Source: Sulfuricurvum sp. (GTDB lineage Bacteria > Campylobacterota > Campylobacteria > Campylobacterales > Sulfurimonadaceae). From it: 36,516 nt of DNA. Below the pieces are notes generated by a model. It did not search any database. It was given only the letters and a program-made list of their open reading frames with translations, and was not told the origin of the DNA. Shown here one piece after another: positions 1 through 36,516 of this stretch (its first letter is position 1; each line of letters opens with the position of its first letter). A program made the translations under genes and the position numbers. Location: NCBI GenBank assembly GCA_011391735.1, contig JAABPY010000054.1:1-36516 (forward strand), written 5' to 3'.

Positions 1-28
1 TAGAGCCTTATGATTACGGTATGGTCAC

Positions 29-48
29 AAAAACTGTTAATAAACAGT
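29..48 (-). terminator. Weak candidate terminator after the deaminase gene
   Basis: On the minus strand a perfect 6-bp stem (ACTGTT / AACAGT) with a TATT loop is followed directly by a run of five T. It overlaps the stop codon of the deaminase gene and would end the peptidase-deaminase transcript. The stem is short and AT-rich, so the call is tentative. Confidence 0.35.
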
Positions 49-495
49 CCGATCATTTTTTTCTTGCCATTTCTCGAACAGTTTTTTCGTTTCTTCACCA
101 TCCAGCGGACGTAAATCAAGGGCGTGTTCAGGATTTCGGATCATCGTATAAAATTTTGCATCATCAAACCCCCCTATTGCCGCATCTTCCATGGATGCAC
201 CATAATAGACGATAGAAATACGTGCCCAAAAAATTGCCCCCATGCACATGGGGCAGGGGTAACAGGTCGTGTAGAGGGTGCAGTCGGAGAGATCAAAACG
301 TCCTAAGAGATGGGAGGCTTTGCGGAGGGCATTGATTTCGGCGTGGGCGGTAGGGTCGTTGGTTTTTAGTACCTCATTATGGGAGCGGGCTACTATTTCT
401 CCATTGCAAACGATAACGGCACCAAAAGGTCCCCCCTCGTTGTGATCCATCCCTAAAATCGCTTCGTTATAAGCGATATCCATCCATTGAGTCAT
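37..495 (-). CDS. Guanine deaminase-like nucleobase deaminase (GuaD type)
   Basis: Zinc-dependent deaminase of the cytidine/deoxycytidylate superfamily, 152 residues from the chosen start. HAEINALRKA supplies the Zn-binding His and proton-shuttle Glu, and CYPCPMCMGAIFWARI carries the PCxxC zinc cysteines. GGPFGAVIV near the N-terminus, the GGFDD segment and a C-terminal tyrosine resemble Bacillus-type GuaD more than the tRNA deaminase TadA, so guanine to xanthine is the likely reaction; the substrate is inferred. The start is placed at an ATG overlapping the stop of the upstream peptidase gene (ATGA); a GTG six codons upstream is possible but has no better Shine-Dalgarno. It is co-transcribed with the peptidase, with no obvious functional link. 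Confidence 0.85.
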   Translation of the reverse strand: MTQWMDIAYNEAILGMDHNEGGPFGAVIVCNGEIVARSHNEVLKTNDPTAHAEINALRKASHLLGRFDLSDCTLYTTCYPCPMCMGAIFWARISIVYYGASMEDAAIGGFDDAKFYTMIRNPEHALDLRPLDGEETKKLFEKWQEKNDRTVY

Positions 496-1253
496 TTTTT
501 TTGAGAGAGACACGCTGGTGCCAAAAGCTCAGGACGATACTCAAAGTGCATGGTGTCGTAGTGATACCATCGCCCCCCCCAGATAAATCCATGTTTTTCG
601 AAAATACGGACAATTGACATGGGCATCGTATTGCGGTATCCGATGTGGGCTGTCTCGGAAGGGGCTTCATCTTTCCAATATTGGGTTTTGGTAGGGGCTA
701 GATCAATAGCAATCCCGAAACTGTGCATCGAGAGGCGGTCGGTGTCTTTGATAACACGATAGCAGTAGGTGGTTGCCCCTTGCGCCCATATCCGCTCATT
801 TTTGGGAAGTTTGGCGATCTCTTGACCAATGGCGTAGAGCTTTTTATCGACACCGCCTACTTTGTTGACAGGAAGCTTGATGGAGCCTTTTAGGGTTGGC
901 CACTGTATTGTGACGAGATTTTTTTCAATCGCTTTTTGATCTTTGCCGTAGAGGGCTTGGAAAAAGGGTTGGTAGCGTAATCGCCCTGGATCGAAGAGAT
1001 AGGAGGGCGGGGTATCAATTCCCCCCGCATCATACGCTTGGCTAAGCTGCATTTCCAGATCAGTATTGTTGATCTTTTCGTCCCACGTCGTTTTTGGTAA
1101 AGTCGTTTTGTAGGGGAGCGAAGTGCCGTTTTGTAATACGATAGTGGTTTCATCCGCTGATGGGATAAGATCACCGTACCCTTGGGTGTAACATTGTGGT
1201 GTTGCGTGTAGCCAGAGGGCAAATGCCCCTAATAATAACCCTACTACTTTCAT
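492..1253 (-). CDS. M15-family peptidoglycan peptidase (VanY/D-Ala-D-Ala carboxypeptidase-like), exported
   Basis: Predicted periplasmic zinc peptidase acting on cell-wall peptides, 253 residues. The N-terminus (MKVVGLLLGAFALWLHA) is a signal peptide. SMHSFGIAIDLAP contains the HxxxxxxD zinc motif of peptidase_M15, and the C-terminal WYHYDTMHFEYRPEL supplies the last zinc His. Whether it is an L,D- or D,D-enzyme cannot be told. The ATG at 1253 was chosen because a GAGGGA ribosome-binding site lies upstream and the signal peptide begins there; a further in-frame extension would put non-signal sequence in front. The coding strand contains an eight-G run (573-580). Confidence 0.85.
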   Translation of the reverse strand: MKVVGLLLGAFALWLHATPQCYTQGYGDLIPSADETTIVLQNGTSLPYKTTLPKTTWDEKINNTDLEMQLSQAYDAGGIDTPPSYLFDPGRLRYQPFFQALYGKDQKAIEKNLVTIQWPTLKGSIKLPVNKVGGVDKKLYAIGQEIAKLPKNERIWAQGATTYCYRVIKDTDRLSMHSFGIAIDLAPTKTQYWKDEAPSETAHIGYRNTMPMSIVRIFEKHGFIWGGRWYHYDTMHFEYRPELLAPACLSQKK

Positions 1254-1280
1254 CCTAATATCCCTCTTTTTGTTTGTGAA

Positions 1281-1286
1281 AGTATA
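1281..1286 (-). promoter_or_regulatory. Candidate -10 box for the peptidase-deaminase operon
   Basis: TATACT on the minus strand lies 27 bases upstream of the peptidase ATG, in the divergent intergenic region. No good -35 hexamer is seen, which is usual for housekeeping promoters in Campylobacterota. Confidence 0.45.
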
Positions 1287-1318
1287 CCATCCCCTCATCA
1301 TTCTAATCGTTAAAACGG

Positions 1319-1324
1319 TATAAT
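1319..1324 (+). promoter_or_regulatory. Candidate -10 box for the cyclic-di-GMP gene pair
   Basis: A perfect TATAAT lies 29 bases before the chosen ATG of the first GGDEF gene and is followed by an AT-rich leader ending in AAGGGG. No convincing -35 element is visible. Confidence 0.5.
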
Positions 1325-1353
1325 AAAATAAGAATAAAATAAGGGGTATGATG

Positions 1354-2691
1354 ATGTTTTTTCCCACACTTGGGCTTATTGCGACGACGGATATTATTTC
1401 GGTTGATATTCATGAAACGGTTGAGGTGGCATTGGACACCATGCGTCGCCATAATCATCGTAGCATCGTGGTTCAAAACGGGACTCTCTTTTATATTATC
1501 ACGACCAAAGATATGATTACCCTGAAAATGGATGGGGTTGCTTTTTCTACCCCCTTATCTCAAATCCCCCTTCGCATCCTCCCTTTGATTGATAAAGAGA
1601 GCAGTGTTATTAGTGCGCTCAATCTCACCAATGAAATGGATGAACATATTTGTGTCTGCAATGAGGATGGAACCCTTTATGGATTGATTACAAATAGTGA
1701 TATTATTTCCAGTGTTGATCCACAGATTATTATGGAAAGTTTACAGATTGGGACGATTTTCGATAAAAAATATGGCTTTAAGAGTTGCCCCCCTGATGAG
1801 CAGATGCACGAGATTCTCCTTCATCTCAAAGATGCCCCTAATGATTGTGTGATTGTTTTAGAAGAGAACCTTCCCGTTGGGATTTTGACCTCGAAAGATT
1901 TGTTGGGGCTTATCTCTGAGGTGGCATGCGGTTCGCGAAAAGTATCAGAGGTGATGTCTTCTCCTATTGAGACGATGAACATCAAAGACTCTATTAGTGA
2001 TGCGCTACTGTTTATCAAAGCGCGCCACTACAAGCGTATTGTGGTCGTGGATGATACAGGGTGCGTGATGGGAATTGTTACCCAACAGGATTTGATTTCA
2101 CGTACCTATCTCAAGTGGTCTCAATTGGTGAATGAACATTTTCACCAGTTTGAAGAACTGACCCAGATTTTGCAGCAACGCAATCGCCACCTCACGACGC
2201 TAGCAACGAAAGATGCCCTAACGGGAGTCCATAACCGTCACCTTTTTACCGAACTATTCGACAAAGAGCTCTCCTCGATGGTGCGCTATAAAACTCGTTT
2301 GGCATTGATTATGATGGATTTGGACTTTTTTAAACGGGTGAATGATACGTATGGGCATAATATTGGGGATTATGTCCTTAAAACCGCTGCTCATATTGTG
2401 AAAACCGCTGTTCGTGAGTGCGATTTGTTGGCACGATGGGGGGGTGAAGAGTTCGTTTTGCTCCTCCCCAATTCAGGGTGCCAAGAGGCGTATATGGCAG
2501 CGGAGAAAATTCGCAAAGCCCTTGAAGCGTTTTGTTTTGATGAGGTAGGGCAAGTAACGTGCAGTTTGGGAATTACCGAAGTAGTTGCGGGGGATACCCT
2601 CGAAAGCGCTATTGATCGAGCCGATGCGGCATTGTATCGTGCCAAAGGTTCTGGACGAAACCAAACGATTACCTGTGAGACACGATTATGA
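1354..2691 (+). CDS. Diguanylate cyclase with four N-terminal CBS motifs
   Basis: Predicted cytoplasmic diguanylate cyclase (2 GTP to cyclic di-GMP). Residues 1-250 form two CBS pairs, recognisable from repeated patterns such as GTLYGLITNSDII, LPVGILTSKDLLG and CVMGIVTQQDLI. A helical linker leads to a GGDEF domain (about 283-443) with an intact GGEEF active site. RECD sits five residues before it and is the RxxD inhibitory site for product feedback. CBS pairs usually bind adenine nucleotides or SAM, so control by energy or metabolite state is plausible (inference). Three ATGs stand in a row; 1354 gives 7-base spacing from AAGGGG, while 1348 would be too close. The stop overlaps the next gene by ATGA. 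Confidence 0.9.
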   Translation: MFFPTLGLIATTDIISVDIHETVEVALDTMRRHNHRSIVVQNGTLFYIITTKDMITLKMDGVAFSTPLSQIPLRILPLIDKESSVISALNLTNEMDEHICVCNEDGTLYGLITNSDIISSVDPQIIMESLQIGTIFDKKYGFKSCPPDEQMHEILLHLKDAPNDCVIVLEENLPVGILTSKDLLGLISEVACGSRKVSEVMSSPIETMNIKDSISDALLFIKARHYKRIVVVDDTGCVMGIVTQQDLISRTYLKWSQLVNEHFHQFEELTQILQQRNRHLTTLATKDALTGVHNRHLFTELFDKELSSMVRYKTRLALIMMDLDFFKRVNDTYGHNIGDYVLKTAAHIVKTAVRECDLLARWGGEEFVLLLPNSGCQEAYMAAEKIRKALEAFCFDEVGQVTCSLGITEVVAGDTLESAIDRADAALYRAKGSGRNQTITCETRL

Positions 2692-5594
2692 AGAGTGTAA
2701 CCCTTAAATCGATCCTCTCTGCGACCACGGTTTCATTAACCTTGGATAAATCGGTTGCGGATGCGTTGGCGTTAATGGAGAAGAAGGGGATTAGCTCCAT
2801 TGTGATTGTCCGTGATGATTGCCCTGTTGGGATTTTTACGGAACATGATGCCTTGCGTGTTGTTGCGGAAAAGATGGATACCGTTATGGGATTATCGGAG
2901 ATGATGACCCATGAACCGCTATGTGTTGAGGAGACGATGCCCCTACATGATGCGTATGCTTTGATGGATGATAAAGAGTATCGTCATTTGGTTGTTATCG
3001 ATGAATCGGGGCGTTTTAAGGGCGTTGTGACGGAGGGGGATTTTCTTCGCCATCTTGGGTTGGAATATTTGACAAAATCGAAAATAGTTGCCGATACGAT
3101 GACCAATGCTCCATTGATTGTGGAGTTGAAAATGGCTCTTACTCAAGCGGCAACATTGATGAAGAACCACCAATGTGATTATGCCCTTGTCCTTGATGGG
3201 GCTTGTCCTATTGGGATGGTGACGGAGAGGGATATTGTCCATCGATGTGCGCAGGGGGGGGATAATCTAGGGGATGAGATCGTAGAAGATCTATGTCACA
3301 GAGACATTCACTTTATTCAAAAAGGGGCAGAACTTCATTACGCTATCTCGATGATGGAGCAGCACGGTGTTCATCAATTGGTCGTGGTGGAGGGTGAGGA
3401 TACGTTTTCAGGAGTCATCTCCCGTCATGATATTCTTCATGCAATTCACGGTGCTTATTTTGAACATTTAATTCGGGTTATCGATCACAAGAGTCTGGAA
3501 ATAGCGAAGATTAAAAAGGATAAAAAAGAGCTGCTAAAATTGGAAAAAGAGCTTCGAGAAGGTCAAAATAAATGGGAAAAGCAAACGAACTTCTTACGAG
3601 CACTTTTGGACAATATCCCCGATCTTGTTTTTTCCAAAGATACAAACGGTGCATATATGGCGTGTAATGCGATATTTGAACGTTTCTTTGGGGCAAAAGA
3701 GTCTGAAATTGTTGGAAAAACGGATTTTGATTTTGTCGATGCACCCTTGGCACAATTTTTTCGTGATAATGATGAAGAGACCCTCCGCTTAGGGAAACCT
3801 CGTATTAATGAGGAGCTTTTGGTCTTTGCGGATGGGAGTTATGAGGGGACATTTGAGGTGGCAAAAACCCCTATGTATGACAGTATGGGCAATGTCTACG
3901 GATTGTTGGGGATTTCTCGTGATATTAGTGAACGTAAACGTAAAGATGAAGAGATTGCCAAGTTACAGGCATTGGCGCAAATTGGAACGTGGGAATGGAA
4001 TATCCAAAACGACAGGTTTAGCGGAAGCCATGAAGCATATCGTATTTTTGATTTGGAAGAAGGTACGCCACTTGGATTGAACGATTTGTTGAATCGTTTT
4101 GTTCCCGAAGATCGAGAGAGGGTTCGAAATCGTTTGACCAATTATGCGTTGATTGAATCTCAAATGGGATCCCTTTACCGTATTCAAACGACGACAGAAA
4201 TACGATGGATTAAAACGCATACCGAATTTTATTTTGACGAAGCGCATCGTCCGATCAAAGCGATTGGAATTCTCGAAGATGTGACCCAACGGGTACGATA
4301 CGAAGAGCAGTTGGAGCTGTTAGCCAATTATGATCCGTTAACAGGGTTGGCAAATCGTATCCTTTTTGCGTCCCATTTACACAGTGCTATCGAGAAGGCG
4401 AAACGGCATAACACCCAAATTTCACTTCTAATGTTTGACCTAGATCGGTTCAAAGACATCAACGACAGTTTTGGACACAGTGCAGGGGATGAGTTGCTTC
4501 AACAAGTGGCGCAACGGTTGGAGTCGAGATTACGTGAGGGGGATATTATTAGCCGTTTGGGGGGAGATGAGTTTGCGGTTCTTTTGGACTATCTTCCTCG
4601 CCCCGAAGATGCAGGTCGTATTGCCAAAGAGATGATCGAGGCATTGAGTACCCCGTATAAACTCATCGGTGGTGCAGTCGTGCATGTGGGGATGAGTGTC
4701 GGAATTGTCCTCTTTCCCGATCACGGAGAAAATGAGTCCGAGTTACTTCAGCATGCGGATGCAGCATTGTACAAAGCCAAAGGGGAAGGGAGAGGAATCT
4801 ATCGCTATTACAGTGATGAGCTAACCGATTTGGCACGCCGTCGAATCGAGTGTGAAACCCAATTGCGTCGAGCGATTGCACACCATGAATTTGAAGTCTA
4901 TTATCAGCCACAAGTACATATTGCGACGGGACGGATTGTGGGGGCAGAAGCGTTGATCCGTTGGAACGATCCCCTGCGGGGATTGGTCTCACCTGTAGAG
5001 TTTATCCCTCTTGCCGAAGAGACAGGTCTCATCGGAGCAATCGGTGAATGGGTGCTCAATGAGACGTGCCGACAGGGGAAAGTTTGGCTGGATCAAGGAC
5101 ATCGACTGACATTAGCGGTCAATCTCTCCGCCCATCAAGTACGCCACCAAAATATTCCCAAAATGGTCGAAGCTGCCCTTAAGAAAACAGGGTATTCTGC
5201 GGAGAAGCTTGAACTAGAGATTACCGAAAGTGCCTTGATGCAACGCGAAGAGGAGACGGTGGCGATGCTTCATATTTTACGTGCAATGGGGATACGACTG
5301 GCGATTGATGATTTTGGTACGGGATACTCCTCCCTCTCGTATTTGAAGCGGTTCCCCATAGATGTCCTCAAAATTGATAAAAGTTTTGTGGACGATCTCC
5401 CCTTTGAAGCGGATGATATGGCAATCGTTACGGCAATTATTGCCATGGGGCAGGCATTAGGGTTTCAGATACTCGCAGAGGGGACTGAACGTATTGAACA
5501 AATTGATTTTTTGAGAGAGAAAGGGTGCACAATGTACCAAGGGTATTTCAAAAGCCGCCCCGTCCCCGCAGCGGAGTTTGAAAAGTTGCTATAA
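2688..5594 (+). CDS. Four-CBS / PAS-PAS / GGDEF-EAL cyclic-di-GMP protein
   Basis: A 968-residue cytoplasmic protein. Two CBS pairs (about 1-255) are followed by a charged coiled-coil linker (265-300), PAS domains at about 300-415 and 425-535, a GGDEF domain (545-705) and an EAL domain (725-968). GGDEF is intact at 625-629 with an RxxD I-site at 616-619. The EAL domain keeps EALIRW (754), EITES, DDFGTGYSS and the late catalytic-loop Glu in LAEGTE, so both cyclase and phosphodiesterase activities are possible. It is translationally coupled to the preceding CBS-GGDEF gene, whose N-terminal architecture it shares, suggesting duplication. An eight-G run at codons 189-191 could be a slippage site. 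Confidence 0.9.
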   Translation: MKSVTLKSILSATTVSLTLDKSVADALALMEKKGISSIVIVRDDCPVGIFTEHDALRVVAEKMDTVMGLSEMMTHEPLCVEETMPLHDAYALMDDKEYRHLVVIDESGRFKGVVTEGDFLRHLGLEYLTKSKIVADTMTNAPLIVELKMALTQAATLMKNHQCDYALVLDGACPIGMVTERDIVHRCAQGGDNLGDEIVEDLCHRDIHFIQKGAELHYAISMMEQHGVHQLVVVEGEDTFSGVISRHDILHAIHGAYFEHLIRVIDHKSLEIAKIKKDKKELLKLEKELREGQNKWEKQTNFLRALLDNIPDLVFSKDTNGAYMACNAIFERFFGAKESEIVGKTDFDFVDAPLAQFFRDNDEETLRLGKPRINEELLVFADGSYEGTFEVAKTPMYDSMGNVYGLLGISRDISERKRKDEEIAKLQALAQIGTWEWNIQNDRFSGSHEAYRIFDLEEGTPLGLNDLLNRFVPEDRERVRNRLTNYALIESQMGSLYRIQTTTEIRWIKTHTEFYFDEAHRPIKAIGILEDVTQRVRYEEQLELLANYDPLTGLANRILFASHLHSAIEKAKRHNTQISLLMFDLDRFKDINDSFGHSAGDELLQQVAQRLESRLREGDIISRLGGDEFAVLLDYLPRPEDAGRIAKEMIEALSTPYKLIGGAVVHVGMSVGIVLFPDHGENESELLQHADAALYKAKGEGRGIYRYYSDELTDLARRRIECETQLRRAIAHHEFEVYYQPQVHIATGRIVGAEALIRWNDPLRGLVSPVEFIPLAEETGLIGAIGEWVLNETCRQGKVWLDQGHRLTLAVNLSAHQVRHQNIPKMVEAALKKTGYSAEKLELEITESALMQREEETVAMLHILRAMGIRLAIDDFGTGYSSLSYLKRFPIDVLKIDKSFVDDLPFEADDMAIVTAIIAMGQALGFQILAEGTERIEQIDFLREKGCTMYQGYFKSRPVPAAEFEKLL
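3254..3261 (+). repeat. Eight-G homopolymer inside the GGDEF-EAL gene
   Basis: A run of eight G encodes the end of Gln189, Gly190 and Gly191 in the fourth CBS region. Poly-G tracts of this length or longer act as phase-variation switches in Campylobacter and Helicobacter. This genome also uses GGG often for glycine, so the tract may be incidental. Confidence 0.6.
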
Positions 5595-5607
5595 GATATG
5601 GTTGACA

Positions 5608-6723
5608 TTATTTATGACCAATCGTCTTCAACATGGTGCTAATGTCATCATGCTCATCAAGATTGAGTGCGAAGCTTGAATCCATCATCTTATCCAAATG
5701 GTTCATCTCGGTGAGGGTGATCCCTAGCGGATCTTTCTTCGCCACTTTAGCTATCCCATCGGCAAGGGTAACATTATCAAGTCTTTTACCCGTATGACGG
5801 AGAAAATAGGTGAGAAAATATCCCCCGGAGTGATCTTTCTCGATGGCAACGATTACCCGCTTGGCTTGCGAATTCTCAAAGGAAAGGGAAGGGATGAGAG
5901 TATAAAAATCCTCTATACTCAAATAGCCAATATAGATTTTGGTATAAATATCATGATATCGTTGGGTTGCAGGTTTACGGAAAAAATCCCAATCAAGAGG
6001 GGCTCCATTGCGCAATGAGCGAACCATCCATGACAATGTCGCATAATATTTAAAGGAGGAGGTTCGAATCTCTTGGGCGTGGGCGATTTTATCGCTCTCC
6101 ACACTAATCATCGCAGCACGCGGTGAGTTGGTACTCATACGTTCTAATAGATGAGCAGCACTGTAAGGCTTGGTAAACCAAACACTTGCATACGCAGGTA
6201 GCTCTGTTGTCCCCGTTGCCCCCTCGTTGAGAACCAAAATGGAGCGAACGTTATAGCGAGGAAACAATACCTCCAACAATGCCCGTTTTTTACGGAGCCG
6301 TTTTTTGAGATTGCTCACCGATTTTACCAACGTCATCTCGATGAAATAGAGCTCCTTATCGGTAAACAACAGTCCGTCAAACTCCCCGATCTCTTTGTGG
6401 CGGGCACGGTAAATAATCTGCCCCTTCCAGCTCACCGATAATGCATCGCTTTGGGCATGAGTGCGCCCTTTGTGGGGACCTTTGATAATAAACTGTTTGA
6501 TTTTTGGTTCATTGGCTGCAAATCGGAGAAGTTTTTCGTAGATGTAGTTTTCATACACCTCCCCCTCAAATGAGCGAAAAGCACTGACATAACTTTCGTC
6601 TTCCATAGTAAGCCCTTTGGCTTGCAAGGATAAGAGGTGGTCAATATTATAATCGTAGTAGAGGAGATTATCCCCGAGATCTTCGTCGCCATGGGGGATT
6701 ACGGTAGCATTAATGGTTAACAA
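5608..6723 (-). CDS. Unassigned 371-residue protein with a nuclease-like core
   Basis: I do not recognise a family with certainty. No signal peptide or membrane segment is visible. The middle contains EIGEFDGLLFTDKELYFIEMT followed by a very basic helix (KSVSNLKKRLRKKR). A conserved Glu/Asp, then a beta strand ending in Glu, resembles the PD-(D/E)xK nuclease arrangement, but the expected ExK reads EMT, so activity is doubtful. Translation is placed at a TTG with AAGG six bases upstream; no ATG occurs near this end. It converges on the GGDEF-EAL gene with only 13 bases between stops. A hairpin and a possible -10 (TAAAAT, 6771-6776) lie just upstream. Confidence 0.6.
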   Translation of the reverse strand: MLTINATVIPHGDEDLGDNLLYYDYNIDHLLSLQAKGLTMEDESYVSAFRSFEGEVYENYIYEKLLRFAANEPKIKQFIIKGPHKGRTHAQSDALSVSWKGQIIYRARHKEIGEFDGLLFTDKELYFIEMTLVKSVSNLKKRLRKKRALLEVLFPRYNVRSILVLNEGATGTTELPAYASVWFTKPYSAAHLLERMSTNSPRAAMISVESDKIAHAQEIRTSSFKYYATLSWMVRSLRNGAPLDWDFFRKPATQRYHDIYTKIYIGYLSIEDFYTLIPSLSFENSQAKRVIVAIEKDHSGGYFLTYFLRHTGKRLDNVTLADGIAKVAKKDPLGITLTEMNHLDKMMDSSFALNLDEHDDISTMLKTIGHK

Positions 6724-6737
6724 TGGGAGCCTTTTTA

Positions 6738-6770
6738 ACGGTGTTTAGGCACACTTTAAATGCCCACCGT
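6738..6770. other. Inverted repeat between regulator and unassigned gene
   Basis: ACGGTG (6738) pairs with CACCGT (6765-6770), and inside it GGCA (6748) pairs with TGCC (6761), leaving a nine-base loop and one four-base bulge. No T-run follows on the minus strand, so it is not a standard terminator. It could be an operator or a weak terminator of the kinase-regulator operon. Confidence 0.35.
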
Positions 6771-6798
6771 ATTTTAGCGAAAATAGTAAAGTTAAAAA

Positions 6799-8178
6799 TT
6801 AAAAAAACTCCATCTCATTATCCTCGCCCAAATCGACTTCCGTCTCCGTGACAATCGACTCTATTTGCATACAGGAACTAAAAAAGGAGGCGTCAAGATA
6901 ATGAATGTCTTGCGCATCTTGAATCTCAAAAATATGGTGTATCCATGAGGAGAGATCTTCTCGAAGTGCTTCTAAATAGATCAATACTTGCGCACGCTTA
7001 ATCTCATCACGGGATAGAAGCTTGGCATGAGCTTTTAAGAAAGTAGAGAGGGAAACTATCGCATACGAGAGCCCCGAAAATTCGTACAAAGCACTAATAG
7101 CACTGGTATATACACCAAGCACCTCATTGGAAAAAGAGTAAAAATCTTCTTCACTTCCCTCTAGTGAAAGGGTATCCAACCACGACATCCACTCTCTTTC
7201 TGCTTCACGAAGATCATGTATCTCTCCATACGCATCGGCATCTAGCGTTTTTACATACGCCACTGCCGTCACTTTTTGGATAAAGCTCTCTCGTAATACG
7301 TGCCTCTCCGTGTCGCCAAGGCTACGACTCTCTTTTGGCGTCTCCTCTGGGATGGGAAGAGAGGGCTCTTTTTTACATTGAAGGAAAGGAATATCATTTT
7401 CTTCTAATGCGAATAAAGGGATACGAAATGCTACCATCTTTCCACTAATCAAACATGTACTACCTAATCCCCGAATTAAATGATCAATATTATCATTATG
7501 TTCCACTATTTTTTGTAAGGGGACATTAATAAATATCTCATCAAAGCTCTCTTCAATCGTAATGGTTAGTGCTTCACCAAGCTTGATCTCGCGATGAAGT
7601 AATGCATACAATAACTCAATAATACGATCAATATTACTACATACTTTCATCCGAGTACACTCGAATTTCGTCAAAAGCCACATCCCAAAATCCATGATGG
7701 TATCAATACTAGAAATCTCAAAAATCGTTTTAAAGCTCCGAATGTCTTTTTGAAAAGGATTTATGGCAACCATACCCGCACTGAATGTTCTCTCATGGGC
7801 TCCATTGAAAAGAGCCCCTGCATAACTTTGTAACTTTAATCGAATGAGTTCTTTATCAATGGGCTTTCGAATGTACGCTGCCACTCCGATAGCTGCCATA
7901 TTTTCTTCCATTTTTGGATCAATAACTGCCGTCACTACCATAATAATGGTCTTGGGATACCGTTCTTTGATAATCTTCGAGGCTTGAAATCCATCCAGTC
8001 GTGGCATCATCACGTCCATAAGGATAATGTGAGGGCGCAATACTTCACACTTATCCACAGCATCGTGACCATCAACGGCCTCACTAATCTCAAATTCTTC
8101 AAGTTTTCGACAAATCGCGCGTAACACCAGCCGATTATCTTCCACATCATCCACAATTAATAGCCTTATTTTTTCCAT
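6799..8178 (-). CDS. Response regulator with large non-DNA-binding output region
   Basis: Partner of the adjacent histidine kinase. Residues 1-120 are a receiver domain with the acidic pair D10/D11, phospho-acceptor D55 (LMDVMMPRLDGF), T83 and K105. The remaining 340 residues carry no helix-turn-helix, GGDEF, HD or enzyme motif that I recognise. Residues 150-250 loosely resemble a degenerate histidine-kinase ATPase fold, and the end is a long helical, acidic segment closing with EDNEMEFF. Output is therefore probably by protein-protein interaction. Its ATG follows GAGG at good distance and overlaps the end of the kinase gene by 13 bases. Confidence 0.8.
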   Translation of the reverse strand: MEKIRLLIVDDVEDNRLVLRAICRKLEEFEISEAVDGHDAVDKCEVLRPHIILMDVMMPRLDGFQASKIIKERYPKTIIMVVTAVIDPKMEENMAAIGVAAYIRKPIDKELIRLKLQSYAGALFNGAHERTFSAGMVAINPFQKDIRSFKTIFEISSIDTIMDFGMWLLTKFECTRMKVCSNIDRIIELLYALLHREIKLGEALTITIEESFDEIFINVPLQKIVEHNDNIDHLIRGLGSTCLISGKMVAFRIPLFALEENDIPFLQCKKEPSLPIPEETPKESRSLGDTERHVLRESFIQKVTAVAYVKTLDADAYGEIHDLREAEREWMSWLDTLSLEGSEEDFYSFSNEVLGVYTSAISALYEFSGLSYAIVSLSTFLKAHAKLLSRDEIKRAQVLIYLEALREDLSSWIHHIFEIQDAQDIHYLDASFFSSCMQIESIVTETEVDLGEDNEMEFF

Positions 8179-9752
8179 TTATCATCCTCTGTATCAATTT
8201 TTATCGTAGGAATTTTTAGAGTAAAATTACTCCCCTCTTTGAACGTTGAGCGAACATCAAGTCGCATCCCCATCCCTTTGGCGTATTCACTGACGATACC
8301 AAGTCCCAATCCTGTCCCCATATCATGGACACCCACTTGTTCAAACGGTTCAAAAATATGCTCAAGCTTATCTTCAGGAATTCCAATTCCACTATCGTCT
8401 ACTTCAATCCAACACTCACCCTCCACGGTATGGACGTAGAGTCGCACGTATCCCCATTGGGTAAATTTGATCGCATTGGAGATAAGATTGGTGATAATCT
8501 GTCGCAATCTTAACTGGTCACTTTGAACATACACCGCCGTTGTTGGAATTTCAAGTAGATACTCAACACCCTCTTTTGTATTGAGAGCGCTGGTATTTTC
8601 ATACACCTCTTGTACGAATGTTGTAACTTCCGTAGGTTCCATAAGATACTGCTCTTTTCCTGCACGAAGTTTTGCCATATCCAATAACGAATTGATCAAC
8701 TGCAACAAATGAACCGAATTTTTATGGGAACGCTCAATGTACATTCGTACCAAATGGCGACTCTCTTCATCGTCGATAATTTCATCAAAACTTTCCAGTG
8801 CACTGTCGGTAAAGTTGATAATAGCATTCAAGGGGGTACGAAGCTCATGAGAGACGTGATCAAAAAATTTATTTTTAGCTTCAAGCGTTTTAATCGCCAT
8901 CTTCTTGGCTTCCATGACTTCGGTTATCTCATGTGAAAGGGAAAAAAACTCCACCACAACCCCCTCATAATCATGAATGGGGATAAAACAGACATCCAAA
9001 TAATGCGATCCCCCCAGCTTATCCGAAAGCTCCACAATCCCCTGATAAATTTTACCTCCTTGAACCCCTTTCCAAATACGATGATAACTCTCTTGACTTG
9101 TATTGTTCCCTCGTAATATCGAAAAATGGCTCCCTACAAGTTCCCCTTTCCCATACAGCATCACCTCACTCAAGGCTCTATTGGCGTAGGTAATGACCCC
9201 TTTTAGATCACACTTGAACACTAACGTCGCTGCATCCATTGCTTTATCATACTGCGCAAGTAAAAACTGCGTTTTATTACGATCATCAACACTGCTTCTA
9301 AGCCCCTCTTCAAGAGAGGTTTTATACCCCATTATCTCTGTTACATTGGTTAGCGTGGCGATGTAAATACTTTTTGAAGTATCAAGGGGGCTGAGTGAAA
9401 TATTAAAGGTGTATAAAATCCCTTCCATTCGTACCCCAACTGTATAATGCCCTCTGTTCCCCTCCAAAATTGTCTCAAACCACCGCTTGTTTTGATATCC
9501 ATCATAGACATAGCCAAACTTCTCAATTTTTTCAAAGAATTCCCAAAAATGAAACGATTCTAAACTCTCCCCCATTATAGGGGCAAAAAAATTCAAAAAC
9601 GGGGTATTTGCATCAAAAATAGTCTCCCCGTCAGTAACTGCAATCATATCGCTGATAGTATTAAAAATCGTTTTATAATAGCGATATTGGGGATCATTCG
9701 AACGCAAACGTCCTTTTAGTTGCTCTTTTTGTGTTACGGTATCTATTGGCAA
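8166..9752 (-). CDS. Soluble PAS-PAS hybrid-type sensor histidine kinase
   Basis: A 528-residue sensor kinase with two PAS-like domains (about 20-145 and 165-285), then a HisKA domain with the H-box FDHVSHELRTPLNAI (phospho-His 302) and a HATPase domain. The latter shows the N-box (TNLISNAIKFT), G1 (DDSGIGIPEDKL), F-box (FEPF) and G2 (GTGLGLGIV). No membrane helices are visible, so it senses a cytoplasmic signal, perhaps redox or a ligand through PAS (inference). It starts at TTG, supported by AGGGAG seven bases upstream. It is the first gene of an operon with the response regulator. Confidence 0.9.
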   Translation of the reverse strand: MPIDTVTQKEQLKGRLRSNDPQYRYYKTIFNTISDMIAVTDGETIFDANTPFLNFFAPIMGESLESFHFWEFFEKIEKFGYVYDGYQNKRWFETILEGNRGHYTVGVRMEGILYTFNISLSPLDTSKSIYIATLTNVTEIMGYKTSLEEGLRSSVDDRNKTQFLLAQYDKAMDAATLVFKCDLKGVITYANRALSEVMLYGKGELVGSHFSILRGNNTSQESYHRIWKGVQGGKIYQGIVELSDKLGGSHYLDVCFIPIHDYEGVVVEFFSLSHEITEVMEAKKMAIKTLEAKNKFFDHVSHELRTPLNAIINFTDSALESFDEIIDDEESRHLVRMYIERSHKNSVHLLQLINSLLDMAKLRAGKEQYLMEPTEVTTFVQEVYENTSALNTKEGVEYLLEIPTTAVYVQSDQLRLRQIITNLISNAIKFTQWGYVRLYVHTVEGECWIEVDDSGIGIPEDKLEHIFEPFEQVGVHDMGTGLGLGIVSEYAKGMGMRLDVRSTFKEGSNFTLKIPTIKIDTEDDKWKK

Positions 9753-9803
9753 AGAAACACTCCCTATGACTTTTCTATTTTTCTTATCTTACCACATTTT
9801 TAT

Positions 9804-9838
9804 TTCACCTTGAATGCGTAAGATGTTATACTTCTTAC
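9804..9838 (+). promoter_or_regulatory. Promoter predicted to give a leaderless transcript
   Basis: TATACT (9827-9832) lies six bases before the ATG at 9839, so transcription should start at or next to the A of the start codon. TTCACC (9804-9809) sits 17 bases upstream as a 4/6 match to a -35 box. No Shine-Dalgarno is present before the ATG, which agrees with a leaderless message. Confidence 0.5.
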
Positions 9839-10444
9839 ATGCAAAAATATACCCCCACCGATGACCAAATCCGCACTCAGTTTGTCACGTCGCTGATGAA
9901 CTATTTCAAAATCGAGGAGGATGTGTTCTTACGCTCTCATATTGACGAGCTTATACGTCCTATTCCTACCAACCGCTACAGTGAGTTTCTCCGTCGCCTT
10001 TCTAGCCGTGATTTTCCCTTCAAAACGGGGATTGAGAAAATTTCGTTGATTGCCCATGAGCTTTTGGAGGAACAACGCTCCCCCCTCGAACTCGAAGCCC
10101 ACAAACGGGGGCAAAAACTGTATGCGTTAATGTACGACTTGCGTCGCACGATCACCGATGAGCGCAACAGCGAACAAAGTGCCTTAGAGCGGTTTGAAAA
10201 TGTCCGTTTTACCTCGATCAAAGAGGCAAATTCCACACAGCCGTTATTGGATTCTTTGGATATAGAGGTGATTCGTACCCTTACAAAACGGTGGATTTAC
10301 GATTATGTTTCGCTGGATCGGGGGATTTTTGAGAGGCGAGTTACTCACGAGTACACGCTATTGTTATTAGAGCAACAACGGCAACAAACACAGCCCTCTA
10401 TCGCTACGTCTACTAAACGTGCCTTGATGAGAAAACCCAAATGA
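9839..10444 (+). CDS. Unassigned 201-residue protein, partner of the replisome-organiser-like protein
   Basis: I do not recognise the family. The protein is soluble, largely helical and charged, with a Gln-rich, basic C-terminal tail (RQQTQPS...KRALMRKPK). No signal peptide, cysteine cluster or nucleotide-binding loop is visible. The segment DVFLRSHIDELIRPIPTNRY and the following helices look like a DNA- or protein-interaction domain, but this is a guess. It overlaps the next gene by ATGA, so the two are translated together and probably work together. The start ATG has no ribosome-binding site and is expected to be leaderless. Divergent from the PAS kinase gene. Confidence 0.65.
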   Translation: MQKYTPTDDQIRTQFVTSLMNYFKIEEDVFLRSHIDELIRPIPTNRYSEFLRRLSSRDFPFKTGIEKISLIAHELLEEQRSPLELEAHKRGQKLYALMYDLRRTITDERNSEQSALERFENVRFTSIKEANSTQPLLDSLDIEVIRTLTKRWIYDYVSLDRGIFERRVTHEYTLLLLEQQRQQTQPSIATSTKRALMRKPK

Positions 10445-11325
10445 TAGTGATCCCCTCTTCTCTCATCGACCGTGATGATTTAACATTGTTGGAGCGTGCG
10501 TTACTCCCCCTTATCGTCCGTCACTCTTTTGTGTGGGGGGCATTGCCCAAAGCACTTAGTGCCTCGTTTCTCGCTGAATTGTTACGCCATAGCTCCCGTG
10601 AAGTCGTCGAAGCTCTTGATAGTCTCGTTGCAAAAAAGATTTTAAAAACAACCCGTGAGAAAACCGCCGATGGGGTGATGATTCTCTACCGTTTAGAGCC
10701 TATCGTAGCGTCGCAAGGCATCCCAGACGTGGCTCTTGTTGCAACGCAATACACCGACAGTAACTACTATCTCAACCTCTCCAATGAGACCTTTGAGGAG
10801 CTTCACGGCTATGCGTTAGAGGTGTGTGATCGAGAGGGGCTACGACGAGAGATTTTTGATGATTTCAATTTTCAGCAACGCTCACAAAATCGCCGTTCGT
10901 TTGATTGGCATGCGGAGTTTGAGAGGTGGATACGTCGTGAAGTGGCATCGAACTCACCCGTTATTGCCAACGCTTCACAGCTTGAAGAGAATAAACCCAC
11001 AACACAGGAGTTTGAGATGGCGCAGTATTTCATCCGTCGTCTCTCTTCCATCGACCCCCAATTCAAAGAGCCGTTTGATGTGATGAGCTGGGCAAAACAG
11101 ATACAAATTCTCATTGAGTCCCAAGGATACACCCTTCTTGATATCAAAGCAGGGATTGATTGGCTCTTTAGTGCCAAAGGGGATTGGTTCCGCCCCAACG
11201 TTCCTGATGCCTACCATCTACGAAAACATTTCAAACGGCTCATCGCCCATACCCGAAGTTTCCGAGAGGGGACAACGAGACTTCCTGATGGAGTTAATAT
11301 TTTTGATATTATTGGGAGAGAGTAG
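10441..11325 (+). CDS. Winged-helix protein resembling phage/plasmid replisome organisers (DnaD/DnaT-like)
   Basis: A 294-residue protein. Residues about 15-90 look like a winged helix-turn-helix (SFLAELLRHSSREVVEALDS, then a basic wing). Residues 150-165 contain FDWHAEFERWIRRE, similar to the D-W-x-x-x-[FW]-x-x-W segment of phage replication proteins and DnaT-like domains. The C-terminus has GIDWLFSAKGDWFRPNV followed by YHLRKHFKRL, which matches the 'FW...N....LRk.f..L' ending of replisome organisers and helicase-loading proteins. From this I infer a role in replication initiation or restart. No phage genes surround it. It is coupled to the 201-residue gene by ATGA and converges on the flagellin gene. 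Confidence 0.65.
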   Translation: MIVIPSSLIDRDDLTLLERALLPLIVRHSFVWGALPKALSASFLAELLRHSSREVVEALDSLVAKKILKTTREKTADGVMILYRLEPIVASQGIPDVALVATQYTDSNYYLNLSNETFEELHGYALEVCDREGLRREIFDDFNFQQRSQNRRSFDWHAEFERWIRREVASNSPVIANASQLEENKPTTQEFEMAQYFIRRLSSIDPQFKEPFDVMSWAKQIQILIESQGYTLLDIKAGIDWLFSAKGDWFRPNVPDAYHLRKHFKRLIAHTRSFREGTTRLPDGVNIFDIIGRE

Positions 11326-11330
11326 AGAGA

Positions 11331-11361
11331 AGAAAATGCTACTTACCCAAGGCAAGTAGCA
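11331..11361 (-). terminator. Rho-independent terminator of the flagellin gene
   Basis: On the minus strand an 8-bp stem (TGCTACTT / AAGTAGCA) with a nine-base loop is followed by TTTTCT. It begins ten bases after the flagellin stop codon. The plus-strand direction lacks a T-run, so it serves flagellin. Confidence 0.75.
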
Positions 11362-11371
11362 AAGAGGAAAA

Positions 11372-12844
11372 CTATTGTAACAGTCTCAATACATTTTGTT
11401 GAGCAGCATTTGCTTGGCTCATTGCATAACTTCCTGCTTGAGAAAGGATATTGAATTTCGAGAAATTCGCGGACTCTGCTGCGAAATCAACATCACGAAT
11501 TTGTGACTCAGCTGCCTTAACGTTAACTTGCGTTACCGAAATATTATTCACCGTTGAAACCATTTGATTTTGTACCGAACCCAAATCAGAACGGACACGA
11601 TCCAACATTTTTTGAGAGGTTTCAGCAATATTCATAACCGCCATCGCCCCTTTGAGCGTGGTAACACCAGCTGTTTTATCAACGGCAATGTTTTCAGCAT
11701 TGGAGTTTGCATTAAAGCCCATTGCACTGGCAGTATCTTTCGTAATGGAAGCACCAACCGAACGAAGGTTAACGGTTGCTTCCGCAGTAGCTGAGAACCC
11801 GACCCCTGCACCTGAAATACCACGGATATCTTTACCATCTAGACGAGTAAGACTTAAACGACCAAAATTTGAATTCCCAGTAGCTGCGGTACCCGCGGCA
11901 CTCATCCCCGTTGCCGAAACAACAATTCCACGACCATCACGGCTTGTAAGGTTCAATTGACCACGGCTATCTACCGACGCTTCGACCCCTGTTGTATCTT
12001 TGACAGCATTAATTGCGGCTACTAATGCACCATCTTTATCATTGGCTTTAACATCCACTTTTCCGATTGTAATACCATTGATTTTCAATCCGCTAATCGT
12101 ACCCGATCCAATAGCAGCACTTCCTGTAGTTACCACTTGGAAAGAAGCACGAACCCCTGTTTTGTCGGACGATTTATTGATCGCTTCCGCCAATACCCCA
12201 AGACCTGTCCCCGCACTTGTTGAAATGACAACAGATTCAATGGTAATATCATTGGTTCCATCAACTGCTGAAAAAGTCAACGTAGCTGCGGAAACCGCCG
12301 CAGAAATTCTAGAACCTGTTTCAAAACGAGTTTGTCCGATTTTATCCGAACTGGTTGCTCCAATAGAAGTTTTAATCGTTTGGTTAGAGTATGCACCGAT
12401 TTGGAACTCTTTATTGGTAAACTGACCCGACAAAAGCTGCTGACCATTAAACGACGTTGTCCCCGCAATGTTGTCAAGCTCTCCCATCAAGCGAGTAATA
12501 TCCGCTTGAAGTGCTTTACGTGAATCTCCCGTTTGACCATCTTGCGCCGACTGAGTCGCTTTAGTCTTAATGGTATCCAAAATTTTAAGTTGCTCATCCA
12601 TCGCTTTATCGGCGATTTGAACAATACTGATTCCATCATTCGCATTGGAAATTGCTTGCCCTAAAGACGATGCTTGTGATCGAAGTGAATCGGCAATCGC
12701 CATCCCAGACGCATCATCCGCTGCAGTATTAATACGCAAACCCGACGAAAGTTTAGAAAGCGAGTTGTCGATATTACGATTATTGGTTAACGCACTCGAA
12801 TGTGCATTCATCGCTGCGATATTAGTGTTAATTCTAAAACCCAT
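11372..12844 (-). CDS. Flagellin
   Basis: Structural subunit of the flagellar filament, 490 residues, exported by the flagellar type III apparatus without a cleaved signal. The conserved N-terminal D0/D1 region begins [15 protein letters not shown] and includes [20 protein letters not shown]. The conserved C-terminal region ends [18 protein letters not shown]. The middle (about 170-390) is variable, Ala/Ser/Thr/Gly-rich, and includes a flagellin_IN-like repeat. FlaA/FlaB assignment is not possible from one copy. The gene is monocistronic, with a sigma-54 promoter (as for flaB in Campylobacter), an AAAGGGA ribosome-binding site and its own terminator. Confidence 0.97.
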
Positions 12845-12896
12845 GATTGATCCCTTTTAGTATTTTTTGCGTCCTTGCATATTTCAAAGAACCTAA

Positions 12897-12916
12897 AAAG
12901 CAAAATCTATTCCAAA
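12897..12916 (-). promoter_or_regulatory. Sigma-54 (RpoN) promoter of flagellin
   Basis: The minus strand reads TTGGAATAGATTTTGCTTT: the invariant GG (12913-12912) and GC (12901-12900) are exactly ten bases apart, with the flanking TTGGAA and TTGC-TTT of the -24/-12 consensus. Transcription should start about 12 bases further on, giving a leader of roughly 40 bases. Confidence 0.85.
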
Positions 12917-12948
12917 AAATGTTTTTCTAAATTGGAAGGGTACCCTCG

Positions 12949-13689
12949 TTAACTATCTCTCAAACTCACTGCATTGGGATTACACCGTATTTTATGCTCC
13001 ATATCTACTCTTTTAAATCCCTCTAACTCTCGATGTGATGCCACCGTCGCACTACGATACCCTTGTCCCTCGTTCAAATAGAGGGTAAATCCATTTTCAT
13101 AAAGGGCAAGGCGTGTTGCCAATGCCGTCGAATAGGTTGTCACTATCCCCACCTCCCCCATCAGCCGTGTTATGTCGGCAAAATACTCCCTCGTCCACAA
13201 GAGAGGATTGGACGCAGGGCTAAAGGCATCTTGGTAGCATACATCCCACGCTCCCCTCAACGTTTGCATCGCCATTCGAGCATCAGTGATGTCAACCAAG
13301 ATAGAGGTTCGATCATCGTTGTACTCCCCTTTTTTGGAAAGGCTCTTGATTATATCTTTATAGGGTGCAAACCATTCAGGATAGGGGAAATCAATAAGCG
13401 ACGCTACTAGCGCACCATCGAGTTCAGGGGAGTAGATTTCCAGTGTTGTAGTGGGGAAATAGGTATCCCGATAATAGAGGGTTGCCAATGTATTCCACCC
13501 TAACCCAAAACAAATATCGATGATTTTAAGATCCGTTTTACCCTTATGACAAAGAAATGCGGGTTCGATGTGTTTTTTTAATGACTCATTCAACGCCCCA
13601 TCTTTGGTCGAATGGTAGTGTTCGTTATATTCAGCACTAAAGGCTGTGTAGCTTCCATCTTCACTTTGTACCCATTGCATTGTTGTCAT
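12949..13689 (-). CDS. mnmD: tRNA 5-methylaminomethyl-2-thiouridine methyltransferase (stand-alone MnmC N-domain type, MnmD)
   Basis: SAM-dependent methyltransferase predicted to convert nm5(s2)U34 to mnm5(s2)U34 in tRNA. Family signatures are YNEHYHSTKDGA near the N-terminus, the SAM loop CFGLGWNTLAT, and YQDAFSPASNPLLWT followed by TYSTA. At 246 residues it lacks the FAD-dependent oxidase half of E. coli MnmC, as in other stand-alone MnmD proteins. It overlaps cheR by ATGA and is the last gene of the MCP-cheB-cheR operon; no functional link to chemotaxis is known to me. The closest alternative is another DUF752-type methyltransferase. Confidence 0.85.
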   Translation of the reverse strand: MTTMQWVQSEDGSYTAFSAEYNEHYHSTKDGALNESLKKHIEPAFLCHKGKTDLKIIDICFGLGWNTLATLYYRDTYFPTTTLEIYSPELDGALVASLIDFPYPEWFAPYKDIIKSLSKKGEYNDDRTSILVDITDARMAMQTLRGAWDVCYQDAFSPASNPLLWTREYFADITRLMGEVGIVTTYSTALATRLALYENGFTLYLNEGQGYRSATVASHRELEGFKRVDMEHKIRCNPNAVSLRDS

Positions 13690-14531
13690 CTCTCTTTTTT
13701 TAACGTGTAATATTTGATCCCCTCTTCAAAATGCCCCTCCAGCCCCGATGGGACAACTGGCAAATCAGCATGTCCGAAGAAAAAGAGGGTTTGGTCGTTA
13801 CGTGCCACTTTTTTCAATTGACCGACTGCTTTTTCGATAGTAAGGAGATCGAAATAGATGAGCATATTTCTCGAAAAGATCATGTCAAAAACCCCTAGTC
13901 CCAAAAAATCCGCCTCAAAAATATTACACGAACGAAAATCGACAACACCCTTAATCGTAGAACCCAGACGATAGAAATCCCCCTCCACCACGAAATAACG
14001 TTCTATAATCTCAGGAGGGAGTCGGTGTAATGATCGTGACGTATACACCCCCTCTCGTGCACGTTGTGTCGCCTCTGTGTTAATGTCAATAGAAATTATC
14101 TCTACCTCTGAGAGGGGAAATCCACTCTGCGCCAAAATAATCGCAATAGAGTAAGGCTCCTCACCGCTAGCTCCTGGCGCACACAAAATACGCAAAGGCT
14201 TGGAGAGGGTTTGACTTCGTCGTGCCAAAAAATCAAGCTGCCCTTTCTCCCGAAAAAAATAGGTTTCATTCACCGTCAAAAGATTAATCAACGATTCTCT
14301 CACACGCACATCACTGCGTAATTTCTCAATTAATTCTAAAAACGTATAGCATTCATTCCCCTTAGCAAAACGGATCAGTTTTGGGGTTGTAATCGACTCT
14401 TTTTGATCAAAATGGATCCCCGTTAAATCGGTAAAAAAGTCGTAAATAAGAGATGGATTAGTAAAATCGTCACTACGAGACACGTGAATAGGGGGAAGCG
14501 ATTGCGTTTTGCGTTTAAACCAACTAAACAT
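13686..14531 (-). CDS. cheR: Chemotaxis protein methyltransferase CheR
   Basis: SAM-dependent methylation of glutamate residues on chemoreceptors. The conserved NETYFFRE and the SAM-binding CAPGASGEEPYSIAIIL are present, followed by FDMIFSRNMLIYFD in the methyltransferase core. Length is 281 residues, normal for the family. The start is set at MFSWFKRK because TTGGAGG lies five bases upstream; an earlier in-frame ATG has no such site. The start overlaps the end of cheB by eight bases. CheR and CheB together set receptor methylation of the adjacent MCP and others. Confidence 0.95.
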   Translation of the reverse strand: MFSWFKRKTQSLPPIHVSRSDDFTNPSLIYDFFTDLTGIHFDQKESITTPKLIRFAKGNECYTFLELIEKLRSDVRVRESLINLLTVNETYFFREKGQLDFLARRSQTLSKPLRILCAPGASGEEPYSIAIILAQSGFPLSEVEIISIDINTEATQRAREGVYTSRSLHRLPPEIIERYFVVEGDFYRLGSTIKGVVDFRSCNIFEADFLGLGVFDMIFSRNMLIYFDLLTIEKAVGQLKKVARNDQTLFFFGHADLPVVPSGLEGHFEEGIKYYTLKKER

Positions 14532-15099
14532 GGATGCCTCCAAAACGACGTATTGCCTCAACAATTTGTTCCATTGACCCCACTTTACCCTGCGGTACGA
14601 GCTCTATCGCGCATCGTGGCATCCCATATACCGTGGCACTGGCTTCACTCTCGAACATACACGCTCCCCCTGCATCAAAAACCGCTTTGGAACCTCGTGC
14701 CCCATCATCCCCAATACCTGTTAAAATAATCCCCATTTTTTCAATGGTTTTAGAAAGTTCCGCCGCCGAGGAGAAGAGAGTATTGACATCAGGAGAATAC
14801 ACTACATCGGAGGGCTCACGGTGCACAAACACAATACTTCCTCGTTGCTCAATGAGTTGACACTCACCCGAACAAATATAGACGCAAGAGGGGGAAATTT
14901 TCATCCCATCCACGACCTCTTTGACCTCAAACGACGTACTAAACGAGAGTTGTTTGACAAAACTGGAGATAAAATGGGGAGCCATATGTTGCGCAATAAC
15001 AACCGCTGCATTCAAATCGTGCGGTAACTGCTCTAAAATCGTATGAAGTCGCCCTGGTCCTCCTGTAGAGGCACCAATGAGGATGAGTTTTTTAACCAC
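14524..15099 (-). CDS. cheB: Receiver-less CheB methylesterase
   Basis: Removes methyl groups from chemoreceptor glutamates. The catalytic triad is visible: Ser in IGASTGGPG, His in IAQHMAP, Asp in LTGIGDDGARG. At 191 residues it is only the effector domain and lacks the N-terminal receiver of E. coli CheB; Campylobacter CheB is also receiver-less, so its activity is not controlled by direct CheA phosphorylation. It starts at GTG with a poor ribosome-binding site, one base after the MCP stop, so it probably depends on translational coupling. Confidence 0.94.
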   Translation of the reverse strand: MVKKLILIGASTGGPGRLHTILEQLPHDLNAAVVIAQHMAPHFISSFVKQLSFSTSFEVKEVVDGMKISPSCVYICSGECQLIEQRGSIVFVHREPSDVVYSPDVNTLFSSAAELSKTIEKMGIILTGIGDDGARGSKAVFDAGGACMFESEASATVYGMPRCAIELVPQGKVGSMEQIVEAIRRFGGIHV

Positions 15100-15100
15100 G

Positions 15101-16717
15101 TTACGCTGTTTTGAATTGCGCTAACGTATGATTGAGCCCTTCGGAGAGTTTCGCTAAATGCTCTACTGCCGCTGCAATCTCTTCAACACTGCGAGCATTA
15201 GTAGATGCTAACGTCGTAATAGATCCCATTTGTCCCATCATCTCTTTCGTTTTTTCTGCTCCAATACCCGCATCTTTTGCCGTTTGAACCGCCATCTCTG
15301 CCGCTTGAGCAATCTCCCGTACACTTTGACTCATAATATGTTCCACCCCTTGGGCATGCTCACCCAATCGTTTGATCTCTAAAGCACTGTTGGACATCAT
15401 TTCGGTAGCATCAGTCACCGATTGGACGATAATAGAGACGGTCGCATTGCTTTCACCCAGCGATTTTTGGGTACGTTCTGCTAACTTGCGCACTTCATCG
15501 GCAACCACCGCAAATCCGCGTCCATGCTCCCCTGCGCGCGCCGCTTCAATAGCTGCATTCAGGGCTAACAAATTGGTTTGATCGGCAATATCACTAATAA
15601 CAGCAAGAACCAATTTGACCTGTTGCGCTTCAGTAGAGAGGCGTTCCAATCTCTGCGCCAACTCCATTTGCTCCTCGACAACCCCTTGAAGTGATCCAGA
15701 AACCTCCAAGACATCCGCAGCAACGCTTGACACTTGAAGAGAGGCGTTTTTGATCGTTTCCCCTGTCTTACGTGATCCCTCTTCTCCTTGTTTGAGAATT
15801 TCAGACACTTCACTGGAAACTTTTAGCGCTTGCTCCATGGCTCTAGCAGTCTCTTCACTACGTCTGCCTATTTGAGTACTAGTAGCAAATAGCTCTTCCG
15901 CAACGGCAGCATTTTCACTCGAGGAGTGTTTTGCTTCCCCCATCGCTTTTTGAACGGCACGCATCAAGTCATTAAATGCTTGGGAAACAACTTTCAACTC
16001 ATCATTCGCTCGATGGTCAATCGTACGGGTTAAATCTTTGTTGTTAGCAATCGTATTCATCGTATTGCTAAAACCGCTCGTTGAACGGCCAATAGAACCC
16101 ATCGTAATCCATGCTAAAACGCCACTTACCCCCAATCCAACAAAAAGGATCATAATATTAATCATAAATGCCGAATCGTAGGTTGCTTGAGAAGCTTGAT
16201 ACCCCTTTTCTGCCTCAGAGAGCTGAAGTTCTACTAACTTTCCAATGGTTTCACTAATGGGATCGATGTTGGGATAAAGCTCTTTGATCGAAAACTCAGC
16301 AACTCCTTCCAAATTCCCCGATTCAAGAAGTCCCAATACCTTTTCAACCCCTTTATCCGCAATGACGAACCGCTCTTTTGCCTCCTTCGCAAGCGTTGCC
16401 TCTTCAGGGGTCAAAGTAGTAGCTGCATACGCTCCCCACTCTTTTGCAATCTTTTCTTGCGCTTGATGGATATGAGAGATCGCTTCTTGAGGTGTAAGGT
16501 TTCCATTTCGTGCTTTATGGGTCGTATCGACAATGTTTACCGCATACATATCCGCTACTACTTTGAGCTGACTGAGAGGGATAATACGATTATCATAGAC
16601 ATCTTTAAAATTACTGTTGCACTCTCGCATCCCCGACAATCCCATTAAGGAAACAACTATCGCAACGAAAGCGAGGACAGAAACGAGCATTAAAAGCTTT
16701 GATCTTATGGTTGACAT
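15101..16717 (-). CDS. Methyl-accepting chemotaxis protein with 4-helix-bundle sensor
   Basis: Inner-membrane chemoreceptor, 538 residues. TM1 lies at about 7-29 and TM2 at about 184-208; between them is a helical periplasmic domain of the 4HB_MCP type. A HAMP domain (about 209-262) precedes the signalling domain, whose hairpin tip reads [20 protein letters not shown]. No C-terminal NWETF-like pentapeptide is present, so CheR does not tether there. The ligand is unknown. It heads the operon MCP-cheB-cheR-mnmD and is preceded by an AAAGGGA ribosome-binding site. Confidence 0.95.
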
Positions 16718-16786
16718 GAAAATCCCTTTACATCTGTATATAATTGAAGTATAGCAAAAAAGATGACAATTTTGTTGCAGTATTTT

Positions 16787-17266
16787 CTAAAGTCCATTTC
16801 CCCACATGTGCATCTTCTTCGCCACAATCACCTCATACCCATCAATCAAATCAATCATCGTATTAATCGCCCGAAACTCCACTTGATCGAGCATTGCTTC
16901 GACCTTAGCGATTTCCATCGATCCATTTTTCTGAACAATAATAATTTCCGTGGCATTAAGGAGTGTGCGATAAATCAGTTGTAAAAACTTCAATGGAATT
17001 TCATGCAAGTGCAAAACATCCTGAACAATCACAGCCGCATAATCACGAGGGACTCCCCCTGCGGGAGATTTGTAATCTTTGATGGCGTGTACTTTATGGA
17101 TACAAGGGTGTGAAAATTCTTGATGTTCACCCGGAAAAAGGGAAAGATCAATAACTCCCTCATAGAGGGATAAAAAAGAAGATAATTCCTCAATCATACC
17201 CTCCAAATGACTGGTTACGACCATAATTTTCGTATGGGGTGTAGGATGGAGAAGCTGTGTAATCAT
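16787..17266 (-). CDS. Unassigned 159-residue protein, methyltransferase-like C-half, luxS operon
   Basis: Not recognised with confidence. DYAAVIVQDVLHLHEIPLKF, then a strand IIIVQKN and a last pair of strands (YEVIVAKKM), resemble the second half of a Rossmann SAM-methyltransferase ('fDvVvv.dvLhh..~P'). The N-terminal SAM-binding glycine loop is missing, so a catalytic role is doubtful. No signal peptide or membrane segment is seen. It overlaps the preceding 100-residue gene by ATGA and is the last gene of the luxS operon. Confidence 0.6.
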   Translation of the reverse strand: MITQLLHPTPHTKIMVVTSHLEGMIEELSSFLSLYEGVIDLSLFPGEHQEFSHPCIHKVHAIKDYKSPAGGVPRDYAAVIVQDVLHLHEIPLKFLQLIYRTLLNATEIIIVQKNGSMEIAKVEAMLDQVEFRAINTMIDLIDGYEVIVAKKMHMWGNGL

Positions 17267-17565
17267 AATGCCAAATCGTGCAATTCTCGAAAAAGATACG
17301 CTTCGACAATATCATCAATCGTGCGTTGCGTATGGGCAACCAAAACCATCATCTGATTATCGATAAACTCCATGACGGGTTCATAATTGCTTTTTACAAT
17401 AACCGCATCCAGTGTTGCATCAATTTGCGACCTATCTTGGAAAAAGTTAATCTCGATAACACGCCCCTCTTCGACCTCCACTGTTGCCCAAAAAGCAGCT
17501 TCCAAAATCCCGACCAACTCTGATTCTTGGGGTTCATCCCCGTCCATTGGTAATAGCAGTACCAT
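17263..17565 (-). CDS. Unassigned 100-residue protein, possibly NifX/FeMo-cofactor-domain fold, luxS operon
   Basis: A small acidic soluble protein. The order of predicted elements (strand VLLLPMD, strand pair FWATVEVEEGRVIEINFF, strand DAVIV, helix, strand MMVLVAH, helix TIDDIVEAYLF) resembles the dinitrogenase iron-molybdenum cofactor domain (NifX/NafY type), but sequence similarity is weak. No cysteine is present, so direct cluster ligation by Cys is unlikely. It starts at TAATG, sharing one base with the luxS stop, and overlaps the next gene by ATGA. No other nitrogenase-related gene lies in the window. Confidence 0.6.
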   Translation of the reverse strand: MVLLLPMDGDEPQESELVGILEAAFWATVEVEEGRVIEINFFQDRSQIDATLDAVIVKSNYEPVMEFIDNQMMVLVAHTQRTIDDIVEAYLFRELHDLAL

Positions 17566-18071
17566 TATTGTTCTACCTTGGAAAGGTCAAGTTTCAACGC
17601 TTCATTATCCATAATGTCGATATCTTTACGCAACACTTCAGCGGCAATAGCTTTGGCATCCTCTAACGAGTGCATTGTGTAGGTGCCACATTGATAGATA
17701 TTGAGTTCAGGAATATCGCTTTGTTTTTCAACATTGAGGACATCTTTCATCGACGCTTCCCACGCACTAACCACCTTTTCTTCACTGGGACTTCCGATCA
17801 CACTCATATAAAACCCCGTACGGCATCCCATGGGGGAGAGATCAATCACCTCAGTTGTGAAGGAGTTGAGATGGTTGCGCATAAATCCTGCAAACAGATG
17901 CTCCAATGTATGAATCCCCTCTTGAGATAATATCGCCTCATTCGGACGACAAAAACGAAGATCATACACAGTAATATCATCCCCATGAGGCGTTTTCATC
18001 CCCTTGGCACGACGAACGGCGGGAGCTGGCATAATAGTGTGATCTACGGTGAAACTGTCGAGTAATGGCAT
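17565..18071 (-). CDS. luxS: S-ribosylhomocysteine lyase LuxS
   Basis: Cleaves S-ribosylhomocysteine to homocysteine and DPD, the precursor of autoinducer-2; part of the activated-methyl cycle. The metal motif HTLEH and the catalytic Cys in [10 protein letters not shown] are present, and [11 protein letters not shown] is the usual N-terminus. Length is 168 residues. The ATG at 18071 is chosen because AAGGA lies six to seven bases upstream and family proteins begin there; an in-frame ATG 15 codons earlier is not conserved sequence. First gene of a three-gene operon with two unassigned proteins. The partner nucleosidase Pfs is not in the window, but MetH is. Confidence 0.97.
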
Positions 18072-18134
18072 TAGGTATCCTTGAAAATCGTTATTTAGTT
18101 GGGACAATGGTACCATATTTCATCCTAGCATCGC

Positions 18135-18140
18135 TATAAT
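18135..18140 (+). promoter_or_regulatory. Candidate -10 box for the class II aldolase gene
   Basis: A perfect TATAAT lies 23 bases before the ATG at 18164, in the divergent region shared with luxS. No clear -35 hexamer is seen. Confidence 0.5.
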
Positions 18141-18163
18141 TTGACAATTAATTAAGGAACATT

Positions 18164-19336
18164 ATGAAAAGTCTCTTTGACGACACAATAGCTGCAAAGT
18201 ATGCCAATGATCCTTTAGCAATGCGTGTCTACACCTCACAACTTCTGGGTAGAAATCAAGATTTAGTCCTTCACGGCGGTGGCAATACCTCGGTAAAAAT
18301 CGATAAAGTTCTTTATGTCAAAGGGTCTGGCTGGAATCTCGATACCATCGAAAAAGAAGGTTTTTCTCCTGTTGATTTACATACTCTCATTGAAATGGCA
18401 GGACGTGAAACACTTAGTGATACACAGATGGTCAAAGAGCAACGAGAAGCGATGAGCGATCAAACCTTCCCAAACCCCTCTATCGAAGCGATACTCCACG
18501 CTATCATCCCTTACACCTACGTCGATCACACCCACGCTGATGCGGTCGTTACCCTCACCAATACCCCTAAGGGTAAAGAACTAATGCAAGAGCTGTACGG
18601 GGAGAATATGCTCCTCATTGACTACGTTATGCCTGGATTTGAGCTGGCTAAACATATTTATACTGTAACGCAAACGATTGATTGGAAAACTCTGAATGGG
18701 ATTATTCTCCTCAATCATGGTGTTTTTACTTTTGATGATGATGCCAAAATCGCTTACGAGAAGATGATAGCCATTGTGACCAAAGCGGAAGACTACTTAC
18801 AAAAAAATGTCACGTTTCTTTCCAATACAAGCCAAGGGAACATCGACGTGGAGATTATTCACTCGTTAGTTCACGAAGTCGCCGTACTGCGCGGATGTGA
18901 TATTTTTCCCATCGTTTTGGATTCCGATCAAGCCAAAGCACTCAGCACTCGCCCCAATTTAGAGCGACTCATCAAACAAGGGGAACTCACCCCTGAACAC
19001 GTTATTCGCATCAAGCCTTTTCCTGCACTTATTGATACCGATTGCGCGAAAGGGTTAGAGACATTTAAAACTGAGTATCAGAATTATTTTGATAAAAATA
19101 GCAATGCCAACCACATTTGCCTCGACCTCGCACCTCGCTATGCGATTGTTAAAGGGTTGGGGGCAGTTGCGCTGGGCAAAGATGAAAAAGAGTCTCGCAT
19201 CATCGCCGATATTGTCGAACATACCATTACCTCTATTTTAAGCAGCGAACAACTCGGAGCGTGGACATCACTCAGTCTTGCTCAGATGTTTGAGATGGAA
19301 TACTGGGAACTCGAACAAGCTAAATTAAAAAAATAA
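18164..19336 (+). CDS. Class II aldolase/adducin-family protein (RhaD N-domain type)
   Basis: Metal-dependent sugar-phosphate aldolase fold, 390 residues. LVLHGGGNTSVK near residue 40 is the substrate/phosphate-loop region; DHTHADAV and LLNHGVFTF supply the three metal-binding histidines. Sequence style matches the N-terminal half of bifunctional aldolase/short-chain dehydrogenases, but the dehydrogenase half is absent. Substrate is unknown; a deoxy-sugar phosphate is plausible from the family. AAGGAA precedes the ATG. It is divergent from luxS and followed by a palindrome. Confidence 0.85.
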   Translation: MKSLFDDTIAAKYANDPLAMRVYTSQLLGRNQDLVLHGGGNTSVKIDKVLYVKGSGWNLDTIEKEGFSPVDLHTLIEMAGRETLSDTQMVKEQREAMSDQTFPNPSIEAILHAIIPYTYVDHTHADAVVTLTNTPKGKELMQELYGENMLLIDYVMPGFELAKHIYTVTQTIDWKTLNGIILLNHGVFTFDDDAKIAYEKMIAIVTKAEDYLQKNVTFLSNTSQGNIDVEIIHSLVHEVAVLRGCDIFPIVLDSDQAKALSTRPNLERLIKQGELTPEHVIRIKPFPALIDTDCAKGLETFKTEYQNYFDKNSNANHICLDLAPRYAIVKGLGAVALGKDEKESRIIADIVEHTITSILSSEQLGAWTSLSLAQMFEMEYWELEQAKLKK

Positions 19337-19342
19337 TTTCTC

Positions 19343-19395
19343 CGTTCGTGGTGAGCTTGTCGAACCATGACCCTTCGACAAGCTCAGGGCGAACG
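19343..19395. repeat. REP-like imperfect palindrome
   Basis: A 13-bp perfect inverted repeat (TGAGCTTGTCGAA / TTCGACAAGCTCA, nine-base loop) is flanked, after a 3-by-3 mismatch, by six more pairs (CGTTCG / CGAACG). The core GAGCTTGTCGAA...TTCGACAAGCTC is a palindrome I recognise as recurring in intergenic regions of many unrelated bacteria. It is the only copy I see here. There is no T-run on the plus side. Confidence 0.8.
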
Positions 19396-19419
19396 AAAAA
19401 ATAACATCAAAGGAAAAAC

Positions 19420-19728
19420 ATGACAATCACCAAAAAAGTAACCTTCATTGCCAAAGAGGAGCATATTGCTACGGTCAAAAAACTCTTAGAAGATATGGTA
19501 GCGCCCTCCCTCAAAGAGACAGGATGTCTTTTTTATTACATCTTCCAATCGCAAACAAATCCGAAAAAATTCTTCGCCGTCGAATCATGGGCAGATGAAG
19601 TATCGCTAGAGGGGCACAAACACACCACGCACTATGCGTACTACAAATCGCACTATGAGCCGTTTGTGGAGGAAAAGTATACGGAGGAGTTGGAGCTGTT
19701 GGATGAAGGGGCGTATGGGATGATGTGA
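19420..19728 (+). CDS. Antibiotic-biosynthesis-monooxygenase (ABM/YgiN) family protein
   Basis: A 102-residue dimeric ferredoxin-like-fold protein. KKVTFIAKEEHIATVKKLL, ETGCLFYYIF and FFAVESWADEVSLEGHKHT follow the ABM domain pattern (strand-helix-strand, E-x-W, H-x-x-T/S). Family members include quinol monooxygenases and haem-degrading enzymes; the substrate here cannot be told. A good AAAGGAA ribosome-binding site precedes the ATG. It lies after the REP-like palindrome and converges on the HicB-like gene with four bases between stops. Confidence 0.8.
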   Translation: MTITKKVTFIAKEEHIATVKKLLEDMVAPSLKETGCLFYYIFQSQTNPKKFFAVESWADEVSLEGHKHTTHYAYYKSHYEPFVEEKYTEELELLDEGAYGMM

Positions 19729-19732
19729 GATT

Positions 19733-20020
19733 TTAGTACCCAATCTCTCTAAGTGCCGCTTTTTGTAAAAAAGCCGAGCGACTCAAATGCAACGGTTGTA
19801 TATAACTATCGATTTTTTTCACCAAATTTTCAGGCATAGAGATATTGATCCGTAAACTTTTTTCTATACCATGAGGCTCATGGATACTATCACCCTGCGC
19901 AAGAGAGACTTCGACAAAAGCCGCAAAAGCGTTTTGAGCTGACTCAATCGCCTCAATAGCACTCACTTTTTTAATGACTATCTCATAATCAAGATTTAAA
20001 TAATAAGCTAAATTTTTCAT
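19733..20020 (-). CDS. Orphan, internally shortened HicB-like ribbon-helix-helix protein
   Basis: A 95-residue protein. It begins MKNLAYYLNLDYEIVI, a typical HicB antitoxin start, and ends with a ribbon-helix-helix domain (LRINISMPENLVKKIDSYI then LSRSAFLQKAALREI). The central HicB stretch ('GGYVASFPDLPGC..GDT..EA') that binds the toxin is missing; the sequence jumps from EIVIKKVS to AIEAIESAQNAFAAFVEV. No HicA toxin gene lies on either side. It is therefore more likely an autonomous DNA-binding regulator or a relic. GGGAG lies seven bases before the ATG. Three phased repeats upstream may be its operator. Confidence 0.75.
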   Translation of the reverse strand: MKNLAYYLNLDYEIVIKKVSAIEAIESAQNAFAAFVEVSLAQGDSIHEPHGIEKSLRINISMPENLVKKIDSYIQPLHLSRSAFLQKAALREIGY

Positions 20021-20068
20021 TTCTTTTCTCCCAATATTTCTAATATATTAAGAGAGAAATGATACAAT

Positions 20069-20099
20069 GGTTGAGATTTTGGTTGAATTTGTAGTTGAA
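20069..20099. promoter_or_regulatory. Three 12-bp-phased GTTGA repeats, candidate operator
   Basis: GTTGA occurs at 20070, 20082 and 20094, each within a 7-mer close to GGTTGAA, exactly 12 bases apart. They overlap the -35 region of a likely minus-strand promoter (-10 TATCAT at 20064-20059) of the HicB-like RHH gene. The arrangement suits autoregulation by a dimeric RHH protein. Confidence 0.45.
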
Positions 20100-20150
20100 C
20101 TTTTGAAGAAGTAAAAGAGAAAAGAAGCCAAAAAATAAGGGTATCTAAGT

Positions 20151-20234
20151 TGGTGCGGATGGGGAGACTTGAACTCCCACACCTTGCGGCACCAGATCCT
20201 AAGTCTGGCGTGTCTACCATTTCACCACATCCGC
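20151..20234 (-). tRNA. tRNA-Leu (TAG)
   Basis: Acceptor stem GCGGATG / CATCCGC, anticodon stem CCAGA / TCTGG with loop CTTAGGA (anticodon TAG), a short variable arm and T-arm GGGAG-TTCAAGT-CTCCC. The 3' CCA is encoded. It is the last tRNA of the operon. Confidence 0.95.
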
Positions 20235-20250
20235 ATAAAAATTCTAAGGT

Positions 20251-20327
20251 TGGTACGCCCTAGAGGATTCGAACCTCTGACCGATGCCTTAGAAGGGCAT
20301 TGCTCTATCCAACTGAGCTAAGGACGC
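20251..20327 (-). tRNA. tRNA-Arg (TCT)
   Basis: Acceptor stem GCGTCCT / AGGGCGT (with G-U), anticodon stem ATGCC / GGCAT with loop CTTCTAA (anticodon TCT), T-loop TTCGAAT. The 3' CCA is encoded. Confidence 0.95.
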
Positions 20328-20338
20328 AAGAGTTACTA

Positions 20339-20415
20339 TGGTGCGCCCGATAGGGTTCGAACCTATAACCTACGGATCCGAAGTCCGTTACTCTATCCAG
20401 TTGAGCTACGAACGC
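20339..20415 (-). tRNA. tRNA-Arg (TCG)
   Basis: Acceptor stem GCGTTCG / CGGGCGC with two G-U pairs, anticodon stem ACGGA / TCCGT with loop CTTCGGA (anticodon TCG), T-loop TTCGAAC. The 3' CCA is encoded. Confidence 0.95.
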
Positions 20416-20466
20416 ACAATCGCCTTCTAAAACATCGAATGTCAAAAGGAATTCAAATAAACTGTA

Positions 20467-20543
20467 TGGGGTGGAATACGGGGCTCGAACCCGTGACCCC
20501 CGGCACCACAAACCAGTGCTCTAACCGACTGAGCTAATTCCAC
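20467..20543 (-). tRNA. tRNA-His (GTG)
   Basis: Acceptor stem GTGGAAT / ATTCCAC, anticodon GTG in loop TTGTGGT, discriminator C73 followed by CCA. A G at 20544 (minus strand) provides the G-1 that pairs with C73, the identity element of histidine tRNA. Confidence 0.95.
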
Positions 20544-20587
20544 CATACGAAAAAGTCTATTTAAAATTACCGTTGAAATAAAAAAAA

Positions 20588-20665
20588 TGGTCGGGGCGAG
20601 AGGACTCGAACCTCCGGCCCCTTGCTCCCAAAGCAAGTACTCTAACCATACTGAGCTACGCCCCG
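20588..20665 (-). tRNA. tRNA-Pro (TGG)
   Basis: Acceptor stem CGGGGCG / CGCCCCG, anticodon stem CTTGC / GCAAG with loop TTTGGGA (anticodon TGG). The 3' CCA is encoded. First tRNA of the operon. Confidence 0.95.
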
Positions 20666-20707
20666 ACCTGTCATCTAAAAAAGTCTAAACTCAATTAGTG
20701 AGGTGGA

Positions 20708-20736
20708 ATTATAGTGTACTTTTTACAAAATGTCAA
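20708..20736 (-). promoter_or_regulatory. Consensus sigma-70 promoter of the tRNA operon
   Basis: On the minus strand TTGACA (20736-20731) and TATAAT (20713-20708) are separated by exactly 17 bases, a perfect match to the housekeeping consensus. Transcription should start about 35 bases before tRNA-Pro. Perfect -35 boxes are unusual in Campylobacterota and fit the strong expression needed for stable RNA. Confidence 0.9.
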
Positions 20737-20777
20737 GATAATCCAAAAAAAAGTGAATCTGAGCCTACTGCTGAAGT

Positions 20778-20826
20778 AAACGCAAGCGTTAGCGTAGCCT
20801 AGCGGGACGTGTTGCGCTAGGCGTTT
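20778..20826. repeat. GC-rich inverted repeat after thiG
   Basis: CCTAGCG (20798) pairs with CGCTAGG (20815) around a ten-base loop, with AAACG / CGTTT as outer arms and AACGC-AA-GCGTT nested on the left. It lies between thiG and the tRNA promoter. No T-run follows on the minus strand, so it is either an atypical terminator for nnr-purN-thiG or an intergenic repeat. Confidence 0.5.
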
Positions 20827-20829
20827 AAA

Positions 20830-21606
20830 TCAGAATTGTATCATTCCATCAACAGGAGAGCTTGCGGTAGCATAGGGACGCTTGGCAATTCGCCCTGCAA
20901 GATAGCTCAAACGCCCTGCAATAACAGCATTTTTCATCGCTTCCGCCATCATCATTGGATTTTGAGCTTGGGCAATTGCCGTGTTGGTTAAAACACCATC
21001 AGCCCCCAACTCCATCGCTATGGCGGCATCCGAAGCACACCCTATTCCCGCATCGACGATAATGGGAACTTTGACCGCTTCACGGACAAAGACGATATTA
21101 TAACGGTTTTGGACACCCAAACCACTCCCAATAGGAGCAGCAAGAGGCATGATTGCGTGCGCACCTGCATCCTCCAAGCGACGTGCCATAATCGGATCAT
21201 CACTCGTGTACGCCATAATGGTAAAGCCATCTTTGGCAAGCACTTCACACGCCTTGATCGTCTCTAATACATCGGGATAAAGAGTTTTGAGGGTATCTCC
21301 GATGACTTCGAGCTTGATAAGATCAATTCCCGTCGCTTCACGAGTAAGACGAAAGAGGGTAATCGCCTCCTCTGCAGTCGTACATCCTGCGGAGTTTGGG
21401 AGGAATTTAACGTTCGTTCCAGCAAAGGTGTCACGCAAGTTTGCTTCGTTGGGGTTAGTAATATTGAGACGGCGAACGGCTACAGTAATAAGCTCTGAAC
21501 CACTTGCCAATGTTGCTGCTTTGGTCATTTCAAAGGAGTCATATTTACCGCTGCCCACAATAAGGCGACTTCCTAGGGTATATTTTCCGATTTTTAATGT
21601 ATGCAT
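20830..21606 (-). CDS. thiG: Thiazole synthase ThiG
   Basis: Forms the thiazole phosphate moiety of thiamine from deoxyxylulose 5-phosphate, ThiS-thiocarboxylate and dehydroglycine. LIVGSGKY at the start, the Schiff-base lysine in [20 protein letters not shown] and [12 protein letters not shown] are the TIM-barrel signatures. Length is 258 residues from the ATG at 21606, which has AAGGA nine bases upstream; the ATG three codons earlier abuts that site and is less likely. It follows purN by 12 bases. thiS, thiF and thiH are not in the window. Confidence 0.96.
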
Positions 21607-21618
21607 TTTTGACATTCC

Positions 21619-22170
21619 TTATGTTAATAGTTTAATAATGCTTTGAGGTAAAATCTCATACTCAATTTCATGAATTTTAGCGGTAAATTCCTCTAAAGTA
21701 TCGAAAGAATTTTTAGTAAAACTTTTTTGCAAGATTATCTCCCCCCCATCAAGCTCATCGCTCACCCAATGGACACTCACCCCACCCATAGATTCATCAC
21801 TCTCAAAACATCGTTCAATCGCCCGTGCACCTTTGAAAGCGGGGAGAAGCGAGGGGTGAAGATTGATAGCACGGATATTGGTGGTGAAAACGGGGGTGAG
21901 GATGCGCATAAAACCACACAACACGACGAGATCAGGGGTGTAGTGACGTATGGCTTCGATCAGTGCTGTGTCATACGCTTCACGGCTATCATAAGGGTGA
22001 TGGTCGAGGATTTTGATAGGAATTCCTGCTTGTTGCGCTTTCGCAATCCCCCTTGCATTGGGATTATTGGTAATAGCACAGGCAATAAGGGCGTGGTTTG
22101 CGTGAATTTTTTCGATTAAGTTGGCGAGGTTCGTCCCCTCACCGCTGAAAAGGGCTACAATTTTTTTCAT
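21619..22170 (-). CDS. purN: Phosphoribosylglycinamide formyltransferase PurN
   Basis: Transfers formyl from 10-formyl-tetrahydrofolate to GAR in purine synthesis. The catalytic Asn/His are in INLHPSLLPAFKGA and the catalytic Asp in SDELDGGEI; the phosphate loop SGEGTNL is near the start. 183 residues, slightly shorter than E. coli PurN. It overlaps nnr by ATGA and is followed by thiG. Purine and thiamine synthesis share AIR as precursor, but ThiG acts on the other branch, so the linkage may be only genomic. Confidence 0.95.
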   Translation of the reverse strand: MKKIVALFSGEGTNLANLIEKIHANHALIACAITNNPNARGIAKAQQAGIPIKILDHHPYDSREAYDTALIEAIRHYTPDLVVLCGFMRILTPVFTTNIRAINLHPSLLPAFKGARAIERCFESDESMGGVSVHWVSDELDGGEIILQKSFTKNSFDTLEEFTAKIHEIEYEILPQSIIKLLT

Positions 22171-23558
22171 AGTGTTGTGATACTTTCAATAAGATCAAAT
22201 GGGGTGAGCGCATAGTTATTTTTAGAGAATTTTTGAGACGCTAATGCGTGAGCAAGAGAACCTTGGATAGCAGATGTGAGAGGATCATATCCTTGCGCGA
22301 GCAATGCTCCGATAAGCCCTGAGAGAACATCACCGCTTCCCCCTTTTGCCAATGCTACCGTGCCGTGTGGATTGATGAAAAATTCATCTTTGTGCCCGAT
22401 GATGACGTTGGCACCTTTGAGAACCAATACGGCATTAGGGTATGTGGTACAAAACTGCTCCACGTAGAAAAATCGGTTATTTTGAAGCGTAGCAACATCA
22501 ATATCGGCAATGCCACATACGCGGAGAATTTGAGTAAACTCTTTGGGATGGGGGGTGAGGACGATGTTGGGCCGTTGGAGTAAATCCGAAAACATCGAAT
22601 GGGTAAAAATGTCCGCATCCAAAACCATCGGATAGGAGTTTTCTAACAGTTTCGAGAGCTCTTTATCACAAAACTCTACCCCTAGCCCCATCCCCAAAGC
22701 GATAGCGGTAGTGGTCATTGGGAGGGAATGACTTTGCATGAGGTCGTAGGGGATATGAACATTTTCATTACTGATAAGCGTTACCAACCCTGCCCCAAAA
22801 CGGTGCGCAGCTGAACCTGCAATGACGGCGGCACCGACTTTCTCACCGCATACGAGGGCAAGATGACCATACGTCCCTTTGTGAGCGGAGGCTATGGTTC
22901 GCAAAGGGAGATGTAAATCACCCTCTTCAAGAAGATGCCAAAGGGAGGGAATTTCATAATAGGAACGATGAACCCCTAAATCAGCGACAACTATCTCTCC
23001 AACGACCTCTTTGGCAGCGTCGCTAAAAAGTCCCCGTTTGAGAGCCCCCATCGTCACCGTCAAATGAGCTTTAAAGGTATAAGTATCGAGTGTCCCATCG
23101 GAATGTAACCCACTGGGGATATCGCACGCTATTTTAAAACCATCAAAGATATTAAGAGACTCTACTATTTTTTGAGATTCGGTATCGAGAGGGCGACTTA
23201 GACCGCTTCCAAAGAGGGCATCGACAACAACATCCGTATTATCGGGTAAGGACGTTGGATCAATACCCAATTTGGTGAGGCGATTATATTGAAGGGTGCA
23301 AAGAGGTGAATGTGCGCCAAAAGGGAGATGAATACGTACGTGATACTCATGCGCTAAAAGTCGTCCAAGGGCAAGTCCATCCGCTCCATTATTTCCACTG
23401 CCACAGACGATGAGGATGGAGGTGTGGAGAGGAAAACGATCACGAATGATTTTCTTCATCCCCATCGCTGCATGTTCCATCATCACCTCTTCGGTGAGGA
23501 GATACTGTTCTACGGTGCGCTCATCAAGAGAGGAGACTTCAATATAAAGGTTTTGCAT
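22167..23558 (-). CDS. nnr: Bifunctional NAD(P)H-hydrate epimerase / ADP-dependent dehydratase
   Basis: Repairs hydrated NADH/NADPH, 463 residues. The N-terminal epimerase domain (about 1-205) shows GSGNNGADGLALGR, DALFGSGLSRPL and CDIPSGLHSDG. The C-terminal ribokinase-fold dehydratase (about 215-463) shows SAHKGTYGHLALVCG, LTPHPKEF and ALAKGGSGDVLSGLIG. Both halves look complete. Its start lies 32 bases from kpsF on the opposite strand, with a shared AT-rich promoter core; the ribosome-binding site is weak. Confidence 0.95.
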   Translation of the reverse strand: MQNLYIEVSSLDERTVEQYLLTEEVMMEHAAMGMKKIIRDRFPLHTSILIVCGSGNNGADGLALGRLLAHEYHVRIHLPFGAHSPLCTLQYNRLTKLGIDPTSLPDNTDVVVDALFGSGLSRPLDTESQKIVESLNIFDGFKIACDIPSGLHSDGTLDTYTFKAHLTVTMGALKRGLFSDAAKEVVGEIVVADLGVHRSYYEIPSLWHLLEEGDLHLPLRTIASAHKGTYGHLALVCGEKVGAAVIAGSAAHRFGAGLVTLISNENVHIPYDLMQSHSLPMTTTAIALGMGLGVEFCDKELSKLLENSYPMVLDADIFTHSMFSDLLQRPNIVLTPHPKEFTQILRVCGIADIDVATLQNNRFFYVEQFCTTYPNAVLVLKGANVIIGHKDEFFINPHGTVALAKGGSGDVLSGLIGALLAQGYDPLTSAIQGSLAHALASQKFSKNNYALTPFDLIESITTL

Positions 23559-23577
23559 AGAGTAAGTCCATTTCGGC

Positions 23578-23583
23578 TATAAT
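23578..23583 (+). promoter_or_regulatory. -10 box predicting a leaderless kpsF transcript
   Basis: A perfect TATAAT ends seven bases before the kpsF ATG, so transcription should start at the base before the start codon. No Shine-Dalgarno is present upstream. Confidence 0.5.
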
Positions 23584-23590
23584 TGCGTTT

Positions 23591-24559
23591 ATGAACAACG
23601 ATTATATCGCAATAGCCTGCAAGACACTTGAAATCGAAGCGAATGCGTTACGTGACGCAATCCAAACCATTGGGGATGAGATACCCCATGCTGTTGATAT
23701 TATCCTCGGATGTAAGGGGAAGCTTATCATTACAGGAGTAGGAAAATCGGGACTCATCGGTGCCAAAATTGCGGCGACGTTTGCCTCTACTGGGACTCCT
23801 AGCTTTTTCCTCCACCCTACCGAAGCCCTTCATGGAGATTTGGGGATGATAGGAAAAGAGGATGTCGTCTTAGCCATTAGCTACAGCGGTGAGTCTCCAG
23901 AGCTTAACGCCATTCTCCCTCATATCAAGCGGTTTACTATCCCCCTTATCGGAATGACTCGCAATGATCAATCGACACTAGGGCGTTTTAGTGATGTCGT
24001 GATTAATATCAATGTCGCGATTGAGGCGTGTCCTCTCAATATCGCTCCAACCTCTTCAACGACGTTGACATTGGCGATGGGGGATGCGTTAGCCGTGTGC
24101 TTGATGGAAGCACGCGAATTTAAAAAAGAGGATTTTGCCTCGTTTCATCCCGGTGGAGCGTTGGGAAGACAGCTTTTTGTTAAAGTAAGCGATTTGATGC
24201 GGTCAGAAAACCTTCCGATAGTTGATGAAAACACTCCCTTGAAAGAAGCTATTTTACGACTGAGCGAAGGACGATTGGGGACAGTATTTCTCACGGATGC
24301 TCAAGGGAAACTCTCAGGGCTTCTTAGCGATGGGGATATCCGTCGTGCATTGTTGGGGGATTCTTTTTCCCTCGATGCCCCTGCTTGTGAGTTCGCCACT
24401 AAAAATCCGATGGTGATTACGGAGGGCTCAATGCTTGCCAGTGATGCGTTGGTTCTTATCGAAAAACAAAAAATACAACTGTTAGTCGTCACTGACAAAG
24501 ACGGCATTATACAAGGTGCATTGCACCTTCATACACTCGTGGAAGCAGGTATCTCATGA
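23591..24559 (+). CDS. kpsF: D-arabinose-5-phosphate isomerase (KpsF/KdsD/GutQ family)
   Basis: Interconverts ribulose 5-phosphate and arabinose 5-phosphate, the first step toward Kdo for lipopolysaccharide. The SIS domain (about 30-170) shows TGVGKSGLIG, SYSGESPELNA and HPGGALGRQL; a CBS pair fills about 200-322. 322 residues, typical of KdsD/KpsF. It appears to be translated from a leaderless mRNA. It is coupled to the pseudouridine synthase by an ATGATG/TGA overlap. Confidence 0.93.
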   Translation: MNNDYIAIACKTLEIEANALRDAIQTIGDEIPHAVDIILGCKGKLIITGVGKSGLIGAKIAATFASTGTPSFFLHPTEALHGDLGMIGKEDVVLAISYSGESPELNAILPHIKRFTIPLIGMTRNDQSTLGRFSDVVININVAIEACPLNIAPTSSTTLTLAMGDALAVCLMEAREFKKEDFASFHPGGALGRQLFVKVSDLMRSENLPIVDENTPLKEAILRLSEGRLGTVFLTDAQGKLSGLLSDGDIRRALLGDSFSLDAPACEFATKNPMVITEGSMLASDALVLIEKQKIQLLVVTDKDGIIQGALHLHTLVEAGIS

Positions 24560-25512
24560 TGAGACTTAATAAATATATAGCCCACTACTCGACCTATTCT
24601 CGCCGTGAAGCGGATCAGGCGATTTTGGATGGGTATGTCCGTATCGATGGTGAAATCGAAAAAAATCCAGCCGTCTCGGTGGATGAGCGCAGTGCTAACG
24701 TTATGGTCAGCGGTAACAAAATCACCGCAACTGACCAATTTACCGTTATCGTTTACAACAAACCACGCGGTGAGTTGGTAACCAAGAAAGATCCTCAAAA
24801 ACGTCGAACGATTTATGATTCTCTCTCGAGTAATTATAAACATTTTATCCCTGTTGGACGGCTTGACTATGCGTCAGAGGGGCTATTGCTTCTCACCGAT
24901 GCATCACGTGTTGCTACGGCATTGATGACCTCTAAGATGGAACGGGTGTATCGAATCAAAATCAAAGGAGCCGTCACTGAGGGGATGAAAATCGCTATGG
25001 GTGAGGGGCTGGAACTTGATGATGCGAGTGCAGGTGCGCATGAGTATGCCGAGGAAGGGCCTATGAGCTTTGCCCCTTTTTATGCGTATCAGATCCAAAA
25101 AGATCAAGGGGATTATTCGATCCTAAAAGTCGCTATTGGAGAGGGGCAAAACCGTGAGCTTCGCCGATTTTTCGCCCATTTCGGTGCTGAAATTGTCGAT
25201 CTCAAACGCCTTAGTTTCGGAGGGATTGAACTGAACAATCTTCCTACGGGAAAAGTGCGCTTTTTGGAGCGTGCGGAATATGCCTCATTGCGTGACTTTT
25301 TAGAAACCGCCGAAAAAGCGCAAGCAATGAAGCAAAAAGATATGCAAGGCAAGGCAAGAGCGCTAGGTAAACCTGCGGTACGTAAACCGATTGTGGAAGT
25401 CAAAAAAGCAACCAAACGTGAATTTATCAAAGATAAAAAAGTGAAGCCTCAAAACGAGGTATTTGGAACCAATAAATACAAACCAAAAAGTGAAAATAAG
25501 TTTAAAAAATAA
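24556..25512 (+). CDS. RsuA/RluB-family rRNA pseudouridine synthase
   Basis: Isomerises uridine to pseudouridine in ribosomal RNA. Residues 1-60 are an S4 RNA-binding domain (MRLNKYIAHYSTYSRREAD). The catalytic Asp is in VGRLDYASEGLLLLTD, and GEGQNRELRRFF is the conserved downstream motif. The last 60 residues are a Lys-rich, low-complexity extension not needed for catalysis. RluB is the most likely member, but RluE/RsuA cannot be excluded. Its stop shares one base with the rarA start (TAATG). Confidence 0.88.
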   Translation: MMRLNKYIAHYSTYSRREADQAILDGYVRIDGEIEKNPAVSVDERSANVMVSGNKITATDQFTVIVYNKPRGELVTKKDPQKRRTIYDSLSSNYKHFIPVGRLDYASEGLLLLTDASRVATALMTSKMERVYRIKIKGAVTEGMKIAMGEGLELDDASAGAHEYAEEGPMSFAPFYAYQIQKDQGDYSILKVAIGEGQNRELRRFFAHFGAEIVDLKRLSFGGIELNNLPTGKVRFLERAEYASLRDFLETAEKAQAMKQKDMQGKARALGKPAVRKPIVEVKKATKREFIKDKKVKPQNEVFGTNKYKPKSENKFKK

Positions 25513-26687
25513 TGGCTGATTTTACCTATCTCCTTCGTCCTAAAACGTTCGATGAAGTGGTGGGGCAAAATCATCTTTGTTCTCCCGATGCCCCTCTACG
25601 CTCCCTCTGTGAGAGCAATAATTTACCCCACTCCTTTTTTTATGGCCCCCCTGGATCTGGCAAAACAACGTTAGCACGGATTATTGCCTCCGTCTTGGAA
25701 ATGCCATTTTACGAATTTAACGCAACGTCACTTAAAATCGAAAACTTACGTAAGATTTTTGATCAATATGAAAATTCTCTCACGAAACCTCTGATATTTA
25801 TTGATGAAGTACACCGTCTGGCAAAGAATCAGCAAGAAGTGTTATTGCCTGTTATGGAAAAAAACAGTGTGTTAGTGATCGGTGCATCGACGGAGAACCC
25901 CTATTTTAGCCTAACAGCAGCGATGCGCTCACGTTCATTGCTCTTTGAACTCCAAACCATCGGTTATGACGCGTTAGAGGATTTGTTAGCTCGAACATCT
26001 GTCGTAGTAGAAGACGATGCGCGTGAGTATTTGATCGCCAGTTCAGGAGGGGATGCTAGGGCAATGCTCAAACTTCTCGAAGCGGCCTCTGCACTTAACA
26101 AACCAATCACCCTAACACTCCTCAAATCGCTCCGTCCTGCGGCACAGAGTTTGGGGAGTTCGGAAGCGGGAGTTCATTATGATCTGGCTTCGGCGATGAT
26201 TAAAAGTATCCGTGGAAGCGATGCCGATGCGGCGATTTATTATTTGGCACGCCTGATCGAGGGGGGTGAACCGCCCGAGTTTATTGCCCGTCGTCTCGTC
26301 ATCCTCTCTTCTGAAGATGTGGGGAATGCTAATCCTCAAGCTCTTACGTTATGCACCTCGGCGATGACGAGTGTGAAGATGATCGGCTATCCCGAATCAC
26401 GGATTATTTTGGCACAAGCCGTCATCTACCTCTGCGCTTCCCCCAAAAGTAATACCGCCTATAACGCCATCAATGCCGCGCAACAAGCGGTCAAAAACGG
26501 GGTGATTTTGGAAATCCCAGAACCGATTCGTCAACAGCATAAAGGGTACTTATATCCGCATGATTTCGGTGGATGGGTGAAGCAAAACTATCTATCCAAG
26601 CCATTGAAGTTTGTTGAGTTTAAAAATAGCGGATATGAGGGGAAGATGGGAGAGTGGATGGAAAAGGTGTGGGGATCAAGGGGATAA
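25512..26687 (+). CDS. rarA: Replication-associated recombination protein RarA (MgsA)
   Basis: AAA+ ATPase acting at stalled replication forks, 391 residues. RPKTFDEVVGQNHL opens the protein; Walker A is GPPGSGKTTLAR, Walker B LIFIDEVHRL, and sensor-1 is GASTENPYF. The C-terminal tetramerisation region contains IRGSDADAAIYYLARLIEGG and SSEDVGNANPQAL. It is translationally coupled to the pseudouridine synthase gene and converges on metH with five bases between stops. Confidence 0.95.
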   Translation: MADFTYLLRPKTFDEVVGQNHLCSPDAPLRSLCESNNLPHSFFYGPPGSGKTTLARIIASVLEMPFYEFNATSLKIENLRKIFDQYENSLTKPLIFIDEVHRLAKNQQEVLLPVMEKNSVLVIGASTENPYFSLTAAMRSRSLLFELQTIGYDALEDLLARTSVVVEDDAREYLIASSGGDARAMLKLLEAASALNKPITLTLLKSLRPAAQSLGSSEAGVHYDLASAMIKSIRGSDADAAIYYLARLIEGGEPPEFIARRLVILSSEDVGNANPQALTLCTSAMTSVKMIGYPESRIILAQAVIYLCASPKSNTAYNAINAAQQAVKNGVILEIPEPIRQQHKGYLYPHDFGGWVKQNYLSKPLKFVEFKNSGYEGKMGEWMEKVWGSRG

Positions 26688-26694
26688 ACCCCTT
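26678..26694. other. Hairpin spanning the convergent stops of rarA and metH
   Basis: AAGGGG / CCCCTT around a five-base loop covers the rarA stop and reaches into the metH stop. There is no T-run on either side. It may slow transcription from both sides, or it may be chance. Confidence 0.3.
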
Positions 26695-29600
26695 ACACAC
26701 TGTAATACGTCGCCTCTTTATGATGAACGACGAGTGCGGTAGTGCTTTGTTCTGGGTGGATTTGGAAGGTTTCTGAGAGGACAATACCAAACTCTTCGGG
26801 TCGTAACAGATCAAAAATAATCTTACTTTGTTCCAAATCAGGACAGGCAGGGTATCCAAAACTATAACGTGCTCCTGCATAACGGTTGAGTCGTACATCT
26901 CGGAGACTAAACCCTTCATCGTCACTTGCAATACCCAAGTCCAAGCGAATTTGTTTGTGGGCTACTTCAGCAAGCGCTTCGGCAAGTTCAACCCCAAAAC
27001 CGTGCACCATGTTGTACTCTAAATATTGGTTAGCAGCATAAAGCTCTTTTTCGTACTCGCTAAATTTATCCCCAACACTCACGCAGGTGAGAGGGAGCAC
27101 GTCATCACGGGTATGGGTGAAGAAATCGCTCAATGCGCGATGGGGTGCTTTACGTTGGCGTGGAAATTCAAAAACATATTTGGCATTTCCTATGACCATT
27201 TCTAACGGTTGACGATTGGCATTAGCATCCACATTCCAACCTGCCGTTTCATCGAAAATGAGGAGCTCTCGGTCGTTGCTTCGCACTGGATAGTATCCAT
27301 AAAGGATTGTGGGATCAAAAAGACCCCGTTGGACGATCTCCCGTTTAATCCGTTCGTAGGCGGGGTAGACTTTGGTTTCCAACAGTTTTTTATACGCATC
27401 AACCTCCATCCCTGCACGTTTGTATCCCCAGTGCATTTTGAAAAGGGTACGCTTATTAACCCACTCGCACACCATATCAAAATCAAGTTGTTCTTTACGT
27501 AATACTCGTCGTCCCCAAAACGGAGGAGTAGGAATTTTCACGTCACGAGAGGGCATTTTTAGTTCTTCAAAAGGGGGGATAATGACCTCTTTTACCTCTT
27601 GAACCTGACGCTCTACCCTATCCCCGTTGAGCATCGTATCCAATCCAACGCTAGGGTCTTCGTTGTATTTTTCGATACGGCTCATGGCGATTACCCCATC
27701 AAAGGCATCACGACAATAAAAGATTGCCCCCCCATAAATAGGACGGCAAAAATCATCGACGAAACTGCGTGTGAGTGCCGCACCACCGAGTAAGATAGGG
27801 ATCGTAATCCCTTTTGCGCTCAATATTTCAAGATTGTCTTTCATCACTTGGGTCGATTTGACGAGGAGCCCCGACATCCCAATGGCGTGAATATCGTTCT
27901 CTTTCATAACATCGAGATACTCTTCAAGTTCGGTTTTGATCCCGATATTGATCACCTTGAACCCGTTGTTGGAGAGGATAATATCAACGAGGTTTTTCCC
28001 CACGTCATGAACATCCCCTTTGACGGTCCCGATGACGAGGGTGGTATCGGTATCTTTTTCCTGTTTCGAGAGGTAGGGGTTGAGATAATCGACGGTCGTT
28101 TTCATTGTCTCGGCACTCTGCAAGACAAACGGTAACTGCATTTTCCCCGATCCGAAAAGCTCGCCGACCACTTTCATCGCATCGATAAGAATTTCATTGA
28201 CGATTTTATCAGGCTGTATCGTTTGACGCACTTTTTCTACCAGTGGGATCATCCTCTCTTTGTCTCCATCGAGCAAAAGGCGTCCGATTTTTTCTTCATC
28301 GCTCATCGCCTCATACTCTTCATCGTTTCGGCTGTTATCAATCGTCTTGTCGCTAAAATGGTCGATAAATTTGAAGAGGGATTGATCGTCCGCCGCAAAC
28401 AGAAGCTCTTCACAAATTTCCTTATCCTCTTGCGACATTTTGGCTAAGGGGACGATGTGTTTGACGTTGATAATGACGGAGGTCATCCCTGCTTGGATAC
28501 AGTAGTGTAAAAAGACACTGTTGAGATAGACCCGTGCGTTTATATTGAGACCAAAAGAGATATTAGATAGCCCAAGCGTAGAGCCAACATTGGGATATTT
28601 TTGGTGAAGTTGACGAATCGCTTCAAGTGTTTGGACGGCGGCATCGCGATACTCTACATCGCCGCTTCCTACCGTAAAGGTGAGCATATCAAACATGAGA
28701 TTGCGAGGATCAATACCATGGCGATTGACACATAAATCGTAGATTCGATCGGCAATGCGCATTTTCTCTTCCGTGGTTTTCGCCATTCCCTTTTCATCAA
28801 TGACGAGACACACCAACGCTGTCCCGAACTTTTTCGCCAAAGAACAAATTGCATCCAATCGCTCTTCCCCATCTTCAAGGTTAACGGAGTTGATGATAGG
28901 TTTGCCACCAATGCACTTGAGGGCCTCTTCCATCGTGTTGACCCTCGTAGCATCGGGCATAAGAGGGATAGAAATTTTTTGGTTATAAATTTTCATAACG
29001 TGCATCATGTCGATAGCACCGTCGCGTCCTGCAAATTCGACGTTGACATCCAAACAATGAGCGCCATCACGTACTTGCGCTTGTCCGACACTCAGCGTCC
29101 CCTCGTAATCTCCCGCGATAATGAGTTCACGAAACGCTTTGGAACCTGTGGAGTTGGAACGCTCCCCTATAAGCAGTGGCGAGGGGGTTTGAATCAATTC
29201 AACAGTACTAAACAAAGAGGCAATAGAGGGGGGAGTTACCCCACTTGGTTTCTTTGGAGTGATCGTGGAGACTTTGTTGACCAATGCACGGATATGTTGA
29301 GGAGTTGTACCGCAACATCCGCCGAGAAAACTCACTCCGTCATAGTTTAAAAAGTCACATTGAAGCTGGGCAAACTCATCGGGTCCCATTGGATAATACG
29401 AATAGCCACCGCGGTTTTGAGGAAGTCCAGCATTGGCATGAACGGAGATGGGTTTTCCCCACACTTCACTTAACGTTCGAACGTGTTTACCATATTGTTC
29501 CGGCCCTGTCCCGCAGTTGAATCCTAGACTGAGAATGTCGAAAGGCTCCATAATAGTGGCAATCGTTTGCGCATCCGTACCGATAAGCATACTTCCTGCA

Positions 29601-30193
29601 AGTTCAATGGTGACAGAGACCATAATCGGCAAATCGGTTCCCCGCTCTTTGTTCGCCGCTTCACACGCATGAAGCGCGGCTTTGATCTGAAGCGGGTCTT
29701 GACAGGTTTCGAGAAGGAAAATATCCGCCCCCCCATCAATGAGACCCAAACAACACTCCGTATATCCACTGAACATTTCATCATAATGGATATGTCCGAG
29801 GGATGGAAGTTTCGTCCCCGGTCCAATGGAGGCTAGGACAAATCGAGGGTGCTTTGCTGTAGAGAATTTATCACATTCGTCCCTACACACTTGCGCCCCT
29901 GCACGAGAAAGCTCATACGCTCTGTGACCGATTTGGTATTCATCCAAAACCCAGTTAAACGCACCGAATGTATTAGTGGTGATAAGATCCGCCCCTGCGG
30001 TGAGATACGCATGGAAAATACTACTCATCACTTCGGGACAGGTGACATTAAGAAGCTCATTGCACCCTTCGTTACCTTCCCACGCACTTTTGGGGATCTT
30101 GTCGTCACGCTCTTGAAGCTGTGTTCCCATGGCTCCATCGATAATAAGGGGGCGTTTTTGGAGGATTTCAAGAAGCTGTTGTTTGACCGACAT
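26693..30193 (-). CDS. metH: Cobalamin-dependent methionine synthase MetH
   Basis: Methylates homocysteine to methionine using methyltetrahydrofolate and B12. All modules of the E. coli enzyme are present in 1166 residues: homocysteine domain (about 1-320) with zinc cysteines in GFNCGTGP and GGCCGTTP; pterin domain (about 335-600); cap; B12 domain with the base-off motif KGDVHDVGKNLV; and the SAM-binding activation domain (about 870-1166) with FGYPACPDL. It is complete and monocistronic-looking. No cobalamin riboswitch is visible in its short leader. It works with LuxS in the same methyl cycle. AAGG lies seven bases before the ATG. Confidence 0.97.
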   Translation of the reverse strand: MSVKQQLLEILQKRPLIIDGAMGTQLQERDDKIPKSAWEGNEGCNELLNVTCPEVMSSIFHAYLTAGADLITTNTFGAFNWVLDEYQIGHRAYELSRAGAQVCRDECDKFSTAKHPRFVLASIGPGTKLPSLGHIHYDEMFSGYTECCLGLIDGGADIFLLETCQDPLQIKAALHACEAANKERGTDLPIMVSVTIELAGSMLIGTDAQTIATIMEPFDILSLGFNCGTGPEQYGKHVRTLSEVWGKPISVHANAGLPQNRGGYSYYPMGPDEFAQLQCDFLNYDGVSFLGGCCGTTPQHIRALVNKVSTITPKKPSGVTPPSIASLFSTVELIQTPSPLLIGERSNSTGSKAFRELIIAGDYEGTLSVGQAQVRDGAHCLDVNVEFAGRDGAIDMMHVMKIYNQKISIPLMPDATRVNTMEEALKCIGGKPIINSVNLEDGEERLDAICSLAKKFGTALVCLVIDEKGMAKTTEEKMRIADRIYDLCVNRHGIDPRNLMFDMLTFTVGSGDVEYRDAAVQTLEAIRQLHQKYPNVGSTLGLSNISFGLNINARVYLNSVFLHYCIQAGMTSVIINVKHIVPLAKMSQEDKEICEELLFAADDQSLFKFIDHFSDKTIDNSRNDEEYEAMSDEEKIGRLLLDGDKERMIPLVEKVRQTIQPDKIVNEILIDAMKVVGELFGSGKMQLPFVLQSAETMKTTVDYLNPYLSKQEKDTDTTLVIGTVKGDVHDVGKNLVDIILSNNGFKVINIGIKTELEEYLDVMKENDIHAIGMSGLLVKSTQVMKDNLEILSAKGITIPILLGGAALTRSFVDDFCRPIYGGAIFYCRDAFDGVIAMSRIEKYNEDPSVGLDTMLNGDRVERQVQEVKEVIIPPFEELKMPSRDVKIPTPPFWGRRVLRKEQLDFDMVCEWVNKRTLFKMHWGYKRAGMEVDAYKKLLETKVYPAYERIKREIVQRGLFDPTILYGYYPVRSNDRELLIFDETAGWNVDANANRQPLEMVIGNAKYVFEFPRQRKAPHRALSDFFTHTRDDVLPLTCVSVGDKFSEYEKELYAANQYLEYNMVHGFGVELAEALAEVAHKQIRLDLGIASDDEGFSLRDVRLNRYAGARYSFGYPACPDLEQSKIIFDLLRPEEFGIVLSETFQIHPEQSTTALVVHHKEATYYSV

Positions 30194-30223
30194 TAGGAGA
30201 CCTTATTGAATATATTTTTTGCG

Positions 30224-30260
30224 ATTTTATCCTAAAGGAGCATAAGAGGTTCTAAGAGGT
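30224..30260 (-). promoter_or_regulatory. metH promoter region with tandem 8-bp direct repeat
   Basis: A -10-like GATAAAAT (minus strand, 30231-30224) lies about 30 bases before the ATG. Two copies of ACCTCTTA (30260-30253 and 30250-30243) repeat with a 10-base period across the -35 position. One helical turn between direct repeats is typical for OmpR-type regulator dimers. The regulator is unknown. Confidence 0.45.
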
Positions 30261-30317
30261 CAAGTATAATTGAAGGATGAGAGGAAAAAAAAGGGGGGAG
30301 GAAAGATCCGTTCTAAG

Positions 30318-30395
30318 CTATACCATCCACGATGCACGTTTTGAACGACGCAGTTTTTTTAACATTGCTTTTTCCAATGAACTTAGTTTTTCCAT
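30318..30395 (-). CDS. Small 25-residue basic protein between metH and msrA
   Basis: A 26-codon open frame starts MEKLSSLEKAMLKKL and ends RASWMV; residues 13-21 are strongly basic (LKKLRRSKR). It would form one amphipathic cationic helix; there is no membrane segment. The evidence for translation is the ribosome-binding site: AAGGAGG six bases before the ATG, the best in the window, and a TATACT -10 box about 28 bases further up. It lies upstream of metH on the same strand, 124 bases before it, with a T8 run (30292-30285) after its stop. It could be a leader peptide, a regulatory peptide or a nucleic-acid-binding small protein. No family recognised. Confidence 0.6.
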   Translation of the reverse strand: MEKLSSLEKAMLKKLRRSKRASWMV

Positions 30396-30422
30396 AATGA
30401 TCCTCCTTGATTGATTTTCGCA

Positions 30423-30428
30423 AGTATA
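30423..30428 (-). promoter_or_regulatory. Candidate -10 box of the small gene
   Basis: TATACT on the minus strand; transcription would start near 30416, giving a leader of about 20 bases that contains AAGGAGG. The -35 region has no clear match. Confidence 0.4.
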
Positions 30429-30471
30429 GGATGGGTGGATTACTGTATCGTTACACTCAAAAAGGACGAAT

Positions 30472-31005
30472 ATGGCAACGTTGGAAAAAGCCCTCTTAGG
30501 AGGCGGATGTTTTTGGTGTATTGAAGCAGTCTATAACTGTGTGATCGGTGTTGAGAGTGCAATCAGTGGCTACGCAGGGGGAACACGTCCCAATCCCTCC
30601 TACGAGCAAGTATGTACAGGGGTAAGCGGTCATGCGGAGGTAGTGGAAGTTACTTTTGATAATGAAATCATATCGTACGAAGAAATTTTAGCCATTTTTT
30701 GGGAAATTCATAACCCCACAACGCTCAATGCACAGGGTGCTGATAAAGGGACGCAGTACCGTTCGGTGATTTATTATACGAATGAAGAACAAAAAGAAAA
30801 AGCATTAGCGTCTATCCGTGAAGCTCAACAATCGTTTAAAGATACTATCGTAACGGAACTCTCCCCTACTCCTGAATTCTTTACAGCAGAAATGTATCAT
30901 CAAAATTATTACCGTGACCATCCAACACAAGGGTATTGCCATGCGGTGATTGCACCAAAATTAGAGAAGTTTATGAAGAAGTTCGGGGAGAGAGTGAAGA
31001 AATGA
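30472..31005 (+). CDS. msrA: Peptide methionine-S-sulfoxide reductase MsrA
   Basis: Reduces the S-epimer of methionine sulfoxide in proteins and free methionine. The catalytic Cys is in GGGCFWCIEAVY; a second Cys near the C-terminus (GYCHAVI) is the probable resolving residue. NAQGADKGTQYRSVIYY and EMYHQNYY are conserved substrate-site segments. 177 residues, stand-alone, with no MsrB fusion. AAAGGA precedes the ATG. Divergent from the 25-codon gene and metH, so two methionine-related genes flank that small gene. Confidence 0.96.
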   Translation: MATLEKALLGGGCFWCIEAVYNCVIGVESAISGYAGGTRPNPSYEQVCTGVSGHAEVVEVTFDNEIISYEEILAIFWEIHNPTTLNAQGADKGTQYRSVIYYTNEEQKEKALASIREAQQSFKDTIVTELSPTPEFFTAEMYHQNYYRDHPTQGYCHAVIAPKLEKFMKKFGERVKK

Positions 31006-31007
31006 GA

Positions 31008-31027
31008 TCTTTCCCTCACGGGAAAGA
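31008..31027. terminator. Hairpin between convergent msrA and ompA-like genes
   Basis: TCTTTCCC / GGGAAAGA forms a perfect 8-bp stem with a four-base loop (TCAC), starting three bases after the msrA stop. T-runs are weak on both strands, but its place between two converging genes supports a bidirectional terminator. Confidence 0.5.
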
Positions 31028-31041
31028 GACGAGAAAATGAC

Positions 31042-32157
31042 TTAGTGAACCAAGTCGATTTGGATACGGCGATTTTCTACACGCCCTTCTACAGTTGCAT
31101 TATTAGCGACAGGAGAAGTCTCACCTTTACCTTTTACTATCAAACGTTTTGCAGCAATACCTTGTCTAACAAGCATATCTTTAACTTTAGCAGCCCGTTT
31201 TACAGAAAGTTTTTGGTTGGAAGCTTTTGAACCAACAGAATCTGTATGCCCAGTGATAGTTGCTTTGTAGTGTGGATTATTTTTCATAATGTCCGCAAAA
31301 TCATTAATTCTTACTCTTCCCTCTGCATCAACTGCATTAGAACCAGTAGCAAAATTTATGTGAAGTGACGCTGAAACAGGACAACCCTCTGCATCGACTT
31401 TGTAACCAGCTGGAGATTTAGGACATTTGTCCATTGAATCGATTACACCATCTTTATCCGTATCAACTGGAGCAACAACCGCCACTGCTGATGTTGCAAC
31501 TACGGCAACCGCTGGAGCCACAACAACTGGTGCTGGTTTAGGAACTACTACAGGTGCTGGTTTAGGAGCTGGTGCTACAACCACAGGAGCTGGTTTAGGC
31601 TTAGGAGCTACAACCACAGGAGTTGGTTTGGCATTTTCGCCAAATGCGTACGATAGACCTGCAAGAAGGGTACTGTTTTGAACGCTTCCTTGTAAATCTT
31701 GGTTATTTTTTATAAAATAAAGCCACTCCGCTTTAAGTGCTAAATTCTCAGTTAAAGCGTATTTAGCCCCCAATCCTGCATCAAGAAGAAGTCCATCATC
31801 TCCATTGCTTTGCATCTCATATCCAAGACCTGCTTTTACGTACGGAGTCATCTGTGCCATCGTTGGAAGGTCAATAACACCGCTTGCCATTGCTGTAGTG
31901 GTTCCCCCTTTATCATTTCGACCAACAGGGTTGGTTCGACCATAGAGCAATGAGAGCTCAGGTTTGATAAGAGGTGTTACGTCGTTAAACTGCATTTGAG
32001 CACCGTAAACAAAATGGTTATCAATGCCTGCTGTTGAAAGATACCCATCAGACCCTTTATTCCACAAATAACCCACAACTGGGGTTACTTCGTACTTATA
32101 ATCACTTGCAGCGAACAATGTAGCAGCAAGCAATGTTGAAAGAATTACTTTTTTCAT
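31042..32157 (-). CDS. OmpA-family outer-membrane protein
   Basis: Links outer membrane to peptidoglycan. Signal peptide 1-17 (cut near AASDY). Residues 20-172 form a beta-barrel of the OmpA type; 177-214 is a Pro/Val-rich linker of repeated KPAPVVV units; 232-261 is a thrombospondin-type-3 calcium-binding segment (DTDKDGVIDSMDKCP) with two cysteines; 265-371 is the OmpA C-terminal domain with GHTDSVGS and NQKLSVKRA, whose Asp and Arg bind diaminopimelate. Preceded by AAAGGAA, 27 bases after the lipoprotein gene, so probably in one transcript with it. Confidence 0.93.
   Translation of the reverse strand: MKKVILSTLLAATLFAASDYKYEVTPVVGYLWNKGSDGYLSTAGIDNHFVYGAQMQFNDVTPLIKPELSLLYGRTNPVGRNDKGGTTTAMASGVIDLPTMAQMTPYVKAGLGYEMQSNGDDGLLLDAGLGAKYALTENLALKAEWLYFIKNNQDLQGSVQNSTLLAGLSYAFGENAKPTPVVVAPKPKPAPVVVAPAPKPAPVVVPKPAPVVVAPAVAVVATSAVAVVAPVDTDKDGVIDSMDKCPKSPAGYKVDAEGCPVSASLHINFATGSNAVDAEGRVRINDFADIMKNNPHYKATITGHTDSVGSKASNQKLSVKRAAKVKDMLVRQGIAAKRLIVKGKGETSPVANNATVEGRVENRRIQIDLVH
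31516..31629 (-). repeat. Imperfect tandem repeats coding the Pro/Val linker
   Basis: Four imperfect units of about 24-33 bases encode KPTPVVV or KPAPVVV, followed by AP or P spacers. Being in-frame and imperfect, they are expected to vary linker length rather than switch the gene off. Confidence 0.8.
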
Positions 32158-32184
32158 CTATGTTTCCTTTTTTTGTTTTTTATT

Positions 32185-33642
32185 TTAGTTAACGGTCAAT
32201 GTACCTGTGAACATAGTTCCAGTTACTGATTGAATCGTAGTAGGCGTATCTTGAATACTTAATGTATTTCCCGTTGTTGTAAATGTTTTAATAGTTGTTC
32301 CATCAAAACCAACACTGATACCACCAACATAGAAGGAGACATTATAGGTTCCGATTTCATTGATACTTATATACTGAGATGAAGAAACTTTGTTTTTAAT
32401 ACGGTTCATGACATTTGTAAGATCAAATGTAGTAGCACCATTTACAGTTTTAAGATCTTCACCGTTATTGTCTATTGAAGTAACTGCAATCGCACCACCA
32501 TTGCTATCTTTACCTTCTACGTAAAGTTTAGCTGTTGTTGGAACTTTGATTCCAGCACTTGAAATTTTTGCCCCTACAAGAACAGCTTTTAATTCACGCC
32601 CACTGTTTGCATCATCAATTAAAATAGCAACACTAATGTCTTTTTCTGTATCATCCAACGCATTGTTATTGTTTTCTAGGTTAAATCCAATGATTACATT
32701 ACTAGCAGAAGAGACTTCCGTCGCAGGAAATACACCATCTTGCGTAAAGGAAACAGATTTTCCTGCAACCGTAAAGGTATTATTTGCAATTGTTACGAAG
32801 TTACTAGGAGTAGATTCCTCTATCACAGTAGCTATCTTTTCTTCAAGATCAACAAGCGTGCTTTTAGTAATCGTAGCAATTTGAACTTCTTTAGTTGCCT
32901 CTGATATAGTAGTAGCATAACTAGTAGGAACTAATATTCCTGCCGCTACTATTTTTGGATCACTATTAACCTCAGTAATAATTGCAGACAAACTAATGGC
33001 TACAGTAGTTGCATTGGTCAAATCTAGTGGTGTAGCTGTTAATGCTGCACTTTTATAGACAGCAGCTAATGCGGTAATAACTATTTTCATATTTTCAGAC
33101 GCTGAAAGACCATTTGATGAAAGGCTAGCTGTGAGTGCAGCAATAACCGTTTGCGCTGTCAATGCTGCCTTTGTTATTTTAGAATTGATGTCATCTGTAG
33201 CAGTAGTATCAAGATAATCTGCATACAAATCGTCAGTAGGACTAAGTCCTAGCATCGCTTTTGCGTCTGCTGGATCCATACCATCCGCGATCAGTGTCGT
33301 TAGAGGCGAAGCTACTTTTGAATTTGGAAGTGCTTTTAGAATCCCAGTAAATGGTTTACCATTCAGGGTTCCACCTTGAATAATAACTGGATACTGAGAA
33401 TTAGCTACTGATACATTATATTTACCTTCATGATCCGTGTGAATCACTATATCCGTAGCATCACCGCATTGACCATTTCTATTGACATCAAAACAGCTAG
33501 TATTACTATCTAAAATATAGCCGTCAAGAGCTTTTGCAACAAATTTCAACTGATTGACATCTGGTGAACTTTCTGTCCAGCACCCCGTCATTCCTACTGC
33601 CAATATGGCACTCGCTGCCAATAAACTTAGCTTCATTTTCAT
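32185..33642 (-). CDS. Surface or periplasmic lipoprotein, unassigned
   Basis: A 485-residue predicted lipoprotein: signal LLAASAILAVGMTGC with the lipidated Cys at 21. Residues 36-90 (ALDGYILDSNTSCFDVNRNG, then DHEGKYNVSV) match the carboxypeptidase-regulatory-like or SdrD-B-like domain found in large exported lipoproteins of aquatic bacteria, and SPLTTLIADG follows as usual in that group. The rest is Thr/Ala/Ser-rich, with beta-rich repeats and no catalytic motif. Function unknown; adhesion or envelope structure is only a guess. It has its own TATAAT and an AAGGGG ribosome-binding site, and precedes the ompA-like gene. Confidence 0.7.
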   Translation of the reverse strand: MKMKLSLLAASAILAVGMTGCWTESSPDVNQLKFVAKALDGYILDSNTSCFDVNRNGQCGDATDIVIHTDHEGKYNVSVANSQYPVIIQGGTLNGKPFTGILKALPNSKVASPLTTLIADGMDPADAKAMLGLSPTDDLYADYLDTTATDDINSKITKAALTAQTVIAALTASLSSNGLSASENMKIVITALAAVYKSAALTATPLDLTNATTVAISLSAIITEVNSDPKIVAAGILVPTSYATTISEATKEVQIATITKSTLVDLEEKIATVIEESTPSNFVTIANNTFTVAGKSVSFTQDGVFPATEVSSASNVIIGFNLENNNNALDDTEKDISVAILIDDANSGRELKAVLVGAKISSAGIKVPTTAKLYVEGKDSNGGAIAVTSIDNNGEDLKTVNGATTFDLTNVMNRIKNKVSSSQYISINEIGTYNVSFYVGGISVGFDGTTIKTFTTTGNTLSIQDTPTTIQSVTGTMFTGTLTVN

Positions 33643-33675
33643 GATTGTTCCCCTTTTGTTTACGTAATTGGGCGC

Positions 33676-33681
33676 ATTATA
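33676..33681 (-). promoter_or_regulatory. Candidate -10 box of the lipoprotein-ompA pair
   Basis: TATAAT on the minus strand lies about 33 bases before the lipoprotein ATG, in an 83-base intergenic stretch that also holds the AAGGGG ribosome-binding site. No strong -35 match. Confidence 0.5.
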
Positions 33682-33725
33682 GGTAACAAAACCTTAATAT
33701 GTTATGAATTGTTTCTTTTAACTAC

Positions 33726-34823
33726 CTAATTTGTAAAAGTATAGTTGATTCCCACTTGACACCATCCGAATGGGTGGTCAAAGGATGTTTGGCTGTATTT
33801 GTTGTAAAGGAATGGGATGGTTCCGTTGAATTGACGATAGAGGTAGGTTCCCCCGATATTGACCCCAAGATTGGGGGTAATATTATAAGATAAGAGCATT
33901 TCAAGGGTATGGTTTGTGTTTAAAAAATTGAGTCCATTTTCTCGAAATAGTTTTTTGTATTCATAATTAGTGGTTAGCACGGTATTAAAAGGGGTATTGA
34001 CGGCTAGGTTAAATCCTGCACTGGCATAATTTTCATTACGATTTAAAGAGATCGGAAAATTCGTATACGTTACAAACAAGTCCTTAAAACTATTGCCAGC
34101 AAGATCATCCATGTTGGTATCTATGGTCGTTGAAATAGTAGTATGTCCAAGCTCCATGTAGAGGGATGGAGAGAAGGTTTCAAATCCCATGGCAATACTG
34201 GTACGACCATAAAACGTTTGATCGCTCATACTATCAATGGAAATTTCAGGATGGGAACTTTTTGGAAATTTTATCCATGAAGAATCATCAGTTTTTTTTG
34301 CCAACCAAAGATGTTCATCTGTTTCAGCAACTTGTATATTTTTCCCAAGTTTATCAATATAGTATTGTATATCCGCAGCAGAGGACATACTCACTTTTTT
34401 CCCTTTATTTCCTCTAAATCCTATATCAACCCCTACGGTAATCAACGAAGAGGGTTTGAAGATATACCGTCCATACCCCCCATACGATAGAACATCAAGG
34501 GTAGATGACCCATAGCCGATAGTTTGAGAGGAGAGGTTGAAATTGAGTAAACTATTGGCCAAGGGGGAGTAGTTGGTCACTATTTTATGAGAAGTATAGT
34601 CCCCTAATCCATTGGTTTGTACGGTATTGGAGGAACCAAACTCCGACTCTCTGACATTAAAAACATCCAGCGTATTGTTCATCGCTTTGTATTGATAAGA
34701 GACTTCAATCGCATTGGTTGGGAGGGCAAGAGGAGCCTTAGACTCCCCTATGTAGTCAGCACTAAGGGTACTTTGAAGTCCAAAAAGGAGACAAGAGCAT
34801 AAGAGGGAAGTCTGTAATTTCAT
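33726..34823 (-). CDS. Outer-membrane beta-barrel protein, unassigned
   Basis: A 365-residue protein with signal peptide (SLLCSCLLFGLQSTLSA). The mature part consists of alternating strands rich in Tyr, Gly, Thr and Asn (IEVSYQYKAMNN, GGYGRYIFKPS, TVLTTNYEYKKLF) and ends WCQVGINYTFTN, a barrel-closing strand, although the final Phe is followed by two residues. No porin family could be named; it may be a transporter or a structural OMP. It begins 15 bases after the bioB stop, likely in the topA-bioB transcript. Confidence 0.75.
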   Translation of the reverse strand: MKLQTSLLCSCLLFGLQSTLSADYIGESKAPLALPTNAIEVSYQYKAMNNTLDVFNVRESEFGSSNTVQTNGLGDYTSHKIVTNYSPLANSLLNFNLSSQTIGYGSSTLDVLSYGGYGRYIFKPSSLITVGVDIGFRGNKGKKVSMSSAADIQYYIDKLGKNIQVAETDEHLWLAKKTDDSSWIKFPKSSHPEISIDSMSDQTFYGRTSIAMGFETFSPSLYMELGHTTISTTIDTNMDDLAGNSFKDLFVTYTNFPISLNRNENYASAGFNLAVNTPFNTVLTTNYEYKKLFRENGLNFLNTNHTLEMLLSYNITPNLGVNIGGTYLYRQFNGTIPFLYNKYSQTSFDHPFGWCQVGINYTFTN

Positions 34824-34838
34824 TTCAATTCCATGTAT

Positions 34839-35678
34839 TTAGATAGATTGGGCAACGTCCAGCCCCATTTTTTGAAGCATTTCCAAATCGGTATGAACCT
34901 CTCGTCCTGCTGTTGTGAGATAATTTCCCAAAACAATACTATTTGCCCCCGCTTCAAAAATCTCATTTTGCCGTTGACCGAAGGTGATCTCACGCCCCCC
35001 TGCAATCATAATCCGATCGGCTTGATCCAAAACAGTTCGTGAGAGACGGATAAGATCCAGTGATTCCTCTACGGTAAGAGAGTTGGGTGCTAGAGGCAAT
35101 GCCGCATTATGATGGTAAAAGTTCAACGGCACAGAGACGGGATTGAGCGATTTGAGGGAGTGGAGCATACTGAGGCGATCTTCGTGCGTCTCCCCCATTC
35201 CGAAAATCCCTCCACTGATAAGTTTTAGCCCTACTTCGTTGACATTTTCGCATGTCTCATACCGTTCGTCCCATGGGTGGGTGGTACACACTTGAGGATA
35301 AAATTCTCGGCTTGTTTCGAGATTATGGTTATACGCACCAATCCCTGCTTTTTGTAGTTCACGCAGCTGTTCGACGCTTGCTGTACCGTTACAGGCGATC
35401 AGACGCAGACGGGGGACTTCACGTTTCAACGTCGTCGCAATGGTACAGACAAAATCGAGGGTTTTATCGTCCAACCCTTTTTGAGCCGTGACGAGACAAA
35501 ATCCCAGTGCGCCAAGGGACTCCATACGACGTGCTTCATCGAGGATTTGATCCATTGGTTTTTGTTTATATCGCTGGATATCGGCTTTGTATTTGACGCT
35601 TTGAGAACAAAATTTACAATCTTCGTTACAGGTACCGCTGTTGATATTACAAATAGAGCAGAGAAATATTTTTTTCAT
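34839..35678 (-). CDS. bioB: Biotin synthase BioB (epsilonproteobacterial type)
   Basis: Radical-SAM enzyme inserting sulfur into dethiobiotin, 279 residues. The radical-SAM cluster motif is CNEDCKFCSQS. Of the residues that hold the second Fe-S cluster in E. coli BioB, the Cys in LGFCLVT, the Cys in LIACNGT and the Arg in AGGREIT are kept, but the one expected in 'K-V-C-S-G-G' reads KLISGG, so that ligand (Cys188 in E. coli) is Ile. The rest of the sequence is typical. It overlaps the phosphodiesterase gene by ATGA. bioA, bioD and bioF are not in the window; topA-bioB proximity is also seen in Campylobacter jejuni. Confidence 0.92.
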   Translation of the reverse strand: MKKIFLCSICNINSGTCNEDCKFCSQSVKYKADIQRYKQKPMDQILDEARRMESLGALGFCLVTAQKGLDDKTLDFVCTIATTLKREVPRLRLIACNGTASVEQLRELQKAGIGAYNHNLETSREFYPQVCTTHPWDERYETCENVNEVGLKLISGGIFGMGETHEDRLSMLHSLKSLNPVSVPLNFYHHNAALPLAPNSLTVEESLDLIRLSRTVLDQADRIMIAGGREITFGQRQNEIFEAGANSIVLGNYLTTAGREVHTDLEMLQKMGLDVAQSI

Positions 35679-36196
35679 TTTTTGGATCTTTCAAAAGTAT
35701 AGTGGGTCTCTTCGAATGCTACATTGCCAATAGGACGTGTATAACGTGTGACCTTGAACGCTGTATCGGTGATTTCTAGCATTACACATGAGGAGAGTGG
35801 CTCATCCCGTGCGCACGCTTCCCCTGGATTGAGAAAAAGGGTAGCGTTCTTAAAATCGCACTCAAAGACGTGGGTATGCCCAAAAAGAATCACCTCCGCA
35901 TCGGCATTCATATAAAAGGGGAGGTGCATCAGCTTGCACTTTGTTTTTGCCAGCGTAAAATAGTGAGGTTCTTGGACGAGATTGTATTGATTATGAAATT
36001 CAACCAATTTGGCATCATTATTTCCATACACGGCAATGTATTTTAGACCGCTGTTTTTGAGCTGTTCGAGCATTTGGGGCTTGACAATGTCCCCTGCGTG
36101 GATGAGAAATTCAGCACCACGGGCTTTGAGATGGTCGATTACTTTTTGGGAACGTCCCACTTTGGAATGGGTATCGGAAAGTAATCCGATTTTCAT
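35675..36196 (-). CDS. YfcE/MJ0936-type metallophosphodiesterase
   Basis: Calcineurin-like phosphoesterase of the small YfcE class, 173 residues, cytoplasmic. Two-metal-site residues lie in LSDTHSKVG, HAGDIV, YGNNDAK, LFGHTHVFE and LNPGEACARDE. The family hydrolyses phosphodiesters in vitro (for example bis-pNPP); the natural substrate is unknown. It is linked by ATGA overlaps both to topA upstream and to bioB downstream. Confidence 0.9.
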   Translation of the reverse strand: MKIGLLSDTHSKVGRSQKVIDHLKARGAEFLIHAGDIVKPQMLEQLKNSGLKYIAVYGNNDAKLVEFHNQYNLVQEPHYFTLAKTKCKLMHLPFYMNADAEVILFGHTHVFECDFKNATLFLNPGEACARDEPLSSCVMLEITDTAFKVTRYTRPIGNVAFEETHYTFERSKK

Positions 36197-36516
36197 TCAC
36201 CGCCCTCTTCTCTTGGCGTTCTATTTTTGCACTTGACACACTCATAGACCTCTTTGTTTCGATAGGTACGTGGAGCCAATGCACCGCCACACCCTTGAAC
36301 TTCACATTTATGCAAACTGGGTTCGAATTTGGAGATAAAGGTACACTTCGGATAGTGTTCACATCCCCAAAATGCTCCACGACGGGATTGTCTCCACAGT
36401 AGTTTTCCGCCACAATCGGGACAGGGGACGTCGGAAAATTTCGTCTCTTGATTGAGGGTTTTCGTATTTTTACACTCAGGGTAGCCGCTGCATGCCAAAA
36501 ATTGACCATTACGACC
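36193..36516 (-). CDS. topA: DNA topoisomerase I, C-terminal zinc-ribbon part (gene runs off the window)
   Basis: Only the last 107 residues are inside the window. GRNGQFLACSGYPECKNT is the standard first zinc-ribbon entry of bacterial TopA. CPDCGGKL...GCEHYPKC forms a second C4 zinc finger, and CEVQGCGG...CVKC a third. Topoisomerase I relaxes negative supercoils; these ribbons bind single-stranded DNA. The 5' end lies beyond the right edge. It overlaps the phosphodiesterase gene by ATGA. Confidence 0.93.
   Translation of the reverse strand, partial: GRNGQFLACSGYPECKNTKTLNQETKFSDVPCPDCGGKLLWRQSRRGAFWGCEHYPKCTFISKFEPSLHKCEVQGCGGALAPRTYRNKEVYECVKCKNRTPREEGGE

Follow-up and report, generated by a model that had tools for sequence, protein, structure and literature searches.

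A replisome-organiser-type gene pair that may have displaced the helicase loader DciA in Sulfuricurvum

The window (the whole stretch of DNA that was analysed, 36,516 nucleotides of a Sulfuricurvum sp. assembly) carries two adjacent genes, A and B (Table 1). A sequence-only reading had proposed a two-gene module here, and we recovered both open reading frames at exactly its positions and on its strand. The same ATGA overlap was present in 35 of 35 aligned A-B pairs from relatives. Because the stop and start codons overlap, A and B are implied to be translationally coupled, as far as sequence can tell. Purifying selection on the two genes is strong (ω of about 0.06 to 0.14 for A and B, and about 0.06 to 0.12 for B alone). 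The neighbours of the pair in the window are signalling and flagellar genes rather than phage genes, as had been noted earlier: a two-component kinase with its regulator, a flagellin, a methyltransferase, and a GGDEF-EAL protein. The sensor kinase lies upstream of the pair and the flagellin gene downstream.

Table 1. Features of the A-B locus and their positions in the window
Feature	Coordinates	Strand	Description or basis
Gene A	9839..10444	+	201 aa; all-helical candidate helicase loader (lambda P/G39P-like by fold alone)
Gene B	10441..11325	+	294 aa; replisome-organiser/lambda-O-like protein
ATGA overlap, B start codon over A stop codon	10441..10444	+	Sequence
B residues 1-90, winged-helix domain, presumed DNA-binding	10441..10710	+	Weak Phage_rep_O/HTH_36 matches; AlphaFold
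B residues 115-170, helical middle with nearly invariant N-x-R-S-F-D-W-x-A-E-F-x-R-W	10783..10950	+	Alignments, model
B residues 177-273, O/DnaD-like C-terminal domain (IDWLxSxKGxWF...LRKxF)	10969..11259	+	PHROG matches

A and B occur in 36 of 37 genomes of Sulfuricurvum, which are sulfur-oxidising bacteria, always adjacent and in the same order, and the only genome without them (G024) is 83% complete. A single-sequence search of 60 relatives, including the 37 genomes of the genus and 21 other genera, found the pair in none of the latter (0/21). When profiles of A and B were run against 397 Campylobacterota genomes, the pair was found only in Sulfuricurvum and in G399, a genus of the same family; isolated profile matches in G179 and G136 (E values of 0.001 to 0.005) look like chance. 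In three further relatives with a B protein about 50% identical, A lies directly upstream of B. The sequence-only reading had spoken of a conserved chromosomal gene. Conservation held within Sulfuricurvum but not phylum-wide, the pair being confined to this genus and its close relatives.

Within Sulfuricurvum the pair sits at one chromosomal site, adjoining a conserved 371-aa gene, while the flagellin and the kinase pair vary. The 371-aa gene (positions 5611 to 6723 of the window, minus strand) has no Pfam match and is found at the pair's site in most Sulfuricurvum genomes. Phage or integrase genes were not seen near the pair in the window or at the Sulfuricurvum site, nor was dnaA seen in the neighbourhoods examined. 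In relatives with a B protein 42 to 52% identical, the pair stands among different genes that do not look like phage genes; the neighbours likewise differ in G399 and in the deep relatives L334 and L336, where inspection of the sequences showed no obvious phage genes. No relatives of A or B were found in 50,697 phage records or in pattern scans of 2.9 million viral contigs, and the only plasmid relative was that of B's C-terminal domain on pSULKU04. Iteron-like repeats were absent from within the gene pair, with only two weak repeat families in or beside it. The pair had no match in PADLOC, and we set aside a defence-system reading accordingly. The picture of a conserved chromosomal unit outside prophages was thus borne out (36 of 37 genomes, one site, no phage genes nearby).

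Judging from its sequence matches and its model, protein B is a replisome-organiser-type protein that joins a winged helix to an O/DnaD-like C-terminal domain, as had been proposed for it. The C-terminal domain (residues 177 to 273) matched PHROG families named DnaD-like helicase loader, O-like initiation, and replisome organiser with E values of 7e-9 to 8e-6. A match to these families (2514, 277, and 4880) was found in all 36 of 36 B members (best E, 1.5e-9), and lambda O matches the same families. The N-terminal domain had a weak match to Pfam Phage_rep_O (E, 2e-4; below the curated cut-off). It forms a winged helix in the AlphaFold model and realigned to winged-helix chains with Z scores of up to 11.5. 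The model as a whole (mean pLDDT, 74.3; pTM, 0.41) is good in the winged helix and of lower confidence in the C-terminal half. The segment first singled out as D-W-x-x-x-F-x-x-W-I-R-R is nearly invariant in the alignments, in the form DWxAEFERWxRR. The initial label of a DnaD/DnaT-type protein needs narrowing: the DnaD-like C-terminal domain stands (Pfam DnaD_N itself reached only E 0.06), but no DnaT family match was present among the Pfam and NCBIfam results, and the layout of B appears closer to lambda O than to DnaT. The C-terminal domain is probably the part that recruits the loader. In Sulfuricurvum sp. 17-40-25 (G032; L038 2744-3505), B lacks about 40 residues of its middle (123 to 162) in one open frame, which reflects either a deletion or an assembly fault.

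A homologue of this C-terminal domain is encoded on the plasmid pSULKU04 (NC_014763.1; 3421 bp), where a Rep_3 initiator is followed by an overlapping gene for a 98-aa protein (L041 1521-1817). The protein is 44% identical to the C-terminal domain of B and is free-standing. Its annotation reads hypothetical only. Because the free-standing homologue adjoins a Rep_3 initiator, the arrangement suggests that the C-terminal domain of B may be a portable recruiting module.

Protein A had no consistent family match in Pfam or NCBIfam, its profile retrieved nothing from PDB sequences, and no sequence relatives were found beyond Sulfuricurvum and its kin. Its AlphaFold model is all-helical (pLDDT, 85.7; pTM, 0.63), and no AAA family recurred among the Pfam and NCBIfam matches of this 201-aa protein. 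We rejected A as a AAA+ loader of the DnaC/DnaI type, since family searches found no AAA+ domain with a P-loop and the model is all-helical. In a Foldseek search of a viral fold library, the leading named matches were G39P-type proteins and replisome organisers, all below significance (E, 0.03 to 0.05; probability, 0.95 to 0.97), the top one being a G39P-type helicase inhibitor/loader (E, 0.029; probability, 0.97; TM score, 0.28). Realignment of the model against the PDB placed lambda P in its complex with DnaB at rank 2 (148 aligned residues; root mean square deviation, 7.8) with a Z score of 5.4, a value that, by the tool's own warning, helical models often reach. Foldseek gave E 4.4 for the same comparison. 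Sequence homology between A and lambda P was rejected, also with a deeper alignment (hhalign probability of 0.2 in a profile comparison with 15 diverse P proteins). A had been described as a partner of unknown fold; its model resembles phage helicase loaders, if weakly and below significance. Because the fold matches are below significance and no profile matches, a P/G39P-like loader is a lead for A rather than a statement of homology.

The curated Pfam profile of DciA (PF05258) matched 7 of 60 relatives, none of them in Sulfuricurvum. Because PF05258 alone undercounts DciA in Campylobacterota, we built a phylum-specific profile from the seven positive relatives. In a sample of 200 Campylobacterota genomes from 47 genera it matched 197 genomes and 46 genera; the three genomes without a match were those of Sulfuricurvum, which had no others in the sample. 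Among 31 proteins found with this profile, PF05258 matches 18, and any other family matches two at most. The sequence-only reading had stated that Campylobacterota have no clear DnaC/DnaT-type loader; they do carry a loader-type gene, DciA. The Campylobacterota DciA-like family (L094-L136) is divergent, about 150 aa long, and nearly universal, yet most of it escapes PF05258 at the curated cut-off.

With a second, family-tuned profile, nothing in 30 Sulfuricurvum genomes (28 + 2) scored better than E 0.02, and G399, the sister genus that carries the pair, had no match. Of the 18 other genera in the order, 17 had a match and G052 did not. This genome (97% complete, 1.4 Mb) has neither a DciA match nor the A-B pair and is the only such other genus of the order in the sample. 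Gene order told the same story: in Sulfurimonas-type genomes dciA lies between the divergent genes nadB and uvrC, whereas in five Sulfuricurvum genomes (G017, which is S. kujiense DSM 16994, and G030, G021, G028, and G003) and in G399 these two genes are divergent with no gene between them. In the assembly from which the window comes, a contig end truncates uvrC, and a 602-aa signalling-type open reading frame, not dciA, lies between uvrC and nadB. Across the genomes examined for both, the carriers among them being Sulfuricurvum and G399, all carriers of the pair were without a DciA match and nearly all others had one. We claim no significance in terms of independent events, because the pair-bearing genomes form one clade.

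The distributions of dciA and of dnaC/dnaI have been described as mutually exclusive (PMC5109545). A conserved DnaC was not found in Sulfuricurvum: PF01695 yielded DnaA-sized frames and full-length matches that were sporadic or multicopy, as expected of IstB of IS21. On these grounds DnaC was rejected as the actual loader. An ordinary DnaB is kept in Sulfuricurvum. It carries eight near-fixed differences, scattered along the protein, and one column with few sequences, and none is common to G399; the change is nowhere concentrated, and co-change of DnaB is not informative. Several Sulfuricurvum genomes (G017:C2, G017:C3, G011, G026, and others) have extra DnaB-type helicase genes, which in S. 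kujiense lie on contigs other than the chromosome.

Because DciA is near-universal in the phylum but missing in the lineage of the pair, A-B is best seen as a replacement. We put at roughly 0.75 the probability that A-B is a domesticated phage- or plasmid-type pair of organiser and loader that displaced DciA in Sulfuricurvum. After deletion of dciA, A-B would have taken over the loading of the DnaB helicase at the chromosome. B would bind origin DNA, the origin opened by DnaA, or both, through its winged helix, and by the logic of lambda O and P its O/DnaD-like C-terminal domain would recruit A. From its context and its weak fold similarity to phage loaders, A would in turn bind the host DnaB hexamer and deliver it to single-stranded DNA. 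Of the steps in this explanation, the one that makes A the actual loader is the weakest. The co-occurrence is phylogenetically one event, because gain of the pair and loss of dciA fall on one branch, and any branch also sees changes in many other genes, which counts against displacement. So do the missing sequence similarity of A to lambda P, the fold matches of A below significance, the lack of concentrated change in DnaB, and the absence of iteron-like repeats from the gene pair. Loss of a detectable DciA need not by itself require the pair, because G052 has no DciA match and no pair. A role of the pair in the initiation of replication, suggested at the outset, is now well supported. A further-reaching version is tentative, and we rather doubt it: A would represent an unrecognised class of helicase loader that works with an O-like organiser, is essential, and displaced DciA, and pSULKU04 would exploit it through a free-standing recruiting domain beside Rep_3.

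Alternatively, A-B could be a replication-restart pair (PriA/DnaT/PriC-like) that reloads DnaB at stalled forks, with the loss of DciA a coincidence. O/DnaD-like domains occur in restart proteins too, DnaB loading is common to initiation and restart, and dnaA is not seen near the pair. Restart would, however, leave Sulfuricurvum without a recognisable loader at oriC, and B has no DnaT match in Pfam or NCBIfam; we find this alternative improbable. It is very unlikely that the pair is what is left of the replication module of a plasmid or prophage that integrated, decaying or kept for the element's own sake. B is of a phage or plasmid type and a Sulfuricurvum plasmid encodes a homologue of its C-terminal domain, but across the genus the pair is fixed at a single syntenic position, has an ω of about 0.1, shows no phage or integrase genes nearby, and has no relatives in the phage records and viral contigs searched. 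Occurrence only in integrated remnants, which the sequence-only reading had named as grounds for dropping its proposal, is not what we observed. A role in regulating something else, such as the kinase system next to it or the flagellin, in which B would act as a winged-helix transcription factor, fits the winged helix and the genes flanking the pair in the window genome but is hardly credible, as the flagellin is absent from the site elsewhere, the kinase pair is missing in many genomes, and every B member has a replication-type C-terminal domain.

DnaB loading is not uniform in bacteria, and DciA has been replaced several times by phage-derived loaders. If displacement by A-B is true, DciA would have been replaced independently in a further phylum, where the old gene is gone from exactly its conserved place and the new pair has become fixed. 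It would also offer a clear, testable case of a phage-type pair entering the core machinery of chromosome replication, and the loader might belong to a new sequence family.

Among known systems, DciA (PF05258) would share its job with A-B, the loading of DnaB, but its sequence is unrelated, and it is the gene that is missing. DnaD of Firmicutes resembles B in combining a winged helix with a DnaD-like C-terminal domain (PHROG, DnaD-like helicase loader); it differs in that DnaD_N reaches only E 0.06, the partner A is without a AAA+ domain, and the phylum is another one. With SPP1 G38P/G39P the likeness is that the best viral fold matches of A are G39P-type and replisome-organiser entries, at E values of only 0.03 to 0.05. 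There is no sequence match, and A-B encodes no helicase of its own. The lambda O/P pair is closer: B matches O-like PHROG families, the O and P genes overlap by 4 bases as A and B do, and the model of A aligns with P over most of A's length (Z, 5.4). Yet the A-B genes have no iterons, profile comparison shows no homology between A and P, and B falls below the curated Pfam cut-off.

The nearest precedent is dopC/dopE, which Brezellec et al. reportedly proposed in 2017 as a replacement of dciA derived from lambda O/P. DopE has been named as a loader class (PMC13326638). Both cases have two adjacent domesticated genes, one of them O-like, in a lineage without DciA and DnaC, and a proposed helicase matchmaker; A-B, like DopC/DopE, is present in organisms that have neither DciA nor DnaC/DnaI. 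The two pairs are likened here by description, the sequence comparison of A having covered lambda P only, with no similarity. A-B differs in belonging to another phylum, Campylobacterota, and in its gene order, loader-like and then O-like. On the best explanation, A-B would parallel dopC/dopE, which derive from lambda O/P, but would have arisen independently.
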